A DNA stretch of 64,000 nucleotides from Stieleria bergensis (lineage in GTDB: Bacteria > Planctomycetota > Planctomycetia > Pirellulales > Pirellulaceae), in NCBI GenBank assembly GCA_007745635.1, contig CP036272.1:2455146-2519145 (forward strand), read 5' to 3'. Below the pieces are notes generated by a model that was not told the DNA's origin, did not search any database, and was given only the letters and a program-made list of their open reading frames with translations. Each line of letters begins with the position of its first letter. Within the stretch, counting starts at the first letter, position 1. Made by a program: the position numbers and the translations under genes. Shown here piece by piece: positions 1-64,000 of this stretch.

Positions 1-1
1 T

Positions 2-673
2 TCGCACTTGATGAAGCAACTCAATCAGTACCTTGCTCAGCGGGCGAATTACGAAGACGGTCGACGTGGGAGTTTTTGGGCTGGGCGTTATGGATCGACT
101 CGGTTGGTCGATGATGCGGCTTTGTTGGCATGCACGGTCTACATCGACTTGAATCGGATTCGAGCGGGTCTTGATAAGCCATTTGACCAGCATAGCAGTG
201 GGGCGTTGGGGCACCGGATCACAGAGGTCTTGCGAGCGCAGTACGAAGCGGATCAGGCTCAGGCGGAGGCGTTGGCTCGTCGGCACCGCTTTGATTTGCG
301 AGAGAAGGGTGCGGATCGTTGCCGGGTGTTATCGAAGTTGGAGCTTGACGAGGCGCAAGATGCGGTAGGTTCGGCGCCGAGTCGATCGGGGAAGCGTTGT
401 AGCGACAAGGGGTTCTTGCCGATCAGCTTTGAGCGTTACATGGAGTTATTGAAATGGACGCTGGGGATGCATGAGGACGGCGAGATTGAGCTTCCTGCGG
501 CGCTCAGGTTTTCCAAGTTACCGGCGAAGGCTTGGTTATCGATGGCGAACCGATTTGGCGAGTTGTTTGGGAGTGTTGCCGGTTCGTTGGACTCGATGTC
601 AGAGGAGCGGAAGCATGTGAGCGGAGATGCCTATTTCATCCGCAAGCAGGCTCGCGTGGTGTTGCAGATCTGA
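2..673 (+). CDS. RAYT/IS200-like (Y1) transposase, 5' truncated by window edge
   Basis: The frame is open to the left edge, so the true start lies outside the window and only the C-terminal ~223 residues are seen. The stretch FWAGRYGSTRLVDDAALL followed by YIDLNRIRAG matches the conserved C-terminal part of REP-associated tyrosine transposases (Y1_Tnp family), where the usual text is FW-x-GR-(x)-S followed by Y-(x)-xLNPIRAG. The HUH metal-binding and catalytic Tyr motifs would be upstream and cannot be checked. Members are single-copy, genome-resident DNA nickases that act on short hairpin repeats. The remainder (residues ~80-223) is a basic, helical extension often seen in planctomycete copies. 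A 21-bp-period repeat lies 230 bp downstream. Confidence 0.8.
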   Translation, partial: SHLMKQLNQYLAQRANYEDGRRGSFWAGRYGSTRLVDDAALLACTVYIDLNRIRAGLDKPFDQHSSGALGHRITEVLRAQYEADQAQAEALARRHRFDLREKGADRCRVLSKLELDEAQDAVGSAPSRSGKRCSDKGFLPISFERYMELLKWTLGMHEDGEIELPAALRFSKLPAKAWLSMANRFGELFGSVAGSLDSMSEERKHVSGDAYFIRKQARVVLQI

Positions 674-1039
674 ATCGCAGTTAGACGGAAGCCCCTATCG
701 GTGGTGGCCGCCGATTACCTGTCATCTTTTTCAAGCTTTCTGAGAGCTTGCGGGCTAGGGTTGTGCGCACAAAGTGAGCAATTAGCGCGGAACTTGGTGG
801 ATCGGCTTCGAATGGAGTGGGATAGCGAAGTCCGATTCGCATAGTATCTCGCCTGCCTTGGCTAGGCTGCCTAATCTTCCGCCTGCGTCATTACTCACTG
901 GGGACACACCCTCTCTCACCGGGGACACACCCTTTCTAACTGGGGACACACCCCGGGAAGATCGTTCACGCAACACGAAGCAGACACCCGGGATTATACT
1001 CCCATCACTTACTCCTTCATTCTTATCTTCCCGTCCGTT
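674..1039. other. Intergenic region behind the transposase
   Basis: No coding region is supported here. It holds a small hairpin (CAAGCT at 732-737 with AGCTTG at 745-750, 7-nt loop) 60 bp after the transposase stop, and a three-copy G-rich repeat at 900-953. Short open frames across the repeat, on both strands, are made of repeat translation and low-complexity sequence. Confidence 0.6.
900..953. repeat. Three copies of ggggacacaccc at exact 21-bp period
   Basis: The 12-mer ggggacacaccc begins at 900, 921 and 942. The 9-bp spacers differ, so the units are not simple recent slippage copies. G-rich GGGGACA-type repeats are commonly found near RAYT transposase genes, and one lies immediately upstream here; the link to that gene is inference. 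Confidence 0.75.
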
Positions 1040-2857
1040 ATGAATCAAAAACTCCCTGATCTGATCGCTCGTTTGATTGTACTTGTCTTTGTCTGTGCCA
1101 GCGCGGCATGCGGGCAGCAACCGATAAGTGATTTGACTTGGCAACTCGATTCGAATCAGTCCCAGGCCTGGAGCGTGCTCGGGGAAAATGCTTCCTTACG
1201 CCCAGGGCCAGATGGAAAGGCGCTCGCATTGCTCGGTGATTCTTTGCTGGAAATGAGGCAATCGGCGGATAAGCTCGATAGCAGCAAACCGTTTACGCTG
1301 ACGATCTGGTTCTGCCCATTTTCGCTCGAATTCGGCCAACAGATGATTGCAGCCAAAAACCAATACTCGCTCAATAAACGCGAATGGAGCCTGTTGATTG
1401 ACAACGATCGGAAACTTCGACTGTATCTTCGTCAGCAAGGTTGGTTGACAGCTGAATCACCCACCGATCTTGAACCCGGACACTGGTGCCAAGCAGCGAT
1501 TGTTAATCGTTCAAGCTCAACCGAAATCTGGTTGAATGGACAGTTTGTCGACGCCATTCAGCACAGGCAACCCATCGAAGAAACAACCGCTCCACTCACT
1601 TTTGGTGGCGTCAATGATGCTGGTTCTATCCGTCAATGTTTCATGGGTGCCTTGAGCTCAGCCCACCTCTATCGACGCGCACTATCGAGCGACGAATTGC
1701 AGCGACAGTATTCGCCCTACCTCAAGACCCTTGACATTCCCGCTGCCGCCCAACCGGTTGAACTCTGGGATTCGGGCAAACAACTTCCTTCAGCAGATGA
1801 ACTCAGTGAACTGCCAAATAAAGAGTTTCGCGTCGTCAAAAAGTGGAATCAAGTAAAGGATGGTTATACCTTCTTGCATGGCGTTGCCTTGTGTTGGCAT
1901 CACGGAAAACTATTTGCTTCGTTCGGGCATAACAAAGGAGCTGAAAATACGGTCAGTGAGGAGGCACAGTATCGAGTAAGCGATGACGATGGAAGAAATT
2001 GGAGCGAACTTCGCCTCATCGACGCCGGGGAACAAGCGAACTTGGCCGTCAGCCACGGTGTGATGGTCTCCGACCAAAAGAAACTGTGGGCCTTTCATGG
2101 CGCTTACTACAACAAAATGCAGGACATCCACACCCGCGCCTACTCGTTTGACGAACCCTCTGGGACATGGATGAAGCACGGTGTTGTGATCGGAAATGGG
2201 TTTTGGCCGATGAATCAGCCGGTCAAAATGAAAGATGGCAACTGGATCATGCCTGGTTTCATTGGAGCCCCTAATTCACATAGCAAGGTGTGTCCCGCAG
2301 CAGTCGCGATCAGTCACGGTAATGACTTCACGAAATGGGACTTGGTCAAAATCCCGACCATGAAAAGTGTCAAGAGAATGTGGGGCGAATCTTCTCTATT
2401 CGTCAGCGGGGAAAAAGTGTTTAACATCGCACGCTACGGGGACAAGACAGCGGCATTGCTGGCAAACAGCGATGACTATGGCAGGACATGGCAGCCAAGC
2501 CGTGTGAGTAATCTGCCTATGGCAACGAGCAAGCCAGCGGCCGGAACGCTAAGCACTGGTCAGAAGTATCTCGTTTGCACCACAGCAAGCCACAACGGCG
2601 GTCGACGATCTCCCTTGACGATCGCCGTCTCCAGAGTCGGGGAAGAGACGTTTTCCAAAATCTTTGTCGTGAGACGATCTCGGGGCCCCGAAGGTGCGGG
2701 CGAATCAGCGGCACGCTTGAGCCTGGCTTACCCTTATGCTGTCGAGCACCAAGGAAAACTTTACGTCGGCTACTCCAACAGCGGTGGTCGCCCGGGAAAT
2801 CAAAACAGTGCGGAACTAGCAATCATTCCTGTGAAAGATCTGGCAGTTGGCCACTAA
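1040..2857 (+). CDS. Secreted LamG-like + sialidase (BNR/Asp-box) protein
   Basis: The protein has 605 residues. An N-terminal signal peptide (~1-25, ending ASAACG) is followed by a concanavalin A-like/LamG domain (~30-225, with NGQFVDAIQ and the turn-rich pattern of that fold) and a six-bladed-propeller sialidase-like domain (~270-600). Two classic Asp boxes (S-x-D-x-G-x-x-W) are visible: SDDDGRNW at ~314 and SDDYGRTW at ~477. Planctomycetes carry many such exo-sialidase-like proteins, thought to act outside the cytoplasm on host or algal glycans; the substrate cannot be told. The start ATG has no clear Shine-Dalgarno sequence. A Cys at the signal-peptide end might be lipidated, but the lipobox is poor. 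The stop overlaps the stop of the convergent DUF3124 gene by four bases. Confidence 0.85.
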   Translation: MNQKLPDLIARLIVLVFVCASAACGQQPISDLTWQLDSNQSQAWSVLGENASLRPGPDGKALALLGDSLLEMRQSADKLDSSKPFTLTIWFCPFSLEFGQQMIAAKNQYSLNKREWSLLIDNDRKLRLYLRQQGWLTAESPTDLEPGHWCQAAIVNRSSSTEIWLNGQFVDAIQHRQPIEETTAPLTFGGVNDAGSIRQCFMGALSSAHLYRRALSSDELQRQYSPYLKTLDIPAAAQPVELWDSGKQLPSADELSELPNKEFRVVKKWNQVKDGYTFLHGVALCWHHGKLFASFGHNKGAENTVSEEAQYRVSDDDGRNWSELRLIDAGEQANLAVSHGVMVSDQKKLWAFHGAYYNKMQDIHTRAYSFDEPSGTWMKHGVVIGNGFWPMNQPVKMKDGNWIMPGFIGAPNSHSKVCPAAVAISHGNDFTKWDLVKIPTMKSVKRMWGESSLFVSGEKVFNIARYGDKTAALLANSDDYGRTWQPSRVSNLPMATSKPAAGTLSTGQKYLVCTTASHNGGRRSPLTIAVSRVGEETFSKIFVVRRSRGPEGAGESAARLSLAYPYAVEHQGKLYVGYSNSGGRPGNQNSAELAIIPVKDLAVGH

Positions 2858-3498
2858 GGTGTCTGAGTTTGGAACGAATCCGAAGTGGTCGAAGAAAGTT
2901 CGGAAATCACTTTTCCCGGTCGAGCAAAGGAGATACCGCGTTGCCGATCCGCATTGATCATGATCGCCTCAATGATCGGCTCGGATACCTTTACTTCCGA
3001 GATCCACTGAACCAGGAAATTTGCTCCCACTCCACCCGAAGTGTCTCCGCCTTCCACTAAGAATTCTGTCGATGCCATCGGAGCCAATGGCAAAGGTTCG
3101 CTAAGGTAAGCCTTCAACTGTTCTCCGTCTGTATTGAAGTAACGCACCGACTTGACAATCAGTTCTTGGTCGGGACTGGTGTTGCGAATACTGAGCGTGA
3201 TCGTCAGTAGCGTGGGCTGTCCGTTGTCCTGATAGATATGTGAATAAGCAGGGACATAAACGGTTTGGCCTTGGACGGGTTTGATTCGCTGCAACTCCAT
3301 TCGCTCGGCCGCAGACTGCTTGTCTTGCGGGCGATCCGCTGGAGGGCGGTAACGCGCCTCTTTCTCAAACGTCTCTGTACGCAAATCAAGAATGACCGCA
3401 ACGACCAACATGGTCAGGATCAGAACAACTGCAATCGCACCCGCAATCTTCAGCTGACGAAACGATTGATCAATTTGTTCGAAGTCGTTTTTAGTCAT
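2854..3498 (-). CDS. DUF3124 domain membrane-anchored protein
   Basis: This is a 214-residue protein with one N-terminal membrane segment (~17-35, AIAVVLILTMLVVAVIL) and a periplasmic domain. The text YVPAYSHIYQDNG, LSIRNTSPDQ, and ASTEFLVEGGDTSGGVGANF matches the DUF3124 family, whose molecular role is not known. Start ATG at 3498 is preceded by GGGGAGA about 13 bases upstream. It is convergent with the sialidase gene, sharing the bases ctaa at 2854-2857 so that TAA on one strand and TAG on the other overlap. The region between ~40 and 65 is charged and probably a linker. Confidence 0.8.
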   Translation of the reverse strand: MTKNDFEQIDQSFRQLKIAGAIAVVLILTMLVVAVILDLRTETFEKEARYRPPADRPQDKQSAAERMELQRIKPVQGQTVYVPAYSHIYQDNGQPTLLTITLSIRNTSPDQELIVKSVRYFNTDGEQLKAYLSEPLPLAPMASTEFLVEGGDTSGGVGANFLVQWISEVKVSEPIIEAIMINADRQRGISFARPGKVISELSSTTSDSFQTQTP

Positions 3499-3617
3499 GA
3501 CGCCAACTTTTCTCCCCGGAGAATTACCCTTTGACGATGTTGATAGAAAGCAAGTGCCGGAAGCGATCGCCGCGTCACCTTAAGACGACACGACGATCAA
3601 CTTGCGATCAAAGAGGG

Positions 3618-5063
3618 CTATTGCTGAGATTCACCTTCTGGATCTTCCAGTCGAACCAGCAAAACTTGCTCGGTTTGGCCGTCTTCGAAGTGGATCAGAG
3701 CAGGAGCAGCATCCTCTGTCAAGTTGTTGATGCCGGTTTCCATCAACGGGCGTTCCTGGCCCTTGCCAACCCAGGCAGCTCGCTGAGACTTTTGGTCAAC
3801 GGCTCCTTCAATCTCAACGGATTTGTCCGTCGACTGGTTGTAGAAAGTTCCCGCAATGATTCCGGTCTTGCTCACCGCTAGTTGGACAAACATGGTCGGC
3901 GGTGGTCCAGACGTTTCGCCATCTTGCGTGACGGCAAAAACACCAAGCGTCAGCCACTCTTCATTGTCCTGGGCCTCGGGTGCGCTCGTGGCTATCTGAG
4001 AAGCTTGGTCAGCATATTCGTCGGCCGAAGCATAAACCTGGTCTCCATAATAGACTTGGTCTCCCTCGTAATAGACATTGTTTCCGTAGCTATAACTGAC
4101 CGGTTGTGACCAGCCCCAAGGGAACCATGAGGTCACAGCTGCCCACGATGCCCAGCGATACGGACGCGTAATCGCCCATCGTCCCCAAGCAGGATTCTCT
4201 CGCCAGAAATCGCCTCGCAACGGATAGCGATTCATATAGTCATTGACGTAGTCTCGACGTTCTTCTCGGTTCTGCTGCCATTCACCCCGATTCTCAATGC
4301 GACCCGCTTGGTTGTCGGAGAATTGCTCTCGTCGGTCCTGGCGGTCGTTTGTTCGATCGCCGCGGTTTTCCGTCCGATCACCTCGATTGTTTGAGCGATC
4401 CTCTCGGTTATTGCTCACTTGATCTCGGCGATCGCCAGGACGTGCTTCAGGATCACGACGGTTGGCCAAATCACCTCGGTCTGCCGTTCCTGGCCGCTCT
4501 CCCGTTCCTGGCCGAGCAGGCATTTGCCCCGGCGAAGCGTCGCGGTTCTGCAAGAAGTCTGCTGCTGCACCACCGGCAGCCGCGCCACCGATCCCCGCAG
4601 CCAAGCCAGCGCCCGGTGACATGCCCGGACGACTGCCAGCCTGGGGAATGTCAAGGAAGTTTCGCATGTCCGATTGGCTTGGACGTTTGCCAGGATTGGA
4701 AAAATTGGGACGTGATCCGCCCCCAAGATTCGAACCAGGGGTGGTCGAAGGACGACCCGTGGATGGAAAGCCCGTTGAAGGTCGACCCGTGGATGGAAAG
4801 CCCGTTGAAGGACGACCCGTTGAAGGACGACTTGGTGACGGTCTACTGGGCGATGGACGGCTCATCGAAGGCGATGGACGGCTCATCGAAGGCGATGGAC
4901 GACTCATCGAAGGTGATGGACGGCTCATCGAAGGCGAGGGACGACTCGCACCGCCCCCGCGCATGCCTCCTCCGCCCCCACGTGGGCCGCGAGCATCAAC
5001 GGGCATCTCAACGATCAGCATTGCCCCAAGGCAAAGAAACATGGAAAGCTTGAAACGTTTCAT
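3618..5063 (-). CDS. Secreted Ser/Pro- and Arg/Asp-repeat protein, unknown function
   Basis: The 481-residue protein has a signal peptide (~1-25, ending VDARG). After a Gly-rich patch come four SRPSPSM units (~40-68), then SRPSTG/FPSTG units (~78-107), a Gly/Ala hydrophobic patch (~150-170, AAGIGGAAAGGAAA), a highly charged stretch of NRGDR/NDRQDR repeats (~215-265) and a Trp/Tyr-rich C-terminal region (~275-345, WRENPAWGRWAITRPYRW and VTSWFPWGW) ending in a compact domain (~365-475). The Trp-rich block recurs in unnamed planctomycete secreted proteins; no biochemical role is known to me. The repeats suggest an extended cell-surface or matrix protein. Long open frames on the opposite strand (about 4349-5103) are produced by the repeats and are not genes. 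Confidence 0.75.
   Translation of the reverse strand: MKRFKLSMFLCLGAMLIVEMPVDARGPRGGGGGMRGGGASRPSPSMSRPSPSMSRPSPSMSRPSPSMSRPSPSRPSPSRPSTGRPSTGFPSTGRPSTGFPSTGRPSTTPGSNLGGGSRPNFSNPGKRPSQSDMRNFLDIPQAGSRPGMSPGAGLAAGIGGAAAGGAAADFLQNRDASPGQMPARPGTGERPGTADRGDLANRRDPEARPGDRRDQVSNNREDRSNNRGDRTENRGDRTNDRQDRREQFSDNQAGRIENRGEWQQNREERRDYVNDYMNRYPLRGDFWRENPAWGRWAITRPYRWASWAAVTSWFPWGWSQPVSYSYGNNVYYEGDQVYYGDQVYASADEYADQASQIATSAPEAQDNEEWLTLGVFAVTQDGETSGPPPTMFVQLAVSKTGIIAGTFYNQSTDKSVEIEGAVDQKSQRAAWVGKGQERPLMETGINNLTEDAAPALIHFEDGQTEQVLLVRLEDPEGESQQ
4745..4945. repeat. Tandem repeats coding for SRPSPSM and RPSTG units
   Basis: Two adjacent arrays lie inside the Ser/Pro-repeat gene. The first (~4850-4945) has a 21-bp unit built on ctcatcgaaggcgatggacg; the second (~4745-4840) mixes 15-bp units such as gacccgtggatggaaagc and cccgttgaagga. 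Near-identity at third codon positions suggests copying by slippage rather than selection alone. Confidence 0.75.
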
Positions 5064-5210
5064 ATCTGTATCTAAGGTTTTGGTTTCGAATGTTTTTTTC
5101 TGAACGCGTGCATCACGCAGCGCTGAACAGGATTGTTGAATTAAGGTCGTTGGCTAGGTCATGACGAGTGAAGCAAACGCCGCGTAGAGCATTGCCTAGC
5201 GCATTCATGA

Positions 5211-6155
5211 CTACTGCTTCACGACGGTGACCTCAGGTGTGCTTGGCAGCATCTTGCCATCGACGGATCGCTGCATGGCCTTGAGCTTGAAGGTGTTGTC
5301 GTCTACGGGAGTGATCACGTTTACGGCGGAGACTCTGCGGCCGTCGCCTGTGACACCGCTCTTCACTGCATACCAGCTGCCTTCGTCTTTTCCTTGAGAC
5401 CAATTAGCTTGGGAATGTCCTCCGTCGGAGTCGAATGTCCAACTCTTGATGCGTTTCGCATTCGCATCCCAGCCGATTAGCTGTAATCCCATCACGTCGT
5501 CTTCACCATCGATGGCAACGTGAAATTTGCGGCTAATAAAATTCTTGTTGCTGGTCCAGTCGCAAACGGTGTCAACGGTGACACCATCTGACTGATCGGT
5601 CCACGTGCCAATCATCCAGGCTAAAGGCTCAAGACTTGAGGACTCTTTCTCGGCAACCACCGGCTCTTTATCCGTGACTCGGTCCAGTAACCATTGTCCG
5701 TCACGGCGAATGTAAATGGCCGAGTAAGGAATGGTTGCATGAGGGTCCGATGAATAGAGCGCTGCGCCTCGCTCGATCGCGATGTTTGGCGAAAGGAAGT
5801 CAATTGACTGAACATCAATGTCCAGTTTCGAGTCGTTGTCGGATTCAAACAATCGCGTGAACAGGTCAGCAATTGCCTTGCGACCAACGAACTGTTCGCC
5901 CGTGACTTCGTCTGTGTAAACGGCTTCTGGAGACCAAAAGTCGGCAACGGCTTTGGCATCTTTCTTGTTAAAGGCAGCGATGTACTTGGTGCCAATCTCT
6001 TTGATTGTCGCTGCCGCCTTGTCTTCAGCGGTCTGTTCGGAGTTTGTTTTCTCCGCGTCATCGGTTTCTGCGCGAACAATGGTCTGACCCATGACGATCA
6101 GGCCGATCATTAGAACAAAACCGATGCTCGTTCGGCCAATTCTCGGACGTATCAC
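5211..6155 (-). CDS. Secreted SnoaL-like/DUF4440 (SgcJ/EcaC-type) protein
   Basis: The 314-residue protein has a signal peptide (~1-29, ending TIVRA), a SnoaL/NTF2-like cone domain (~45-165; IKEIGTKYIAAFNKKDAKAV, VYTDEVTGEQFVGRKAIADL) typical of the SgcJ/EcaC group, and a second domain (~175-314) starting LAWMIGTWTDQSDG that resembles the beta-barrel found behind such domains in planctomycete proteins. NTF2-like domains bind small ligands or act as simple enzymes; nothing in the sequence identifies the ligand. Start ATG at 6155. It is transcribed away from the hydrolase gene at 6740. Confidence 0.75.
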   Translation of the reverse strand: MIRPRIGRTSIGFVLMIGLIVMGQTIVRAETDDAEKTNSEQTAEDKAAATIKEIGTKYIAAFNKKDAKAVADFWSPEAVYTDEVTGEQFVGRKAIADLFTRLFESDNDSKLDIDVQSIDFLSPNIAIERGAALYSSDPHATIPYSAIYIRRDGQWLLDRVTDKEPVVAEKESSSLEPLAWMIGTWTDQSDGVTVDTVCDWTSNKNFISRKFHVAIDGEDDVMGLQLIGWDANAKRIKSWTFDSDGGHSQANWSQGKDEGSWYAVKSGVTGDGRRVSAVNVITPVDDNTFKLKAMQRSVDGKMLPSTPEVTVVKQ

Positions 6156-6739
6156 TTTAACTACCCTATCAAGCGAGAATGAAAATGGAGCCGCGACTGT
6201 TTCGCGACATGAAGGAATGACTGTGAGGTCTTTCGTGCGTTTTCTTGCGGTTCACTCAGTGTAACGCCTCGGACAGGGCCAAGAGGGCCAAACAGCGGTA
6301 ATTGGAGGCCTTGCCAAACGAACGAAATGTGCAGTTCTGCAGGGGGGATTCCGCGAGTTGCTGGCGTCCGCAAATTTGCACGTTCGCGACCACTCGGCAG
6401 ACTGCATCCTGCCGCAGATAGCATTGCTTTCAAAGCACAGTTCGCGCGGCGATTGATGCTGAGCTGAAGGTAATCCCGATCCGCAATTGTCGCCTGTATC
6501 GATTGGAGGCACATGGAGAACGTCCCGCGCCTTGTTCGCCGCCGCAGTGGCGCCGCCACTGCCTTCGCGCCGCCGTCTGACGAATCTTGTCCCGCGACCG
6601 TCTTGACGTGGTCTCTTGGTGGAAGTGCCTTCGTCGTTTGAGATACAATCTTGCTGGTGGTGAGCGATCTCGGTTTGGCCCGTCGATCGCTGCTCCGACT
6701 CATTCACGCCTGCACTTCCCTGATCCTTGGGTTCCTAAA
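6156..6739. other. Divergent intergenic region, no gene supported
   Basis: 584 bp separate the divergent SnoaL-like and serine-hydrolase genes, so at least two promoters should lie here, but I could not fix either from sequence. Open frames on the minus strand (6161-6707) have Arg/Ser-rich, low-information translations in three overlapping frames and no recognisable motif. A perfect 9-bp-arm palindrome sits at 6544-6562. Confidence 0.5.
6544..6562. repeat. Perfect inverted repeat, 9-bp arms
   Basis: GCAGTGGCG (6544-6552) and CGCCACTGC (6554-6562) flank a single central base. It lies about 180 bp upstream of the hydrolase ATG in the divergent region. It may be a regulator site or merely GC-rich chance sequence; no T-tract follows, so it is not an obvious terminator. 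Confidence 0.4.
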
Positions 6740-8128
6740 ATGACGAAGTGTTTTCGGATCGTGCTGTTCGTTTGCCTTGGCGCGATCTTTGTCGCTCCAT
6801 CAGCGGCACAGTTGCCAGCACAACTGTCCCCGGTCGGGCGGTTGTTTGATCGGTTTGATTCAGATGATGACAAGACGATCACGACCGATGAGCTGGTTGA
6901 TCAGAGGCTCTTTAACGTCCTTGATCGGAACCAGGATGGCGTGATCGAGCACGCTGAATCGCGGGACGCTTTCATGGCAATGCAAGTGGACGAACGTCGA
7001 CAAGTTGTGCGGAATCTGGCCAGGCTTTCTCAAAATACGAAACCAGTTGCTGCAGAGGAAACGACAAAGCCAGTTGAGGCCACTCTAACGCAACGGCTCA
7101 CCGCGATCGGCGATGACGCGGCAGCATCACCCGCGGTGCCGGGAGGTTCGATTCGCGTGGTCGCGGACCGGAAGATTGTTTTTGACAAAGGCTTTGGCAC
7201 GTTCACCAAACAGGTCGATCGGCCCTGGCAACCGAACACGCCTGTGGCGTTGGCATCGATCACCAAGTCCGTCACGGCGACGCTTGTGGCTTTATTGGTG
7301 GATCAGGGGCATCTTGATTTTGACGACCCCGTGTCGGAGTACCTGCCTGAGTTCGGAAGCTTGCGGCTAAACGGCAAGCCAATTCGATCACCGACAATCG
7401 CTGAGTGTTTTTCGCATACATCGGGTTTTCCAGCCGGAACCAGGTCCCGCTTGCCTTCGGAATCACCACTCCGGAAAGCAGATCAGCGTGAGGTGGCGCG
7501 GCTGATTGCTGAGCGAGGACTCGTGCGCCAACCCGGGACAAGCTTTGCATACTCTTTCCGTGGTTATGCGATCGTTGCGGCTGCCATTGAAGAGAAACTT
7601 AAAAAGCGATTTGCCGATGTGCTAGCCGTCGAGCTTCTGGAGCCACTGAAGATGCAGAGGACGACATTCGCACCCTCTTTGGAAACCATTCTGCAGATGC
7701 CAATCTATGCGGATCAAGCGGCCGGTCGCGACGTAGAGCAGGTGAAGCGGCAGATTGCTCGGCTGCGGTCCCAGCAGCCAACGTTTGTCAACGCGGCGGG
7801 TGGCTTGGTGTCGAATGCTGATGACATGACGCGATTTTTACAGCTTCATGTTGATAAAGGTGCCATTGATGGAAACGTTTTGATTCAACCGGAAACCCTC
7901 CAACGTCTGTATGCAATCGCTCCTGGGTGCAAGGATTACGGGATGGGCTTCAAGACACGGCGCTTCGGTGAGCGACGCCTTATCGGTCATGGAGGTGCAA
8001 CAGGGACAGGTGCTTACTTCGATCTACAGGCCAAGCGTCTATTGATCGCGCTGACACAATCACGACAAGCTGGTTCGGCTGCACTGGTTGCCCCCGCATT
8101 GACCGCAGTCTTTGCTGACCAGGATTAA
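6740..8128 (+). CDS. EF-hand + class C beta-lactamase-fold serine hydrolase, secreted
   Basis: The ATG at 6740 (462 residues) is chosen because it opens a clear signal peptide (~1-23, ending PSAAQ); the frame runs further upstream without good coding character. Two EF-hand loops follow: DSDDDKTITTDE (40-51) and DRNQDGVIEHAE (62-73). From ~110 on it is a class C beta-lactamase/penicillin-binding-protein fold: SITK at 173-176 holds the nucleophile Ser and general-base Lys, and HGG at 417-419 is the third motif. The second motif, usually Tyr-x-Asn, reads Tyr-Ser-Phe at 271-273, an atypical residue. Such proteins are esterases, peptidases or amidases rather than true resistance enzymes. Calcium binding by the EF-hands is likely but unproven. 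Confidence 0.85.
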   Translation: MTKCFRIVLFVCLGAIFVAPSAAQLPAQLSPVGRLFDRFDSDDDKTITTDELVDQRLFNVLDRNQDGVIEHAESRDAFMAMQVDERRQVVRNLARLSQNTKPVAAEETTKPVEATLTQRLTAIGDDAAASPAVPGGSIRVVADRKIVFDKGFGTFTKQVDRPWQPNTPVALASITKSVTATLVALLVDQGHLDFDDPVSEYLPEFGSLRLNGKPIRSPTIAECFSHTSGFPAGTRSRLPSESPLRKADQREVARLIAERGLVRQPGTSFAYSFRGYAIVAAAIEEKLKKRFADVLAVELLEPLKMQRTTFAPSLETILQMPIYADQAAGRDVEQVKRQIARLRSQQPTFVNAAGGLVSNADDMTRFLQLHVDKGAIDGNVLIQPETLQRLYAIAPGCKDYGMGFKTRRFGERRLIGHGGATGTGAYFDLQAKRLLIALTQSRQAGSAALVAPALTAVFADQD

Positions 8129-8164
8129 GTTCGCTGGCGGATGACGTTTTTAGCCGAGTATGCG

Positions 8165-9622
8165 TTAACCTAAAAAACTGATCAGATCGATCGAAGTCAC
8201 GCTGGCAGTCACGGCATAGGTGTACTGCAGCATCGTCTGGTTGGTTTCCAAGTTCAGTACCGCGCTGGGAAAGTCCGTCACTTGCAGGTCATTGATCTCG
8301 ACCTCAGCAGCCTGTTTCATGTCCTCCACTCGTGTTTGCAAGCTTTCCATGGTTTGCAGCGCGCTCGACTGTTCACCAATGACGTGTAAGACGTTGTTGG
8401 CAATCTCATCCAGTTCACCCAGGCGGCGGTTTAATGCCGCGGCGTACTCCGTCACAGACAGTCCGCGTTGGTTTCTGATGTCGCGTTGAATGCCGTCTAG
8501 GACTTGAAAGAGATTGGAACTGCCGGGAAACTCGACTGAGTCAGTTCCTGTGCGTCGAATGTTTGTGGAATCGATCGTGGTGTAGCGGCCGGTGGCGGAG
8601 TCAACGACCTGTTGGTCACCGGCGTGGGTGACGGGGATGGTGGTCAGCCCGTTGTCAATGCTTAACGTGGCTGTGGATTCAATGTCGATGGTGCCGTTGA
8701 AGCCAGCGGTAATTGCCGAGGTATCCACAAACACTTGTTCTCCACCGGGGCCAATAACGCGCAGGTTGGTGTCGGCGTTGGTGAAGGCGACCGGCGTCCC
8801 GTCGTTAAGTGCAACGGTTCCCGATGAGCCATCACCGGCCAAATCGATGACCGTCAACGTGTACGCGCCCATTGGTCCAACAATTGTGTCCTCGGCGACC
8901 GAGTCGGTTCCCGGAGCGACGCCTGATCCGGCGGCGTAGGTCGTCGCGATGTGGGTCACTTCAAGCGGCATGCGGCCTTGCAGGCTATCGGTTCCACCGC
9001 CATGCGCTGCGCCTGTGGTTCCGATGACCAGTGTCTGGTCACGTCCGGGAGCCCCGAAAATCTCTCGGCCGTCGTAATACATGTCGACCGACAAGGCGTC
9101 GCCGATATGCGCTTGACCGCGTAGACTGGTGCCTTGGTACTGGGCGTCGACCAAGTGATTGGCAGTCGCGGCGGCTGTGAACGCGAAGGGTTCTGTTTCC
9201 GAGCGAGAGCCACCGTACAAATATTCGCCATGATGTTGTGAATTGGCGATCGCCTCTAGTCGTTCCAGCAAGGGCTCGGCTTCATTGGCCAATGCCTCTC
9301 GTTCCACGCCTTCAATGGACTGGATGCCTTGCAGCACTAAGTTTCGAGCATTGGTGAGAATCGAATTGACCTCTTCCAAGTTGGAAACGCTAGCGTTCAG
9401 GTTTGATGTCGCTCGCTGAATCACAGAAATCTCAGAATCCATCTGCGAGACACGTGTTTGCAGTGCACGAACTTGACGATAGCCCAGCGGTTGGTCCGAC
9501 GGGACTTCGAATTCCGCCCCCGATGCAATCTGGCGCTGTGCCCGAAACAGTTTCTGGTTCTGGAGGTTCGAAAAGTGGATCGCATTGCGTGCGAAGGTAT
9601 TGGCTGTAACCCGAAAGGCCAT
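8165..9622 (-). CDS. flgL: Flagellar hook-associated protein 3 (hook-filament junction)
   Basis: The 485-residue protein begins with a flagellin-type D0/D1 helix (FSNLQNQKLFRAQRQIASG, then SDQPLGYRQVRALQTRVSQM) and ends with the matching C-terminal helix (VLNLETNQTMLQYTYAVTAS), as in FlgL. The middle (~170-360) is a beta-rich variable domain, longer than in enterobacterial FlgL (about 317 aa). FlgL joins FlgK to flagellin outside the cell. It is the last gene of the flg operon, 82 bp after flgK, with an AAAGGA Shine-Dalgarno sequence at close spacing. A 9-bp stem hairpin lies in the gap and may separate its expression from flgK. Confidence 0.88.
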   Translation of the reverse strand: MAFRVTANTFARNAIHFSNLQNQKLFRAQRQIASGAEFEVPSDQPLGYRQVRALQTRVSQMDSEISVIQRATSNLNASVSNLEEVNSILTNARNLVLQGIQSIEGVEREALANEAEPLLERLEAIANSQHHGEYLYGGSRSETEPFAFTAAATANHLVDAQYQGTSLRGQAHIGDALSVDMYYDGREIFGAPGRDQTLVIGTTGAAHGGGTDSLQGRMPLEVTHIATTYAAGSGVAPGTDSVAEDTIVGPMGAYTLTVIDLAGDGSSGTVALNDGTPVAFTNADTNLRVIGPGGEQVFVDTSAITAGFNGTIDIESTATLSIDNGLTTIPVTHAGDQQVVDSATGRYTTIDSTNIRRTGTDSVEFPGSSNLFQVLDGIQRDIRNQRGLSVTEYAAALNRRLGELDEIANNVLHVIGEQSSALQTMESLQTRVEDMKQAAEVEINDLQVTDFPSAVLNLETNQTMLQYTYAVTASVTSIDLISFLG

Positions 9623-9664
9623 GAGTCCTTTCCTTTTTGCGGAGGAATTTTACTGGCATAATCA

Positions 9665-9693
9665 GCCACCAGAATGGAGTTGACTCTGGTGGC
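9665..9693 (-). promoter_or_regulatory. Intercistronic hairpin between flgK and flgL
   Basis: GCCACCAGA (9665-9673) pairs perfectly with TCTGGTGGC (9685-9693) around an 11-nt loop. It sits 12 bases past the flgK stop and ~42 bases before flgL. There is no U-tract, so it is more likely an mRNA-stabilising or processing hairpin, or a partial attenuator, than a full rho-independent terminator. Confidence 0.55.
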
Positions 9694-9704
9694 GACTGAT
9701 GATG

Positions 9705-11666
9705 TTAAATAATGTTGAGCAGTTCGGTCAGCAAACTGTCGTTGGCTTGAATCACTCGAACAGCCGCTTCATAGGCTTTCTGGTAACGCTGTAGATTGAC
9801 CAGTTCTTCGTTCAGATCAACGCCCGACACCGAGTCGCGTTCTTGCTCCAACCGGTTTTGATACGCGTTCAAGCTCGCTGACAAGGATGTGTTTGCACTG
9901 ATCTCAAAACCAAGAAGCATCCCCGTCTGGTCTGAATACTGTGACAGTGTCTGGGAGTCCGGCATAATGGTCGCGTCAGCAAGATCCATCATGCGCCGTA
10001 GGTTTCGCGTGTCTGAGACATCACCGCTCAGGCCGACCGCAAAACGAGTGCTATCGCTAAGAAGAGCTTCATCGACCGCGATGTCATTCGCATTGGAACC
10101 CGAGAAGAAGGCGTTGATTCCGATTGCCGAAAGCAGTCCCGACGTGTCGCCATTGGCTGTTAGCCGAGTGCCAAACTGATCGGCGTTGTTCAGGTCTCCA
10201 GCTGAGAAGCTGACGCGAACGCCTTCCCAGAGCTCCACTTCCGAGCCCGGTTCGTAGCCGTCACCCAGGTTGAATTGACGCAACAAATCACCGCCAGCTG
10301 AATAGACTTCGGCGACCAAACTGTTTGCAGAGCCGATCGATCCAGAGCCACTGATTTGGACGGAAATCTCTTGATTGGAATCACCCTGATAGGCACCTGT
10401 GAGCGTGGCGACACTCGTGCCAGTGACCAGGGTCATGTCTGGTTCCGTTGCAAAGCCTCCGGCAAAATCAAACCGTCGGCCGGGAGATGCCATGAACTGG
10501 ACTTTTTGGTCATCCGCCCGAACTTGTCCGCTAAACCCGGTGACCGCATTAAGAGTCGTCAGGACATCGTCCAGGGTGTCCGCGGCTGGGTCGATGCTAA
10601 TGACTTCGGTGGTGCGCACGCCATTTTCATCCACTAGCCCAACGGTGATCTCGCCTGCGGAGAGGTTGGCATTGGGAAACGCATCCTGCAGTAACGCAGT
10701 GGAGTCGGAGACGGGAACATTTCCAATACTGAATTGGTAGCCTCCGGCAGACCCAAGTCCGGTGGCGTGGATTTGATTGACTTGGTGAATCAACTCGTTG
10801 GCCAAGTGATCGAGCCGATCATTGAATTGCGGCACAGTGGAATTGTAAAGTTCCAAGAGCCCCGCCAGGCGGCCGCCTTCGATCTCCAAGGGCTGTGACG
10901 AATCGTTCAGATACAGCTCAATCTGCTGGCCGGTTTGCACGACATTGATACGGTCGGGTTTTAGGCCTTGCTTGGAAGCATGCCGACCGATAATCAACGT
11001 CATGTCACCATCGGGCTCATCGTAACGACGCAGTCCAACGATTTCATTCAACCGGGTTACAGACAGGTCACGCTGGTCGAATTCGTGATTCGGTGTGAAG
11101 CCTTGGTTCAGTTGTCGGGCGATGGTATCGCTAGTGGTTGAGACGTCAATGAAGTGCTGATTGGCTTGTTCGATTTCATTGAAGATCTGCATCTCTAAGT
11201 TGGTGCGAATGCCATTGAGTTCCGCAGCAGAGTTTCGCAGCAGGTCGGACAAGTCAGCCGCTGATTCACGGACTGAGGTCTGCAGAGCGACTTCACCGGG
11301 GGCCGAGGAGAGTCGAGTGATATCTGAAAAGAACGTGTCCAAAGTTAGCCCGATCGCGTCGTCACCGGCTAACAGTGCCGCTTCGATTTGCCGCTGCACC
11401 GTCACCAAACGATCGACTCGGGAGACATCGCCGGAGACTGACAGCAGGGTGTCTTCGGCAACCGCATCGCGCAACCGGCGGACGCTGCCAACATCGACAC
11501 CGTCGCCAACGCGAAAGTTATAGCGTGTTTGCGGATTTCGAGCCTGCAGGTCGACTTGCCGGCGATGATAGCCTTCCGTCCCCGCATTGGAGATATTGTT
11601 CGAGACCGACTCCAGCAAATACTGGCTGGTCCTTAAGGCGGACAGACCAATTGAAAAACGTTGCAT
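9705..11666 (-). CDS. flgK: Flagellar hook-associated protein 1
   Basis: The 653-residue protein starts with the rod/hook motif SNNISNAGTEGYHRR (~24-37), shared by axial flagellar proteins, and ends with the typical FlgK tail LNEELVNLQRYQKAYEAA and VIQANDSLL. The central part (~330-520) is a large variable insertion with many Asp/Gly turns. FlgK forms the first junction ring between hook and filament and leaves the cell through the flagellar type III export gate. Its ATG is one base after the stop of the upstream flgN-like gene, which suggests translational coupling with its own chaperone. Confidence 0.9.
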   Translation of the reverse strand: MQRFSIGLSALRTSQYLLESVSNNISNAGTEGYHRRQVDLQARNPQTRYNFRVGDGVDVGSVRRLRDAVAEDTLLSVSGDVSRVDRLVTVQRQIEAALLAGDDAIGLTLDTFFSDITRLSSAPGEVALQTSVRESAADLSDLLRNSAAELNGIRTNLEMQIFNEIEQANQHFIDVSTTSDTIARQLNQGFTPNHEFDQRDLSVTRLNEIVGLRRYDEPDGDMTLIIGRHASKQGLKPDRINVVQTGQQIELYLNDSSQPLEIEGGRLAGLLELYNSTVPQFNDRLDHLANELIHQVNQIHATGLGSAGGYQFSIGNVPVSDSTALLQDAFPNANLSAGEITVGLVDENGVRTTEVISIDPAADTLDDVLTTLNAVTGFSGQVRADDQKVQFMASPGRRFDFAGGFATEPDMTLVTGTSVATLTGAYQGDSNQEISVQISGSGSIGSANSLVAEVYSAGGDLLRQFNLGDGYEPGSEVELWEGVRVSFSAGDLNNADQFGTRLTANGDTSGLLSAIGINAFFSGSNANDIAVDEALLSDSTRFAVGLSGDVSDTRNLRRMMDLADATIMPDSQTLSQYSDQTGMLLGFEISANTSLSASLNAYQNRLEQERDSVSGVDLNEELVNLQRYQKAYEAAVRVIQANDSLLTELLNII

Positions 11667-11667
11667 G

Positions 11668-12198
11668 TCAGCAGTTCCTTCCGATGACGCGTTCGGGTCC
11701 TAGCTTAAACGGTTGTCCTTGGCGGCCGTATTGAGAGTCATTCGGCTCACACTGCAGCACACCAAGGAGAAAGCTGCGATGAAATTCTGTGCTGTAGAAG
11801 ACAACAACTTGATTGGCAAACAGTTGTTGCTGGGCCTCGATCATGCGGCGTTGCAATTCATCACGTTTGGCGTGCAACGCAGTTTGCTGATCCAGGGGGG
11901 CAGCCTGAATCAGTCCCCGAATGCGATTCGGTGGCGTCGATTTGGATTCGTTCCATGACGGATCGAAGTCCTGGAGCAAGGCGTTTCGGGAAAGCCCGGT
12001 CTGCTTCGCGCAAGCCTGTAATCGTTTAATCATTGGGTCCAGGCCCAGAAGGTCTGACTCACTGGGCCCGTTGATGCCGCTGCCGGTCAATAAAACCGAC
12101 AGTTGTTCGTTCAAGGATTCCAGAGCCTGGACCACCTGTTCTTCCTGAGCCAGTTGTCGCTCAATCCGAGAAGCGACTTGATCTTCTGCAAGTTTCAT
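11668..12198 (-). CDS. flgN: FlgN-like flagellar export chaperone
   Basis: The ATG at 12198 (176 residues) is chosen because GGAGGC stands 5 bases upstream; the open frame extends further, into flgJ, but without a ribosome-binding site. The translation is helical and Gln/Glu/Leu-rich (IERQLAQEEQVVQALESLNEQL, shown here only in part: residues ~11-30), as in FlgN, which escorts FlgK and FlgL to the export gate. Sequence similarity alone is weak; the call rests on helical pattern, size and the position directly before flgK. The distal helix HAKRDELQRRMIEAQQQL also fits. Alternative: an unrelated coiled-coil protein. Confidence 0.65.
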   Translation of the reverse strand: MKLAEDQVASRIERQLAQEEQVVQALESLNEQLSVLLTGSGINGPSESDLLGLDPMIKRLQACAKQTGLSRNALLQDFDPSWNESKSTPPNRIRGLIQAAPLDQQTALHAKRDELQRRMIEAQQQLFANQVVVFYSTEFHRSFLLGVLQCEPNDSQYGRQGQPFKLGPERVIGRNC

Positions 12199-12250
12199 CG
12201 TTTGGCCTCCTTGCCAACGCAGATGCGAACGGTTTGAGTTTGGTAAGCAC

Positions 12251-12637
12251 TTAAACCCGTGTCGTGACGCGGGAAGGTGACGCTTGATCACCGCTTGGTT
12301 GATCTTGAGTTTGTTCAGGTAAGCCCGCGGAAGTGAATGCGTGGCTGTTTGATTGATGCTTCTCGTATTGTTGGAGCATCAGATCACCGACGCCCAACGG
12401 ACTGGTTTCGGCCATGTGTTTGCCGATGAAGAGGTCAAACATCCCGCCGAAGGAGTCACTACCTTCTTCGCCAAAGAATCCGGTTTCCAAGGTCTGACGC
12501 ATTTCCTTGATCATCATGGAAAGAAACACGCTTTCAAACTCGGAACCCATCTCTTCCATGTTCTTGCCAGATTTCATGTCAGCATTGGCAATGCTAAGCA
12601 TCGGGCCAGGCATGGCGGGAGTGATGTTGTTGACCAT
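12251..12637 (-). CDS. flgJ: FlgJ-type rod-binding protein (single domain)
   Basis: ATG at 12637 gives 128 residues; a TTG 12 bases upstream is the other possible start, and neither has a clear Shine-Dalgarno sequence. The core EMGSEFESVFLSMMIKEMR plus FGGMFDLFIGKHMAE is the rod-binding domain of FlgJ, the cap under which the flagellar rod assembles. The C-terminal muramidase domain of enterobacterial FlgJ is absent, as in many non-proteobacterial flagella, so peptidoglycan must be opened by a separate enzyme. The gene sits 49 bp after flgI and 52 bp before flgN. Confidence 0.82.
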   Translation of the reverse strand: MVNNITPAMPGPMLSIANADMKSGKNMEEMGSEFESVFLSMMIKEMRQTLETGFFGEEGSDSFGGMFDLFIGKHMAETSPLGVGDLMLQQYEKHQSNSHAFTSAGLPEQTQDQPSGDQASPSRVTTRV

Positions 12638-12686
12638 GGTTAAATCCAATGGAAAGGAGTTGGAATGAACTTCAATTGCACAAGGC

Positions 12687-13937
12687 TTATTCGATCACCA
12701 GTTCTGCGTTCAAAGCACCTTGGTTGCGCAGTGTCGTCATGATGCGCACCATCGTGTTTGGCGAAACGGCCAGCGAGTTAAGTGCTGCGGCCAAGTCACC
12801 GACCGCCAAGCCGCCGGGCAGCAAGTTGTACCGACCGCCTGATTCAAACAAATCGATCTCTGTTCGCGGCAAAACCGTTGTTTGGCCGCCGCTGAACGGT
12901 GCTGGCTGACTGGCGACTGGTGATTCACTGGTCGAGATCACTAAGTTCTCGCTGGCAAAGACGATCGGTTCCAGCTTGACGTTATGCCCGAACACAATCG
13001 TGCCGGTCTTCTGGTTGATCACCACCCTGGCCGGCAGATCGGTTGTGATTTCGATGTTACCAACGATCGAAATGAACTCGGTGACTGCACTTCGAAACGA
13101 GTCCGGAATGCGCACTGCGACCGTTCCCTGATTGAGCGCGTAGGAAGACCCAGGCAGCCACCGGTTGAGCACGTTAGTGATCGCCGTTGCGGTGCCGAAG
13201 GACTTGTTCCGCAGGACAAGGTGAAAGATGCCATTGGGGCATAGCTGATCACAGGGGATCTCACGTTCCACAATCGCTTCGCAAACACCTACTGTTGGAT
13301 GGTTTTTGGTGACGCTCGCTGCGTTGCCTTGAGCGGCGATCCCGTCGGCAATGACCGGACCGCTAGCGACGGCGTAGATTTGATCGTCAATCCCACGCAA
13401 GACCGTTCCCTCTAGGGTTCCGCCTCGCAGGCTGGTTGCGTCGTCAGCAACCGAGACGGTGACCAGGATCTTTTCCCCGGGGCGGGCGTGTGGAGGGATC
13501 TGTCCCGAAACCATCACGGCCGACATGTTGATGGTTTCAACAACGGGGACATAGACGCCCTGTCGCTCCAGATAGTTCCTGGCCATCACGCGTGTTTGTT
13601 GTGCTCGTGCTCCCGTACCGCTTAATCCAAACACCAAACCGCCGCCGGAAACATGGTTGACACGCTCGCCTTCAACAAACGTGACATCCTTGATTCGAAC
13701 GGTTCGGCTCGGTCGTTGTAAACGCCGGTTTTCAATGTTCGGTGACAAAATGGACGCAGGGCTAATCGGCACATTTGGCGGTTGCTGGATCGGCGCATTG
13801 GGCACTTGTGGCTGTTGCGCAGGCACTGCTGTTGGTGGCGGTTGCTGCCCGCTGGCAATGAAGCTCAGGTTGACCGCTGCAACACCGAAAAGCGCAATGA
13901 TCCTTGAGGGGAGGATCGCCGATTTTGTGATTTTCAT
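12687..13937 (-). CDS. flgI: Flagellar P-ring protein
   Basis: The 416-residue protein carries a signal peptide (~1-30) followed by a Pro/Gln-rich linker (~31-70) that is longer than usual. The P-ring domain runs from ~80 to the end: VRIKDVTFVEGERVNHVSGG, GLVFGLSGTGA, and near the C-terminus GGLAVGDLAAALN plus MVRIMTTLRNQGALNAELVI, which are diagnostic for FlgI. FlgI forms the peptidoglycan-level bushing around the rod. It follows flgH by 18 bp. Cysteines in VGVCEAIVEREIPCDQLC (~215-230) are unusual for the family and might form disulphides. Confidence 0.92.
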   Translation of the reverse strand: MKITKSAILPSRIIALFGVAAVNLSFIASGQQPPPTAVPAQQPQVPNAPIQQPPNVPISPASILSPNIENRRLQRPSRTVRIKDVTFVEGERVNHVSGGGLVFGLSGTGARAQQTRVMARNYLERQGVYVPVVETINMSAVMVSGQIPPHARPGEKILVTVSVADDATSLRGGTLEGTVLRGIDDQIYAVASGPVIADGIAAQGNAASVTKNHPTVGVCEAIVEREIPCDQLCPNGIFHLVLRNKSFGTATAITNVLNRWLPGSSYALNQGTVAVRIPDSFRSAVTEFISIVGNIEITTDLPARVVINQKTGTIVFGHNVKLEPIVFASENLVISTSESPVASQPAPFSGGQTTVLPRTEIDLFESGGRYNLLPGGLAVGDLAAALNSLAVSPNTMVRIMTTLRNQGALNAELVIE

Positions 13938-13955
13938 CGTGAATCTCCCTAAGGA

Positions 13956-14597
13956 CTAAAATGGCCACCAGCGATTGAATCGCCGTGATAACCAACCTTG
14001 ACTTGTAAACGCTTGTTCTGCACCGGTCGCATCGATGGTCAGTTTCATGTCCGCGACCTTGTACGAAGGCACCGAGTTATTGGGAAGCACGTCGAATTGC
14101 CGAACCGTTCCAGTGATCTTCAGGCAACGCACATCGCCTTGCAGTGAAATCGTCCGTGAACCTTCCACGACCATATTGCCGTTGGGGAGCACATCGACCA
14201 CGGTCACGCTGATGCGATCATTCAGTTCGCGTTCACTGCGATACTGTGCGTCGCCGCGAAAGTCTCTCGCGTGTTCCGAGTTGGTTGAGACCTGCAGATC
14301 ACCTGCAGCTCCACCCACGTCACCACTTAATGCATAGTCGAACCCTTGCGATGACAAACTGGCTCCGGCCTTGTCCATTCGTCGCTGGTCTCGATTTTCG
14401 ATATCCGTGTTTTCGACGATCACGATCGCGATTGTGTCACCGCGTTTCCTGGCTGTGAAATTTTGATAACAATCTACTCGGTTGTCATTGCGATTTTCAA
14501 ACAGGCTTTGCGCGTCGGCGACGCCCGGTGGGCTGATCGCGGCATTGGCCATTAAGACCAATAAAGCAACCAACGCTTTCCATCTGAACGGTTTCAT
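13956..14597 (-). CDS. flgH: Flagellar L-ring protein, apparently without lipobox
   Basis: ATG at 14597 (213 residues) is preferred over an upstream in-frame TTG. A signal peptide (~1-29, ending GVADAQS) is followed by the FlgH core: ARKRGDTIAIVIVENTDIEN, SVTVVDVLPNGNMVVEGSR, then LKITGTVRQFDV and a C-terminal LSRRFNRWWPF. FlgH forms the outer-membrane L ring. In enterobacteria it is a lipoprotein; here no Cys follows the signal sequence, so a signal peptidase I product is expected. This is a visible departure from the family norm. It lies between flgA and flgI. Confidence 0.88.
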   Translation of the reverse strand: MKPFRWKALVALLVLMANAAISPPGVADAQSLFENRNDNRVDCYQNFTARKRGDTIAIVIVENTDIENRDQRRMDKAGASLSSQGFDYALSGDVGGAAGDLQVSTNSEHARDFRGDAQYRSERELNDRISVTVVDVLPNGNMVVEGSRTISLQGDVRCLKITGTVRQFDVLPNNSVPSYKVADMKLTIDATGAEQAFTSQGWLSRRFNRWWPF

Positions 14598-14689
14598 GGG
14601 TCCATCCAACAGTTGTTGAGGTTGTAATCAACGGTTTGACGTTGCGGGATAGCGTCGATCCGTTGAAGGGGTAAGGCATTCCTAAGTGA

Positions 14690-15721
14690 TTAACGAACTG
14701 GATTGGGGGCGGGGCCACGTGCCACCGCCCCGTTCTGAGGAGTGAAAGGGACTTCGGCAAGGTTGGGACCCACGACAATTGCGTTGATCCTTGTATTGGT
14801 GTTCGGATTAAGGATTTCAATCATTTGCCCTTTGGCACCGGGTTCCATGGCCCTTGCGTTCTTCATCCGAATCTGTCCGCCGCCAAGCTGGATCACGATA
14901 TCCAAGACGTCATTTCGTTTGACGACGTACTGCTGGCCAACACGATTGTGGACAAACTGATTGGAGACCAGCAGTGTGTGCCGGGGGATCGCTCGACTTG
15001 CGGTTTTGCCAATCAGTTTCTGAGGATCAACGTAGTCGGTCGACTCGCTGATTTCGCGTTCCACCACTTTGATCATCGAAGCATCCACTTGCATGCCGGG
15101 GGCGATGGGAGCGATTGAGACGGCAACCTGGGAGATCTTGCTGACAAAGGCATCCAGGATGAGGTTCTTCTTTTCACCATCCATTACCAGTTCAACCGGC
15201 AGTCGCTTTCGTCCTAGCGGCAGCACCGCCTGCGGTTGCAGGCGGATTTGGAAACCCGCATCAAGAATCAGGTGATCGAGTTGCTTGCGTTCGGTCAATC
15301 GAACGATCAGTGAGTCGTCTCCCAGTGCGAATTGGCTGGCGATTTGCTTCGCAAGCTCTTCCTCAAGCTGGACTTTGACACGTGCTGGATTGAGAGTTTC
15401 AACCGTGACTGCTCGATGACCCAGAATGCGCACTTCGTTAGCCGAGAAGCCAGCAATCCGCACGCGGAAACTGACTTTCTGAGGATGGATCGTGCAGGAA
15501 TCTTTTTCCTCAAGCAGATCCAGGTCCAGACGCTTGAGCGTCTCCCGTGAGCTTGCTGTTCCACCTGTCACCGTTGCAATGTCGCCAAGCTTGACAATCC
15601 CGGCCGGGACGGTGATGGAGTCTTGTGCCAACTGAACCGTCAGGGTCTCGATCGCTTCACAAGGGGCTGTGTACATGGCCAGACCGACCAGCATCATCAA
15701 CCAATTCATGCGTTTAAACAT
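14690..15721 (-). CDS. flgA: FlgA, P-ring assembly chaperone
   Basis: The ATG at 15721 (343 residues) is supported by AGGAG 9 bases upstream and by the signal peptide it opens (~1-22, ending APCEA). The C-terminal half has the SAF-domain text of FlgA: VERIEIS-like VEREISESTDYVDPQ, LIGKTASRAIPRHTLL, VVKRNDVLDIVIQLGGGQI, then GAKGQMIEILNPNTNTRI and INAIVVGPNLAEV. FlgA is the periplasmic chaperone that helps FlgI form the P ring. The N-terminal half is longer than in E. coli FlgA (219 aa) and carries an extra beta-rich domain. The gene begins 16 bp after the flgG stop. Confidence 0.88.
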   Translation of the reverse strand: MFKRMNWLMMLVGLAMYTAPCEAIETLTVQLAQDSITVPAGIVKLGDIATVTGGTASSRETLKRLDLDLLEEKDSCTIHPQKVSFRVRIAGFSANEVRILGHRAVTVETLNPARVKVQLEEELAKQIASQFALGDDSLIVRLTERKQLDHLILDAGFQIRLQPQAVLPLGRKRLPVELVMDGEKKNLILDAFVSKISQVAVSIAPIAPGMQVDASMIKVVEREISESTDYVDPQKLIGKTASRAIPRHTLLVSNQFVHNRVGQQYVVKRNDVLDIVIQLGGGQIRMKNARAMEPGAKGQMIEILNPNTNTRINAIVVGPNLAEVPFTPQNGAVARGPAPNPVR

Positions 15722-15737
15722 TGTGCTATCTCCTAAG

Positions 15738-16517
15738 TTATCGAACCAGGTCGCTGGCGGACGACAGCATTTCATCTCCGGCGCGAATCGCCCGAGAGTT
15801 GATTTCATAAGCGCGTTGAGCAGTGATCAAAGAAACCAATTCGGAGACCACTTCAACGTTGGACCACTCCAGAAACTTCTGGCGTACTCGTCCCGCTCCA
15901 TCGGTGCCTGGATTGGAAAGGATTTCCTGGCCCGAGGCTGCGGTTTGCGCGTAAAGATTGTCACCGAGGTTCTGCAGACCTTCGGGGTTGATAAAGCGAG
16001 CGAGTTGAAGTTGAGGCCCGTTGACGGTTTGTCCGTCGATTTGCCAGCTCACATTGCCCGTTGCCGAAATCGCCAGGTTGGTGGCGTTCTGTGGGATCGT
16101 GACTTGAGGGTCTAGAAAGAACCCTTCGGCGGTGACCAGTTGACCTTGATCATTGGTGGTGAAGGAACCGTCACGCGTATAGGCAATTTGATTGCCTTGA
16201 ATCACACGGAAAAAACCATCACCTTCGATCGCCATGTGCGTCGCGATGCCGGTTTCGGTTGGCGTCCCCTGGGAAAACAGGTTCGTCGTACCCACCGCTC
16301 GCACACCACTACCAATCTGCAATCCGATCGGTTTAAAGCCCGCATTCAACGTTGTCGCACCGGGGGGCTGAGTGGTGTCATAAAGCAGGTCCGCAAAGTT
16401 AATGTGTTTGCGTTTAAATCCGGTGGTGTTGACGTTGGCCAGGTTGTTGGCGGTGTTGTCAATCATCAGCTCCTGGGCACGCATCCCAGTGGCGCTGGCA
16501 TAAAAGGCCTTCAGCAT
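15738..16517 (-). CDS. flgG: Flagellar distal rod protein
   Basis: The 259-residue length equals that of typical FlgG. The N-terminus MLKAFYASATGMRAQELM, NNLANVNTTGFKRKHINFAD is diagnostic, and the C-terminus contains VVSELVSLITAQRAYEINSR. FlgG forms the distal rod that crosses the outer-membrane bushing. It is the second gene of the operon, 102 bp after flgF. The ATG at 16517 is the only sensible start given the conserved N-terminal helix. Confidence 0.95.
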   Translation of the reverse strand: MLKAFYASATGMRAQELMIDNTANNLANVNTTGFKRKHINFADLLYDTTQPPGATTLNAGFKPIGLQIGSGVRAVGTTNLFSQGTPTETGIATHMAIEGDGFFRVIQGNQIAYTRDGSFTTNDQGQLVTAEGFFLDPQVTIPQNATNLAISATGNVSWQIDGQTVNGPQLQLARFINPEGLQNLGDNLYAQTAASGQEILSNPGTDGAGRVRQKFLEWSNVEVVSELVSLITAQRAYEINSRAIRAGDEMLSSASDLVR

Positions 16518-16619
16518 GGATCAGATTCCTATCAACGGGAAGATTGCAGTGAAACGGAGGACGCAGTGAATGAATGCCAAACGGGACTGAACTCAGTTCC
16601 GACTGGGCAGGGTGTGGTG

Positions 16620-17333
16620 TTAGCTACGAATGAATTCGGCAAGTGTGTCCCCGATAGAACGCGCTGCACGTTGCATGGCTTCGTATTGCCGTGTGTTAAC
16701 GATCAGCGAGATCAGTTCGTTGACGGGTTGGACATTGGATAGCTCATGATGGAACTGTTCTAGCGTGGTGTCGGCGTCAACCATGCCAGCGTTGGGGGCC
16801 ATGAAGCCCAGGGTGCCAATCGGTTCCAATTCTTGATTGTTCGGTGCGGTGACCACTCGTAGTTGCCCGAGTTCTTGACCGTCGGCGGACACGGTTCCGT
16901 CATCATTGATGGTGATGCTTCGAGTGGCGACATCAGGTGGAATGCTGATGGCACCACCGCGCCCCTGAACGGCGAACCCGTCTTCACTGACAAGTTCATT
17001 TGTGTTTGGATTGCGGTACAGACGTCCGTTGCGCGAGAGGATCTCTTGACCACCGTTGTTGTAAAGAAAGAACCCATCACCGGCGATCGCCACGTCCAAC
17101 GCCCGACCGGTGGCAACCGATCGACCAGCGCTGAAGTCGCGTTGCACCGATTCAACTTCAGGCCCCAACGCCACGCCACGTCGCCCAGCGTCTGCGTCAA
17201 AACGCTGACGAATGGCGGGGATATTGCGTCGGTGCCCCGGTGTGTTGACGTGCATCAGGTTGCTACTGATGATCTCTTGGTGCTGAGACAATGTATTCAT
17301 TGCCGACGCACCGCTATACAGTCCGTTAAACAT
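16620..17333 (-). CDS. flgF: Flagellar basal-body rod protein, FlgF type
   Basis: The ATG at 17333 (237 residues) is set by the conserved start MFNGLYSGASAMNTLSQHQ; the open frame continues upstream with no rod-protein character. The motif SSNLMHVNTPGHRR corresponds to the ANNLANxxTxGFK motif of rod proteins, AIAGDGFFLYNNGG is the usual core, and VNELISLIVNTRQYEAMQRA the C-terminal helix. FlgF and FlgG are neighbours in most flagellar operons. This is the first gene of the nine-gene unit, so its promoter should lie in 17334-17926. Confidence 0.85.
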   Translation of the reverse strand: MFNGLYSGASAMNTLSQHQEIISSNLMHVNTPGHRRNIPAIRQRFDADAGRRGVALGPEVESVQRDFSAGRSVATGRALDVAIAGDGFFLYNNGGQEILSRNGRLYRNPNTNELVSEDGFAVQGRGGAISIPPDVATRSITINDDGTVSADGQELGQLRVVTAPNNQELEPIGTLGFMAPNAGMVDADTTLEQFHHELSNVQPVNELISLIVNTRQYEAMQRAARSIGDTLAEFIRS

Positions 17334-17926
17334 CGGAATCTCAAACGTGGTGGTATCGATTCGTGACTTCAGGTGATCGAACGCGACGCGTGAATGTGAC
17401 TTGAGGGCAAGCAGACATTCCTGCGCGATGTTGAAATTGATCACCTGTACCGTTTGTGTCGAAGATTCGTATGCAAACGGTGAGTGGAAGGCGAGGGGTT
17501 GGAAAAGAAGCAAGGAGGGTTCGCCCCAAGCCGTGCGGACACTTATCCCAGTCCGTAAGCCTGCTGGAAAGTGCCTATTTGAACGGTGTAAAGAACACGG
17601 ACTCGCCGCAGAGATTTGGCTCAAGTCGATTGATGGTGTGCAGCATGGCGCGCTGTCGCTAGGCAACGATCTGTGGACGGTGGCGCGTTTCTTAACACTT
17701 CATTGTGGCAACGTGGCCCACGATGAGTTTTAATGGAACGAACTCTCAAGACGAACTGTGGCTAGAAACGGAACATTGGCCTGCAACGCAGCTGAGCCGA
17801 CCCGGGCTCGACGATTCCCCGTTCATGGCGACCAGCTTGTCTTAGAGTCCCACCTTGTCGAACTCCAATTGCTCTGGAAGAACGACCTCCCCTGCCCCGC
17901 TCCTGAATCTTCCTCAGATTGGTCCC
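17334..17926. other. Divergent intergenic region between the flg operon and the cytochrome operon
   Basis: 593 bp separate flgF (minus) and the first PSCyt1 gene (plus), so the promoters of both operons should lie here. I looked for a sigma-54 box (TGGCAC-N5-TTGC) facing flgF and found none; no sigma-28 match was convincing either. Open frames at 17401-17733 and 17456-17662 have no recognisable motif and are not called. Confidence 0.5.
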
Positions 17927-20900
17927 GTGGATGTGAACGCAACTTCTCGCCTGTGTCGATCGACCTTCCGAGTTGATCGGATCACCTGCTGCGCACTGTT
18001 CTGCCTTGTCTTTGTTGGTGCCTCGTGGGTGTCTGCTGAACAGAAGGTGGATTTTGCTAAGCAAGTTGCACCGATCTTTCAGCAACATTGCATTCGCTGT
18101 CACTCAGACGATGACCGCCAGGGAGAACTTTCCTTGGCGAGTGTTGACGATCTGAATGAAAATGAGTTTGTCATTCCTGGTCAGCCTGATGCGAGCTATC
18201 TGCTGGAAGTCATCATGGCACAGGAAGGTGAACCGCCTGCGATGCCTCAAGAGGCTGAGCGGTTGAAGGATGCCGAGGTGCAGACGATACGCCGTTGGAT
18301 TCAGCAAGGCGCAGCATGGCCAGCGGAGGTGCGAATCAAACAAGCCTCCAAGGCGGACGCGTCCTGGTGGGCGTATCAGCCCTTGCAAGTGTTTCCGAAG
18401 CCGCACAGCATCGATGAGTTCATCAGCGCTAAGCATCAAAAGCATGATCTTCGCTTCGCGCAACGCGCGGATCGACGAACGCTGATTCGCAGGTTGTCGT
18501 TCGATCTGCATGGGCTGCCACCGACTCCTGAGCAGATCAAGCGATTTGTCAGTGATCCAGATCCGAACGCCTATCAAAAGCTGGTGGATCGGATGCTCGA
18601 CTCGCCCCGGTATGGTGAGCGTTTCGCGCAGCATTGGTTGGATCTCGCACACTATGGCGACACGCACGGTTTTGAGCGTGACAAACGCCGAGACAACGCT
18701 TGGCGTTATCGTGACTACGTGATTCAGGCTTTCAACGACGATAAGCCGTATAGCAGATTCCTGCAGGAACAGATTGCCGGTGATGTATTGTGGCCAAATG
18801 ATCCACAAGCTGTGATTGCGACGGGCTTCTTAGCTGCTGGCCCATGGGACTTCGTTGGCCAAGTCGAAACAAAGAGTCCTGCGCTAAGACGGGCTGCTCG
18901 TTCACTTGATTTAGATGACATGGCCACGCAGGTCATGACGGCTTCGATGGCAATGACCGTCAACTGTGCACGCTGCCACGATCATAAGCTCGATCCCATC
19001 ACCCAGCGAGAGTACTATCAACTAAGGGCCGTCTTCGCAGGCATCAAACGCACGGATCGAGTGGTTAGCGAGCAAGCGTTGCAAGACTACCAAGATCAGA
19101 AAGAAACGCTTCGAATGCAGCGCAATGCGCTGGATGCCGCGGCGGCTCAGTTGACCGGTCGTAGCATTGATCTGGCCGATGTCGTTGGGGGTGGCAATGG
19201 CTTTGGAACCGGGATGTTCCGTCAAGCCATTGATCCGCGGAACGCGAAAGTGCAAACACGGGACTTCGGAAACTTGGGCAACGTGATTGTCAATCGGTTT
19301 TCTCGGTCAGACCATCCGCTGGTCGATGGAGTGTTCATTGCTGATGGCAAAGCCGGCCAAGCTGAGGTGCCGATCAGTTCCACAGAGGTCACAGTTTCTG
19401 GTTTGCCAACCACGTCGGGCAAGGCTTGGGACATGATTCGTAACGGGCCGGTGGCGAGTCAGCACTCCACGACGATCGACGGGATAGATTTCACTGGTCC
19501 CGGTCATCACTTGATCGGGTTGCATGCGAATGCCGGGATCACCTTTGACTTGTCAGCCGCTCGTGAGGTTCTCCTGTCCAAACAAGTGACTCAGCGAGCG
19601 GATGATGAGGCGACAGCAGGTGATCAGTCGCTAGCGGGCGAACTCAGGTTCACCGCCAAGCTCGGTTACTTTGGCGCTTCAGGCAGCAATGTTGCCGATG
19701 CTTGGGTATTCCTTGATGGAAAACGTGTTGCGGAATTTAGGAAACTGAAGCGAGATGATGGTTTGCAGGCGATTGACGTGAACATTCCTACCAAGTCCAA
19801 GTTTTTGACGCTCTTGGCCACCGATGGCGGCAATGGCTATGGGATGGATCAAATCGGTTTTGGCGACCCGCAGCTCAGGCTGTCTAAGCTTCCTCGTCCG
19901 AGTCAGGAAACTCAACGTCGGGTTGCGAAGTTAAAGCAACGGCGCGACCGAGTGGAGCAGCAGCTTCTGGAACTTGGACCGACGCCAGAGTTCTATGGGG
20001 TGGCGTCGACAGAAAAGGGGGCGGAGCGTTCGGTTCCGGAGGTCAGGTTGCTCAGTCGCGGTAACCCGGAAAGTCCCTCGGGCCATGCCTTGGAACCCGG
20101 TTCGTTTGCTGCCCTGTCGATGCTGCAGCCGCAGCTTGGCACGCTGCAGTCGAATCAGGGTGAACGCCGTGTCGCGCTGGCCAACTGGATCACGCATCGC
20201 GACAATCCGTTGACGAAGCGCGTGATCGTCAATCGTCTTTGGCAGTGGCATTTCGGCACCGGCCTGGTGAGTACACCGAGTGATTTTGGCTACGGTGGGG
20301 CCCGGCCGTCTCATCCACAGCTGCTTGATTGGCTTGCCGGCGAACTGGTTGCCAATCAGGGGTCGCTCAAGGCAATGCACCGCTTGATCGTAAACAGTCG
20401 AACCTATCAACAGGTCAGCGTCATCCATCGGGTCGATACTCCGTCGAGCGAGCGAACGAATCCAGCGCGCGTTGATGCCGACAATCGATTGCTTTGGAGG
20501 CAAAATCCGCGGCGTGTCGAAGCCGAAGTGATTCGCGATTCGGTGCTGCATGTCAGTGGCAAGCTGAACATGCAACAGGGCGGCCCTGGTTTTGAGGACT
20601 TCACGTATCAGGAGGCGTACGCTCCGATCTACACCTACGTCACCGCCGACTCCAAGCCACTTTGGCGGCGAAGCATTTACCGTTATCGCGTGCGAACAAC
20701 TCCTGATCGTTTTCTGACGACCTTGGATTGCCCTGATCCAGCGAACATGACGCCCCAGCGTTTGACGACCACGACGCCGCTGCAGTCACTGGCGTTGTAC
20801 AACAATGAGTTGATGTTGCGGCAGGCACGTTACTTTGCCCAGCGAGTGAGCGAAGAGGCGGGAGCCAAGCCTTCCGATCAAGTTCAACGAGCCTTCCAGT

Positions 20901-21025
20901 TGGCGCTGGGGAGGGCTGCGGAAATGGAAGAGTTGCAATGGGCGGTTTCACTGGTCCAGCAGCAGGGGCTGTTTGTTTTGTGTCGTTCGTTGTTCAACGC
21001 CAATGAGTTTGTCTATGTCGACTAA
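17927..21025 (+). CDS. PSCyt1-DUF1549-DUF1553 cytochrome protein (pair 1)
   Basis: No ATG precedes the conserved part; GTG at 17927 (or 17933) opens a signal peptide ending WVSAEQ, whereas a TTG at 17855 would add 24 residues. A planctomycete cytochrome c domain holds heme motif CIRCH (55-59) and a distal Met region (EPPAMPQEAE). DUF1549 follows (~155-380; [40 protein letters not shown]), with a second CARCH motif near 345. A central region of ~300 residues looks like a carbohydrate-binding jelly roll (FTAKLGYFGASGSN, AWVFLDGKRVAEF). DUF1553 closes the protein ([22 protein letters not shown], shown in part). Family members are exported and of unknown biochemical function. The end NANEFVYVD overlaps the start of the DUF1501 gene. 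Confidence 0.88.
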   Translation: MDVNATSRLCRSTFRVDRITCCALFCLVFVGASWVSAEQKVDFAKQVAPIFQQHCIRCHSDDDRQGELSLASVDDLNENEFVIPGQPDASYLLEVIMAQEGEPPAMPQEAERLKDAEVQTIRRWIQQGAAWPAEVRIKQASKADASWWAYQPLQVFPKPHSIDEFISAKHQKHDLRFAQRADRRTLIRRLSFDLHGLPPTPEQIKRFVSDPDPNAYQKLVDRMLDSPRYGERFAQHWLDLAHYGDTHGFERDKRRDNAWRYRDYVIQAFNDDKPYSRFLQEQIAGDVLWPNDPQAVIATGFLAAGPWDFVGQVETKSPALRRAARSLDLDDMATQVMTASMAMTVNCARCHDHKLDPITQREYYQLRAVFAGIKRTDRVVSEQALQDYQDQKETLRMQRNALDAAAAQLTGRSIDLADVVGGGNGFGTGMFRQAIDPRNAKVQTRDFGNLGNVIVNRFSRSDHPLVDGVFIADGKAGQAEVPISSTEVTVSGLPTTSGKAWDMIRNGPVASQHSTTIDGIDFTGPGHHLIGLHANAGITFDLSAAREVLLSKQVTQRADDEATAGDQSLAGELRFTAKLGYFGASGSNVADAWVFLDGKRVAEFRKLKRDDGLQAIDVNIPTKSKFLTLLATDGGNGYGMDQIGFGDPQLRLSKLPRPSQETQRRVAKLKQRRDRVEQQLLELGPTPEFYGVASTEKGAERSVPEVRLLSRGNPESPSGHALEPGSFAALSMLQPQLGTLQSNQGERRVALANWITHRDNPLTKRVIVNRLWQWHFGTGLVSTPSDFGYGGARPSHPQLLDWLAGELVANQGSLKAMHRLIVNSRTYQQVSVIHRVDTPSSERTNPARVDADNRLLWRQNPRRVEAEVIRDSVLHVSGKLNMQQGGPGFEDFTYQEAYAPIYTYVTADSKPLWRRSIYRYRVRTTPDRFLTTLDCPDPANMTPQRLTTTTPLQSLALYNNELMLRQARYFAQRVSEEAGAKPSDQVQRAFQLALGRAAEMEELQWAVSLVQQQGLFVLCRSLFNANEFVYVD

Positions 21026-22454
21026 TCCAAACGAACCGTCGCGCCGAGAGTTCTTGCGACAAGCCGGTGGCGGTCTCGGTAGTTTCGCGCTGGCCGCCAT
21101 GCTGGCTGAGGAAGCGAACGCCGGTTCGAGTGAATCGGGGACGCACCATCTGGCCAAAGCCAAGCGGGTGATTCAAATCTTTTGTCCCGGCGGGATGAGC
21201 CAGGTCGATACGTTTGACTATAAGCCCGAACTGGCCAAGCGAAACGGCACAACATTTGATCCCGACGGGAAACTGCAGTTCTTTGCATCCAAGCCGGGGA
21301 ATTGTCAGGGCAGTCATTGGAAATTTCGTCAGCATGGTGAGTCGGGTTTATGGATCAGCGACCTGTTTCCAAAGTTAGCGGGCTGCGTCGATGACATGGC
21401 CTTCATTTATTCCATGCATAGCAAGTCTGCGTTGCATGGCCCGGCGTGTTTTATGATGAACACCGGTTTCACGTTGCCAGGTTTTCCCTGCATGGGATCC
21501 TGGGTGACCTATGGCTTGGGCAGCGAGGCCGATGATTTACCGGCGTTTGTTGTGTTGCCCGATCCACGTGGCCTGCCACCGGGTGGCATCATTAACTGGG
21601 GTGCGGGTTTCTTGCCAGCGCAACATCAGGCGACAACACTTGACGCCAATAACCGTCAGCAGCCGATTGCCGATTTGTTCCCGGCCGCTGGAATCGAAGA
21701 AGTCACTGAAACGAGCGAGCAAGCAGGGCTCGATTTCCTGGGCAAATTGAATCGCTTGCATCAAACGTCCAGAGCTGGCAATTCGGAATTGGAGGCTCGG
21801 ATCAAAGCTTACGAAATGGCGGCCCGGCTGCAGTTGAGCGCTCCTGAGGCAACGGACCTTGGGCAAGAATCCAAGGCAACCCAAGAGCTTTATGGATTGC
21901 AGCACCCTGAAGCCGGTCCGTTCGCACGGCAGTGTTTACTGGCCAGGCGGTTGGTGCAGCGTGGTGTCCGATTTGTGCAAATTTACTGCGGTGCCGAGAA
22001 TACGACTGCCAAGAAAATTCGTCCCAATTGGGATAGCCACGAAGATCTGCCGCGCGACCACGGATACTGGGGATCCGTTTTGGACAATGGCGCCGCGGCG
22101 CTACTAACGGATTTGAAACAGCAAGGGATGCTTGAGGAGACGCTTGTGATCTGCACCACGGAATTTGGTCGCCAGCCGGCCGCACAGGGTGCAGCGGCCA
22201 AGGGGCGTGATCACAATGCAGGGGCCTTTACCGCTTGGCTTGCCGGCGGTGGCATTAAAGGTGGCGTGGGTTATGGGGCGACGGATGAGCTGGGGTTCCA
22301 GTCTGTCGTCAATCCGACCTATAGCTATGACTTGCACGCAACGGCTTTGCATTTGCTGGGCATCGACCATCAACGTTTGACGTTCTACCATAACGGGATT
22401 GAACGCCGATTGACGGACGTGCATGGCCATTTAATCAGGGAGATTTTAGCGTGA
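21015..22454 (+). CDS. DUF1501 Tat-exported protein (pair 1)
   Basis: ATG at 21015 starts MSTNPNEPSRREFLRQAGGG; another ATG lies at 21003. Either start overlaps the preceding gene, by 11 or 23 bases, implying coupled translation. SRREFL with the following Gly/Ala-rich helix is a twin-arginine signal. The body matches DUF1501, which belongs to the alkaline-phosphatase/sulfatase-like superfamily: [40 protein letters not shown], and GRDHNAGAFTAWLAGGG. The catalytic activity of DUF1501 is not established. It is almost always encoded next to a DUF1549/DUF1553 protein, as here, which suggests a shared complex or substrate. Confidence 0.9.
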   Translation: MSTNPNEPSRREFLRQAGGGLGSFALAAMLAEEANAGSSESGTHHLAKAKRVIQIFCPGGMSQVDTFDYKPELAKRNGTTFDPDGKLQFFASKPGNCQGSHWKFRQHGESGLWISDLFPKLAGCVDDMAFIYSMHSKSALHGPACFMMNTGFTLPGFPCMGSWVTYGLGSEADDLPAFVVLPDPRGLPPGGIINWGAGFLPAQHQATTLDANNRQQPIADLFPAAGIEEVTETSEQAGLDFLGKLNRLHQTSRAGNSELEARIKAYEMAARLQLSAPEATDLGQESKATQELYGLQHPEAGPFARQCLLARRLVQRGVRFVQIYCGAENTTAKKIRPNWDSHEDLPRDHGYWGSVLDNGAAALLTDLKQQGMLEETLVICTTEFGRQPAAQGAAAKGRDHNAGAFTAWLAGGGIKGGVGYGATDELGFQSVVNPTYSYDLHATALHLLGIDHQRLTFYHNGIERRLTDVHGHLIREILA

Positions 22455-25400
22455 TGTTTCGGATCTTCTGTTGCTTGATCGTTGTCGCGGCCGCGGTGCT
22501 TGATGCCTCGGCAGTTGACTTCGCCAACGACATCCAGCCCATCCTGCAGGAACACTGTCATGATTGCCATGGAGCCGATGAGCAGGAAGGCCAGCTACGT
22601 CTTGATCGGCTCTCTGCGATGCTTGCGGGAGGAAATTCTGGTGAGCCCGCGGTGGTGCCAGGAAGTCCAGATAAGAGTTACTTGCTAAAGCTGATCCGTC
22701 ATCAAGAGCCCGACAAGGAAATGCCGCCCGATGATTCTCTGTCCGAGCAGCAGATCGAGCTCATGGAGAAATGGATTGCCAGCGGCGCAGCGACTCCCGA
22801 AAGTTATGGTCCGGCTGAAGTTGAGCTCGAATTAAAGCATTGGTCTTTTCTACCCGTGAAGCGGATCGAGGCAAATGGGATTGATGATCTGATTCAGCGA
22901 CGCTTAGAGTCAAATGGTTTGATGGCGTCCCAGCCAGCTGACCGCCGAACCCTGATTCGTCGACTTTACTTGGTCATGCATGGATTGCCACCAACGACCG
23001 AGCAGGTGAAGGCGTTTCTTTCGGACAAGCGTTCTGATGCCTGGCCGAGGTTGGTCGATCAAGTGTTAGCGAGTCCAAACTACGGACAACGCTGGGCTAC
23101 ATTCTGGTTGGACCTGGCTCGGTTTGGTGAAACCCATGGTTTCGAAACCAATCGTGAGCGACCCAATGCGTGGCACTATCGAGACTGGGTGATCGAGGCG
23201 CTAAATAGTGACAAACCTTATGATCAGTTCGTCCGCGAACAACTGGCCGGTGATGCGTTAGGTGAACCGATTGGCACGGGGTTCCTGGTTGCCGGACCGT
23301 ATGATTTGGTTAAAGGCCAAGATCCCAAGCTCGGACTGATGCAGCGCATGAACGAGCTGGATGACATGATTAACACCACGGGCACCGCGTTCTTGGGGCT
23401 CACCACTGGCTGTGCTCGTTGTCACAACCATAAGTTCGATCCCATACAACAGACCGATTACTACGCTCTGCAAGCCGTGTTTGCCGGCGTAAGGCATGGT
23501 GATCGAGCGTTACCGCTGCGGCCCGAGATTCAACAGCGGTTGGTCGAGCTTGATCAGCAGATCGAAACGCTCAAGGAAAGGCTCGATCCCTTCGTTCCCG
23601 TCGATCAACCCGCAATGCTGGTGATCGATGAAGCCGAGGCACAGCATCTTGCCAAGCCCGAGGGGACGGCCAAGAAACCTGGTCACAGCTCAGCGTCTTT
23701 TGGCGACGAGAGCTACACCTGGTGGAAAGCAACGGCAGGCAAAACGCCGCTTGTCTATCGGCCCAAGGCCAGTGGGCGTTATCGCCTCTGGCTTAGTTGG
23801 GGAGCGGGGCACGCCTCGCACTGCCAAGACTCCCGGTACCTTATTCGATCCTCCTCTGGCGACGTTGAGATCGCCAACGTCAATCAGCAGCTTGATGCCG
23901 ATGGGACAGGAGTGGTCGATAATAAGTCTCGGTGGAGTGGTTGGTACGACGCAGGGGTGCATCAGCTGAGCGTTGATGATCAGATCATTCTTGTGGCCGG
24001 TGATCAAGGCACAGCAGTGACCGCGGATTCGATTGTGTTGCAGCCGCAGTTTGTGGAAGAGCAGACAGCGACGCCACCAAGTAAACGCCCAGCGGTGAAC
24101 GTAACGCTGAACCAAGAACGTTTCCCACCACGGCTTGCCAGTCGAGTGCGGTTTCTGATCGGTCAGACGAATAATGGATCACAAGCTTGTCTCGATGAGC
24201 TGGAAATCTATTCTGGTGATCGCAACGTCGCTTTGGCCAGTGAGGGTGCAACTGCCAGTTCGTCCGGCGATTTTGTGCACCCACTCCACAAGTTGCCGCA
24301 CATCAACGACGGACAGCACGGGAATCCACGCAGCTGGATTGTGGCGTCCAACGATCAGGGCTGGGTGCAGATCGATTTCGCAAAGCCGGTGGAAATCGAT
24401 CGCATTCAGTGGGGACGCGATCGCACTGGTAAGATCTCCGATCGCTTGGCGGTCGAGTATCGGATCGAAACGCAGATTGACAAGGAGCCTTGGAGCGTAC
24501 TCGCTGGTTCAGCGGATCGTTACTCGGACCAGCGGTCGGGCATGCAGCGACAACGGTATCAATTCGCCGGTGTTGAAAAGGCCCTGGCGGATCAGGGCAG
24601 GCAGTGGCTTGCGGAGTTGGAAGCACTTACGGAACGGCGTAAGGAATTGGCAAAGCCCGTCACCGTTTATGCCGGGACCTTTGCTCAGCCGGGAGCGACT
24701 CATCGGCTTTATCGAGGTGAGCCCGATGCGAAACGTGAACGCGTCGCTCCAGGGGGCATTGATGCCTTTGGGGCTCCTGAGTTGGCGCTGGATTCGGCGG
24801 AACAGCAACGTCGACTCAAACTGGCTCAATGGATTGCCGATCCAAGCCATCCACTGACCGCGCGAGTGATTGTGAATCGCTTGTGGCAGTTTCATTTTGG
24901 AATCGGCATTGTTGATACGCCGAGTGACTTTGGCATCAACGGCGCGCGACCGACTCATCCAGAACTGTTGGATTGGCTGGCAAACCAGTTGACCAGCAAT
25001 GGTTGGTCCCTTAAGCACATTCATCGCCAAATTTTGTTGTCACAAACCTGGCAGCAAGACAATCGTCCCCATCCAGACGGTTTGCGGGTCGATGCGGGGA
25101 CACGTTTGTTGTGGCGTTTTCCACCGCGTCGTTTAGAAGCTGAAGCGATTCGGGACTCGATCTTGTCGGTCTCCGGTACCCTTGTCACCGATGATGCTGA
25201 AGGACCAGGGTTCAGTCCGTTTGAAGTCCAAATGGAAAATGTGCGGCACTATCACGCCAAGAAAGATTACGGCCCTGCGGACTGGAGACGGATGGTTTTC
25301 ATGACTCGCGTCCGACAAGAACGCGAGCATGTCTTCGGTGTCTTTGACTGTCCCGATGCCAGTATGGTTGTGCCGCGACGCAGTCGATCCACAACACCAC

Positions 25401-25642
25401 TGCAAGCTCTCAATTTGCTAAACAGTCGCTTCGTGATGCAGCAAGCCGACCATCTGGCCAAGCGATTGCAAGCGGCATCCGATCACCCGAGTGAGCAGGT
25501 GCAGCAAGCCTGGCACCTTTGTTTTCAACGGCCGCCATCACAGCAAGAGGTCGCCGAGAGCGAACGGTTTATCGAGTCACATGGCTTACAGCAATTTGCC
25601 AGAGCGATTCTGAACGCGAATGAGTTTATCTTTATCCCCTGA
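22454..25642 (+). CDS. PSCyt1-DUF1549-discoidin-DUF1553 cytochrome protein (pair 2)
   Basis: ATG at 22454 overlaps the preceding TGA in a TGATG junction. The 1062-residue protein has a signal peptide (~1-20), heme motif CHDCH (35-39), DUF1549 (~140-370; [37 protein letters not shown]), and CARCH with a downstream NHKFDP motif. The centre differs from pair 1: after a linker it holds a beta-sandwich (~430-540; [18 protein letters not shown]) and a discoidin/F5-8C-like domain (~560-695; [32 protein letters not shown]), a sugar-binding fold. DUF1553 occupies ~770-1050. The end NANEFIFIP runs into the next DUF1501 ATG. Confidence 0.88.
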
Positions 25643-27111
25643 TGAGTTTCACCGTGCAAACGAAAGAAAATCGACGCAGTTTCCTGCAGGGCTCTGGTGC
25701 CATGCTGGGGAAGATCGCTTTGGCCAGTTTGTTGCATCAACAGAGCGCCAGCGCGGAAGAGTCTCCGCTGCGTCCACTGATCGATCCTGGCAAGCCCTAT
25801 GCGCCTCGAGAGCCACACCATCAGCCGGCTGCTAAACGAGTGCTGGTGATATTCTGTGCTGGGGCCTGCAGCCAGATTGACACCTTTGATTACAAGCCAG
25901 AATTGATAAAGCGAAACGGCCAACCCATGCCGGGGGCTGACAAGCTGGTGACATTCCAAGGGGCTCAAGGCATGCTCACCCAAAGCCCGTGGACGTTTCG
26001 TCCACGAGGAGAGTCCGGCAAAATGGTTTCGGACTTGGTTCCGCAATTGGGTGACTTGGCCGATGACATGTGCTTCATTCACTCGCTGACCGGAAAAACC
26101 AACACTCACGGCCCCGGCGAAAACTTCATGAGCACCGGCTACACGCTCGATGGATTTCCCAGCATGGGTGCTTGGGCAACCTGGGCCTTGGGAACTGAAA
26201 ATGAAAACCTGCCGGCGTACGTTGCCATTCCTGATCCCCGTGGGACACCGCAATCAAGCGTCAATAACTGGGGCCCTGGATTCTTGCCAGCCGCTTTCCA
26301 AGGCACCGAGTTCAATGCCAGCAAGCCGCTGCACAACTTGGAAATTCCAGCCGGGGTGACGCAGCAGACGGATCTCGCCACTCGTGGTTTCTTAAAGCGT
26401 CTCAACGAACAGCATCTGCAACGGTTTCCAGGTGACAGTGAACTTGCGGCGCGAATTTCCAGCTACGATCTTGCTGCCAGAATGCAGCTGAGTGTTCCCG
26501 AAGTCGCTGATCTGTCTCAAGAATCAGCGAGCACGCTGAAGGAGTACGGAGCCGATGATCCCGAGAATCCCTTAAAAGCTCAGTTTGCACGGAATTGCAT
26601 TCTGGCGAGGCGTTTACTGGAAAGTGGCGTGCGGTTTGTCCAGCTCTTTAATGGTGCGTATCAAACGGGCGGAGAAGGCGTGAGCAACTGGGACGGGCAC
26701 AAACAGATCGCCAGCCAGTACAGCAAACACGGCCCGGTGCTCGATCAGCCCTGTGCTGCAATGTTGCGGGACATGAAGCGACGTGGGTTGCTGGAGGACA
26801 CGTTGGTCGTCTGGATGACTGAATTTGGCCGCATGCCAACCTTTCAAAAAGGGGCCAGTGGAAGAGATCACAATCCCGATGGCTTCACTGCGTGGATGAT
26901 GGGCGCTGGTGTCAAAGCGCCGTTCACTTACGGGGCGACGGACGAATTCGGATACAAGGCGGTTGAGAATGTTTCCACGGTCTATGACTTTCATGCCACC
27001 ATCTTGCATTTGCTGGGGCTGAATCATGAACGACTGACCTTTTATCACAATGGCTTTGAACGTCGACTGACCGATGTCCACGGACAGGTGATCAAAGCTG
27101 TCTTGGCGTAG
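25642..27111 (+). CDS. DUF1501 Tat-like exported protein (pair 2)
   Basis: The ATG at 25642 shares its A with the previous stop (TGATG), a typical reinitiation junction. [15 protein letters not shown] is a twin-arginine-type signal. DUF1501 landmarks follow: [38 protein letters not shown], and [17 protein letters not shown], plus the C-terminal [19 protein letters not shown]. It is clearly a paralogue of the DUF1501 protein at 21015, with parallel motif order, but diverged enough that the duplication is old. Last gene of the four-gene unit. Confidence 0.9.
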
Positions 27112-27254
27112 TCGGTTTGGCGTTGACGCAAACCTGTGGCAAGAAAAGCACGCTGAGTTGTCGTTGATTCTGTTCAGCGAGATCGCGTTTCGTCACCGTT
27201 TCACCACACGCGAATGTTTTCCCGAAATGATACTTTCCCCGAGAAGCCATTGCA

Positions 27255-27872
27255 TTACATGCACACGCTGGCGTTGGTTTCATGGCAGGCTCCTTCGGCA
27301 GCGGCTTTGATCATCGCGGCTGCGGACTGTTGGCCAAATCGTTTTTGATGACTGCGTACAATCGGGTATACCAACTTGATGAATAGCCGGTTCGGTTTGG
27401 AGAAGGCCAAGATGTCGTAATGCACTTCATCAGTCGCTTGGTCCCATTGCAGCAGGAAGCGTTCTTCTCCTTTGGCGATGTGGCCTGGCAGGGTGCCGTT
27501 GGCAAAACCAAATTGGACCACGTCGCCCACTTCATCCACCGTGTAAACAATTCTGCACACGTTGGTCCACCATGCTCCCATCGCCCAGCCCATGATCGCA
27601 ACATCCTGTCCGACGTGGAGTTCATTGTCCGGAGACCAAACGTCCACCCAGCCCAGACGCATGTGTTGCCAACGTTTCAGGGCCTGCTTGGCACTCTGAA
27701 AGACTGGTTTACCGTGACCTAAACTCACACGGGTGTGATCAACCACGTAGCCATCCGGTGGTTGCGTTGCGGTCGCCCCAATTTCGGGATAGCTGAACTG
27801 GACGCCCTTCTGCCGGGAGATAACGTTCGACAGCGATTTGTGGTTCGGCTTAAGGAAAGACAGGGACTGCAT
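27255..27872 (-). CDS. DUF1990 family protein
   Basis: The 205-residue protein matches DUF1990 along its length: YPEIGATATQPPDGYVVDHT, VSLGHGKPVFQSAKQALKRW, WWTNVCRIVYTVDEVGD, FGFANGTLPGHIAKGEERF, and the tail LVYPIVRSHQKRFGQQSAAA. No function is established for the family. It is divergent from an NAD(P)-binding atypical SDR with 136 bp between the starts; DUF1990 proteins and such dehydrogenases are recurrent neighbours, so a shared pathway is plausible. No signal peptide is seen, so it is expected to be cytoplasmic. Confidence 0.85.
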   Translation of the reverse strand: MQSLSFLKPNHKSLSNVISRQKGVQFSYPEIGATATQPPDGYVVDHTRVSLGHGKPVFQSAKQALKRWQHMRLGWVDVWSPDNELHVGQDVAIMGWAMGAWWTNVCRIVYTVDEVGDVVQFGFANGTLPGHIAKGEERFLLQWDQATDEVHYDILAFSKPNRLFIKLVYPIVRSHQKRFGQQSAAAMIKAAAEGACHETNASVCM

Positions 27873-28008
27873 AAGGGATTGGTCAGGTCACTCAGGAACA
27901 ATCTTGGGGAAAGTCGCTCAAAGAGGGTTTCGGTACTGCGATCAACGTGGGATGACATACTGTAGACCGCTGCCAAATCAAGTGTTTAACGAAGGGAGAG
28001 AAAGGCCA

Positions 28009-28944
28009 GTGTCCGATCTTACGGAATCCTCCAAACGGCCAACGGTGCTATTGACCGGTGCCTCTGGATACGTGGGCGGTCGTCTGTTGCCGTTCCTAGA
28101 ACAACAGTCCATTCGCGTGCGTTGCATGACGCGAAATCCAGACAAGCTACGCCAGAGTGTCGGCCAATCGACGCAGGTCGTCGCTGGTGACGTGCAGGAT
28201 CGCGATTCGTTGATGCGGGCCTTGGAGGGTGTTCAGACAGCGTACTACTTCGTGCATTTGATGTCCAATGCACGAGACTTTGAAGAGCAGGACCGGCAGG
28301 CGGCACGCTGTTTTGGCGAGGCGGCCAAGCAAACCGGGGTGCAGCGAATCATTTACCTTGGCGGCCTGGGCGATGACGGAGACCCGAAGTTGTCGCCTCA
28401 TTTGCGAAGTCGCCACGAGGTTGGCGAAATCTTGCGACAATCCTCTGTTGAAACGATCGAATTCCGCGCTGGCATGGTGGTTGGGGCGGGAAGTCTCTCT
28501 TTTCAGCTGATGAAAAGTCTCACCGATCGTTTGCCGGTCATGATCTGTCCACGTTGGTTGACCACACCCACACAGGCGATCGCCATTCAGGATGTGCTGG
28601 ACTACTTGTTAGCAGCCAAAGATTCGCCACAATGTGGCAGCGGTGTCTATGAGATTGGCAGTCCCGACGTGGTGACCTACGGCGGTTTGATTCGCGAGTA
28701 TGCTCGACAGCGCGGCCTCCGGCGGCATCTGGTCTTTGTTCCAATCTTGACGCCCTACTTGTCGGGGCTTTGGTTGGCCTTGGTGACGCCGGCTGAATAC
28801 GAAGTGGGACGGCACCTGATCGAAGGATTAAAGAACCCGACCGTCGTGCGAAACTCCAACGCAATGGAGACGTTCCCGGTCAGACCAATAGGCGTTTCCG
28901 AAGCGATCGGACGAGCGATCGCAGAGTCGCAGTTAGCAACATGA
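28009..28944 (+). CDS. Atypical SDR / NmrA-like NAD(P)-binding protein
   Basis: GTG at 28009 is taken as start (311 residues): it follows a purine-rich GGGAGAG and stands just before the Rossmann fold, while the upstream extension is Arg-rich and unlike coding sequence. The dinucleotide-binding motif is TGASGYVGG (G17-x-x-G20-x-x-G23), followed by VAGDVQDRDSLMRALEGV and the YLGGLGDDGD stretch typical of NAD(P)H-binding proteins found with DUF1990. The classical SDR Tyr-x-x-x-Lys pair is not evident, so it is an atypical SDR. The C-terminal DUF2867 found in longer relatives is missing. The stop overlaps the next start (ATGA). Confidence 0.8.
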   Translation: MSDLTESSKRPTVLLTGASGYVGGRLLPFLEQQSIRVRCMTRNPDKLRQSVGQSTQVVAGDVQDRDSLMRALEGVQTAYYFVHLMSNARDFEEQDRQAARCFGEAAKQTGVQRIIYLGGLGDDGDPKLSPHLRSRHEVGEILRQSSVETIEFRAGMVVGAGSLSFQLMKSLTDRLPVMICPRWLTTPTQAIAIQDVLDYLLAAKDSPQCGSGVYEIGSPDVVTYGGLIREYARQRGLRRHLVFVPILTPYLSGLWLALVTPAEYEVGRHLIEGLKNPTVVRNSNAMETFPVRPIGVSEAIGRAIAESQLAT

Positions 28945-29129
28945 ATCAAACGCTTTGCAATGGTTGTCTGCATCTTCGAGAAGTTGTCTCGGGAAAGGGA
29001 TCGCGATTCTTGCTGTGCCAGTTTTCGATGCAAGACAAGCGCTTTCCCAAGTACCCGCCGCAACCTGTCTTTCGCTGCGCGGCGTTTGAGTCCGCTGAGC
29101 AAGATAACGCTGAGCAAAAGTCCGACTGA
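28941..29129 (+). CDS. Small four-Cys protein, putative zinc or metal binder
   Basis: This 62-residue protein begins at an ATGA overlap with the SDR stop (28941-28944), which strongly suggests co-translation. Cysteines at 6, 9, 26 and 46 (CNGC, then LLCQF, then FRCAAF) could bind one metal ion. The text SGKGSRFLLC and RFPKYPPQPV is distinctive and I believe it recurs in planctomycetes as an unnamed small protein. No function is known. The gap of ~200 bp to the next gene, without a strong terminator, closes the unit. Confidence 0.7.
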   Translation: MNQTLCNGCLHLREVVSGKGSRFLLCQFSMQDKRFPKYPPQPVFRCAAFESAEQDNAEQKSD

Positions 29130-29343
29130 GCCAGTCCCGTAGGCTGCCGGAGAGTTCGCATGTCGTCTTGGCGTTCGCCCCGTCTCTGTCGCCAGGTCTC
29201 TGTCGACACGGGTTGTGGTGGGTTGTTTGAGCGCTCGGCAAGCGGCGCGATGCTGCTGTGTGAACGGGCCAAGTGCGCCTTGATTTGATTTCTAGCTACA
29301 ATGAGGGCAGGTTTGATTTGTGCCCGAATTGGAATGACTCGAC

Positions 29344-31077
29344 ATGTTGCCTTTGCTCGATCGAAGCCTCTGCAGAAGGCTCATGCTGCTGTGTTTCGTT
29401 GCATGGACGTTGAATGGCGTCTGCATGATCACCGAAACCCCAGCACAGGAACACCCAGTACCGGAACACCCAGTACCGGAACACCCAGTACCGGAACACC
29501 CAGTACCGGAACACCCAGTACCGGAAACCCCAGCACAGGAAACCCCAGCACAGGAAACCCCAGCACAGGAAACCACGCTCGAACTTCCCAAAGGCTACCT
29601 TGCGGTTGGCACCGACAAGGTGGCCGCGATCGACCAGCTCTGCCAAGCCACAGCGGAGACCGGTCTTTTCTCCGGCGCCGTGTTGGTTGCCAAAGATGGC
29701 CAAGTCCTCTACGAAAACGCGTTTGGGATGGCAAATCAGGAGTGGCAAGTTCCCAACACCGTCGAGACAAAATTCCGACTGGCTTCTGTTAGCAAGCAGT
29801 TTTGCAGCATGCTGGTGATGCAATTGGTGCAAGAAGGTCGCCTTTCGTTGGACGATAGCATCTCGGATCACTTGACGTATTATCGAAAAGACTCCGGTGA
29901 TCAAATCACCATTCATCATCTGCTGGCACACCAAAGTGGCCTGCCGGACTTTACGGCAAGCTTTGACTATCGCAGCAAGCTTTCCCGTTTGAGTTTTCCG
30001 CCCGATGAATTCATCCAGCAGTACTGCAGCGGCGACCTGCAGCACGAACCAGGAACGATCTATAGCTACTGTAACGCTGGCTACTGCATCTTGGGGCGAA
30101 TCATAGAAAAGGTGACGGGGAAGTCGTTCGGGCGTCAGTTGCAGGAACGAATCTTGGATCCCGTTGGCATGGCAAACACCGGTTTAGATCGTAACGAAGC
30201 CATTTTGCAGCACCGGGCCAGCGGTTATACCCGAGGCGCATTTGGTCTTGAAAATGCCGACTACATTTCGATGGCCACGACACCCGGTCCCGCAGGCGGA
30301 ATGTACTCCACGGTGGGCGACATGTTCTTGTGGGATCGAGCGTTGACGACGGACAAGCTGCTGAACAAACAGTACCGCGACTTGATGTTTACTCCCAACA
30401 GTCAGGTGCCCGAAGTGAAAGCGGCAGGCGGCCGAGCACGCAGCATTTATGGTTACGGTTGGCAGATCACCACCCGCACGCATCCAGTGACCAAGCGACG
30501 TTCTAAGGTCATTAGCCATGGTGGTGCCATCAACGGTTTTCGAGCCATGGAGTATCGCTTAGTCGATGACGATGCCTTTGTGATCGTGCTCTGTAACCAA
30601 GGAGACCCGGTCGGTGCTGCGGATGTCTGGAGATCAGTGACTCGGCTGAGTGCTGAACTGACGGCCATCGTCAACGATCAGCCGTACCGTCTACCGGCCA
30701 AGCCTGGACTCTCTCAGAATCAACGTCTTCTGCGCTTGGTTCAGTCCGAAGGCCTCGAAGCAGCGCTGCAGTGGTTCGATGAGCGAGGCAAGCCAGCCGC
30801 TTGGGGCGGAACCTTTCTACTGCTGGCTGAACGACTCATTGCCGACGGAGATGTGGAGACGGGGTTGCGACTGCTTGAAGAAGATCTCGCGCGAACACCA
30901 TCAAAGGTTTGGATGGTGCGCAAGACCGCCCAGGCTTTCCTTGATAATGGACGCTACGCAAAAGCGCTGCAGTACGCAGAACAAGGTTTACAGCAACGGC
31001 CCCACGATGAGCGATTTCTTGACATCGCCAGCGAAGCCAGCCGCAGGATCAAGCCATTGGCGCCCGTTTCGCAGTGA
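29344..31077 (+). CDS. Secreted class C beta-lactamase-fold hydrolase with VNTR linker and TPR-like tail
   Basis: The 577-residue protein starts with a hydrophobic signal (~10-28), followed by a linker of nine five-residue units (ETPAQ, five EHPVP, three ETPAQ; residues 31-75). The catalytic domain (~85-430) has all three motifs: SVSK (148-151), Tyr-Cys-Asn (242-244) and HGG (392-394). Beta-lactamase-fold esterases or D-amino peptidases use this Ser/Lys/Tyr set. The C-terminal ~150 residues (e.g. GLRLLEEDLARTPSKVW, NGRYAKALQYAEQGLQQRP) look like TPR helices. It is a distant relative of the hydrolase at 6740 but lacks EF-hands and has the normal Tyr-x-Asn motif. Confidence 0.85.
   Translation: MLPLLDRSLCRRLMLLCFVAWTLNGVCMITETPAQEHPVPEHPVPEHPVPEHPVPEHPVPETPAQETPAQETPAQETTLELPKGYLAVGTDKVAAIDQLCQATAETGLFSGAVLVAKDGQVLYENAFGMANQEWQVPNTVETKFRLASVSKQFCSMLVMQLVQEGRLSLDDSISDHLTYYRKDSGDQITIHHLLAHQSGLPDFTASFDYRSKLSRLSFPPDEFIQQYCSGDLQHEPGTIYSYCNAGYCILGRIIEKVTGKSFGRQLQERILDPVGMANTGLDRNEAILQHRASGYTRGAFGLENADYISMATTPGPAGGMYSTVGDMFLWDRALTTDKLLNKQYRDLMFTPNSQVPEVKAAGGRARSIYGYGWQITTRTHPVTKRRSKVISHGGAINGFRAMEYRLVDDDAFVIVLCNQGDPVGAADVWRSVTRLSAELTAIVNDQPYRLPAKPGLSQNQRLLRLVQSEGLEAALQWFDERGKPAAWGGTFLLLAERLIADGDVETGLRLLEEDLARTPSKVWMVRKTAQAFLDNGRYAKALQYAEQGLQQRPHDERFLDIASEASRRIKPLAPVSQ
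29434..29568. repeat. 15-bp VNTR, nine units, inside the serine-hydrolase gene
   Basis: Units of gaacacccagtaccg (five) and gaaaccccagcacag (one before, three after) follow one another without interruption; the copies of each type are identical at DNA level. The 15-bp unit keeps the reading frame, so copy-number change alters linker length only. All frames of the plus strand stay open through it, creating false open frames. Confidence 0.9.
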
Positions 31078-31441
31078 CGCGCATCGGCGTTGGCAAAAAA
31101 CGGGCCAAACGGCGAATGCAGCAACGGCGAACCCTATCAGACGCTTTGGCGTTCGCCACGGATGGGTGACGGGGGTCTTCAGTCCCCTGCTGCGGGTGAT
31201 CGAAACCTTGACGTTGCGATCAGGACAAACGGCACGATCGGTCATCGATCAGATCGAACACCGACGGGTTTAGAATTTGTCGGCCAGTCGACAATGTTGC
31301 CTTGACTGTGTTGCCTCACGTCCTATGTTTTCTTGCTCTCTCATAGGTGGGGGTCTGTCACCCTTAACCTCGCTCCCTCCCGAGTCAGCCTGCCTCCCCT
31401 TCCTCTCTTTTCCCGCCAGACATTTCGAGATAGACGTGACC
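31078..31441. other. Intergenic region with a REP-like element
   Basis: No gene is supported before the small lipoprotein. The inverted repeat CCTATG (31322-31327) / CATAGG (31342-31347) and the hairpin GGTG (31346-31349) / CACC (31359-31362) around a G-run share the GTGGGGG-TCTGTC text that resembles RAYT-linked REP elements. A minus-strand open frame at 30988-31245 has no recognisable features. Confidence 0.4.
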
Positions 31442-31624
31442 GTGAATCGATCTTTCCAGCTTTTCGCCTTGGGAACCTTGCTGAGTTCATTCTTTCTTGT
31501 CGGCTGTGCAGAAAGCGAACCGTCAGCGCCTGATGCGGATGATCTTGCGAACTACGCCGCCGAGCTCCCACAAACTTATGACAGCGGTGCGGCCTTGGAT
31601 CAATCGGATGATTTGACCAATTAG
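31442..31624 (+). CDS. Small lipoprotein, unknown function
   Basis: GTG at 31442 (a second GTG lies at 31436) yields 60 residues: a basic N-terminus, a hydrophobic stretch, and lipobox LVGC with Cys at 22, followed by a short acidic tail (SEPSAPDADD, then Asp/Glu-rich). This is a standard bacterial lipoprotein layout with only ~38 mature residues. The longer open frame upstream lacks coding character. It stands 150 bp before the DUF1559 gene. Small lipoproteins of this kind are frequent beside DUF1559 genes in Pirellulaceae, from memory; no role is known. Confidence 0.6.
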   Translation: MNRSFQLFALGTLLSSFFLVGCAESEPSAPDADDLANYAAELPQTYDSGAALDQSDDLTN

Positions 31625-31774
31625 TTTTGCACCCGCGTTGAAGTGAAGGCCCCAGCGAGCGTCGGCAACGGTGCTGTTTTAGCATCTGGTGTCATTCGCG
31701 CATCCTCCCCTGCTGTTCCTTCCGATCCTGCCCTACCAAAGTCCAACTTATCCCCATTCTAGGACAATCCTTCC

Positions 31775-33037
31775 ATGAGACGTCAAAGTCCCGCGAAGGG
31801 GTTCACGCTTGTTGAGCTCCTTGTCGTCATCGCCATCATTGGCATCCTCGTCGGCCTTTTACTGCCTGCCGTTCAGGCCGCACGAGAAGCCGCGCGTCGT
31901 ATGAGCTGTAGCAATAACTTCAAACAGATCGGCATCGCGCTGCACAACTACCATTCGGCATACCGAATGCTTCCGGCCCATTCAGCCGGGACCACCAATC
32001 GGTTCAATTCAGGATCTCCGAATCCCGCACTGCGATCTCCTGGCGGCGGCGGCCACAATCGGAACGAGTTAAGCTGGTTGCCTGGACTGACCCCGTTCTT
32101 TGAACAGCAAAACGTCTGGGTGCAGATCAGTAACCCGATGGATTCCGATCAAGACGGCATCATTGACTTTCAAGCCATGGGCCCCGATCCACGAATGAAT
32201 CTTGAGGATCACAGTTTGCCTGGGAACCGTTACGAGCCCTGGTTGACCAATCTGCCAACACTGCGCTGTCCCAGTGATCCAGGGTCTGGTTTTCCAGCAC
32301 AAGGGCGGACGAATTACGCGGCATGCCTGGGCGACTCTCCACACCACATGCATGTGGGTGCTGAACCTGACAACGGGGTCGTGCCAAACTCTAGCTGGGC
32401 TCAAGCCGAGCAAGCTGCGTGTCGTGGAGTGTTTGTGGCAAGTCGCTCAACGCGATTTCGTGACATCTTGGATGGCCTCTCCAATACGATTGCTGCGGGC
32501 GAAATCTGCACGGACTTAGGCGACCGTGATGCAAGAACTTGGCCGGCTGCGGCTGCATCTAGCATCATGGCTGGCAGTGGCAATCCGTTGGGCCCTGAGA
32601 ATGCATTGGCTTGTCAATTGATGTTGGATCCAGAGCGACCACAGTTCTGGGCTTCCGGAGCACCCTATGTCAATTCACCTGCAATCACCGGTCCTGATTC
32701 GGAAATGGCTCGTGGATTCAAATGGGCTTATGGGCGTCCGCTGTTTACTGGGATGAATACTATTTTGCCTCCTAACTCTGAAATCTGCATGCAAGGCAAT
32801 CGACACAATGAAGGCATCTTGCCACCCAGTAGTCGTCACCCCGGCGGTTGTCATGTGCTGCTAGCCGATGGTTCAGTGACCTTCATTACCAATTCCATCG
32901 AAGCGGGTGATCCGTCGGCGCCACCGGTTCGTTGGGACCCGTGGGCGATCAATCCTGCCGGCTCGCCAAGTCCGTTTGGTCTTTGGGGAGCGATGGGAAC
33001 ACGCGCCAGTAGTGAATTGATCGAAGAGTCGAACTAG
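31775..33037 (+). CDS. DUF1559 prepilin-like protein
   Basis: The 420-residue protein has a type IV prepilin-type cleavage/methylation motif: [19 protein letters not shown] just after a six-residue basic leader, so it should be processed by prepilin peptidase after the Gly. DUF1559 follows: [20 protein letters not shown] and [12 protein letters not shown]. The C-terminal [16 protein letters not shown] is the H-x9-DG motif of planctomycete DUF1559 proteins. Genomes of this group encode dozens of paralogues; they are thought to be surface pseudopilins, but function is unproven. Confidence 0.95.
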
Positions 33038-33090
33038 CGAGAAATTGCAGCTCCTGATCGCCGGGAGTGATGGCCTCAATTCACGCACGG

Positions 33091-34068
33091 TTAGCGTTTC
33101 TTGAGGCAGCACTTTTTGAACTTCTTGCCGCTCCCGCATGGACAGGGAGCGTTGCGGCCGACGCGTTTCTTGCGATCGACCAGTTTTGACAGAATGCTTT
33201 TTGTGTTCTGTCGATACATGGTTTGCATCGCTTGATACAACTCTGGTGCCTTCGATTCCAGAACCTCGGGTGCTTCGAAGAAGTATTCACTTAGCACCGC
33301 GAAGTACTCGGCTTCGTTGGTGTAGGCGTAGTCGTCAATGTGATGCCGGCCTTCGGGACGGCTTTTCAGTTCTTCGCCCACCCACTCGATCCATGGTGCG
33401 GCGGTGGCAAGATCGACACCGGGCGGCAGACCATCAATCACGCCGTCTCCACGGTCCACTAAATGCGCAAACTCGTGAATCCCAACATTGCGTTTGTCTT
33501 TTGAGTTTCTAAAGCCAGCCACGAGATCCGGTTTCGACAAAATCATGACACCACTGAGATGTCCGATGCCGACCATTCCAAGTGTGCTGCGATCGACTTC
33601 CGAGTCGGTACTGTAGTTGCTATCAAAGCGGTCCGGGTAAATTAGCACTTCGCCCAGCCGCGAGTACTCCCATTCGGTGAAGCCAAAAATAGGGATCACG
33701 GCACTGGCGGCTACCAAGGCTTCGGTTTCAGCATCGATCTCAGTTTGAACACCTGTGATGCGGACTTCGTCCAGCAAGACCTTGGCCAAGTCTTGAAAGC
33801 GTTGTTTTCCAGCTTCGTCCAAGGCTTGGTACAAGGCCACTTCACGCTCGAAGATCAGCCGCAACTCTTCGCGAAAGGGAGTGGCAATCACTTGCTTGCG
33901 GCGCAGGGTTCGTCGCCGAACCTGCCAGTACAGCAAGTAAGCCGCAGGCAGCAACGCCAAGCAGTAGACAGACAACAAGGCCAGGGCCAAGCAAGCGACG
34001 GCGGTGCTAACTGCCAGCGTGAGTGCGAGTTGTTGGTTTTTTTGGTCGGATGATTCACTGACAAGCAT
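33091..34068 (-). CDS. MtfA-like (M90) zinc peptidase with SEC-C tail
   Basis: The 325-residue protein has one or two N-terminal membrane segments (~12-46), an MtfA/DgsA-antirepressor-type domain (~75-290) and a C-terminal SEC-C zinc motif (APCPCGSGKKFKKCC, ~306-321). The zinc-peptidase signature HEFAH is at 198-202, followed by LVDRGDGVIDGLPPG as in the M90 family, and an upstream LGEVLIYPDRF block. E. coli MtfA binds the Mlc repressor and cleaves peptides; whether that role applies here is unknown. A membrane anchor and SEC-C tail are additions to the usual soluble MtfA. Convergent with the DUF1559 gene, 53 bp apart. Confidence 0.85.
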   Translation of the reverse strand: MLVSESSDQKNQQLALTLAVSTAVACLALALLSVYCLALLPAAYLLYWQVRRRTLRRKQVIATPFREELRLIFEREVALYQALDEAGKQRFQDLAKVLLDEVRITGVQTEIDAETEALVAASAVIPIFGFTEWEYSRLGEVLIYPDRFDSNYSTDSEVDRSTLGMVGIGHLSGVMILSKPDLVAGFRNSKDKRNVGIHEFAHLVDRGDGVIDGLPPGVDLATAAPWIEWVGEELKSRPEGRHHIDDYAYTNEAEYFAVLSEYFFEAPEVLESKAPELYQAMQTMYRQNTKSILSKLVDRKKRVGRNAPCPCGSGKKFKKCCLKKR

Positions 34069-34221
34069 GCGATCGCGATGAACTCACAGATAAGGGATGG
34101 CGTTGAGGACGGAACTGGAACCCGAACGCAGTGTAGCGGACTCCGGCCGCTACAGTGCTTGGCGTCCTATACGGGCAAAGCGTGAAACGCAATAAGCGTT
34201 TTTCATGCCGTTTTTCAGCGT

Positions 34222-34536
34222 TTATTTTCCTGAACCCCACATTCCCGATCGCTTTTCAATCGTCAAATCGCCTTTGACTCGACATTGGCAGGCCAGTCGT
34301 AGGCCGCTGCCTGCCTGGTGTGGCGGGAAACTTAGCCGCCAGCGTTCAATGCGCGTCATCTCGGTGACTTCTCCGATGACCTTGATCGCGCAGGTTCCAC
34401 ACGTTCCCAGACCTCGGCAGTGAATGTGTCCAGCGATGCCGTTGTAGAGCGGTGCGTCGGCCTGCATCAAGACGCGGCGCAAGTTGTCGTTCTCCTGGCA
34501 GACAATCTGCTGGTCGCCAAAATAGATCGTTGGCAT
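34222..34536 (-). CDS. [2Fe-2S] ferredoxin, adrenodoxin-like spacing
   Basis: ATG at 34536 (104 residues) has GGAG eight bases upstream; a GTG 60 bases earlier is the alternative. The cluster ligands are C40-x5-C46-x2-C49 and C83 (C85 nearby). The x5 spacing is that of adrenodoxin/Isc-type ferredoxins rather than plant type (x4). The surrounding IHCRGLGTCGTCAIKV and LACQCRVKGDLTI agree. It transfers single electrons; no partner reductase or oxygenase is encoded in the window. It lies between the MtfA-like gene and the potassium channel gene on the same strand. Confidence 0.85.
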   Translation of the reverse strand: MPTIYFGDQQIVCQENDNLRRVLMQADAPLYNGIAGHIHCRGLGTCGTCAIKVIGEVTEMTRIERWRLSFPPHQAGSGLRLACQCRVKGDLTIEKRSGMWGSGK

Positions 34537-34626
34537 TGGAACGACTCCGGGGATGGTTTGCGTGATAAGGGGCTCAGACGCTGGGACAACGCTCACATAG
34601 TGTAAGCCGTTGAACAGCCAGGACGC

Positions 34627-35406
34627 CTAATCCTTTGCCGACTCGATTTCTTTTGGAGTTGCCGGGGCAGTTGCCGGGGCAGTTGCCGGGGCAGTTGCTG
34701 TGGCAGTTGCTGTGGAAGTCTCATTGCGGGGCGGCCTTGGCAACGCATTGACAAGCCAAGCGATCACCACCGCGACATAGAATTGTCCCGTGACCGATTG
34801 GATCCAGGACATGGTTCGCGTCACGCGACCTTCAGGCGTGATGTCGCCGTATCCCAGCGTGGACATGGTGACAAAACTGTAATAAATGAATTCAGAGAAC
34901 TTCACGGGCTCCGACGAATCGGGATTGAATTGGGCACTCGAACTGATCGTGGGAAAGGAGTCGTCCCACTGCACATCAATGGCCCAATAAGCAAGTGCCC
35001 AAGCCAGCCCAAACATTAAGTAGGCCGAGATTGCACGAAAGACGGAGTCGACGGCTAAGACGTGCCGCTGGAGTGCACTGGTGACCGTGGCCGCGCCGAC
35101 ATACCAGAAGAAGACACAGCCCACGATGCAGTGTGCAATAAAGACAGGCTTTGACTGGACCAATAGCGTCGCCCAACTGGCCGGGATGGCAATCAACGCA
35201 AAGATCAGAATCCCAAAACGAAATCCTTTTTTGGCGGAAAAAATCGTCGCCAGAAAGACGATGGAGAAACCTACGATCAAAATGGTTCGCCCGGATCGTA
35301 AGCCTTCGAATAAAGGCAGGATCAGCAGGCTGACTAGCAAGGACACCATTAAGGTCAAGCCAGCAACGTCCTCTTTGATATTGGCTGGATGGAGTTGACT
35401 TTTCAT
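34627..35406 (-). CDS. Two-TM-pore potassium channel-like protein
   Basis: ATG at 35406 gives 259 residues. Five to six hydrophobic segments are visible, and the pore signature TMSTLGYGDITPEGRV (TxGYGD selectivity filter) near residue ~190 identifies an Ion_trans_2-type K+ channel, followed by the last helix VTGQFYVAVVIAWLVNAL. There is no RCK domain. The C-terminal tail is five 12-bp units coding for Thr-Ala/Pro-Ala repeats (34658-34717). The next gene upstream in the same orientation is a Kef-type antiporter, so both may handle potassium. Confidence 0.85.
   Translation of the reverse strand: MKSQLHPANIKEDVAGLTLMVSLLVSLLILPLFEGLRSGRTILIVGFSIVFLATIFSAKKGFRFGILIFALIAIPASWATLLVQSKPVFIAHCIVGCVFFWYVGAATVTSALQRHVLAVDSVFRAISAYLMFGLAWALAYWAIDVQWDDSFPTISSSAQFNPDSSEPVKFSEFIYYSFVTMSTLGYGDITPEGRVTRTMSWIQSVTGQFYVAVVIAWLVNALPRPPRNETSTATATATAPATAPATAPATPKEIESAKD
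34658..34717. repeat. 12-bp tandem repeat, five units, in channel C-terminus
   Basis: Three identical copies of gttgccggggca are followed by gttgctgtggca and gttgctgtggaa (reading + strand). In the protein they give TATA/PATA units in the last ~30 residues. Copy-number change would keep the frame. Confidence 0.85.
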
Positions 35407-35671
35407 GCCACTTCGTCGAGACGGTTCTAAAGTTGTTGCCAGCGATCCGATTGACAATCGAAGGGCGACGATCGCAGGTGTGCCATTGTCGTTTCAAGTT
35501 GTCGCGTTGACGCAAAACGATACTGTAGCAGAACCCGCTTCGAAGGTCACTCGGATTGCCACAGGGTCTCGAGTCATGATGCTGGCAAACGTCACATGAC
35601 AGCCAAACCCACAGCAGATGGGTGTGTTTAGATCGACCGATCAAAATGCTTCTGGTCCTGAACGGATGTCG

Positions 35672-37270
35672 CTAATCGAACAGCTTCAGTAGCGCCGTTG
35701 CGGCGATCGTTTCCTCTGCAATCATTTCCGTCGCCCCAAGCTTTTTGAGTTTCGGTATGCTGTGAACGTAGCGACAGCGCACCAAAATCTTGCAATCCGG
35801 GTTCGAATCACGGACAGACGTCGTCAGCTGCATCGCGACGCCATCGTCAGGGACTGCGATCACAACAAGTTCCGTCAGGCTGACCTGTGCATTTTCCTGG
35901 ATTGTCGGGTCCGTGCCGTCACCGGTAATCGTACGAATCCCTTGCTGCGCCAACGAATGTAGATTCACAGGACTGAGGTCCACGACGCAAACATCATGTC
36001 CGGTTGATTGCAAATGGAGCGCTGCTTGTTGGCCCATCGGTCCAGCACCGACCACTAGTGCAGACTTGGCTTGTGCAGAAAACAAGCTGACCTGCGCGGC
36101 GGTGGCTTCTTCATCGCCAGGTCTGACTAAACGAATGCCCGCCCGCATCAGTCCCGGCGTCAGGACCAGCGAACCGACGGCGATCGAGACAGCCATCTGG
36201 TATTCGGTCTCTGCTAGAACGCCGGAATCCACGCCAAATAAGAGTAAGACAAAGGCAAACTCTCCAACGTGTGCCAGTCCGATCCCGGTTCCCATTGCAT
36301 TTCGGAACTTTAAACCAGTCAAAGACAGTGCCAGTGCGGCTGCGATGGCTTTCAATCCGATGATGGCGGGAAGCACAAGCAGCAAGACCGGTTGATGCCA
36401 GAGCAGGCTGGGATCAAAGATCATGCCCAGCCCCACAAAAAAGATCGCCGCAAAGGTTTCGCGGAATGGCAGAATCAGTGCATCAATCTGGTGTGACCAG
36501 CGATTGCCGTTAAAGATCAACCCGGCTGCAAAGGCTCCAACGGCAGCGGGCAGCCCAAGATGATAAGCGGCCAAAGTGACGCCGCTGATGGAGGCGACGG
36601 CAAACAGGACCACCAGCTCGCTGCTGCGATAGGACGAAAAGATCGGTATGATCCACTCTGCTAAAACGTGTCGGATACCGATCACTGCAACGATGAATGA
36701 CAGCGAGATTGCGACGAGCTGAATGATCGTGGCGGCCGACGGCGCACCGCCGTCATCGGTCAGCATCGGGACCATCAACAATAACGGTACTAATGCGGCG
36801 TCTTGGAACAGCAGAATGCCAATCGCGCGGCGTCCATGAGGAAGCTGGGAATGTCCAATCTCGGAAAGCGCTCGGAAGACCAACACCGTTGAGCTAAAAG
36901 TTGCCGCGGCCGCGATCAGTAAAGTTGCCTGCCATGACAGACCATACCCAAGCAGAACCAGTGCGACGGGAATGGCCACAAACAACATTTGCGACGCACC
37001 ACCGATGATGAATCTTCGACCGAGCCGTTTCAGATCGTCGATGGAAAACTCCAACCCAATCGAAAATAGCAGCAAGAACACACCGGCTTCGGCAAAGTGA
37101 GAGATGTGATGATTCTCGTCATTGACCCAGCCCAAGACTCCAGGTCCCACGGCAGCTCCGACAACCAAGTAGCCAATCAGAATGGAGACGTTTAGCATGC
37201 GACAGATGATGGCGGCAACCAGTCCACACGCGATAAGAATGATCAGGTCGTGGACGAGTGCAAGCGTCAT
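35672..37270 (-). CDS. CPA2 monovalent cation:proton antiporter with TrkA-N domain (Kef type)
   Basis: The 532-residue protein has ~12 hydrophobic segments forming a Na_H_exchanger domain (~1-375; LVVGAAVGPGVLGWV, FLLLFSIGLEFSIDDLKRLG, LLFQDAALVPLLL, VGAFAAGLIFNGN) and a cytoplasmic TrkA-N/RCK nucleotide-binding domain (~400-532; VVGAGPMGQQAALHLQSTG, ITGDGTDPTIQE). KefB/KefC use the same layout, exchanging K+ for H+ under control of bound nucleotide or glutathione adducts. A direct glutathione link is not shown here. It is 265 bp upstream of the K+ channel gene. Confidence 0.9.
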   Translation of the reverse strand: MTLALVHDLIILIACGLVAAIICRMLNVSILIGYLVVGAAVGPGVLGWVNDENHHISHFAEAGVFLLLFSIGLEFSIDDLKRLGRRFIIGGASQMLFVAIPVALVLLGYGLSWQATLLIAAAATFSSTVLVFRALSEIGHSQLPHGRRAIGILLFQDAALVPLLLMVPMLTDDGGAPSAATIIQLVAISLSFIVAVIGIRHVLAEWIIPIFSSYRSSELVVLFAVASISGVTLAAYHLGLPAAVGAFAAGLIFNGNRWSHQIDALILPFRETFAAIFFVGLGMIFDPSLLWHQPVLLLVLPAIIGLKAIAAALALSLTGLKFRNAMGTGIGLAHVGEFAFVLLLFGVDSGVLAETEYQMAVSIAVGSLVLTPGLMRAGIRLVRPGDEEATAAQVSLFSAQAKSALVVGAGPMGQQAALHLQSTGHDVCVVDLSPVNLHSLAQQGIRTITGDGTDPTIQENAQVSLTELVVIAVPDDGVAMQLTTSVRDSNPDCKILVRCRYVHSIPKLKKLGATEMIAEETIAATALLKLFD

Positions 37271-37820
37271 TTCTCAAGCCATGGTGAGGGTGAATCTTCG
37301 TGAGGAGCCTCTTGCTTACAACATCGCTTGTCAAGACTCGGCTCGAAAGTCTGAAAGGTTCAAACCGTCCGAAAGCGGTCGCCAATCATGCCAGTGATGG
37401 CTTCAAACACCGGCCCCAGTGGCAGTAGGCGAAAAAGTGAAGCCGCACAGTCCACGAAGGCAATCTAGGCCGGTGGTCACCAGAGCTTGGGGCGTCAAAC
37501 GATGGTCAAAATCAGGTCTTCACGGCCAGGCATCAATTCCCCCCAACGCGTGGCTAGTCAGGGAGAGTCCCGATCCATGCGGCAAATCGCATTGAAGAGA
37601 GCCATGCCACGGCAAGACCGCTCAACAGGCCGCCATCGGCCGAACGCAGATTCCAGGGCGAACAGACCCTGGCAGAGTGACTGGAGCGGTATGCTGCATC
37701 AAGGCATGCTCGGATGGCTTGCCTTGGGGCAGAACAAGGCTTGGGGAGGATCGAATCCAGCCATCGACTGGCCCCGTCCCTGTTATCAGATTGGAGCCAG
37801 TCGGATGCTTGTGTTGCAGA
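37271..37820. other. Intergenic region, no gene supported
   Basis: 550 bp between the Kef-type gene (starting at 37270, minus) and the end of the SHD1 gene (minus). The only sizeable open frame (37487-37846, plus) is Arg/Gln-rich without motifs. An inverted repeat CCAGGG (37653-37658) / CCCTGG (37667-37672) is visible; it has no T-tract. Confidence 0.45.
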
Positions 37821-39023
37821 CTACTGTGGCAATCCAGCAGGCATGAACATTTGCGCCATGTTCATGACTTGCATGACCGCCTGATTGAACTCCGCTTGGC
37901 TATTGGCGGCCAGCATGGGATCAAGGATTCCGTTAGCCATGATCACCATTTGTGATGCCGCTTGTCCGCTGAACGGATTGCCTTGCATCTGCTCTGGCGA
38001 GTCCATCATCTCGACCAAGTTATCCTTCGATGCATCCCAGGCCACTGCCATGTCCTTGGGCACCCACCGGCCACCAAGAACAACCATTTCGGTTTCGTCT
38101 AATCCGCCTTCCTGATTGGGGACGCGAATGATACCGGAGTTTGAGCTCTGTTGTTCAACCTGGATTCCATCCATGACAGAACTGACCATTCCTGGAGGCG
38201 CCATCTTGAGTAAACCTTTGATGTGTGCTCCTAATTTCGGACCTCGCTCATCGAGGATCTCTGTGATGGTGCGCTGCTCAGATTCACGGTTTAGTGAATC
38301 GATCAACATCACCGTTTCAAACACCGTGCCGACCGTAGGGTCGTAGCCTTGACGAATCATTGGCATCATGGGTGGAGGGACTTGTGCCATCATCGGCGAG
38401 TTCATGATGAACTGCTTTTTTGTCACCAGGATCTGCACGACTTTCAAAGCAACACCAACGACCTCCTCGGTTGCTTTCTGATCGTTTCCCTGGGACTTGT
38501 TCATCGCGGTGCGGATTTCTTGGCTATCAATTTTGTTGCGAACTTCCGCCGGCAGGGCGTGCCAAAAAACTTCCGGGTGTCCAGCTTGAAACTGGGCGAC
38601 AACGAAGTCCACTGTTTCTTGCAAGGAAGCATTTTCGGGAAAAGATGGCAACGCTGGGATCGCCGGAGCCACGGGCGCATTGAACTTTAGCTTCCGAGCA
38701 ATAAGAGCCCGGCTGGTTGAGGAGGGATTCGCTGGCGCGGCGGGTTGACTGCCGGTACTCGGTGTCTTGGCAGCGTCGTAAAGCTTTTTGGCTTGTGCAC
38801 GGCTGGCGTCACTGAGTCGATTGATCGGCACCTTGATTGTGCTGCCATCTGACTTTCGCAACACCACACTCGCCCCTTCAACGCCAGCGTATTCCGCTTC
38901 GACCTTGTATTGGCCTGTCTTGTCAGTCCAAGTGTCGGCCGATACGAAACGCGTTGGAAGGAACACCAAGGGAACGATAGCGATGGAAAAAGCGCAAAGA
39001 CGCTGGAAACGATTCGGCAACAT
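37821..39023 (-). CDS. Secreted SHD1-domain protein
   Basis: ATG at 39023 is chosen over the ATG at 39044 because AGAGGA stands just upstream of it (400 residues). A signal peptide (~1-28, ending FVSADT) precedes an SHD1 domain (~29-85; WTDKTGQYKVEAEYAGVEG, VVLRKSDGSTIKVPINRLS), the Sla1-homology fold that planctomycetes carry in many exported proteins. The rest (~120-400) is helical, with FQAGHPEVFWHALPAEVR, and looks like a domain whose text recurs in planctomycete proteins of unknown function. In eukaryotes SHD1 binds NPFxD motifs; the bacterial ligand is unknown. Confidence 0.75.
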   Translation of the reverse strand: MLPNRFQRLCAFSIAIVPLVFLPTRFVSADTWTDKTGQYKVEAEYAGVEGASVVLRKSDGSTIKVPINRLSDASRAQAKKLYDAAKTPSTGSQPAAPANPSSTSRALIARKLKFNAPVAPAIPALPSFPENASLQETVDFVVAQFQAGHPEVFWHALPAEVRNKIDSQEIRTAMNKSQGNDQKATEEVVGVALKVVQILVTKKQFIMNSPMMAQVPPPMMPMIRQGYDPTVGTVFETVMLIDSLNRESEQRTITEILDERGPKLGAHIKGLLKMAPPGMVSSVMDGIQVEQQSSNSGIIRVPNQEGGLDETEMVVLGGRWVPKDMAVAWDASKDNLVEMMDSPEQMQGNPFSGQAASQMVIMANGILDPMLAANSQAEFNQAVMQVMNMAQMFMPAGLPQ

Positions 39024-39347
39024 GGATGTCCTCTGGCTAAACATTGAGACGGCTTGACGGTGTCAGCGACGGCAAAATCAACGCAAGTCACCGCTGAGAT
39101 CTTTCTGGCACAGATTAGACAGTCAGTAGGCGGATGAATCCCTGAAAAACAGATAATTGCCACAGAAGAGAGAATCGGCACAGGCGTGTGGCGACCCGCA
39201 GGTTCGCTTCAGAGGATGTGCAGCTGATTGAACCCAGCGTTAGCGACTTGTGGCTAGGATGGGGGCGGTCAGGATTCAGTGTATAACTAACCGGCTGCGT
39301 GACGTTGGGCGGCCAATGAACGGTTCGAGTGGCAGAGGGGATTCGGA
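39024..39347. other. Divergent intergenic region
   Basis: 324 bp between the SHD1 gene (minus) and the phosphoesterase gene (plus); promoters for both should lie here. I see no convincing promoter box, hairpin or small gene. Confidence 0.4.
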
Positions 39348-40241
39348 ATGACGGCTGACAATCATCACACGCGCGTCGGTCGACGTGCATTCTTAAGCAA
39401 CGGTTCGCTTGTTCTGGCGACAGCGGCTCTTTCTGCTAAGCAAGTCGTCGCTGATGAGGGTCGTTCTGCGTTGCAGATTGGGCTTGTGACCGACTTGCAT
39501 TATGCCGATAAGCCGGCCGCTGGTTCACGTCACTACCGGCAAACGCCTGATAAACTTGCCGAAGCCGCCGAGCATTTTGGAAAGCATGATCCGTCATTCA
39601 TTGTTGAACTTGGCGACCTGATCGACGCCGCCGACAGTGTCCAGACCGAGCTTGGTTATCTGAAGCGGATCAATAAAGACTTTGCTGCGATTCACAAACA
39701 TCGGCACTACGTGCTTGGCAATCATTGCGTTCAGACGCTGACGAAACAGGAGTTTTTGGACGGGGTTGAACAGCAACGATCGTACTATTCCTTTGATTCC
39801 GGAGCATTCCACTTTGTCGTGCTCGATGCGTGCTTTCGCAGCGACGGAGAGCCCTATGGTCGCAATAACTTTCAGTGGACCGACCCCAATCTTCCGGCTG
39901 CTGAAGTCGAGTGGCTGGAGTCTGATCTAAAGGCAACGGACAAGAAGACTGTTGTATTTGCTCATCAACGTCTTGATGTGACCAACCAGCACGGAGTCAA
40001 GAACAGTGCCCAGGTGCGACAGGTGCTCGAAGCTTCCGGCAACGTGCTGGCGGTGTTCCAGGGGCACAGCCACAAGAATGACTTGAAGGACATCGGCGGA
40101 ATTCATTACTGCACGCTTGTCGCGATGGTCGAAGGTTCGGGAGCCGACCAGAATGGGTACTCCCTGCTAAGCCTTGATGCTGATGGCACGATTGAAGTCA
40201 AGGGATCTCGCAAGCAAAGCGATTACCGATGGACCATCTGA
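39348..40241 (+). CDS. Tat-exported calcineurin-like metallophosphoesterase
   Basis: The 297-residue protein starts with a twin-arginine signal (GRRAFLSNGSLVLATAA). The metallophosphoesterase motifs follow in order: DLHY (D-x-H), GDLID (GD-x-x-D), GNHC (usually GNH[DE]; here Cys), an AHQRLD block and GHSHKND. Two metal ions bound by these residues hydrolyse phosphoesters; the substrate is unknown. The Cys in GNHC replaces the frequent Asp/Glu, which is not a metal ligand. A small unknown protein follows 11 bp downstream. Confidence 0.85.
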   Translation: MTADNHHTRVGRRAFLSNGSLVLATAALSAKQVVADEGRSALQIGLVTDLHYADKPAAGSRHYRQTPDKLAEAAEHFGKHDPSFIVELGDLIDAADSVQTELGYLKRINKDFAAIHKHRHYVLGNHCVQTLTKQEFLDGVEQQRSYYSFDSGAFHFVVLDACFRSDGEPYGRNNFQWTDPNLPAAEVEWLESDLKATDKKTVVFAHQRLDVTNQHGVKNSAQVRQVLEASGNVLAVFQGHSHKNDLKDIGGIHYCTLVAMVEGSGADQNGYSLLSLDADGTIEVKGSRKQSDYRWTI

Positions 40242-40252
40242 GTTTGACTGAC

Positions 40253-40549
40253 ATGAGCAACCAGCGTCAAATTGTTCCCGGCATCACGGTCACCGCGTCC
40301 GGCCAAGCGACGGTTGATCCCGCGATGGCTGAGACTCTCTTTGATTTAGCGATCGCGCTTGAGGAACCAACGGATCTACCGGTGGACGTTCAGCACGTCC
40401 TTGCTGCGATCGTGTTGGCGGCTCGCAAAGGTGACATTGATGTCAACAAGCCGATTTCGTCCGCCGATCCATCGCTGATCCGACTTTTAGCAGGGCACGT
40501 GAAATCGATCTTCACGGACTACGGTGGCGAAGTCGGTACCGACGACTGA
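40253..40549 (+). CDS. Small acidic protein, unknown
   Basis: ATG at 40253 gives 98 residues; an ATG at 40229 would overlap the phosphoesterase by 13 bases. The protein is acidic and helical (ETLFDLAIALEEPTDLPVDV, HVLAAIVLAARKG) without signal peptide or Cys. I recognise no family. Its closeness to the phosphoesterase suggests co-transcription. It is convergent with the PQQ gene, 88 bp apart. Confidence 0.6.
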   Translation: MSNQRQIVPGITVTASGQATVDPAMAETLFDLAIALEEPTDLPVDVQHVLAAIVLAARKGDIDVNKPISSADPSLIRLLAGHVKSIFTDYGGEVGTDD

Positions 40550-40637
40550 ACCTCGAACGCGTTTCCGTCTGGTTCCGCCGGTGGTCTCGGTGTTTCCCCA
40601 AAAGACACTTCCTGCGGAACCGTTGTTTCGCAGGCGT

Positions 40638-41924
40638 TTACTTCTCGTCTGTAAGGCAGAAGAGTTTCTTCTCACCTCGAATCAAGATGCGATTCCCGTC
40701 GGGAACGGGCGACCCGATGACCGGCTGCTCGAACTCATTTTCCGAGAGCAGTTGAAACTGATCATTGGCGACACTGGCGACAAAGACGGTTCCATCTTCG
40801 CGCGGAGCGTACAAGAGGTCAGAGGCGATCAACGGGGACGCATAATATGAGGTGCGGTGTTTGGGGAACCGATCGGACCAAACGGTTTTGCCCGTGGCGG
40901 GGTCAATGCACTCGATCTGGCCCTTGTCTCGGACCAGGTAAACCTTGCCTTTGTAGGCGACGGGTGAGGGAACAAATGAACTGATGTCGTTGCGCACCCA
41001 GACATGATTGGTCTCGGTGACATCGCCGCTGCCGGTAAGTCGGACGCCAAACATTCGTGGGATGCCGCGATCGTTACGACCAAAACAGATCACGGCCATC
41101 TCACCGATGATCACTGGGTTTGCGATGGCAGGCCATAACTTGTTTTGTTCGGGGTTGAAGCCGCCGCAGCTCCAAACCACCGAGCCATCGGCCGCGTCGT
41201 GCATCGTGAGGTGCTCAGCGCCCCAGACCAGGACCACTTCGCGGCCATTGTGCTGCATCACGATCGGGGTGGTGTAACACTGATCCGATTCTTTCGGCAC
41301 GGTGTAGTTGCGCGCGACCTTCCAAGCCAGTTCGCCGGTTTTCTTATCAAACGCTGCTAGCCACGAATCGCCTTCGTGCATTCGCGCCATGATGACATGA
41401 TTCTTGGTCAACACAGGTGAAGTGCCGTGGTCCCAATAGCGATTGTCTGGACCAAAGCGTTTCACCAAATCGGTCTGCCAGCGGTTGGTCCCATCCAGGT
41501 TGACCGCGGCCAGCATTCCACTTTTAAAGTAAACGAAGACCCCTGAACCATCGGTGATCGGTGACGCGTTACAGCCCGATCCGTTGCGGTGTTTGCCAGC
41601 GGTCTCTTGATCAAAGGACGTCTGCCATCTGGGCTTGCCGGATTGATCGAACGCTAAAATCGCATCCTGCCCATCAATCGGTGCGGTGACAAGAATTTGG
41701 TTTTGCCAAACAATCGGTGTGGAGCAGCCCTTCCCTGGCAAGTCCGCCGTCCATGCGGTCTCCGACGCGGTCAACTGCTGCGGGAATGTGCCCACTGCAA
41801 TGCTTCCGCTGTCATCCGGTCCACGCCATTTTGGCCAATCGGCGTGAGCGAAACTAGAGACTAACAAAACGGCGGGAAGGCAAGGTGCAAACGAACGTAA
41901 GCCTGGCATTTGGATGGTACCCAT
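40638..41924 (-). CDS. Secreted PQQ-like beta-propeller protein
   Basis: The 428-residue protein has a signal peptide (ending SSFAHA; starts at 41924 or 41909 are both possible, neither with a good Shine-Dalgarno sequence) and then the typical planctomycete opening DWPKWRGPDDSGS. Repeated Trp-docking blades follow (CSTPIVWQNQILVTAPIDG, LAFDQSGKPRWQTSF, WLAAFDKKTGELAWKVARN, IDPATGKTVWSDR), as in BamB and PQQ-dependent enzymes. No PQQ-binding set of residues is evident, so a scaffold or unknown enzyme is equally likely. It is a paralogue of the protein at 52095. Confidence 0.85.
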   Translation of the reverse strand: MGTIQMPGLRSFAPCLPAVLLVSSFAHADWPKWRGPDDSGSIAVGTFPQQLTASETAWTADLPGKGCSTPIVWQNQILVTAPIDGQDAILAFDQSGKPRWQTSFDQETAGKHRNGSGCNASPITDGSGVFVYFKSGMLAAVNLDGTNRWQTDLVKRFGPDNRYWDHGTSPVLTKNHVIMARMHEGDSWLAAFDKKTGELAWKVARNYTVPKESDQCYTTPIVMQHNGREVVLVWGAEHLTMHDAADGSVVWSCGGFNPEQNKLWPAIANPVIIGEMAVICFGRNDRGIPRMFGVRLTGSGDVTETNHVWVRNDISSFVPSPVAYKGKVYLVRDKGQIECIDPATGKTVWSDRFPKHRTSYYASPLIASDLLYAPREDGTVFVASVANDQFQLLSENEFEQPVIGSPVPDGNRILIRGEKKLFCLTDEK

Positions 41925-43280
41925 TCAGGAATTGAATAACGAAACGCGACGAAAATGGACCGGGGAAACATTGCCGTCTCTGACACGGAGAAACCAACAC
42001 GAGTCGTCACAACTCTTTGGGCAAATGTTCTTCATTCACCATTGTAGCGTAGGCGATTCCCGAATGGGTGCCCGTTTGACCTTGCACGTTCATCGGCCAC
42101 ACAATCCTCGACCAGGTAAGCATGTTGCAGCGATTGTCGTGGCCAAGAATGCCGCCGATGCGTGTGAAGCCCGATTGCACGGCGGGCCGAGTGAGCTTGA
42201 ATCGCGATGTGGATTCCTCCAATACCGGCCGGCACGTGCTTTGACGCCAGAAGCTTGTGATCGATCCGGACGACTCGCGTCACCTTAATCTGCCAGTTGG
42301 GAATCCGAGCAACCCGTTCCAGGAAGGCGGACTGGGCAAGGCACACGCGGGGCCTTCATCGTCGAAAACTGACACCGCAGCGATGTCGCAACATGCCATC
42401 GCTCGGTCGAATTCGTTTTTGGCTCTCGCCCAAGCCTGTCAGTTCCAGACCGACAATGACATCGAACCCAAGCACGAGCTGGCCGTTATCTGTTCCATCG
42501 TTAAATGGGCGGGCAGCATCTGATCCATCAAACCGATCCGCACGCAGTTCGGGGCGGAAAACGACGTCGTCCGTCGGTGCGTTGTTCGCTCCCACAGAAA
42601 GCGAAAAGAAGTTTCCGTCTAACGGGCAGAGTTTGGATTGCTTGAACGATTGAGTCCAACAGGGGTTCCTTCTTCGTCGCGAAACCACTCGAGTCGCATT
42701 CCACGATTCGTGCATCGGTTGACTGAATAAGTGAGGTACTGGCCGATGCCGTCCCAATCTGCTTGGCCGCCGTCCGCTGAACTGGCCTCTTGTAAGCCTA
42801 GCCAGTGATGGAAAACATCATCCCACTTGCAAGTCAACGGTAATCCAACGAGCCAGCTGTATCGTGTCCGGTTGGTGAACTCTTGCGCACGCGCAAAGTT
42901 TGCCGATTGCCAAAGCGTTGAGCATGGTGCCGGGATTAAGGCTCGTCCTAGATCCAGTGGCTGTTCTGACTCATTGACTCTGTGGTCACATCCGTTTCAT
43001 TGCCGAGATTCCCTACAGGCGACTCAATCATGCCAAAACGAATTGCTTGGAGCAGATTGGATCGACGGGTTGGCTCATGGGAACGAGCCGCCGCAGCCAG
43101 GAAACCGCGAGGCCACCAGAAGGCTAGTGGATCGATCCGAGGCCCCGTCGAGACCGTTGGTTCGGAGCTCACCCAGTTTAAACGCATCCCGTCAGATCGC
43201 AACAACCCGCTTGAGCCTGTCGAGCAAAGCGCGATGCAGTCCTTGCGTTGACTGCAACGCTAAGCCTTGAAGAAAGTGAA
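41925..43280. other. 1.36-kb gene-poor stretch
   Basis: No intact gene is supported between the PQQ gene and the lipoprotein gene. Open frames on both strands are short. Part of it (about 42380-43000) is a broken porin-like gene, listed separately. The left part (41925-42380) shows nothing I can recognise. Confidence 0.6.
42380..43000 (-). pseudogene. Remnant of a beta-barrel porin (BBP2/OmpL-like) gene
   Basis: Reading the minus strand, one frame gives RYSWLVGLPLTCKWDDVFHH, then DGIGQYLTYSVN and GMRLEWFRDEEGTPVGLNRS before stopping at 42619; a second frame continues the sense with GNFFSLSVGANNAPTDD, VFRPELRADRFDG and PFNDGTDNGQLVLGFDVI. Together these match the C-terminal strands of planctomycete outer-membrane barrel proteins (G-x-GQYL-Y, GLR-x-EWFRDEDG, RPE-x-R-x-D, FNDGT-x-x-Q), so a single-base shift near 42625-42640 breaks the gene. 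The frame also stops near 43000, and the N-terminal half and any signal peptide are missing. Family attribution is from memory of the motif set. Confidence 0.55.
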
Positions 43281-44486
43281 ATGCCAGTAGATAAGTCAAA
43301 ATTTCCCATCGTGCTTCTGTGCATCGTCGCAACCTTTTTCTCGGGTTGCGCGACGGGGCCAAAGCGGATGGTGAGTGATTGGCGGGAATACAACGAGTCG
43401 ACGGTCGAGGTTGGGAACCAGGAGTTGCTGCTCAATTTGGTCAGGCTTCGATACGACGAATATCCAGGCCTGCTTCGTGTGACCAACATCACCGCACAGC
43501 GAAACTGGACGTATTCCGGAACGCTGGCAGCAAATGTTCCTGAAGGTGGCCCGGATGCTCTTGCGGCAGGCTTGACTGGCCCGCGATCGGAACGTCCCAC
43601 CGTTTCGTTTAACCCAGGTGGTCGGGAACTGATTGCGGCTGCGCTGAAACCGGTTTCTCTTGATGTGCTGTACTTAGCAGCCTATATGGGCTGGCCGGCT
43701 TCGATCACTTGGCCGCTGATGATCAAGTCGATCAACGACGTCAACATCGCCCCGTCTCATCATGGACAGATGCCGGGGACAGCAGAGATGACCAACGAGT
43801 TTCTGATGATCGCCCTGAGTGTTCGTTCCTTGCAGGATCAGCGCTTGCTGGAGGTCGGAAGAATCGAAAAGTTAGTGCCGATCAACGAAGGCCTGGACCC
43901 ACAATTGATTACAGCGTCGGACCGGATCCAGGCGCTCAATTCAGGTTATACATTCGTCGATTCAGGTAACGGGGACAGCTTGACGCTTAGCAAGACCAAG
44001 CAGCTCACTGTGTTGCGATTCGCGGCGGAAGCCATTGGCACGCCAGAGCATGCGAATCTTGTCCAGATGCTTGGCATTGACCCACAGTCCAAGACCTTTG
44101 AGCTTGAACCAGGGTACGAGGGCTATTTGAAAGAAGAGGACCTGCCGCGTCAGGATATCGAAATTGGCATGCGGTCGCTTTTCGAGATGCTGTTTCTGCT
44201 GTCCCGAGGAGTGCAGGTGCCGCAGTGCGACCTGCGTTGTGGTGTCGCCCCCGCGTTGGCTGATTATCCCATCTCGGACTCAATGGTCGGCGGCTTCGTT
44301 GTCAAGTGTTGCGACAAGCGTCCCGCCTGTGCTTCAGTTGCCGTCCAATATCGTGACACTTGGTTCTATATTGATAGTCGCGATCAGGATAGCAAAGCCA
44401 AGTTCTTTCTCTTGAAGCTGATCTTCGATACTCAAACAGAGGCCGCCATCGACGATTCCGCCCCTCTGTTGACACTGCCCTTGTAA
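43281..44486 (+). CDS. Lipoprotein of an unnamed family
   Basis: ATG at 43281 (401 residues) has a GAAAG purine tract upstream and opens a lipoprotein signal with lipobox FSGC (Cys at 23). The mature part is conserved in pattern rather than named: NQELLLNLVRLRYDEYPGL, GRELIAAALKPVSLDVL, and a C-terminal VAVQYRDTWFYIDSRDQDSK, a block I have met in uncharacterised proteobacterial lipoproteins ending W-(x)-YIDDRD-x-x-SK. The role is unknown. It is convergent with a membrane alpha/beta hydrolase, with 186 bp between their ends. Confidence 0.7.
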   Translation: MPVDKSKFPIVLLCIVATFFSGCATGPKRMVSDWREYNESTVEVGNQELLLNLVRLRYDEYPGLLRVTNITAQRNWTYSGTLAANVPEGGPDALAAGLTGPRSERPTVSFNPGGRELIAAALKPVSLDVLYLAAYMGWPASITWPLMIKSINDVNIAPSHHGQMPGTAEMTNEFLMIALSVRSLQDQRLLEVGRIEKLVPINEGLDPQLITASDRIQALNSGYTFVDSGNGDSLTLSKTKQLTVLRFAAEAIGTPEHANLVQMLGIDPQSKTFELEPGYEGYLKEEDLPRQDIEIGMRSLFEMLFLLSRGVQVPQCDLRCGVAPALADYPISDSMVGGFVVKCCDKRPACASVAVQYRDTWFYIDSRDQDSKAKFFLLKLIFDTQTEAAIDDSAPLLTLPL

Positions 44487-44672
44487 GGCAACTCGGCCAA
44501 AGCAACTCAGCTGTCTCTTGGGATCAGCGTTGAATCCGTGCAAGCAGGGATTGCCGGCCAACGCACCGTTTCAGCGGCTGGGGGGCCGGCGAGTGGCGAG
44601 CCGCGCCCTGCGGTCGAACAGATGCTGCGGCGAATCTGCTGCAGAGCGTGAGGCAATGCAGCACTTCACGCG

Positions 44673-46199
44673 TTAGGCTGCGCGACGTGGAGTGAGCCTG
44701 CGGCGTGCGGGTTCGACAGGCTGGAGCGGTTCTAAGCCCATGATGGATCGCTGACAATTTCGGAAGTGAACGAACCAAGCTTGGAGATCCGTGTTTGTGC
44801 CGGACTGAGCATAACGAAACTGGGAGTCGCTACTGGCAATATTTAGAGCTAACAGGTTTACCGTTTCAGCATGTTCAAAATAGGACGTGTGAACCAGCGT
44901 ATGGCTGTCTAACGCTCGAGCAACTTTCTCCAATCCCGTTGAGAACGTGGCCTCACCCAGGAACTCTCGCAGTTTGGGGCCCAGTTTTTGTGCTTGCATG
45001 TCTGCCGCGTGCAGCATCTTGTGCTCAAACCAGCGAGGGATGGCTGTTCCGGAATCGTTCGCTTGTTTGACGATAGGATGCGGGGACACAGCGACGACGT
45101 CTGCCGCAGGTCGATTGTTGCCCTGTGCTGTTTTGATGACCAACTTGCGAATCTTTGAGTCCAGTGCGGGCCGCAAAAGCCTGTTGTAAAACGGAGCGAA
45201 CAACCGCAGCAGAGGCCGTGAAGGCAGGGACACGAAATCCGAAATGTAGATGCGATCGCGAGGGACCAACGTTCCTAAAAACGACACTGAGAGCTCAAGT
45301 GTTTTCTTCAAGCCGTTAATGGCTTCATCATCCTTGCTCCAGATCCCCAACCAGGTCCCGCCGTAGCGTTGAAACGTGCGTTGATCCAGCCGCTTCTCCA
45401 AGCCATTGCGAAGGACTTCGGAAACCGGGGCCACGCAGTAACTGCAAAGCAGCAACGTTAGATAGGCAAACAGGAGGATCGCCAACAGAATCCCCCAGCC
45501 TTCGAAGGTGCCCAATAGATAGGCTGAAAACGAGACGTCGCCACCGGGAATGAAACTTCCGAGACGAATGCCGTTTTCAACGGTCTCAAACGGCACTCCC
45601 ATTTGATTGATCAGTTCCAAGATCGGAGCGCGAATCACGCCAATGATCGGGTTGACGTCGTCATGCGAGTTGATGACCAGCCCTTGATCGAGTTGTCCGC
45701 TGACCAACAGGATGAGGAACCACAATGATCGAGCCACCGGAGAGATCAGCGAGAGGCTCAGCACCAAATAGGTGAGGCTAATCGGGTTCAGGGGCGATCG
45801 AGACTTGTGGTGCAGGAACGGGGTTCCCACCGTGGACCAGCTTTTAAGATGTTTTAGTTCGAGCCCGCGCGAGGTGGCGAGTTTTAACGTAGACCAAACA
45901 ACCGATCCACCATGGCTATGGCCGACTAAATGGTAGTCGATCTTGGCTGATTCCAGCGGCTTGAGAGTTTCCAAGAGATCGGCAGCCGCTTTGGCTCGCG
46001 CTCGTTCACTGTTTTCACCGCTCCAGTGAAACACGTCACCTTCGCCCATGATGCGATGGGTGGAACGCAGTTTGGATCGAAGCTTGCGCTGGAAGACACT
46101 CTCGAGTTGCCACCACTTTTTCCCGTGATCAGAATCGGCAGCAGCGAAGGTGCCATGCACCGAAATGATTCTAGCTTCGTTGGGACGTTGTTCCGTCAT
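44673..46199 (-). CDS. Membrane-associated alpha/beta hydrolase
   Basis: ATG at 46199 (508 residues) is preferred over an upstream GTG. The N-terminal part starts ARIISVHGTFAAADSDHG (oxyanion-type HG), and GHSHGG at 93-98 is the nucleophile elbow with Ser95. At least three hydrophobic segments lie at ~150-190 and ~245-270 (ILLAILLFAYLTLLLCS), placing the enzyme at the membrane. The C-terminal half carries HPIVKQANDSGTAIPRWFEH, possibly the catalytic His region. A lipase or esterase activity is plausible; the substrate is unknown. No signal peptide is seen, so the catalytic part probably faces the cytoplasm unless the helices invert it. Confidence 0.7.
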   Translation of the reverse strand: MTEQRPNEARIISVHGTFAAADSDHGKKWWQLESVFQRKLRSKLRSTHRIMGEGDVFHWSGENSERARAKAAADLLETLKPLESAKIDYHLVGHSHGGSVVWSTLKLATSRGLELKHLKSWSTVGTPFLHHKSRSPLNPISLTYLVLSLSLISPVARSLWFLILLVSGQLDQGLVINSHDDVNPIIGVIRAPILELINQMGVPFETVENGIRLGSFIPGGDVSFSAYLLGTFEGWGILLAILLFAYLTLLLCSYCVAPVSEVLRNGLEKRLDQRTFQRYGGTWLGIWSKDDEAINGLKKTLELSVSFLGTLVPRDRIYISDFVSLPSRPLLRLFAPFYNRLLRPALDSKIRKLVIKTAQGNNRPAADVVAVSPHPIVKQANDSGTAIPRWFEHKMLHAADMQAQKLGPKLREFLGEATFSTGLEKVARALDSHTLVHTSYFEHAETVNLLALNIASSDSQFRYAQSGTNTDLQAWFVHFRNCQRSIMGLEPLQPVEPARRRLTPRRAA

Positions 46200-46641
46200 G
46201 ATCCCGTCTGTGTTCAAGAAGTCCGGTGGCACTGAGCGGGTAACACGGAGAAGTGATCAGCGAGCAGCAGCCTGCGGGGACTTAGATGCCGCAGCACGCC
46301 TGGCGCTCCGAGTCGCCGAGCAGACGTTGGCGTATTGGTTTGTGAAACACCGGTGGTCCGATCAGCGATCCGTGTTCTGGATGGTGTTCACCAAACCCGG
46401 CGGTGAGATTTGCTGGCCAAGCGGGTGCGATCAACCGGCATTCACGCGCGGCATTCAATCGCTCAGACTGACGTCTTTTCATGAACCGTAGCAAGTCGCC
46501 CAAGAACGCGTAAAGACCGAATGATCTCAGGCGAACGCATTCTCATTGATCGGGAGTCGAAGCAACGTTTCCAGTGACCTCCACTGCCGACACGTGGGGG
46601 GACCTGTCGCTCGGCGGCATCGTGTGACCAGCTAGCACTGG
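46200..46641. other. Intergenic region with a REP-like hairpin
   Basis: 442 bp upstream of the hydrolase ATG and downstream of the DUF3179 gene stop; both are on the minus strand. A hairpin with GCCGA (46586-46590) and TCGGC (46611-46615) encloses a G-run and CCTGTCG, similar to the element at 31346. Open frames here are without motifs. Confidence 0.4.
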
Positions 46642-47277
46642 TTATCCGTTGCCAAGGTAAACCCTTGTCGTTGGATGCTGGCCTTTCCACTCGCCCCAAG
46701 TTGTTCGATTGAAGGGGTGATCGATGAGTGGCAGACCGGGGGATGCTTGCCCGTATCGCGCGCCCTCTAGCAGGAAAACCATTTGGTTGTCCTGGTCCAT
46801 TCCACCGACGTTTAGCGGGATCGGTCCGTCGCCAGCACGCGTCAAAACACGAACGCAATCGACCAGGTTGCAGTAAGTGACACTTAATGGACATTCGTCC
46901 ACGACCAAGTTAATGATATGCTCGCGAGGGCTCAGCATTGCATTGAGCACAAAAGCGCGGAACTCTCCGTTGATCTCAACGCCAACGATTTCGGTCGAAT
47001 CGGGAAGGTCGACTGCGTTGGCATCCATCATTTTAGGGGCTGTGATCCCGGGGTAGTCAACAACACGGCTTAGTGGCTTGTGAAACACTCCTCCCGCGAC
47101 GAGTTTTTCATACTCAGCAGCCTTGGCAAGTTCTTGTGCGGTTGGCGGACGTAGCTCGAAAGCCAACGCATCGCCGGCTTTGAGGTACCAATGCGCTACA
47201 GACAATACAGCGAGACATCCAACGCCGATGAGAATCGCTAGGGCAGTCAGAAATCGCTTGTGGTGTCCGTTCTTCAT
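46642..47277 (-). CDS. DUF3179 domain protein, membrane anchored
   Basis: ATG at 47277 (211 residues) has GGAG eight bases upstream. One membrane helix (~9-29, LTALAILIGVGCLAVLSVAH) precedes the DUF3179 domain, seen in FVLNAMLSPREHIINLVVDE, PLSVTYCNLVDCVRVL and LEGARYGQASPGLPLID. Most DUF3179 proteins carry VTYCPLC; here the two Cys are spaced further apart (CNLVDC), a variant that could still bind metal or a disulphide. The function of the family is unknown. It lies 292 bp after the nucleoside transporter gene. Confidence 0.8.
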   Translation of the reverse strand: MKNGHHKRFLTALAILIGVGCLAVLSVAHWYLKAGDALAFELRPPTAQELAKAAEYEKLVAGGVFHKPLSRVVDYPGITAPKMMDANAVDLPDSTEIVGVEINGEFRAFVLNAMLSPREHIINLVVDECPLSVTYCNLVDCVRVLTRAGDGPIPLNVGGMDQDNQMVFLLEGARYGQASPGLPLIDHPFNRTTWGEWKGQHPTTRVYLGNG

Positions 47278-47569
47278 GCATTCACTCCGCAGATCATTAT
47301 TGTTTCCGATCGTCAATCCCATTGCTGGCAGATCGGCGTGGGAGTTTTCGTCATTAACTTCATCTCAATCGGAGCCCGATCGTGGATCATTCAGATTCCA
47401 CAACAGCCTTGTCAAAGATTGAGAATGATTCCCAGGCACCGTCGTCGCAGCATGATGTTTGCGCTACAACAGACTAACCAGAGGAATCGCAAGAAGTTTC
47501 TCGTAGATGCGAAAATCGTTTTTCTTTCGATCTGCCACCGTGAGGGGCGGTTGCGAAACCTGCGTGAGA

Positions 47570-49039
47570 TCACTCGCTGAGAATGCCAAACATCACGCCG
47601 GCAATGCATGCGGTCATGCAGCAAGCCAGCATGCCACCAAACATTGCCCGTAGGCCAAGTTGGGCGAGGTCCTTTTTTCGTTTGGGGGCGAGCGGACCGA
47701 TCCCACCAAGCTGAATGCCGATGGCGCCGAAATTGCTGAAGCCACACAACGCGTAGGTCAGGATGACCTTGGAGCGTTCGCTAAGCTGCGCGTCACTCTC
47801 CAGCAGACCCATGTAGGCCACGAATTCGTTGATGATTAGCTTTTTGCCCAATAGGTTCCCCGCGATCGTGCAGTCCTTTGGCTCGATTCCCATGATCCAA
47901 CCCATTGGATAAAACAGTGTGCCGAAGATTCGTTGCAGAGATAATTCGATGCCCACGAGTCCGCCAAGTCCTTGCAGTAGAATGTCCATGAACATGATCA
48001 AGGCTAAAAAAGCGATCAGCATCGCACCGATATTCAAGGCTAGCTTTAGGCCTTCGCTCGCTCCGTCCGCGGCGGCTTGCAGCACGTTTACCGCACTCTG
48101 GTCCATTTCGGCTTCGGTGGTTTCCAACGCTTGCGGTTGCTCGGTTTCGGGTTGCATGATTTTGGCGAGCACCAATGCTGCTGGCGCGGAAATGATCGAG
48201 GCCGTTAGCAGGTGCCCAGCACTGACGCCAAGGCTTGCGAAGATGGCGATCAGGCTGCCGCTGATGGTTGCAAAGCCGCCCACCATCAGCGCGTTGAGTT
48301 CGCTTCGCGTCATGGCATTGATATAGGGTTTGATCACTAGCGGAGCTTCCGTGTGCCCGACGAAAACGTTCGCCGCCGCTGCCAAACTTTCCGCACCGCT
48401 GACCCGCAGTGTCTTTTGCATCACCCAAGCCATCGCTCGAATCAAACGCTGCATCACACCAAGGTAGTAGAGGACACTTGTGAGTGCAGCGAAAAAGATC
48501 ACCGTGGGTAAAACGCCAAACGCAAATGTCGTCAGCAGTGCACGAGGGTGTGTTTTGTTGGCGGTATCAACGGGGTCAGGATTGACGTTGAAAACAAAGG
48601 AAGCCCCGGCGTTTACACTTTCTTGAATCGTGCCGAAAAAGGACTCCACGATCCAAAATACGATTCCGTTGTGAAAGCGATCAATGGCCACACCGCTGGC
48701 GACCGCACGGGAGATCTCTTCCGTGGTGACCTCTTCCGACTGCACCGCCAGTTTCAATTCCGCGACGTTTTCGAAGCGACCGTCCAAGATGTCAGCGAGC
48801 GGTTGGTTGTCGCTAAGTGTTGCAAGGCTCTGATAGGAATCGTGGGTCTTCGGAAATGTCCAGCTTTGCGAGTTAAAGAACATCGCCGCCAAGATTGCTT
48901 GAAGCCCCAGACCAATCCCGACAAGTCGCCATGGAATGCGTTTTCGATCCGAGCTGACGGCAACAGCCAGCGCGAGCATGGTCACGATCCCAATCAGGCT
49001 GACGAAATTGAGATGCGAGACTTCTCCGATCAAATACAT
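47570..49039 (-). CDS. CNT-family sodium/nucleoside symporter
   Basis: The 489-residue protein has ~10 hydrophobic segments. The CNT core is clear: VFVGHTEAPLVIKPYINAMT, ELNALMVGGFATISGSLIA, KLIINEFVAYMGL, and ALCGFSNFGAIGIQLGGIGP. CNT proteins import nucleosides with Na+ or H+. An N-terminal ~120-residue stretch with two helices and an acidic loop is longer than in E. coli NupC (400 aa); this resembles longer CNTs of other bacteria. A palindrome in its upstream region (49165-49190) is a candidate operator. Confidence 0.9.
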   Translation of the reverse strand: MYLIGEVSHLNFVSLIGIVTMLALAVAVSSDRKRIPWRLVGIGLGLQAILAAMFFNSQSWTFPKTHDSYQSLATLSDNQPLADILDGRFENVAELKLAVQSEEVTTEEISRAVASGVAIDRFHNGIVFWIVESFFGTIQESVNAGASFVFNVNPDPVDTANKTHPRALLTTFAFGVLPTVIFFAALTSVLYYLGVMQRLIRAMAWVMQKTLRVSGAESLAAAANVFVGHTEAPLVIKPYINAMTRSELNALMVGGFATISGSLIAIFASLGVSAGHLLTASIISAPAALVLAKIMQPETEQPQALETTEAEMDQSAVNVLQAAADGASEGLKLALNIGAMLIAFLALIMFMDILLQGLGGLVGIELSLQRIFGTLFYPMGWIMGIEPKDCTIAGNLLGKKLIINEFVAYMGLLESDAQLSERSKVILTYALCGFSNFGAIGIQLGGIGPLAPKRKKDLAQLGLRAMFGGMLACCMTACIAGVMFGILSE

Positions 49040-49350
49040 AAGCGCAGCGAACGATTGTGGCGTGGCGGGTGGACCATGAGCGATATTCTAGCGTTAATCC
49101 GCCTAGGCTGCAGACAGACTGGCAGCGGGAAGTGACGGTCCTGGGCAGGCAACCGACCGCGATCGCGTTTGCCTTAAAAGTTGCAAACGCATCCAGCCTA
49201 AATGTTTTGGCGCCACGCGAAAAATCTGTCTGGTTTTGGGCGGTGGCTTAAAGCACATCAATCAGTCCAAGCCATCTCAAGTTAGAATAACGCAAGCATT
49301 TTTCGTTTCCGTTTCACGCTGAACCAGCACAACAAGAGTTGAACCCGCAC
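49040..49350. other. Divergent intergenic region with palindrome
   Basis: 311 bp between the CNT gene (minus) and the secreted-protein gene (plus). It contains an 8-bp-arm inverted repeat at 49165-49190 and no recognisable small gene. Promoters could not be assigned with confidence. Confidence 0.45.
49165..49190. promoter_or_regulatory. Inverted repeat GCGTTTGC-N10-GCAAACGC, candidate operator
   Basis: Arms at 49165-49172 and 49183-49190 are exact complements around cttaaaagtt. The half-site text GCAAACG resembles that used by LacI-family regulators such as PurR, but in the opposite (everted) arrangement. It lies 126 bp upstream of the CNT start and 161 bp before the gene at 49351. No T-tract supports a terminator. 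Regulator identity is inference. Confidence 0.45.
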
Positions 49351-49983
49351 ATGAAAACAATCTTTTCTTTCGTCTTTGCGTTTTTGTTGATTGGAAATGC
49401 TGCCTCTGGTGAAGAATTCCATGATGATTTCCGCGATGCCAAGCTTCAGGGACGATTGGCGGAACGGGGCGCGTGGCAGTTTGGTGATGGAGTTGCCAGT
49501 TGCGTTTGTGACCCTGACCTCTATAAACAATTCAAGAATCATGGTCCGATTTTGAAGTGGCCGCGCAAGTTCAGTGACGCCAAAATCTCATTCCAGATGA
49601 AGGCAGAAGATTGTGGACGTGTCGTTTTCACGCTAAACGGTGACGGACATGTGTTTCGTGTCACGCTTGCCGACGAACGAGAAGACGCACCTGCGGGGCA
49701 ATCGAAGGTGCCGACGCGAGTCATTGCCTGGGCCACCAAGTCGTCGAAACAGAATAAGGGAGACACGATCAAACCCGCAGGGATGCCGGACCTTGCCCGC
49801 GTGAATGGGAAATGGGTACCGGTTCAGTTGGCTGTGGTCGGCAAGCGAGCGTTGTTGACCATTGGCGATTTTCAAACTGAAATCGATCATGCAGCCCTCG
49901 CACGCGAGAAGAGCATGGTCATGCTGACCTTCGCCCATGGCAAGCTCTCTGTCCGAGACTTCAGGATGAGTGTCTCTGAATAA
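49351..49983 (+). CDS. Secreted beta-sandwich protein, unknown
   Basis: ATG at 49351 gives 210 residues with a signal peptide (~1-19, ending NAASGEE). The mature part looks like a single concanavalin A-like beta-sandwich (FHDDFRDAKLQGRLAERGAW, PRKFSDAKISFQMKAEDCG, VVFTLNGDGHVFRVTLAD) similar to the DUF1080/3-keto-disaccharide hydrolase type, but I do not see a catalytic set. A TTG 12 bases upstream is an alternative start. The ECF sigma gene lies 166 bp downstream, behind an inverted repeat, so co-transcription is possible but not implied. Confidence 0.7.
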   Translation: MKTIFSFVFAFLLIGNAASGEEFHDDFRDAKLQGRLAERGAWQFGDGVASCVCDPDLYKQFKNHGPILKWPRKFSDAKISFQMKAEDCGRVVFTLNGDGHVFRVTLADEREDAPAGQSKVPTRVIAWATKSSKQNKGDTIKPAGMPDLARVNGKWVPVQLAVVGKRALLTIGDFQTEIDHAALAREKSMVMLTFAHGKLSVRDFRMSVSE

Positions 49984-50028
49984 CTGATGCACTCTCTCAG
50001 TTGAATCACAACACGTCACCAGCTGATC

Positions 50029-50063
50029 AAGGTTGCCATCGCTAACGAGCAGACAGCAACCTT
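50029..50063. promoter_or_regulatory. Inverted repeat AAGGTTGC-N19-GCAACCTT upstream of the sigma gene
   Basis: Perfect 8-bp arms at 50029-50036 and 50056-50063. It sits 46 bp after the stop of the gene at 49351 and ~87 bp before the sigma ATG. There is no run of T after the second arm. It may act as an operator or as a weak terminator that separates the two units. Confidence 0.45.
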
Positions 50064-50149
50064 CATGCGTTGACTCGAAAACGCTCGGCAATGTCTTCTT
50101 TTTCATGCTTTTGTGGCAGGTTTTGGGATTGGGGGCGAATAAAGCAGGT

Positions 50150-50692
50150 ATGGAACATCCAATACCAAGATTCGAGCTCAGCGAGCACCAGTTTCTGGCG
50201 CTGCTGGTTCGTGCCGAGCCTGTTTTACGAGGATACGCGCGGACGCTCGTACCCGATTGGGATTTGGTGGATGAGGCAATTCAAGAAGCCACCATCACGA
50301 TGTGGCAAAAACGAGATCAGCTTGAAAGCGAAGATGGGTTTGTGCCTTGGGCCCGAGTCATTCTTCGCTTCAAGTGTCTCCGGCAATTGGAGAAACTCCG
50401 CTCACGGCAACCGATCTTGAGCGATGAAGTGTTGGAGAAACTCGCGGAGCGGTCGGAGAGACGCGATCCGATGGAACTGTCTGTCCGTGAGCGAGCGTTC
50501 CACAGCTGTTTCACACAGTTTTCACGCGAGCATCGCGAATTGTTGCTCGCGCCTCATCACTCACTCGATTCGGTGGTTCGTTTGGCTGAGCGGAGGGGAA
50601 AGTCACCCAACGCGCTGTATAAGCTCTTGGCGCGACTCCGCAATCAACTCACCGAGTGTGTTCACTTGCGCATTTCGACGGAGGCAAAGTGA
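50150..50692 (+). CDS. ECF sigma factor, planctomycete FecR-linked type
   Basis: ATG at 50150 gives 180 residues (the open frame upstream is not coding). Region 2: YARTLVPDWDLVDEAIQEAT and TMWQKRDQLESEDGFVPWAR; region 4: SREHRELLLAPHHSLDSVV with the helix-turn-helix ERRGKSPNALYKLLARLR. The extra linker and the RLAERRGKS text are typical of the planctomycete/verrucomicrobial ECF subfamily that pairs with FecR-type membrane anti-sigma factors (TIGR02989-like). It should direct transcription of its own operon or related genes. The stop is 2 bases before the next ATG. Confidence 0.9.
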   Translation: MEHPIPRFELSEHQFLALLVRAEPVLRGYARTLVPDWDLVDEAIQEATITMWQKRDQLESEDGFVPWARVILRFKCLRQLEKLRSRQPILSDEVLEKLAERSERRDPMELSVRERAFHSCFTQFSREHRELLLAPHHSLDSVVRLAERRGKSPNALYKLLARLRNQLTECVHLRISTEAK

Positions 50693-50694
50693 GC

Positions 50695-52098
50695 ATGGAC
50701 TCCCATGAATTGATCTGCCGTTATTTGCATGGAGTCGCCTCCGAAGAAGAGGTGCGTGAGCTCGATCGCCGACTGCGATCGGACCAAGCACTCCAGGAGG
50801 ACTTTCTTGTTCAATCGGAACTGGATGCGAATCTTCGCCAGGAAGCCCAGTTGGGATCGCGGGACGACGTCCAGCAAGCATCTTCAGACGAATCAGCCGA
50901 TCACTGGCAACAGAACCATCGCGGTCGCCGCATGACGGTTCGGATCTTGCTAGCGCTGGCCACCGTGGCGCTGATCGCGGTCGTCACGCAAGCCTTTCTC
51001 TTGCCAGGCTCACCCCAGGAAATCATCACCGTCACCTCTGTAAGCGGCCCGATTGCTTGGACGGGGGACGGAGGCCATGTGACCAACGCGATTGCAGTAG
51101 GAGAAAAACTGCCTGGCGGGACGCTGGAATTGTTGTCGCCCGATGCCTCTGTTGAGTTTGCGTTTAAAGATCGATCCGCACTGACGCTTGCGGGGCTCTC
51201 GGCGATGACGATTTCGAATGATTCACTGAATGCTGGATCCGAAATGCAAAAGAAGTTGTATCTAAGGCATGGCAGACTTTCGGCTCGTGTGCAAAGACAA
51301 CCGCGCGGTCGCCCGCTGATCGTCAGCACGAACACTGCGGAGTTGACTGTTCTGGGAACGAAGTTCAATGTCGAAACGTCGCCGGAATCAACGCGGCTGA
51401 CGGTCAAGGAAGGAAGCGTTCGACTCAAGCGGTTGCCCGACGGGAAAGAGGTCGACGTGCCAGCTCAGCAATGCGTATTTGCATCGCTTGAAAATCAAAA
51501 CGCCTTGCCGCTGCAATCGCTCAATTCACCAGTGAATCGTTGGCAGAGCGAGCTGCGCCAGGATGTCGTCATGGGGAAGTGGACTTCACGTCTTTGGGGC
51601 ATTGGTGTGAAGCTCAAGAAGGCAGTTGCCAGTGGCAAAATGTCCGAACAAGAAGCACTGAAGGTCTATAAGCAGACCGCCCATCTCAACGATTCGGCTG
51701 GCAGTGTTTGGACTGTGTCTTCACCCGTTGGAGCACTGCTTGTTCTGTCCGTTGGTCGTTCACAGGACCATCCGGTCCACTTGCAGGCAACGTCCAGCAT
51801 CCTCGTGCGGGGACGGGCGTTTTCGCGGACCCCTGTCAAAATCGGACTCAACGTCGAGTTCCCAGATGGCGGTTTTGCAGGCAAGTACAGCACAACCATC
51901 CCCGCTAGCCAGTTTGCCGTGGGTGAGGAGTTTGAAATGGAGCTTCCGCTTAACAAATTCCGGGACGATAGGAAGACAGATGTCTCTCCGGTTGGATTAG
52001 AGCTGACTGACTGGTGGTTGGTTGCCAAATCTTCCTCCGGAAAATTCGAAATCACCAGTGTCGAATTGGCAAACGCACCCCTGAGGGATAAACCATGA
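50695..52098 (+). CDS. FecR-like transmembrane anti-sigma factor
   Basis: ATG at 50695 has GGAGG ten bases upstream; a GTG at 50689 would overlap the sigma stop. In 467 residues: a cytoplasmic anti-sigma part (1-~78; LHGVASEEEVRELDRRLRSD, SELDANLRQEAQ), one membrane helix (~81-103, VRILLALATVALIAVV), and a periplasmic FecR domain (~150-260; SVEFAFKDRSALTLAG, TAELTVLGTKFNVET, SVRLKR). At ~310-327 lies AVASGKMSEQEALKVYKQ, a helical motif shared with the next two proteins. It probably holds the sigma factor at the membrane until an outside signal acts. Its stop overlaps the next ATG (ATGA). Confidence 0.88.
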   Translation: MDSHELICRYLHGVASEEEVRELDRRLRSDQALQEDFLVQSELDANLRQEAQLGSRDDVQQASSDESADHWQQNHRGRRMTVRILLALATVALIAVVTQAFLLPGSPQEIITVTSVSGPIAWTGDGGHVTNAIAVGEKLPGGTLELLSPDASVEFAFKDRSALTLAGLSAMTISNDSLNAGSEMQKKLYLRHGRLSARVQRQPRGRPLIVSTNTAELTVLGTKFNVETSPESTRLTVKEGSVRLKRLPDGKEVDVPAQQCVFASLENQNALPLQSLNSPVNRWQSELRQDVVMGKWTSRLWGIGVKLKKAVASGKMSEQEALKVYKQTAHLNDSAGSVWTVSSPVGALLVLSVGRSQDHPVHLQATSSILVRGRAFSRTPVKIGLNVEFPDGGFAGKYSTTIPASQFAVGEEFEMELPLNKFRDDRKTDVSPVGLELTDWWLVAKSSSGKFEITSVELANAPLRDKP

Positions 52099-53621
52099 AG
52101 ACTCGTTTTTACTTTGCTTTTCTGATCGCTGTTTCATTCGTTAGTTCAGCATCGCGAGCTGACGACAGTTGGAATCAATTTCGTGGTCGAAACGGCGATG
52201 GCATTGCCCGGCAAAGCAAGCTGCCCATTGAATTTGATGAAGCCAGAAACGTGCGGTGGAAGGTGGCGATTCCCGATTCAGGCTGGTCGTCCCCAGTGGT
52301 TTGGGAAAACGAGATCTGGTTGACCACTGGTAGTGACCAAAAGAAAGAAGCCCGGGCAATCTGCATCAACCTTCAGACGGGCGAGGTGATCAAGAGCATC
52401 AAGGTGTTCGAGATGATCGAACGAAAAGTCGATCCCGCTTACGTTTTCGACTCGCCGCATCTGAACAGTCCGGCGACGCCAACTCCGGTGGTTGAAGAGG
52501 ATCGCGTCTACGTGAGTTTTGGTTCGCAGGGGATCGCCTGCTTGGATCGCAAGTCCGGTGCAAAGATCTGGGAACGCCGCGACTTGCGGGTCTATCAACC
52601 TGTTCGCCAGGGATCGTCGCCAATCGTCGATGAGAAGAATCTGTATGTGGCATTTGATGGTACCGACCAGCAATTCTTTATTGCGATCAACAAAACGACG
52701 GGGGCCACGCGGTGGAAGGTCGATCGCAATGTTGAAACGGATTGGCGAGAAACGCTTTCTGAACGCGGACTGTCCCCGAAGAAAGGAGGCAAGCCAAATG
52801 ACAACAAGAAATCGTTTGCAACCGCCACCCTAATCGATGCTGGAGGTCGCCGTCAGCTGATTGCGCCCGCAGCTGAAGCAATCATTTCCTATGATCCGGA
52901 AACAGGTGATGAACTGTGGCGCACCATCCACCCAGGCGGTTTCAATGTGGCTGCGCGGCCGATCTATGCTAATGGACTCGTCTACGTGTTTACGAGTGGA
53001 CTCAATCACTCATTGATCGGAATCCGACCCGATGGAACGGGAAATGTGACGGACTCCCATGTTGTTTGGTCCACCTTCAAAAGTACTCCAGCGATTCCCT
53101 CGCCCGTTCTCGTTGATGGGTTGCTCTTCATGGTGACCGCCAAGGGCGGGATTGCTCGCTGTCTTGATGCCAAGACCGGTCAAGAGATTTGGAAGAAGCG
53201 ATTGGGGGGCGACCATTGGGCGTCACCGATACTCGCTGATCACAAACTTTATTTCAGCAGTAAACAAGGTGAAGTGAAAGTGCTTGAAGCAACACAGCAC
53301 GAACCTCGATTACTGGCATCGAATGAACTCAATGCCGAATTCATTGCCTCGCCTGCTGTTGCCGGCGACATGCTGATTCTCAGGTCCACGACTCACCTCT
53401 ATTGCGTATCAGCCGGGTCGCACCGGACTGAGGCACAGATTGCAGCAGACATTGATCCCAAACGAAATGCCGGGAAACCGGAGCCCGCGAAAAAGAAAAC
53501 AGACGTTCAAGCGAACAGTCCCCTCGCCGCACTCGGTGCACAACTAAAAGCCATGGTCGCAGCTGGCAAGTTGACGCCCGAGGAAGCGATCGAATTGTTT
53601 CAGTCAGCTCAAGGCAAGTGA
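52095..53621 (+). CDS. PQQ-like beta-propeller, part of the sigma operon
   Basis: The start at 52095 overlaps the anti-sigma stop by four bases (ATGA). The 508-residue protein has a signal peptide (~1-22, ending ASRADD) and opens SWNQFRGRNGDGIARQSKLP, followed by blades with repeated Trp/Gly motifs (CLDRKSGAKIWERRDLRV, INKTTGATRWKVDRN, SYDPETGDELWRTI). The last ~40 residues are a separate Lys/Pro linker and the helical motif LKAMVAAGKLTPEEAIELF. It is a paralogue of the protein at 40638, which lacks that tail. Position and coupling tie it to the sigma/anti-sigma pair; a PQQ cofactor is unproven. Confidence 0.88.
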   Translation: MKTRFYFAFLIAVSFVSSASRADDSWNQFRGRNGDGIARQSKLPIEFDEARNVRWKVAIPDSGWSSPVVWENEIWLTTGSDQKKEARAICINLQTGEVIKSIKVFEMIERKVDPAYVFDSPHLNSPATPTPVVEEDRVYVSFGSQGIACLDRKSGAKIWERRDLRVYQPVRQGSSPIVDEKNLYVAFDGTDQQFFIAINKTTGATRWKVDRNVETDWRETLSERGLSPKKGGKPNDNKKSFATATLIDAGGRRQLIAPAAEAIISYDPETGDELWRTIHPGGFNVAARPIYANGLVYVFTSGLNHSLIGIRPDGTGNVTDSHVVWSTFKSTPAIPSPVLVDGLLFMVTAKGGIARCLDAKTGQEIWKKRLGGDHWASPILADHKLYFSSKQGEVKVLEATQHEPRLLASNELNAEFIASPAVAGDMLILRSTTHLYCVSAGSHRTEAQIAADIDPKRNAGKPEPAKKKTDVQANSPLAALGAQLKAMVAAGKLTPEEAIELFQSAQGK

Positions 53622-53673
53622 GCTGCGTTCCTATGCTTTTGCAAAACACTTTCGAATCCCCAAAGAGTTTACC

Positions 53674-54861
53674 ATGAAAATAGCTACCCTGTTGCTCCTG
53701 ATTCCATTTGCTCTGTGTTGTGAATTCGCTTTCGCGCAAGACAAGTCCACCGCCCGTTGGGAGTCGGCGTACGAGCGACTGCTGGAGGCCGATCCGAGTG
53801 TGCAAAAGAAAATTGAAAGCGGACAAGCCACCAAGGAAGACGTGATCAATTGGTTGAAGAACCAAAATGGAAAAACCGCCAAGCAGCAAGATCGAAACAA
53901 GCCAACCCCAGACGCTGGCAATTTGAAAGGCAAGAGTGCTTTCCAGAGCAAGCTTGATGAAATGGTGAAGGCCGGCAAACTGTCGAAAGAAGACGCGGCC
54001 AACCTGGCGGCAACGATGAACACCAAGGCGGCTGGATCAGAAGAAGCGAACCCACCGAAGAAAGTGGATTGGGACGCCGAATATGAAACGTTGATGGCCG
54101 ATCCAACCGCGCGTGCTTGGATTGAAAAGAAGCAGGCTTCGAAAGCTCAGGTGATCGAATACCTTAAGAACCAAGCCGGGGCACAAGCTAAAAAAGGCCA
54201 AGCCACTGGCGGAGTAAAGACCAAGTTAGGAGCGAAAACCAAAACAGGAGCTCGGCCTGGCAGTTTCAATTTCTACGCCATTGTCATCGGTCGCTTGAAG
54301 TCGAAAGACATCGAACTGGGTGAAATGGAAATCGATGTCGATTATGTGATCAGCAGCCAGCCACAACTGAATGCCAAACTCATCGGGACGCGGGTGAAGT
54401 TGGTCGGTGTTTCGGGGCAATTTCTGGATTCCTTGCTGCGGATCAAACGTGGCGAAACGATCAAAGTCCGCACCGGCGATTTCAATCCTAAAGCTGGCGT
54501 TCTCGGTTTTGGTTACAAGTTCCATGTGCTTGAACGCACCTCTCCTTTCCGGCCTGGAGACTTCGGTGTCCCGCCTAACGAGTTTCGAGGCTTTCAGGGA
54601 GAACTTGTGGGAAAGGTTGTCGAGGCGAGTGGCTACGAGGTGCTGTTAGAGGTTGCCGAGAGCCTGCCCGCTGAGGGCAGCCAAGCCACGGACGCGGCCT
54701 GCATTGTTGGCAAACGAATCCGCGTCGCTGGCTTCTTTGGTGGGCATCGTGATGCCTATGAAGCGATCAGCGCTGGCGACAAGATTCGAGTCAGTGTCTC
54801 TCATCGCAACAAGCAAAGCGATGCGGTGGATGTCACCGAAACGTTGGAAATGGATCAGTAG
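53674..54861 (+). CDS. Secreted repeat protein with SHOCT-like helical modules
   Basis: A 395-residue protein with a signal peptide (~1-22, ending EFAFAQ). Two similar modules, at ~28-66 (WESAYERLLEADPS, IESGQATKEDVINWLKNQ) and ~132-168 (WDAEYETLMADPTA, IEKKQASKAQVIEYLKNQ), flank a shorter one at ~93-115 (LDEMVKAGKLSKEDAANL). The C-terminal half (~190-395) contains two related beta-rich domains: GTRVKLVGVSGQF...GETIKV and GKRIRVAGFFGGH...GDKIRV. I know no name for the family. It is 52 bp after the PQQ gene and 25 bp before the cytochrome gene. Confidence 0.75.
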   Translation: MKIATLLLLIPFALCCEFAFAQDKSTARWESAYERLLEADPSVQKKIESGQATKEDVINWLKNQNGKTAKQQDRNKPTPDAGNLKGKSAFQSKLDEMVKAGKLSKEDAANLAATMNTKAAGSEEANPPKKVDWDAEYETLMADPTARAWIEKKQASKAQVIEYLKNQAGAQAKKGQATGGVKTKLGAKTKTGARPGSFNFYAIVIGRLKSKDIELGEMEIDVDYVISSQPQLNAKLIGTRVKLVGVSGQFLDSLLRIKRGETIKVRTGDFNPKAGVLGFGYKFHVLERTSPFRPGDFGVPPNEFRGFQGELVGKVVEASGYEVLLEVAESLPAEGSQATDAACIVGKRIRVAGFFGGHRDAYEAISAGDKIRVSVSHRNKQSDAVDVTETLEMDQ

Positions 54862-54886
54862 TGTCAACGCAGGCAGGTGTTACTCG

Positions 54887-57508
54887 ATGAAGCGACTGTT
54901 CATTCTATTCGTTTTGCTCGGCTCTCCTCTCGGAGCCGAAGAAGCGGAGGTCACCAAGGCCCTCCGCCCAGCATCGCAGCGTTTTGCTGAACGCGACACG
55001 CGAGCGGTTCCGGACTTTCAACGACATGTGGTGCCGTTGCTGGGACGGCTTGGGTGTAACTCCGCGAAATGTCATGGGTCTTTCCAAGGGCAAGGCAATT
55101 TGCGTTTGTCGCTGTTTGGATTCGACTTTCAGTCCGACCACAGAGCGCTGCGGGCGGATTCGCACTCAGGAAGCGGTCCGCGGTTGCGAACAGGCGATCC
55201 CGAAGACAGCCTGATCGTAATGAAAGCCACCGAACAGACCGATCACGAGGGCGGTCAGCGATTCGCAACGGGGACATGGGAGCATCATCTGTTGCTTCGC
55301 TGGATCGAATCAGGGGCCACTGGGCCCGTCCTGAAAGGGGCTCACAAGGAGGCGTCAGCCGTGGCCGGAAATCCTCCAGCGCGGGAGTCTGAGCAGTCTG
55401 CCGACGCACTGTTTCGAGAAAGAATCCAGCCAATCTTCGAGGATCATTGCTACGAATGTCATGGCTTTCGATCAAGCAAAGGCAACTTCTCGTTAAGCAA
55501 TCGCGAGGCCTTGCTGGCCGGTGGCGATACAGGACCGGCCGTTGTGCCCGGGAATGCTAACGCGAGTCTTTTGATGAAAGCCATTGAGTTTCGCGATGAT
55601 GGGCTGCAGATGCCGCCCAGCGGAAAGCTTCCCAGCGAATCGATTGCGGTTTTGAAGCAGTGGATTGACAGTGGGGCGTCGTGGCCGGACGCTGTCGACA
55701 GTTCCCCGCAAGCAACCAATCAAGAACTTGTCGCGCTTCATTGTCAGCCAAGTGAGATTCTCTTCCGAGAGGCTGGGCAGGAGGTGCAACTCAAGATCAT
55801 CGCGGAGTGGAAGGACGGAACACGAGAGGACGTAACCTGCCTTTGTCGTTTTCAAACCAACGAGGGTGAGATTGTGCGTGTTGGCAGCAACGGGCTGGCC
55901 ACTTCCACGGGAGAAGGCGACACTCACGTCATTGCCTTGTACGATAACGGGGTCGCAGCGATTCCTGTGCTACGGCCATTGGCACCTATGGCACAGCCAA
56001 ATCACCAGGCCGCCGAGGGGCCTCGAGCGAACGGGGTCCATCCCATCGACGGTTTCGTCAACGCCAAGCTCGGTAAACTTGGCCTCGTTGCATCCGAACC
56101 TTGTACAGACGCCGAGTTTCTTCGTCGTGTCAGCATTGATCTGACTGGCACACTTCCTGCGCCCGACGAGGTGCTGCAGTTTCTGAATGATCAATCAAAG
56201 GACAAGCGGTTACTCAAAATTGAGGAACTTCTGGAGCGACCCAGTTACGCTGCTTGGTGTACGAACAAGTTGTGTGATTTCACGGGATGTCATCCAAAGT
56301 CAATCAGTAGCCTGTTGGAGGTCGCCAGGGAAGATGGCTATGTCAAAGCCTCGCAATGGTACGAGTGGATCTATCAGCGCGTGCAACAGAACCAGCCCTA
56401 CGATCAAGTGGTTGCTGGTTTGATGTTGGCCGATCTTTCGGGACGAAGCGGCAGCATGCCATCTTTCTGGACGCGGCAGAGTCTGGAGGAGCCGAAGGAC
56501 ACCGCGATGTCGGTTGCTCACGCGTTTTTGGGGATTCAGTTGCAATGCGCTGAATGTCATAAACATCCCTTTGACCAATGGACCCAAGCAGATTTCAATG
56601 ACTTCTCTCGGTTCTTTGATTCTGTGACGAGGACCAAAACGCGATCGGTGACAGAAGAGGTCATGACGCTCGGTCTCCTTCGTAGTGGCCAAGTCAAGCT
56701 TGCTGTCGGAGACGATCCTCGTAAGCCCATCATGGATTGGATGCAGGATCCAGATAATCCATGGTTTGCCCGAGCGTTCGTGAATCGAGTGTGGGCTGGA
56801 TACTTTCATCGTGGGATTGTTGAGCCGCCAGATCAGTTTACGCCTGCGAATCCGCCTAGCCATCCGCAGTTGCTTGATTGGCTTTCTAGAGAATTTGTGA
56901 ACAATGGTTATGACATGAAATGGCTTCACCGGCAAATTGCCAGCAGTCAAACGTATCAGAGAAGCTGGAGACCAACCGAATCGAATCGCAATGATCATCG
57001 TAACTTTAGCCGAGCGATTCCACGACGGATTCCTGCTGAAGTCGTTTACGATGGGGTCAAGCAAGTCACGGCAGCTCCGGAAGATCAAGGTGAGGTGCGT
57101 GCAAACTTGAGACGCCGGGCATCTGGGCATTTGTCGATGCGGATGGCAGGGACCCACGCAATGAAGGTCTTTGGCAAACCCGATCGTTCCATCGTATGCG
57201 ATTGTGAGCGAGTCAATCAGCCGACCTTGTTACAGGCAATCTTCACCCAGAACGATCCGTTGATGCGAATGCGTTTGGCCGACAGCGGTTGGTTGATCGA
57301 GATTGAAGATGCCGAAGAAGCCGAAGAGCGCTTAGATACCGGTTTGCTGATCCAGCAAGTCTGGCTGCGAACCGTCGGCCGAATGCCGAGTCAAGCGGAT
57401 CGAGCGCGAGCCAAAAAGCACCTTAGCGAATCACCGACGATCGCCGAGGGAATGGCTGATTTGCTGTGGGCGATGATGAATTCAAAGGAATTCTTGCTCA
57501 ATCACTGA
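54887..57508 (+). CDS. Double-cytochrome DUF1549-DUF1553 protein with Ig-like domain
   Basis: ATG at 54887 (873 residues) follows a purine-rich tract and opens a signal peptide ending PLGAEEA. Two heme sites: the unusual C57-x4-C62-H63 (CNSAKCH) and the planctomycete cytochrome CYECH at 188-192, with EMPP-like LQMPPSG distal text. An Ig-like (Big2-type) domain follows (~275-360), then DUF1549 (~385-560; FLRRVSIDLTGTLPAPDEV, a CAECHKHPFDQW block) and DUF1553 (~620-870; WFARAFVNRVWAGYFHRGIV, shown only in part). It differs from the two proteins at 17927 and 22454 by the CX4CH site, the Ig-like domain and no carbohydrate-binding insert. Confidence 0.88.
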   Translation: MKRLFILFVLLGSPLGAEEAEVTKALRPASQRFAERDTRAVPDFQRHVVPLLGRLGCNSAKCHGSFQGQGNLRLSLFGFDFQSDHRALRADSHSGSGPRLRTGDPEDSLIVMKATEQTDHEGGQRFATGTWEHHLLLRWIESGATGPVLKGAHKEASAVAGNPPARESEQSADALFRERIQPIFEDHCYECHGFRSSKGNFSLSNREALLAGGDTGPAVVPGNANASLLMKAIEFRDDGLQMPPSGKLPSESIAVLKQWIDSGASWPDAVDSSPQATNQELVALHCQPSEILFREAGQEVQLKIIAEWKDGTREDVTCLCRFQTNEGEIVRVGSNGLATSTGEGDTHVIALYDNGVAAIPVLRPLAPMAQPNHQAAEGPRANGVHPIDGFVNAKLGKLGLVASEPCTDAEFLRRVSIDLTGTLPAPDEVLQFLNDQSKDKRLLKIEELLERPSYAAWCTNKLCDFTGCHPKSISSLLEVAREDGYVKASQWYEWIYQRVQQNQPYDQVVAGLMLADLSGRSGSMPSFWTRQSLEEPKDTAMSVAHAFLGIQLQCAECHKHPFDQWTQADFNDFSRFFDSVTRTKTRSVTEEVMTLGLLRSGQVKLAVGDDPRKPIMDWMQDPDNPWFARAFVNRVWAGYFHRGIVEPPDQFTPANPPSHPQLLDWLSREFVNNGYDMKWLHRQIASSQTYQRSWRPTESNRNDHRNFSRAIPRRIPAEVVYDGVKQVTAAPEDQGEVRANLRRRASGHLSMRMAGTHAMKVFGKPDRSIVCDCERVNQPTLLQAIFTQNDPLMRMRLADSGWLIEIEDAEEAEERLDTGLLIQQVWLRTVGRMPSQADRARAKKHLSESPTIAEGMADLLWAMMNSKEFLLNH

Positions 57509-57535
57509 GACAGAGAAGCAGTTGAGGAGAGAACC

Positions 57536-58810
57536 GTGAACACAGCTTTTAACAGGCGTCACTTTATCCAAGTCGGTACCTTGGGGGGACTAACGCTTAG
57601 TCAGTACCTCGGGCTTCAAGCCTTGGCATCCGACGGCGCGCAAAAACGCTCGGCGATTTTTGTGTTCTTGGAAGGCGCGCCTTCCCATCAGGATACGTTT
57701 GACCTAAAACCAAACGCACCGGTCGATGTTCGCGGAGAGTTCAAACCGGTTCAAACAACGGTTCCGGGACTTCAGATTTGCGAGCATTTGCCGATGCTGG
57801 CCACTCGCGCCCAGAAGTACGCGATCATTCGAGGCATCACACATAACGTCGCCGATCATGGACTTGCAAAAAAGTATCTGCTCACTGGAAACAAGGCTTC
57901 ACAATCGGTCAGCTATCCCGAGTACGGCAGTGTGGTCAGTCACGAGTTTCCGTCAGCGACTCACTTACCCTCCTACGTTTCAATCGACGAGTCCTTTGTG
58001 GGGCCCGGATATTTGGGTTCACGGTTCAGTCCATTGACGGCTGAAAAGCCCCGCCATGGTGCGCCGTATTCTGTAAGAGGCATCACGCTTGAAGATGGAC
58101 TGACTGTTGAGAAGTATCGATCTCAGAAGCAACTGCTTGACGACTTAGACGTCGCCTTTGCCGGTTTTGAAAACTTGGACGATCAGGTGCGTGGTCTGGA
58201 TCGATTTTCCAAACAAGCCTTTGATATGATCAGTTCGCCCAAAGCGCGAGCGGCCTTCGATCTTTCTCAGGAAAAGCCTTCGGAAAGCGACCGATTTGGA
58301 AAGCATGAATTTGGACAGTCGCTCTTGCTGGCTGCGCGACTCATTGAAGCTGGAGTGCACTTCGTCACGGTGAGGCTGCGTCCCGCAGAATTTGACTTTG
58401 ACACGCACCAGGATAATTTCTCGCGCCTGCGTACCTTGTTGCCGCCATTCGACCGTGGGCTTGCTGCATTGCTTGATCGACTTGAGGAACGCGGTCTTCT
58501 GTCGTCAACCGCAATCATGGCCGCGGGCGAATTCGGACGCACTCCCAAGATCAATAACGCCGGTGGCAGAGACCATTGGGCCAGAGCCATGTGTGCCCTG
58601 ATGGCTGGCGGCAGCGTTCGCGGGGGCCAAGTGATCGGAGCAACCGATGCGACCGCCGCCGAACCAGCGTCGGTGGGATTCTCCCCTGACGATTTGGCCG
58701 CTTCCTTCTTTGCCAACGTCGGCATTTCACCGAAGACGGAATTCCAATCCAACGTCGGACGACCCATGACGTTGGTCCGAGACGGTCATCCGATTCGTGG
58801 ATTGCTCTAA
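57536..58810 (+). CDS. DUF1501 protein, end of the sigma operon
   Basis: GTG at 57536 has GAGGAG seven bases upstream. The 424-residue protein has a twin-arginine-like signal (NRRHFIQVGTLGGLTLSQYL) and DUF1501 text: FVFLEGAPSHQDTFDLKPNA, VRLRPAEFDFDTHQDN, AAGEFGRTPKINN and GGRDHWARAMCALMAGG. It is shorter than the DUF1501 proteins at 21015 and 25642 and belongs to a different subgroup (WARA instead of AFTAW). It lies 27 bp after the cytochrome gene and closes the unit. Confidence 0.9.
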   Translation: MNTAFNRRHFIQVGTLGGLTLSQYLGLQALASDGAQKRSAIFVFLEGAPSHQDTFDLKPNAPVDVRGEFKPVQTTVPGLQICEHLPMLATRAQKYAIIRGITHNVADHGLAKKYLLTGNKASQSVSYPEYGSVVSHEFPSATHLPSYVSIDESFVGPGYLGSRFSPLTAEKPRHGAPYSVRGITLEDGLTVEKYRSQKQLLDDLDVAFAGFENLDDQVRGLDRFSKQAFDMISSPKARAAFDLSQEKPSESDRFGKHEFGQSLLLAARLIEAGVHFVTVRLRPAEFDFDTHQDNFSRLRTLLPPFDRGLAALLDRLEERGLLSSTAIMAAGEFGRTPKINNAGGRDHWARAMCALMAGGSVRGGQVIGATDATAAEPASVGFSPDDLAASFFANVGISPKTEFQSNVGRPMTLVRDGHPIRGLL

Positions 58811-59052
58811 CGCTGTTGGCAAGCACAGTGGATGTGAGGCGATCCAAACCGGCCAGAAGATCCATCAGATTCAAGTCCGCGTGCCAGCAAACACGACGTT
58901 AGCGTTGACGGTTGCGTCCGCCTGGGCTCATGCGTTCGTTTCCCAGGTTGGTTGAATGGCTGCTTTGGCCAGCGTTTCCAGCCTTGGCGACACGCGTGAG
59001 AGTTCGATTCCGCGAACAGCATCTTGTGCGGGATCGTTCTCTGTCGAGTTGG

Positions 59053-60948
59053 CTACGACTGCTCGTTGAGTGTGTTTTCGTACCACACGAGATTCATGCT
59101 GTCGTGACCAGCGATCAAGAGGTCCAAGTCGCCGTCACCGTCCATGTCGATCGCTCGAATGTCGTAGGAGCTTTGATCGACATCGATCACATGTCGCGTG
59201 AAATGTCCTTGGCCATCGTTCTGATACCAAATCGCGGTTCCGTCGCTGGCGCGTCCGCAGGTTGCGAGGTCGACATCACCATCATCATCAAGGTCAACGG
59301 TTGCCAAGCAGTGTGGGCCTAAGATGTTTGGGTCGATGGTGAATTCTCTGAAGTCGGGGCCCTTGAACCACAGCACTCCCTGGTCGTGGCCACGCGTCGC
59401 GACTAAGTCCATGTGTTCGTCCCCGTTGATCTCCACCGGGTGAATGTTCGTTGCTCCGGGATGTTGATCAGAGAGCAAGTGTTTCTTCCATGGCACCGAT
59501 CCATCGGCGGGTTGTTCCCACCAAGCGAACCATTCGCCGTTTGGAAAGGCTTCGCCTCCCTTGGCACCACAGGAGATGTCTGGAATGCCATCGCCATTGA
59601 TGTCAGCGATGCCGGTATAGTGTGATGCCCCGGGTGCATCGCCGTCAGCAAACACGTGTCGGATCCAGTGCTTGGCTGTGTGAGGGCTTGATGGGACTTC
59701 TAACCAAGTCAAGGAATTCGGCACCGAGGTGGTGGTCTGATCACGACCAGAATTCGCGATCAGATCCGGCTTGCCATCTTGATTGACGTCTCCGCTAATC
59801 AAGCAGTGTGTGCCCAGGATTTCATCGTCAATGGTGCGATAGGTCCATGGTTGACCGGAGCATGGATCTGCAGGGCACTCCAGCCAGAAAACCGTCAGGT
59901 TAGAGCCACAGAAATCAAGGTCTCCATCCTGATCAACGTCCATCAGGCAACTGTGGATGCAACTGGGACGCGGTTTGTTTCTGGATAGGCCGGGCTTGAT
60001 GACATGCAGCGTGTGCTGAGTCCAATCGGGGCCCTTGAACAAGACGACCCGGCCATCAAAAGACGAGATGATGTCGATGTGTCCGTCGCTGTCAAAATCA
60101 TTCGCCACAGCCGAGTTGATCTGAGAACGAGATTCCGGCAGCACGACGTGCTTTTTCCATCCCGTCGACGAGTTGGCTGCCTGCTTAGCCGCTGGCTTGG
60201 ACTGTGCAAACATCCATGACATGAAATCAGGCTCTCGATCGCAGCGATCACCCGTGAACTGAGTGACACCGTTTGCAGCACCAGGGATCATTTTTCCCGA
60301 CGAATTGTGTCGGTCACCCTTCAAGACGGTCAACTTCATGTTGCCCTTTAGACGCTTGAGTTCGTTGAAGACAGCGAGATCCTTTGCGATCGGGCAGACG
60401 GTGTCTCGATCGCCGTGAAAAGCCCAGATCGGAATGTCTTTGATTTTTGCAGGGTCGATGAAGTCTTCCGTTCGTGGCCTTCCGCTGCCAGCGGAGGGTG
60501 CGGCGGCGGCAAAATAATCTGGCGCAAGCTGGATAAAGATGTAAGTGCCATGACCGCCCATGGAGTGACCCATGACATAAATGCGATTCATGTCGACTGC
60601 TGGTAACGTTTTGATCAGCGCTTGGCTCCGCTCCAAATCTTGCTGATCCCACAGAGAGTCCGCTTGTGGGGCAACCACATAGCAGGGGAACTCCTTTCGC
60701 CGTTTGGGTTCGGCAAGCTGTCGGTTCCAGTCTTTGAGTTGCTTTTGATTATTCGTCCCCACTCCGCCAGCGCCGTGAAGCGACAGGATGACAGGGTACT
60801 TTTGGTCCGCATCGAAATCGATGGGTTTCATCACCCGAACCGGTAGGCCTTGAAAGACTTGGGGCTCATACAGGTCGAACAGTTTCTGTTGCGCCGTTGC
60901 GCTACTGCAGCCCAACAAAATTGCGAAGGCAATGATTCGAGAAAGCAT
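59053..60948 (-). CDS. Alpha/beta hydrolase (PHB-depolymerase type) fused to FG-GAP/VCBS repeats
   Basis: The 631-residue protein begins with a short signal ending LLGCSS, a possible lipobox with Cys at 14. The N-terminal half (~35-245) is an esterase: LSLHGAGGVGTNNQ (oxyanion), GHSMGG with Ser129, and a later DGDRDT-like HGDRDTVCPI carrying the acid. The C-terminal half (~280-631) has about seven calcium-binding FG-GAP/VCBS loops: DSDGHIDI, DQDGDLDF, NQDGKPDL, NGDGIPDI, DDDGDVDL, DGDGDLDL. The usual pattern for FG-GAP is a beta-propeller. The fusion suggests a secreted or surface-bound esterase with a large binding platform. Confidence 0.88.
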   Translation of the reverse strand: MLSRIIAFAILLGCSSATAQQKLFDLYEPQVFQGLPVRVMKPIDFDADQKYPVILSLHGAGGVGTNNQKQLKDWNRQLAEPKRRKEFPCYVVAPQADSLWDQQDLERSQALIKTLPAVDMNRIYVMGHSMGGHGTYIFIQLAPDYFAAAAPSAGSGRPRTEDFIDPAKIKDIPIWAFHGDRDTVCPIAKDLAVFNELKRLKGNMKLTVLKGDRHNSSGKMIPGAANGVTQFTGDRCDREPDFMSWMFAQSKPAAKQAANSSTGWKKHVVLPESRSQINSAVANDFDSDGHIDIISSFDGRVVLFKGPDWTQHTLHVIKPGLSRNKPRPSCIHSCLMDVDQDGDLDFCGSNLTVFWLECPADPCSGQPWTYRTIDDEILGTHCLISGDVNQDGKPDLIANSGRDQTTTSVPNSLTWLEVPSSPHTAKHWIRHVFADGDAPGASHYTGIADINGDGIPDISCGAKGGEAFPNGEWFAWWEQPADGSVPWKKHLLSDQHPGATNIHPVEINGDEHMDLVATRGHDQGVLWFKGPDFREFTIDPNILGPHCLATVDLDDDGDVDLATCGRASDGTAIWYQNDGQGHFTRHVIDVDQSSYDIRAIDMDGDGDLDLLIAGHDSMNLVWYENTLNEQS

Positions 60949-60991
60949 AGGCGGTGTGACTCCTGGTAGGACTTGGTGGCCCTGGGGTGTT

Positions 60992-61032
60992 GGTTGCAGG
61001 GACTTGGTTGTCGGTTGCAGGGACTTGGTTGT
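60992..61032. repeat. Two direct copies of a 20-mer upstream of the esterase gene
   Basis: ggttgcagggacttggttgt occurs at 60992-61011 and 61013-61032, period 21. A degraded third unit may precede it (gtaggacttggtggccct). It lies 44 bp upstream of the esterase ATG, in its likely promoter/leader region, and is not coding. Confidence 0.75.
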
Positions 61033-61185
61033 GAGGCGTTGTTGTGCTTGCAGCCTGGGAAGCGTCGCGTCTCAGCCGCCGGCTTGCATGCGGCAACACA
61101 GGACGAGGCAGTTGCGGCGCAGGTCAGCGGGTCGATTCTAATACGAATCGCTTGCCAGTGCAGCCTCCGAGATCAAACGGACGGC

Positions 61186-63801
61186 TCAACGACTTCGGAA
61201 CGTTTGGCTGTTGGCAACGCCCAGGACCAGGTCACGAAGTCCATCGCCGTTCTGAGCGCATGCGGTCGCAATTTGCTTGATCTCTTGGTAATCGAGCGAG
61301 GTCATGGAACGCCCCGTCGCGTAGGTCAACAATTTTTCGGTAAGCGTCTCGGCAAATCGGTTTTTTCGTGACACGAGAATCTTTTTGAGCCCGGTTTCAT
61401 CTTCAAACGACTCCCCTGACGGAAGTTGTCCAGAACCATCCACAGCGATTCGTTTTCCTGGTCGGCCGGGGTATTGTTGTCGGAACCCACCAATGGGGTC
61501 ATAGAACTCTAATGCAAAACCAGCGGGATCGATTTTTCGGTGACAATCCGCGCACGCGGCGACCGTTCGATGCTTGTCAAGTTGTTCGCGAATCGTCGTC
61601 GTGCCTCGTGTATCAGGCTCAATCGCAGGCACATCAGGCGGCGGTGGTGGTGGTGGCGTCCCCAAGATGTTCTCCAGTACCCACATGCCGCGTACAACCG
61701 GCGACGTTTCGATGCCATTGGCAGACAGTGTGAGTACACTTCCCTGTCCCATTAGTCCGCCCCTGCGGTGTTCAGGCTTCAGAGCGACCCTGCGAAGTTG
61801 TTCACCATGAATGTTTTCGATGCCGTAATGCTGTGCAAGCACATCGTTGACGAAGGCGTAATCGCTATCCAGTAAGTTGACAATTGAGCGATTGTTCTTC
61901 AGTAAGTCCGCGAAGAACATTCGCGTCTCTTGCTTGAATAGATCCTCAAGGCGATCGCGATAATAGCTTGCAAAAGCCTTGGGGTCCGGAGGCATCGATC
62001 CCAGCGTATTGATTCGCAGCCAAGTGTCTGTGAAGTGCTCGACAAAGGCGTTGGACTTTGCGTCCCCGAGCATGCGCTCAACCTGCCTCTGCAGTCCGGC
62101 TTTGGTGGCCAGTTGGCCTGACTCAGCAGCGTGAAACAATTCATCATCTGGCATGCTGCTCCAAAGGAAATACGAGAGCCGAGATGCGAGTTCGTAGGAT
62201 GCAAGCGTGGTGCCAGTCTCCTCGTTGCCTTCGTCTAAGTAAAGGAAACGCGGCGAGGTCAAGATGGCTGCCAAGCCAAGCTTAAGTGCTGCGGCGTGAG
62301 AGTCACCCTTGGCGATGCGCTGTTGAATGAATTGGACATAATGGTCCACGGATTCCACCGTGACGGGACGACGAAAGGCACGGCGGGCAAACTTTTGGAC
62401 GACAGATTGAAGGGCCAGTTTAGAAGCATCGGTTTGTGTGCCGTATAACAGTTGGTGACTGGCCGGCGGCCACTGGTCAATCTCTGGGCCATTCAGATCG
62501 AGATTGTAGACTCGGACCCGAGGCCCACGGTAGACCTCCGAGAGCAGCGGGTTGTTGTCGTTCTTTGCAAGTCGCGCTACCAACGCTTGAGCCTCAGGAT
62601 CGCCCAGCAACGCGGCGTCACGCTCAGTGGTGGTGCTGCGAACGACTTCCGGGTGATGCTTTTCCGCGACCAGACGGATGTTGCCTTTGGAGCTGACTCC
62701 ATTGGTCCAGCTAATAAAGGGGACGGCACCCTTGTTTAGCCAGACGCGTTGCGTGAATTCCTGTGGCTGACCATCGGGTAACTCCCAAATGGCACTCAAG
62801 CGTCGCTGGTCGGCGGCGTTCTTCACCAGCAGCTTTGCCTCTGGTGCAACCCAGAGGGCGAGTTTGAGGCGTTGAGTTTTGAAGCGATCGAACTCGCGAT
62901 GGTCGTAACCATGATTGAGTCGGTTTGCAGCGGCCGCGCGAACTTTGATCGTGTACCAACCTTCTGCGGGCGCTCCGCCCGCTCGCGCGAGTGAAGGCAC
63001 AAAGTTGGGATGACGCTCGCTGGGTTGCCCGTGTCCAATTTCCAAATAGTCGTTGTCAACAATCAGTCGCCAAGTCACCGGCGCACGCTGATAGGAATGA
63101 ACTCCATTAAAGTCGCTTCCATGAAAGTGCCATTCCTTGGGCGACGGCTGTTGGACGTCGAAAGAGGTTGCAGCGTCCACCGCTGCTTCGGCGACCTCCA
63201 GATAGCGTTCCAGCTGTTGCTCAGACAGCGAAAGGGATTCACCCTGATTATCAAATCCTTCTTTGATGGCGTCGACGGGAAAGTCCGATGTGCGATCGAA
63301 GAACTCAGGCGTCAGTTGCAGAATGTCTCGCATGGTGTTGGCGTACTCGAACCGGTTCAGCCTGCGCATGACGGTTGATTGAGTGGCTCCGGCCTCCGCT
63401 AACTGTGATAGATAATCGGTTAGCGATGAAACGAAGTGCTTTGTCTGGGATTCCGTTGGTCGGGCAATCTTGCTTTTGCTCGGCGGCATATCGCCTCGGT
63501 TGATTGCATCGAGTGCTTCTTCTAAGAGGAGTGCGGCATCGTCGTCAGCCGAAATGACTGCTGGCAGTTGATCGAGCCGCCGATCGCCCTTCTGGCTCGT
63601 TTCACCATGGCACTGATAACAAAACTGCTGGAAATACTTGGTGACTGAGGGGGCCAACTTGTGTTCGTCCGCGGTGGCGCCTTGGCTGGTGGCTGGCAAT
63701 AGCAACGCAAGAAGAACCGTTTGCAGGCTTCGTTTGGCGTGGCGGAGCGAAAATGCCAGCCACGATTGGTCAGCGATGGCGTTTGATATTTGTCGATTCA
63801 T
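61186..63801 (-). CDS. PSD-type cytochrome DUF1587-DUF1592-DUF1588-DUF1585 protein
   Basis: The 871-residue protein has a signal peptide (ending TSQGATA) and heme motif CYQCH (61-65). The domains run DUF1587 (MRRLNRFEYANTMRDILQL, ~145-215), a carbohydrate-binding-like insert (~240-420), DUF1595, DUF1592 (YELASRLSYFLWSSMPDDEL), DUF1588 (GLMGQGSVLTLSANGIETSP, then CADCHRKIDPAGFALEFYDP with a second CxxCH) and DUF1585 (LTEKLLTYATGRSMTSLDY). These proteins are exported and always stand beside a DUF1552 gene, as here. The biochemical role is unknown. The ATG is 2 bp from the DUF1552 stop. Confidence 0.93.
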   Translation of the reverse strand: MNRQISNAIADQSWLAFSLRHAKRSLQTVLLALLLPATSQGATADEHKLAPSVTKYFQQFCYQCHGETSQKGDRRLDQLPAVISADDDAALLLEEALDAINRGDMPPSKSKIARPTESQTKHFVSSLTDYLSQLAEAGATQSTVMRRLNRFEYANTMRDILQLTPEFFDRTSDFPVDAIKEGFDNQGESLSLSEQQLERYLEVAEAAVDAATSFDVQQPSPKEWHFHGSDFNGVHSYQRAPVTWRLIVDNDYLEIGHGQPSERHPNFVPSLARAGGAPAEGWYTIKVRAAAANRLNHGYDHREFDRFKTQRLKLALWVAPEAKLLVKNAADQRRLSAIWELPDGQPQEFTQRVWLNKGAVPFISWTNGVSSKGNIRLVAEKHHPEVVRSTTTERDAALLGDPEAQALVARLAKNDNNPLLSEVYRGPRVRVYNLDLNGPEIDQWPPASHQLLYGTQTDASKLALQSVVQKFARRAFRRPVTVESVDHYVQFIQQRIAKGDSHAAALKLGLAAILTSPRFLYLDEGNEETGTTLASYELASRLSYFLWSSMPDDELFHAAESGQLATKAGLQRQVERMLGDAKSNAFVEHFTDTWLRINTLGSMPPDPKAFASYYRDRLEDLFKQETRMFFADLLKNNRSIVNLLDSDYAFVNDVLAQHYGIENIHGEQLRRVALKPEHRRGGLMGQGSVLTLSANGIETSPVVRGMWVLENILGTPPPPPPPDVPAIEPDTRGTTTIREQLDKHRTVAACADCHRKIDPAGFALEFYDPIGGFRQQYPGRPGKRIAVDGSGQLPSGESFEDETGLKKILVSRKNRFAETLTEKLLTYATGRSMTSLDYQEIKQIATACAQNGDGLRDLVLGVANSQTFRSR

Positions 63802-63803
63802 TT

Positions 63804-64000
63804 TTACACCTCAAACCCACTCAACGTGCCCTGGGCAGTGCCAAACGAGTCCACCTCGACACCAAAACGCTGCAGCATGGAAATGTACAGCTTGCCCGCC
63901 GAAGTCGCTTTGTTTGCGGTGTGGTCTTGGAAATAGTTGCGGTGTTGTCCATGTGAAAAGCCTCCGCCAGCAAGAATCAGCGGGAGGTTTTTGTTGGAGT
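63804..64000 (-). CDS. DUF1552 protein, 3' end only (5' part outside the window)
   Basis: Translating the minus strand from the right edge gives NLPLILAGGGFSHGQHRNYF, then LYISMLQRFGVEVDSFGTAQ and a final GTLSGFEV followed by TAA. This is the C-terminus of DUF1552, the usual upstream partner of DUF1592-type proteins, and related in layout to DUF1501. Most of the gene lies to the right of the window. The stop is 2 bases from the next ATG, so the two genes are co-transcribed. Confidence 0.9.
   Translation of the reverse strand, partial: SNKNLPLILAGGGFSHGQHRNYFQDHTANKATSAGKLYISMLQRFGVEVDSFGTAQGTLSGFEV

What the first reader, a model, noticed from the sequence alone, without database searches (positions are those of the whole stretch)
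50150..58810. Sigma/FecR-controlled operon linking a PQQ propeller, a new repeat protein and a cytochrome-DUF1549/1553/1501 module
Six genes run in one direction with junctions of 2 bp, an ATGA overlap, and gaps of 52, 25 and 27 bp: ECF sigma, FecR-type anti-sigma, PQQ propeller, unknown repeat protein, cytochrome/DUF1553 and DUF1501. Known: FecR-linked ECF systems respond to envelope signals; DUF1549/1553/1501 proteins are exported and uncharacterised. Inferred: a self-regulated envelope system whose structural genes include redox-type proteins. This is the best candidate here for an undescribed system.
Basis: partly seen in the sequence, partly recalled or inferred. Interest (0 to 1): 0.78.

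Follow-up and report, generated by a model that had tools for sequence, protein, structure and literature searches.

The report
Envelope operon with swappable control switches
In planctomycete bacteria a recurring set of apparently exported proteins (a cytochrome, a partner of unknown function and a previously unnamed adaptor-like protein) is encoded together, while the genetic switch in front of it has been exchanged several times during evolution, which offers a natural test bed for how bacterial sensing circuits are rewired.

Summary
The six-gene operon is real, at the stated coordinates: TIGR02989 ECF sigma, FecR-type anti-sigma, BamB/PQQ-like propeller, an unnamed protein ("REP4": helical hairpins plus two OB folds), a PSCyt1/PSCyt2/PSD1 protein with three heme motifs, and DUF1501. 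The order recurs in 21 non-redundant operons compared, mostly Pirellulaceae. REP4 lies directly before the cytochrome gene in 39 of 40 loci; the 40th ends at a contig edge.

Sigma plus FecR anti-sigma domain falls into at least seven types (one clade rejected, p-AU 2.6e-83), in one pair with a breakpoint at the FecR membrane helix. Elsewhere a BlaI/M56 switch fused to REP4's OB domains replaces it. (2) The three largest sigma types each have their own promoter-like motif just upstream (window 50115-50142). (3) FecR ends in a jelly roll resembling carbohydrate-binding modules; a helical hairpin recurs in propeller, REP4 and, more weakly, FecR.

ECF control of a PSD1 protein has been proposed in print. 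The papers searched showed neither module nor head exchange. The chemistry is unknown.

The parts
50115..50142 (+). promoter-like motif of this sigma type, GGCAGGTT-N13-CGAATAA, 7 bp before the ATG of the sigma gene
   Evidence: Same motif and 13-bp spacing upstream of the sigma gene in L062 and L105, the other two type-1 operons. Exact matches in the 7.1-Mb genome: 2; the other lies antisense inside an ORF that I take, from recall, for DUF1552-like.
50150..50692 (+). ECF sigma factor, TIGR02989 family
   Evidence: 135.4 bits, cut-off 124.55
50695..52098 (+). FecR-type membrane anti-sigma factor
   Evidence: PF04773 54.4 bits; model mean pLDDT 81.8
50695..50862 (+). N-terminal anti-sigma domain (residues 1-56), exchanged together with the sigma factor
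   Evidence: sigma identity against this domain's identity r = 0.91 over 210 operon pairs
50926..50997 (+). presumed membrane helix (residues 78-101); in the L062/L102 pair the exchange breakpoint lies at its start
   Evidence: helix in the model but mostly under pLDDT 50, hydrophobic by eye, no membrane predictor run; breakpoint
51022..51522 (+). periplasmic FecR beta domain (about residues 110-276)
51523..52095 (+). C-terminal jelly roll (about residues 277-467) resembling carbohydrate-binding modules
51589..51681 (+). SHOCT-like helical hairpin (residues 299-329) inserted in the jelly roll
   Evidence: related to the propeller hairpin by profile in 11 of 20 relatives
52095..53621 (+). apparently exported BamB/PQQ-like beta-propeller protein
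   Evidence: PQQ_2 98.7 bits; BamB is the closest solved sequence
53517..53609 (+). C-terminal hairpin-type stretch of the propeller protein
   Evidence: used as a seed of the profile
53674..54861 (+). REP4: previously unnamed, apparently exported protein
   Evidence: no Pfam or NCBIfam family above cut-off; model
53743..53877 (+). REP4 helices of hairpin 1 (residues 24-68)
53938..54021 (+). REP4 hairpin of the type shared with the propeller protein (residues 89-116)
54070..54192 (+). REP4 helices of hairpin 3 (residues 133-173)
54265..54543 (+). REP4 OB fold 1 (residues 198-290)
54589..54858 (+). REP4 OB fold 2 (residues 306-395)
54887..57508 (+). apparently exported c-type cytochrome with CX4CH (residue 57) and CX2CH (residues 188, 554) motifs, PSCyt1, a stretch similar to Teneurin-like chains of the PDB (281-360), PSCyt2 (DUF1549), PSD1 (DUF1553)
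   Evidence: a second CX4CH at residue 463 is seen in the window's copy only
57536..58810 (+). DUF1501 protein with an N-terminal RRHF motif
   Evidence: 317.4 bits; EFGRTP...GRDH in 14 of 14 operons whose gene was taken, window included

Best explanation
The locus is a self-regulated envelope operon made of an exchangeable sensing head and a fixed effector back end. Off state: the FecR anti-sigma domain holds its ECF sigma at the membrane. Signal: the CBM-like C-terminal domain of FecR responds to a ligand (most likely a poly- or oligosaccharide) or to the propeller-REP4-cytochrome assembly, which it may contact through helical hairpins. FecR is then cut or opened, sigma is freed, reads the motif at 50115-50142 and transcribes the whole operon. 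Output: a cytochrome with three heme motifs (PSCyt1/PSCyt2/PSD1) and a DUF1501 protein. REP4 couples that pair to the regulator: without fusion here, by fusion to the propeller in other operons, and by fusion to the M56 protease in BlaI/M56-controlled versions. Shown by computation: gene order, constant back end, exchanged heads, head-specific motifs, predicted folds, recurrent hairpin, fusions. Inferred: binding, saccharide as signal, proteolysis, complex formation, autoregulation, export. The chemistry of the output is unknown.
For: Back end: REP4 directly before the cytochrome gene in 39 of 40 loci. The 15 of 149 family genomes with this cytochrome at E <= 1e-150 (six candidates scored per genome) all have REP4 at E <= 1e-40; the 16th such REP4 genome, G110, has the cytochrome gene cut by a contig end. 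Fusions: propeller-REP4 in 6 of 21 operons; M56-REP4 in seven loci (L078, L121-L126), with BlaI directly upstream in six. Head exchange: over all operon pairs SIG identity averages 30% (16-94) while propeller averages 69, REP4 OB part 64, cytochrome 66, DUF1501 78. Sigma one-clade test p-AU 2.6e-83. L062 against L102: FecR beta 95%, SIG 29%, with DNA similarity (86% over 4277 bp) starting at the membrane helix. Motifs: 3 of 3, 7 of 7 and 4 of 5 operons examined of the three largest types. Sensor: CBM-like neighbours. Of ten proteins that I chose from behind other sigma genes of this genome, four are sulfatases, three PSCyt/PSD proteins and one a 3-keto-disaccharide hydrolase.
Against: The CBM resemblance is structural only; no ligand site was identified, Pfam gives no CBM hit in 13 FecR relatives, and the best structural row for that part is not a sugar binder (7zkq). 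With the propeller-built profile the hairpin is hit in only 11 of 20 relatives' FecR (E 0.002-8) and in 17 of 20 propellers and 17 of 20 REP4 proteins; L116 and L072 have neither propeller nor REP4 hit and L073 has none of the three, so it cannot be essential everywhere. Promoter patterns were written after seeing the alignments; none was defined for five operons (L114, L102, L116, L072, L073), L074 has no match and L107 could not be examined. No transcript, binding or phenotype data. The operon is absent from most relatives (REP4 at E <= 1e-40 in 23 of 241 family genomes), so it is accessory. I lowered this confidence from 0.55 to 0.5 on recounting the hairpin hits and the structural rows.
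Confidence: 0.5

Rival explanations
1. An ordinary planctomycete ECF/FecR operon: the genes are co-transcribed but the products do not form one assembly, and the hairpin is a common helical motif of planctomycete exported proteins.
For: The genome has 45 TIGR02989-like sigma places (12 over the cut-off) and 64 PSD1 places, and other sigma genes stand before other cargo. SHOCT-like hairpins are a known Pfam kind. The hairpin is missing by profile from several relatives.
Against: REP4 next to the cytochrome in 39 of 40 loci, propeller-REP4 and M56-REP4 fusions, and all 74 hairpin hits at E < 10 among 986 neighbourhood ORFs being propeller, REP4 or REP4-like, FecR or one inserted operon gene.
Confidence: 0.28
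2. Envelope-stress or cell-surface signalling of the FecI/FecR kind in which FecR reads damage or a protein partner, not a sugar.
Against: None of the six genes is a TonB-dependent receptor, and many structural neighbours of the C-terminal part are carbohydrate-binding modules. In the window's own genome the sigma/FecR type found in L073 sits before a sulfatase gene.
Confidence: 0.3
3. A quinoprotein chain: the propeller is a PQQ dehydrogenase that feeds electrons to the cytochrome.
For: Weak local similarity to quinoprotein dehydrogenases; c-type heme motifs in a neighbouring gene.
Against: The best solved matches are BamB, no pqqE is over the cut-off in the genome, and the dehydrogenase models score far under their cut-offs.
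Confidence: 0.08
4. The sigma factor and anti-sigma domain only evolve fast; no exchange took place.
For: Anti-sigma contact residues are reported to vary even within groups (PMC7406223, passages).
Against: Sigma is 76% identical between window and L062 but 26% between window and L102, although the FecR beta domains of L062 and L102 are 95% identical. Operon sigmas fall among other operons' sigmas (p-AU 2.6e-83). L073's sigma and FecR are 83% and 75% identical to a pair before a sulfatase gene in the window's genome.
Confidence: 0.03

Closest known systems
Planctomycete ECF sigma gene suggested to regulate a PSD1/PSCyt2 gene (R. baltica RB10049 and RB10051; Studholme et al. as cited in PMC2754498, passages read)
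   Same: ECF sigma proposed to control a DUF1549/DUF1553 protein
   Different: No adaptor, propeller, hairpins, head exchange or BlaI/M56 control in the passages read; orthology was not tested here
FecI/FecR cell-surface signalling (PupR structure 6ovk)
   Same: ECF sigma, FecR-type anti-sigma, matching periplasmic fold
   Different: No TonB receptor in the operon; C-terminal part a jelly roll with an inserted helical hairpin; cargo is cytochrome and DUF1501, not a transporter
SigI/RsgI polysaccharide sensing in Clostridium thermocellum (PMC12203970, passages read)
   Same: Membrane anti-sigma with a C-terminal carbohydrate-binding-type sensor; works alike if a sugar is the signal
   Different: The sigma here is ECF (TIGR02989), not SigI, and the periplasmic part is FecR-type
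BlaI/BlaR1 (M56) penicillinase regulation, for the alternative head
   Same: BlaI-type repressor (PF03965) and M56 peptidase (PF05569) genes adjacent
   Different: No penicillin-binding domain found in the three fused proteins scanned; tandem REP4 OB domains stand at that end
DUF1501 genomic clusters and PSCyt/PSD families in PVC bacteria (PMC4452313, passages; PMC5615132, passages and section 13)
   Same: Same domain families; PSCyt2 and PSCyt3 genes reported as usually next to two families of unknown genes
   Different: REP4 is not described in the passages read

Membership tests
TIGR02989 ECF sigma (Rhodopirellula/Verrucomicrobium family) | score over the curated cut-off | tested here: met
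   135.4 bits against 124.55
FecI/FecR cell-surface signalling | FecR domain anti-sigma next to an ECF sigma | tested here: met
   PF04773 54.4 bits; PupR-like fold
FecI/FecR cell-surface signalling | TonB-dependent receptor with signalling domain in the operon | tested here: not met
   none among the six genes nor the four flanking genes scanned; a receptor elsewhere in the genome was not searched for
RsgI-type sensing | carbohydrate-binding-type sensor domain | tested here: inconclusive
   CBM-like fold by VIA-align; no sugar binding tested, no CBM family hit in Pfam
RsgI-type sensing | SigI-type sigma partner | tested here: not met
   sigma scores over the TIGR02989 ECF cut-off
PSCyt1/PSCyt2/PSD1 cytochromes | the three Pfam domains and c-type heme motifs | tested here: met
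DUF1501 | Pfam PF07394 | tested here: met
   317.4 bits
PQQ-dependent dehydrogenase | PQQ supply and dehydrogenase-type propeller | tested here: not met
   no pqqE over cut-off; scores far under the dehydrogenase cut-offs; PQQ uptake from outside cannot be excluded
BlaI/BlaR1, for the alternative-head loci | BlaI repressor and M56 peptidase | tested here: met
   PF03965 108.4 bits in L078; PF05569 58.9-82.9 bits in L078, L124, L126, L128; the other loci by phmmer to L078 only
BlaI/BlaR1, for the alternative-head loci | penicillin-binding sensor domain | tested here: not met
   no such Pfam hit in L078, L124 and L126 proteins; REP4 OB domains there instead
SHOCT domain | Pfam score over cut-off | tested here: not met
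   best SHOCT-like hits 12.9 bits (REP4) and 16.7 bits (propeller) against 27

The most novel reading that the evidence does not exclude
A plug-and-play signalling operon: one conserved envelope effector (REP4, cytochrome, DUF1501) that has repeatedly been given new switches, at least seven sigma/anti-sigma-domain heads each travelling with its own promoter and a BlaI/M56 protease head, with REP4 as the common adaptor that lets any head read the effector.
Probability: 0.45. Interest if true: 0.8.

Novelty: new variant of a known kind. Interest (0 to 1): 0.63.

Why it matters
Planctomycetes carry dozens of PSCyt/PSD genes of unknown purpose (64 PSD1 places in this genome). A small, recurrently linked set with a newly recognised partner protein gives a defined unit to purify and knock out. 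The repeated exchange of sigma/anti-sigma-domain heads, apparently with their promoters and in one case with a breakpoint at the membrane helix of FecR, is a natural experiment on how signalling specificity is rewired. It also suggests where anti-sigma factors can be cut and joined without losing function.

Tried and rejected
Sigma-70 promoter and terminator scan of 49900-59100: nothing above shuffles. Search for a wider regulon of the type-1 motif: with up to 2 mismatches 19 sites against 21 for the backwards control, so no sign of further targets; the one other exact site and the one one-mismatch site lie inside ORFs that I take, from recall, for DUF1552-like. Search for the insertion site in the window's genus: only short, scattered DNA matches, so no empty site could be read. 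Solved-structure search: no DUF1501 relative at E <= 1; for the cytochrome a stretch at 281-360 shared with two Teneurin-like chains and one weak hit. Foldseek for the FecR model could not be run because the machine was busy; VIA-align served instead. Folds absent from the VIA lists are not excluded. A loose regular expression for the hairpin gave matches in other proteins too and was not used; the profile scan was. Two planctomycete papers looked for (PMC3497475, PMC7286433) are not held. Paper searches on which the statement that the searched papers did not show the module or the exchange rests; only listings and the passages named were seen.

L106, L115, L117 (cut by contig ends), L119 (no sigma/FecR recognised) and L120 (no sigma, FecR or propeller recognised) are not among the 21 operons. 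Weaker OB-profile hits (above E 1e-20, L136 and L137) were left out, and a few of the weaker or fragmentary hits (such as those on G008:C523 and G063:C937) were not fetched as neighbourhoods. Weak point: ORF starts in my gene calls are the longest possible, so N-terminal ends are approximate.
Full report
Observation. The window lies in a 7.1-Mb single-contig genome with 64 PSD1 places and 45 TIGR02989-like sigma places, 12 of them over the cut-off. The fourth gene, called REP4 here, is single-copy in the genome. Export of the propeller, REP4, cytochrome and DUF1501 proteins is read from their N-termini by eye; no signal-peptide program was run.

Conservation. REP4 was searched in 149 genomes of the family at E <= 0.001 (30 with a hit) and later in 241 at E <= 1e-40 (23 with a hit). 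A profile search of 392 genomes of the phylum (four candidates scored per genome) gave 20 with a hit: the window's own at full length, C-terminal-part hits in two more genomes of this family and three of one other family of the class, and 14 weak ones (E 1e-9 to 1e-5) elsewhere. Named genome contigs gave 19 loci: MAGs titled Mariniblastus, Blastopirellula, Rubripirellula, Rhodopirellula, Pirellulaceae, Planctomycetaceae, Planctomyces, one titled only bacterium and one Verrucomicrobia. That these genera and the window's family are Pirellulaceae is recall plus matching contig lengths. Gene calling with my own script gives 21 non-redundant operons with sigma, FecR, propeller and REP4; the cytochrome could be taken in 16 and DUF1501 in 14, the rest being cut or missing at contig ends. 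In six operons propeller and REP4 are one gene (L072, L073, L074, L075, L114, L118). Inserted genes occur in L103, L104, L105 and L112. In the 149 genomes the 15 with this cytochrome at E <= 1e-150 (six candidates scored per genome) all have REP4 at E <= 1e-40; the sixteenth such REP4 genome, G110, has the cytochrome cut by its contig end. None of the 13 other same-genus genomes listed has REP4 at E <= 1e-40, so the operon is accessory; two of them, G138 and G148, carry the M56 version described next (L123, L128).

A second control system. A profile of the REP4 C-terminal part finds it (E < 1e-20) in 40 non-redundant loci; the next gene is the cytochrome in 39 and the contig ends in the other. 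The loci were found with REP4, not with the cytochrome. In L078, L121, L122, L124, L125 and L126 a BlaI-type gene is followed by one gene that joins an M56 domain to two REP4 C-terminal units, then cytochrome and DUF1501; L123 has the fused gene without BlaI recognised, and L128 has BlaI, M56 and REP4 as separate genes. Pfam confirms Penicillinase_R in L078 and Peptidase_M56 in the four proteins scanned, with no penicillin-binding domain in the three fused ones. Other loci have REP4-cytochrome without sigma, FecR or BlaI recognised directly upstream (L079, L080, L127, L129, L131, L132). The back end thus occurs under two unrelated kinds of control.

Exchange of heads. Across the 21 operons sigma identity averages 30% (minimum 16) and the anti-sigma domain 27%, while FecR beta averages 49, the CBM-like part 39, propeller 69, REP4 OB part 64, cytochrome 66 (16 operons) and DUF1501 78 (14 operons). 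By sigma identity the operons fall into seven types: window/L062/L105; L103/L104/L107/L108/L110/L111/L113/L071; L109/L112/L118/L074/L075; L116/L072 (39%); L102; L114; L073, with at most 30% between types. Sigma and anti-sigma-domain identities go together (r = 0.91, 210 pairs), sigma and REP4 hardly (r = 0.29). A tree of the 21 sigmas with 30 other sigmas of the window's genome needs 8 changes of label, at least 5 forced by starred branches, and one clade for the operon sigmas is rejected (p-AU 2.6e-83). The sharpest case is L062 against L102: FecR beta 95%, CBM-like part 80%, propeller 84%, REP4 88%, but sigma 29% and anti-sigma domain 35%; DNA similarity of 86% over 4277 bp begins at about the start of the FecR membrane helix. 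L109 against L110 shows the other kind: sigma and the whole of FecR differ (18%; 41% and 34% for its two periplasmic parts) while propeller and REP4 are 86% and 96% identical. L073's pair is 83% and 75% identical to a pair that precedes a sulfatase gene in the window's genome. The direction and mechanism of exchange are not known.

Promoter motifs. Right upstream of the sigma gene, type 1 (window, L062, L105) shares GGCAGGTT-N13-CGRATAA in 3 of 3, type 2 shares GSGGTAAC-N13-[CG]TGC..T in 7 of 7 examined (L107, whose contig starts inside the gene, was not examined), type 3 TGTCAGGAT-N14-CGTTYTA in 4 of 5. In 2.53 Mb of window and locus DNA (both strands, duplicate contigs included) the patterns occur 4, 10 and 5 times, which by my arithmetic equals these sites plus the duplicate copies of the same contigs. 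The patterns were written after seeing the alignments, and several type-2 operons are close relatives, so this shows specificity, not an independent test. In the window's genome the type-1 motif gives 2 exact sites and no excess over the backwards control at 2 mismatches (19 against 21); the other exact site is antisense within an ORF that I take for DUF1552-like. A private, one-operon sigma is the simplest reading.

Hairpins. A profile built only from 11 propeller C-termini, run without filters on 986 ORFs of the loci, gives 74 hits at E < 10 (50 without duplicate contigs): propeller 27, REP4 or REP4-like 30, FecR 15, and 2 in an inserted operon gene (L065/L105); none in the 197 ORFs of L078-L080 and L121-L132. 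Some of the propeller hits are the seeds themselves. Per operon (20 besides the window) propeller and REP4 are each hit in 17 (fused genes counted for both) and FecR in 11, E 0.002-8; in the alignment of 13 FecRs several hairpin columns are invariant, including in FecRs without a profile hit. Conversely the FecR C-terminal profile, hairpin included, picks up REP4 and propeller hairpins. L116 and L072 have no propeller or REP4 hit and L073 none in any of the three. That hairpins join separate proteins where fusions are absent is inference.

Effector. The cytochrome has one shared CX4CH and two CX2CH motifs in 16 of 16 operons whose gene was taken, window included; DUF1501 keeps EFGRTP...GRDH in 14 of 14, while an RRx[FLIV] pattern near the N-terminus was found in 8 of 14 (some starts are uncertain). 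That DUF1501 belongs to the alkaline-phosphatase-like group is recalled, not tested. The propeller is BamB-like and no pqqE is over its cut-off.

Mechanism. I commit to a self-regulated head (FecR releases sigma on a signal, most likely a saccharide or the assembly itself) that drives an envelope complex in which REP4 links cytochrome and DUF1501 to the regulator (0.5; lowered from 0.55 on checking, because the hairpin is hit in only 11 of 20 FecRs and the best structural row of the sensor part is not a sugar binder). Steps shown are sequence, predicted-fold and comparative results; binding, proteolysis and chemistry are inferred. Ten proteins that I chose from behind other sigma genes of the window's genome include four sulfatases, three PSCyt/PSD proteins and one 3-keto-disaccharide hydrolase with a cytochrome c domain; a FecR-like gene was recognised between sigma and that protein in L083, L087, L089, L092 and L094 only. 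RseP cutting of FecR in E. coli (PMC8144685) and the key role of the N-terminal domain of a Leptospira FecR-like protein (PMC13118517) were seen only as titles and abstract starts in a search listing; RsgI sugar sensing was seen in passages (PMC12203970).

Novelty. ECF control of a PSD1/PSCyt2 protein was suggested in print (PMC2754498, passages), and DUF1501 clusters and PSCyt neighbourhoods are known (PMC4452313, PMC5615132, passages and one section). The searches listed no paper that I recognised as describing REP4, the head exchange, the BlaI/M56 version or the recurrent hairpin; most subscription journals are not held. Hence a new variant of a known kind.

Noticed in passing
L063 4853-12116 (same contig as L102): A second, divergent locus next to the operon: FecR, two REP4-like 301-aa proteins with C-terminal hairpins, a shorter cytochrome (718 aa) and DUF1501. 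Three sigma ORFs lie within about 3.5 kb (L063 11921-15440), a plausible place for head exchange.
   Followed up: partly
L112 6412-8184: An acyltransferase plus ankyrin gene lies between FecR and the propeller gene of this operon.
   Followed up: no
L103 9120-9929 and L104 4415-5251: A 269-278-aa protein lies between propeller and REP4 in two operons (the L103 copy was scanned and has no Pfam family over cut-off); in L105 the place is taken by a 414-aa protein with a C-terminal hairpin and CX2CH motifs seen by eye.
   Followed up: partly
L083-L089, L092, L094 (window's genome): Behind other sigma genes of this genome lie sulfatases, PSCyt/PSD proteins, a 3-keto-disaccharide hydrolase with cytochrome c, or an ankyrin/propeller protein, which hints at saccharide-related control in general (ten proteins chosen).
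   Followed up: partly
window 59053-60948 (-): An alpha/beta hydrolase joined to FG-GAP repeats, convergent to the operon.
   Followed up: no
window 61186-63801 (-): A PSCyt1/PSCyt3/PSD2-PSD5 protein of the other planctomycete cytochrome architecture lies 2.4 kb beyond the operon.
   Followed up: no
window 49339-49983: A small protein with no Pfam hit, upstream on the same strand; in the two closest relatives, L062 and L102, other genes lie upstream of the sigma gene, so it is probably not part of the operon; its homologues were not searched for.
   Followed up: partly
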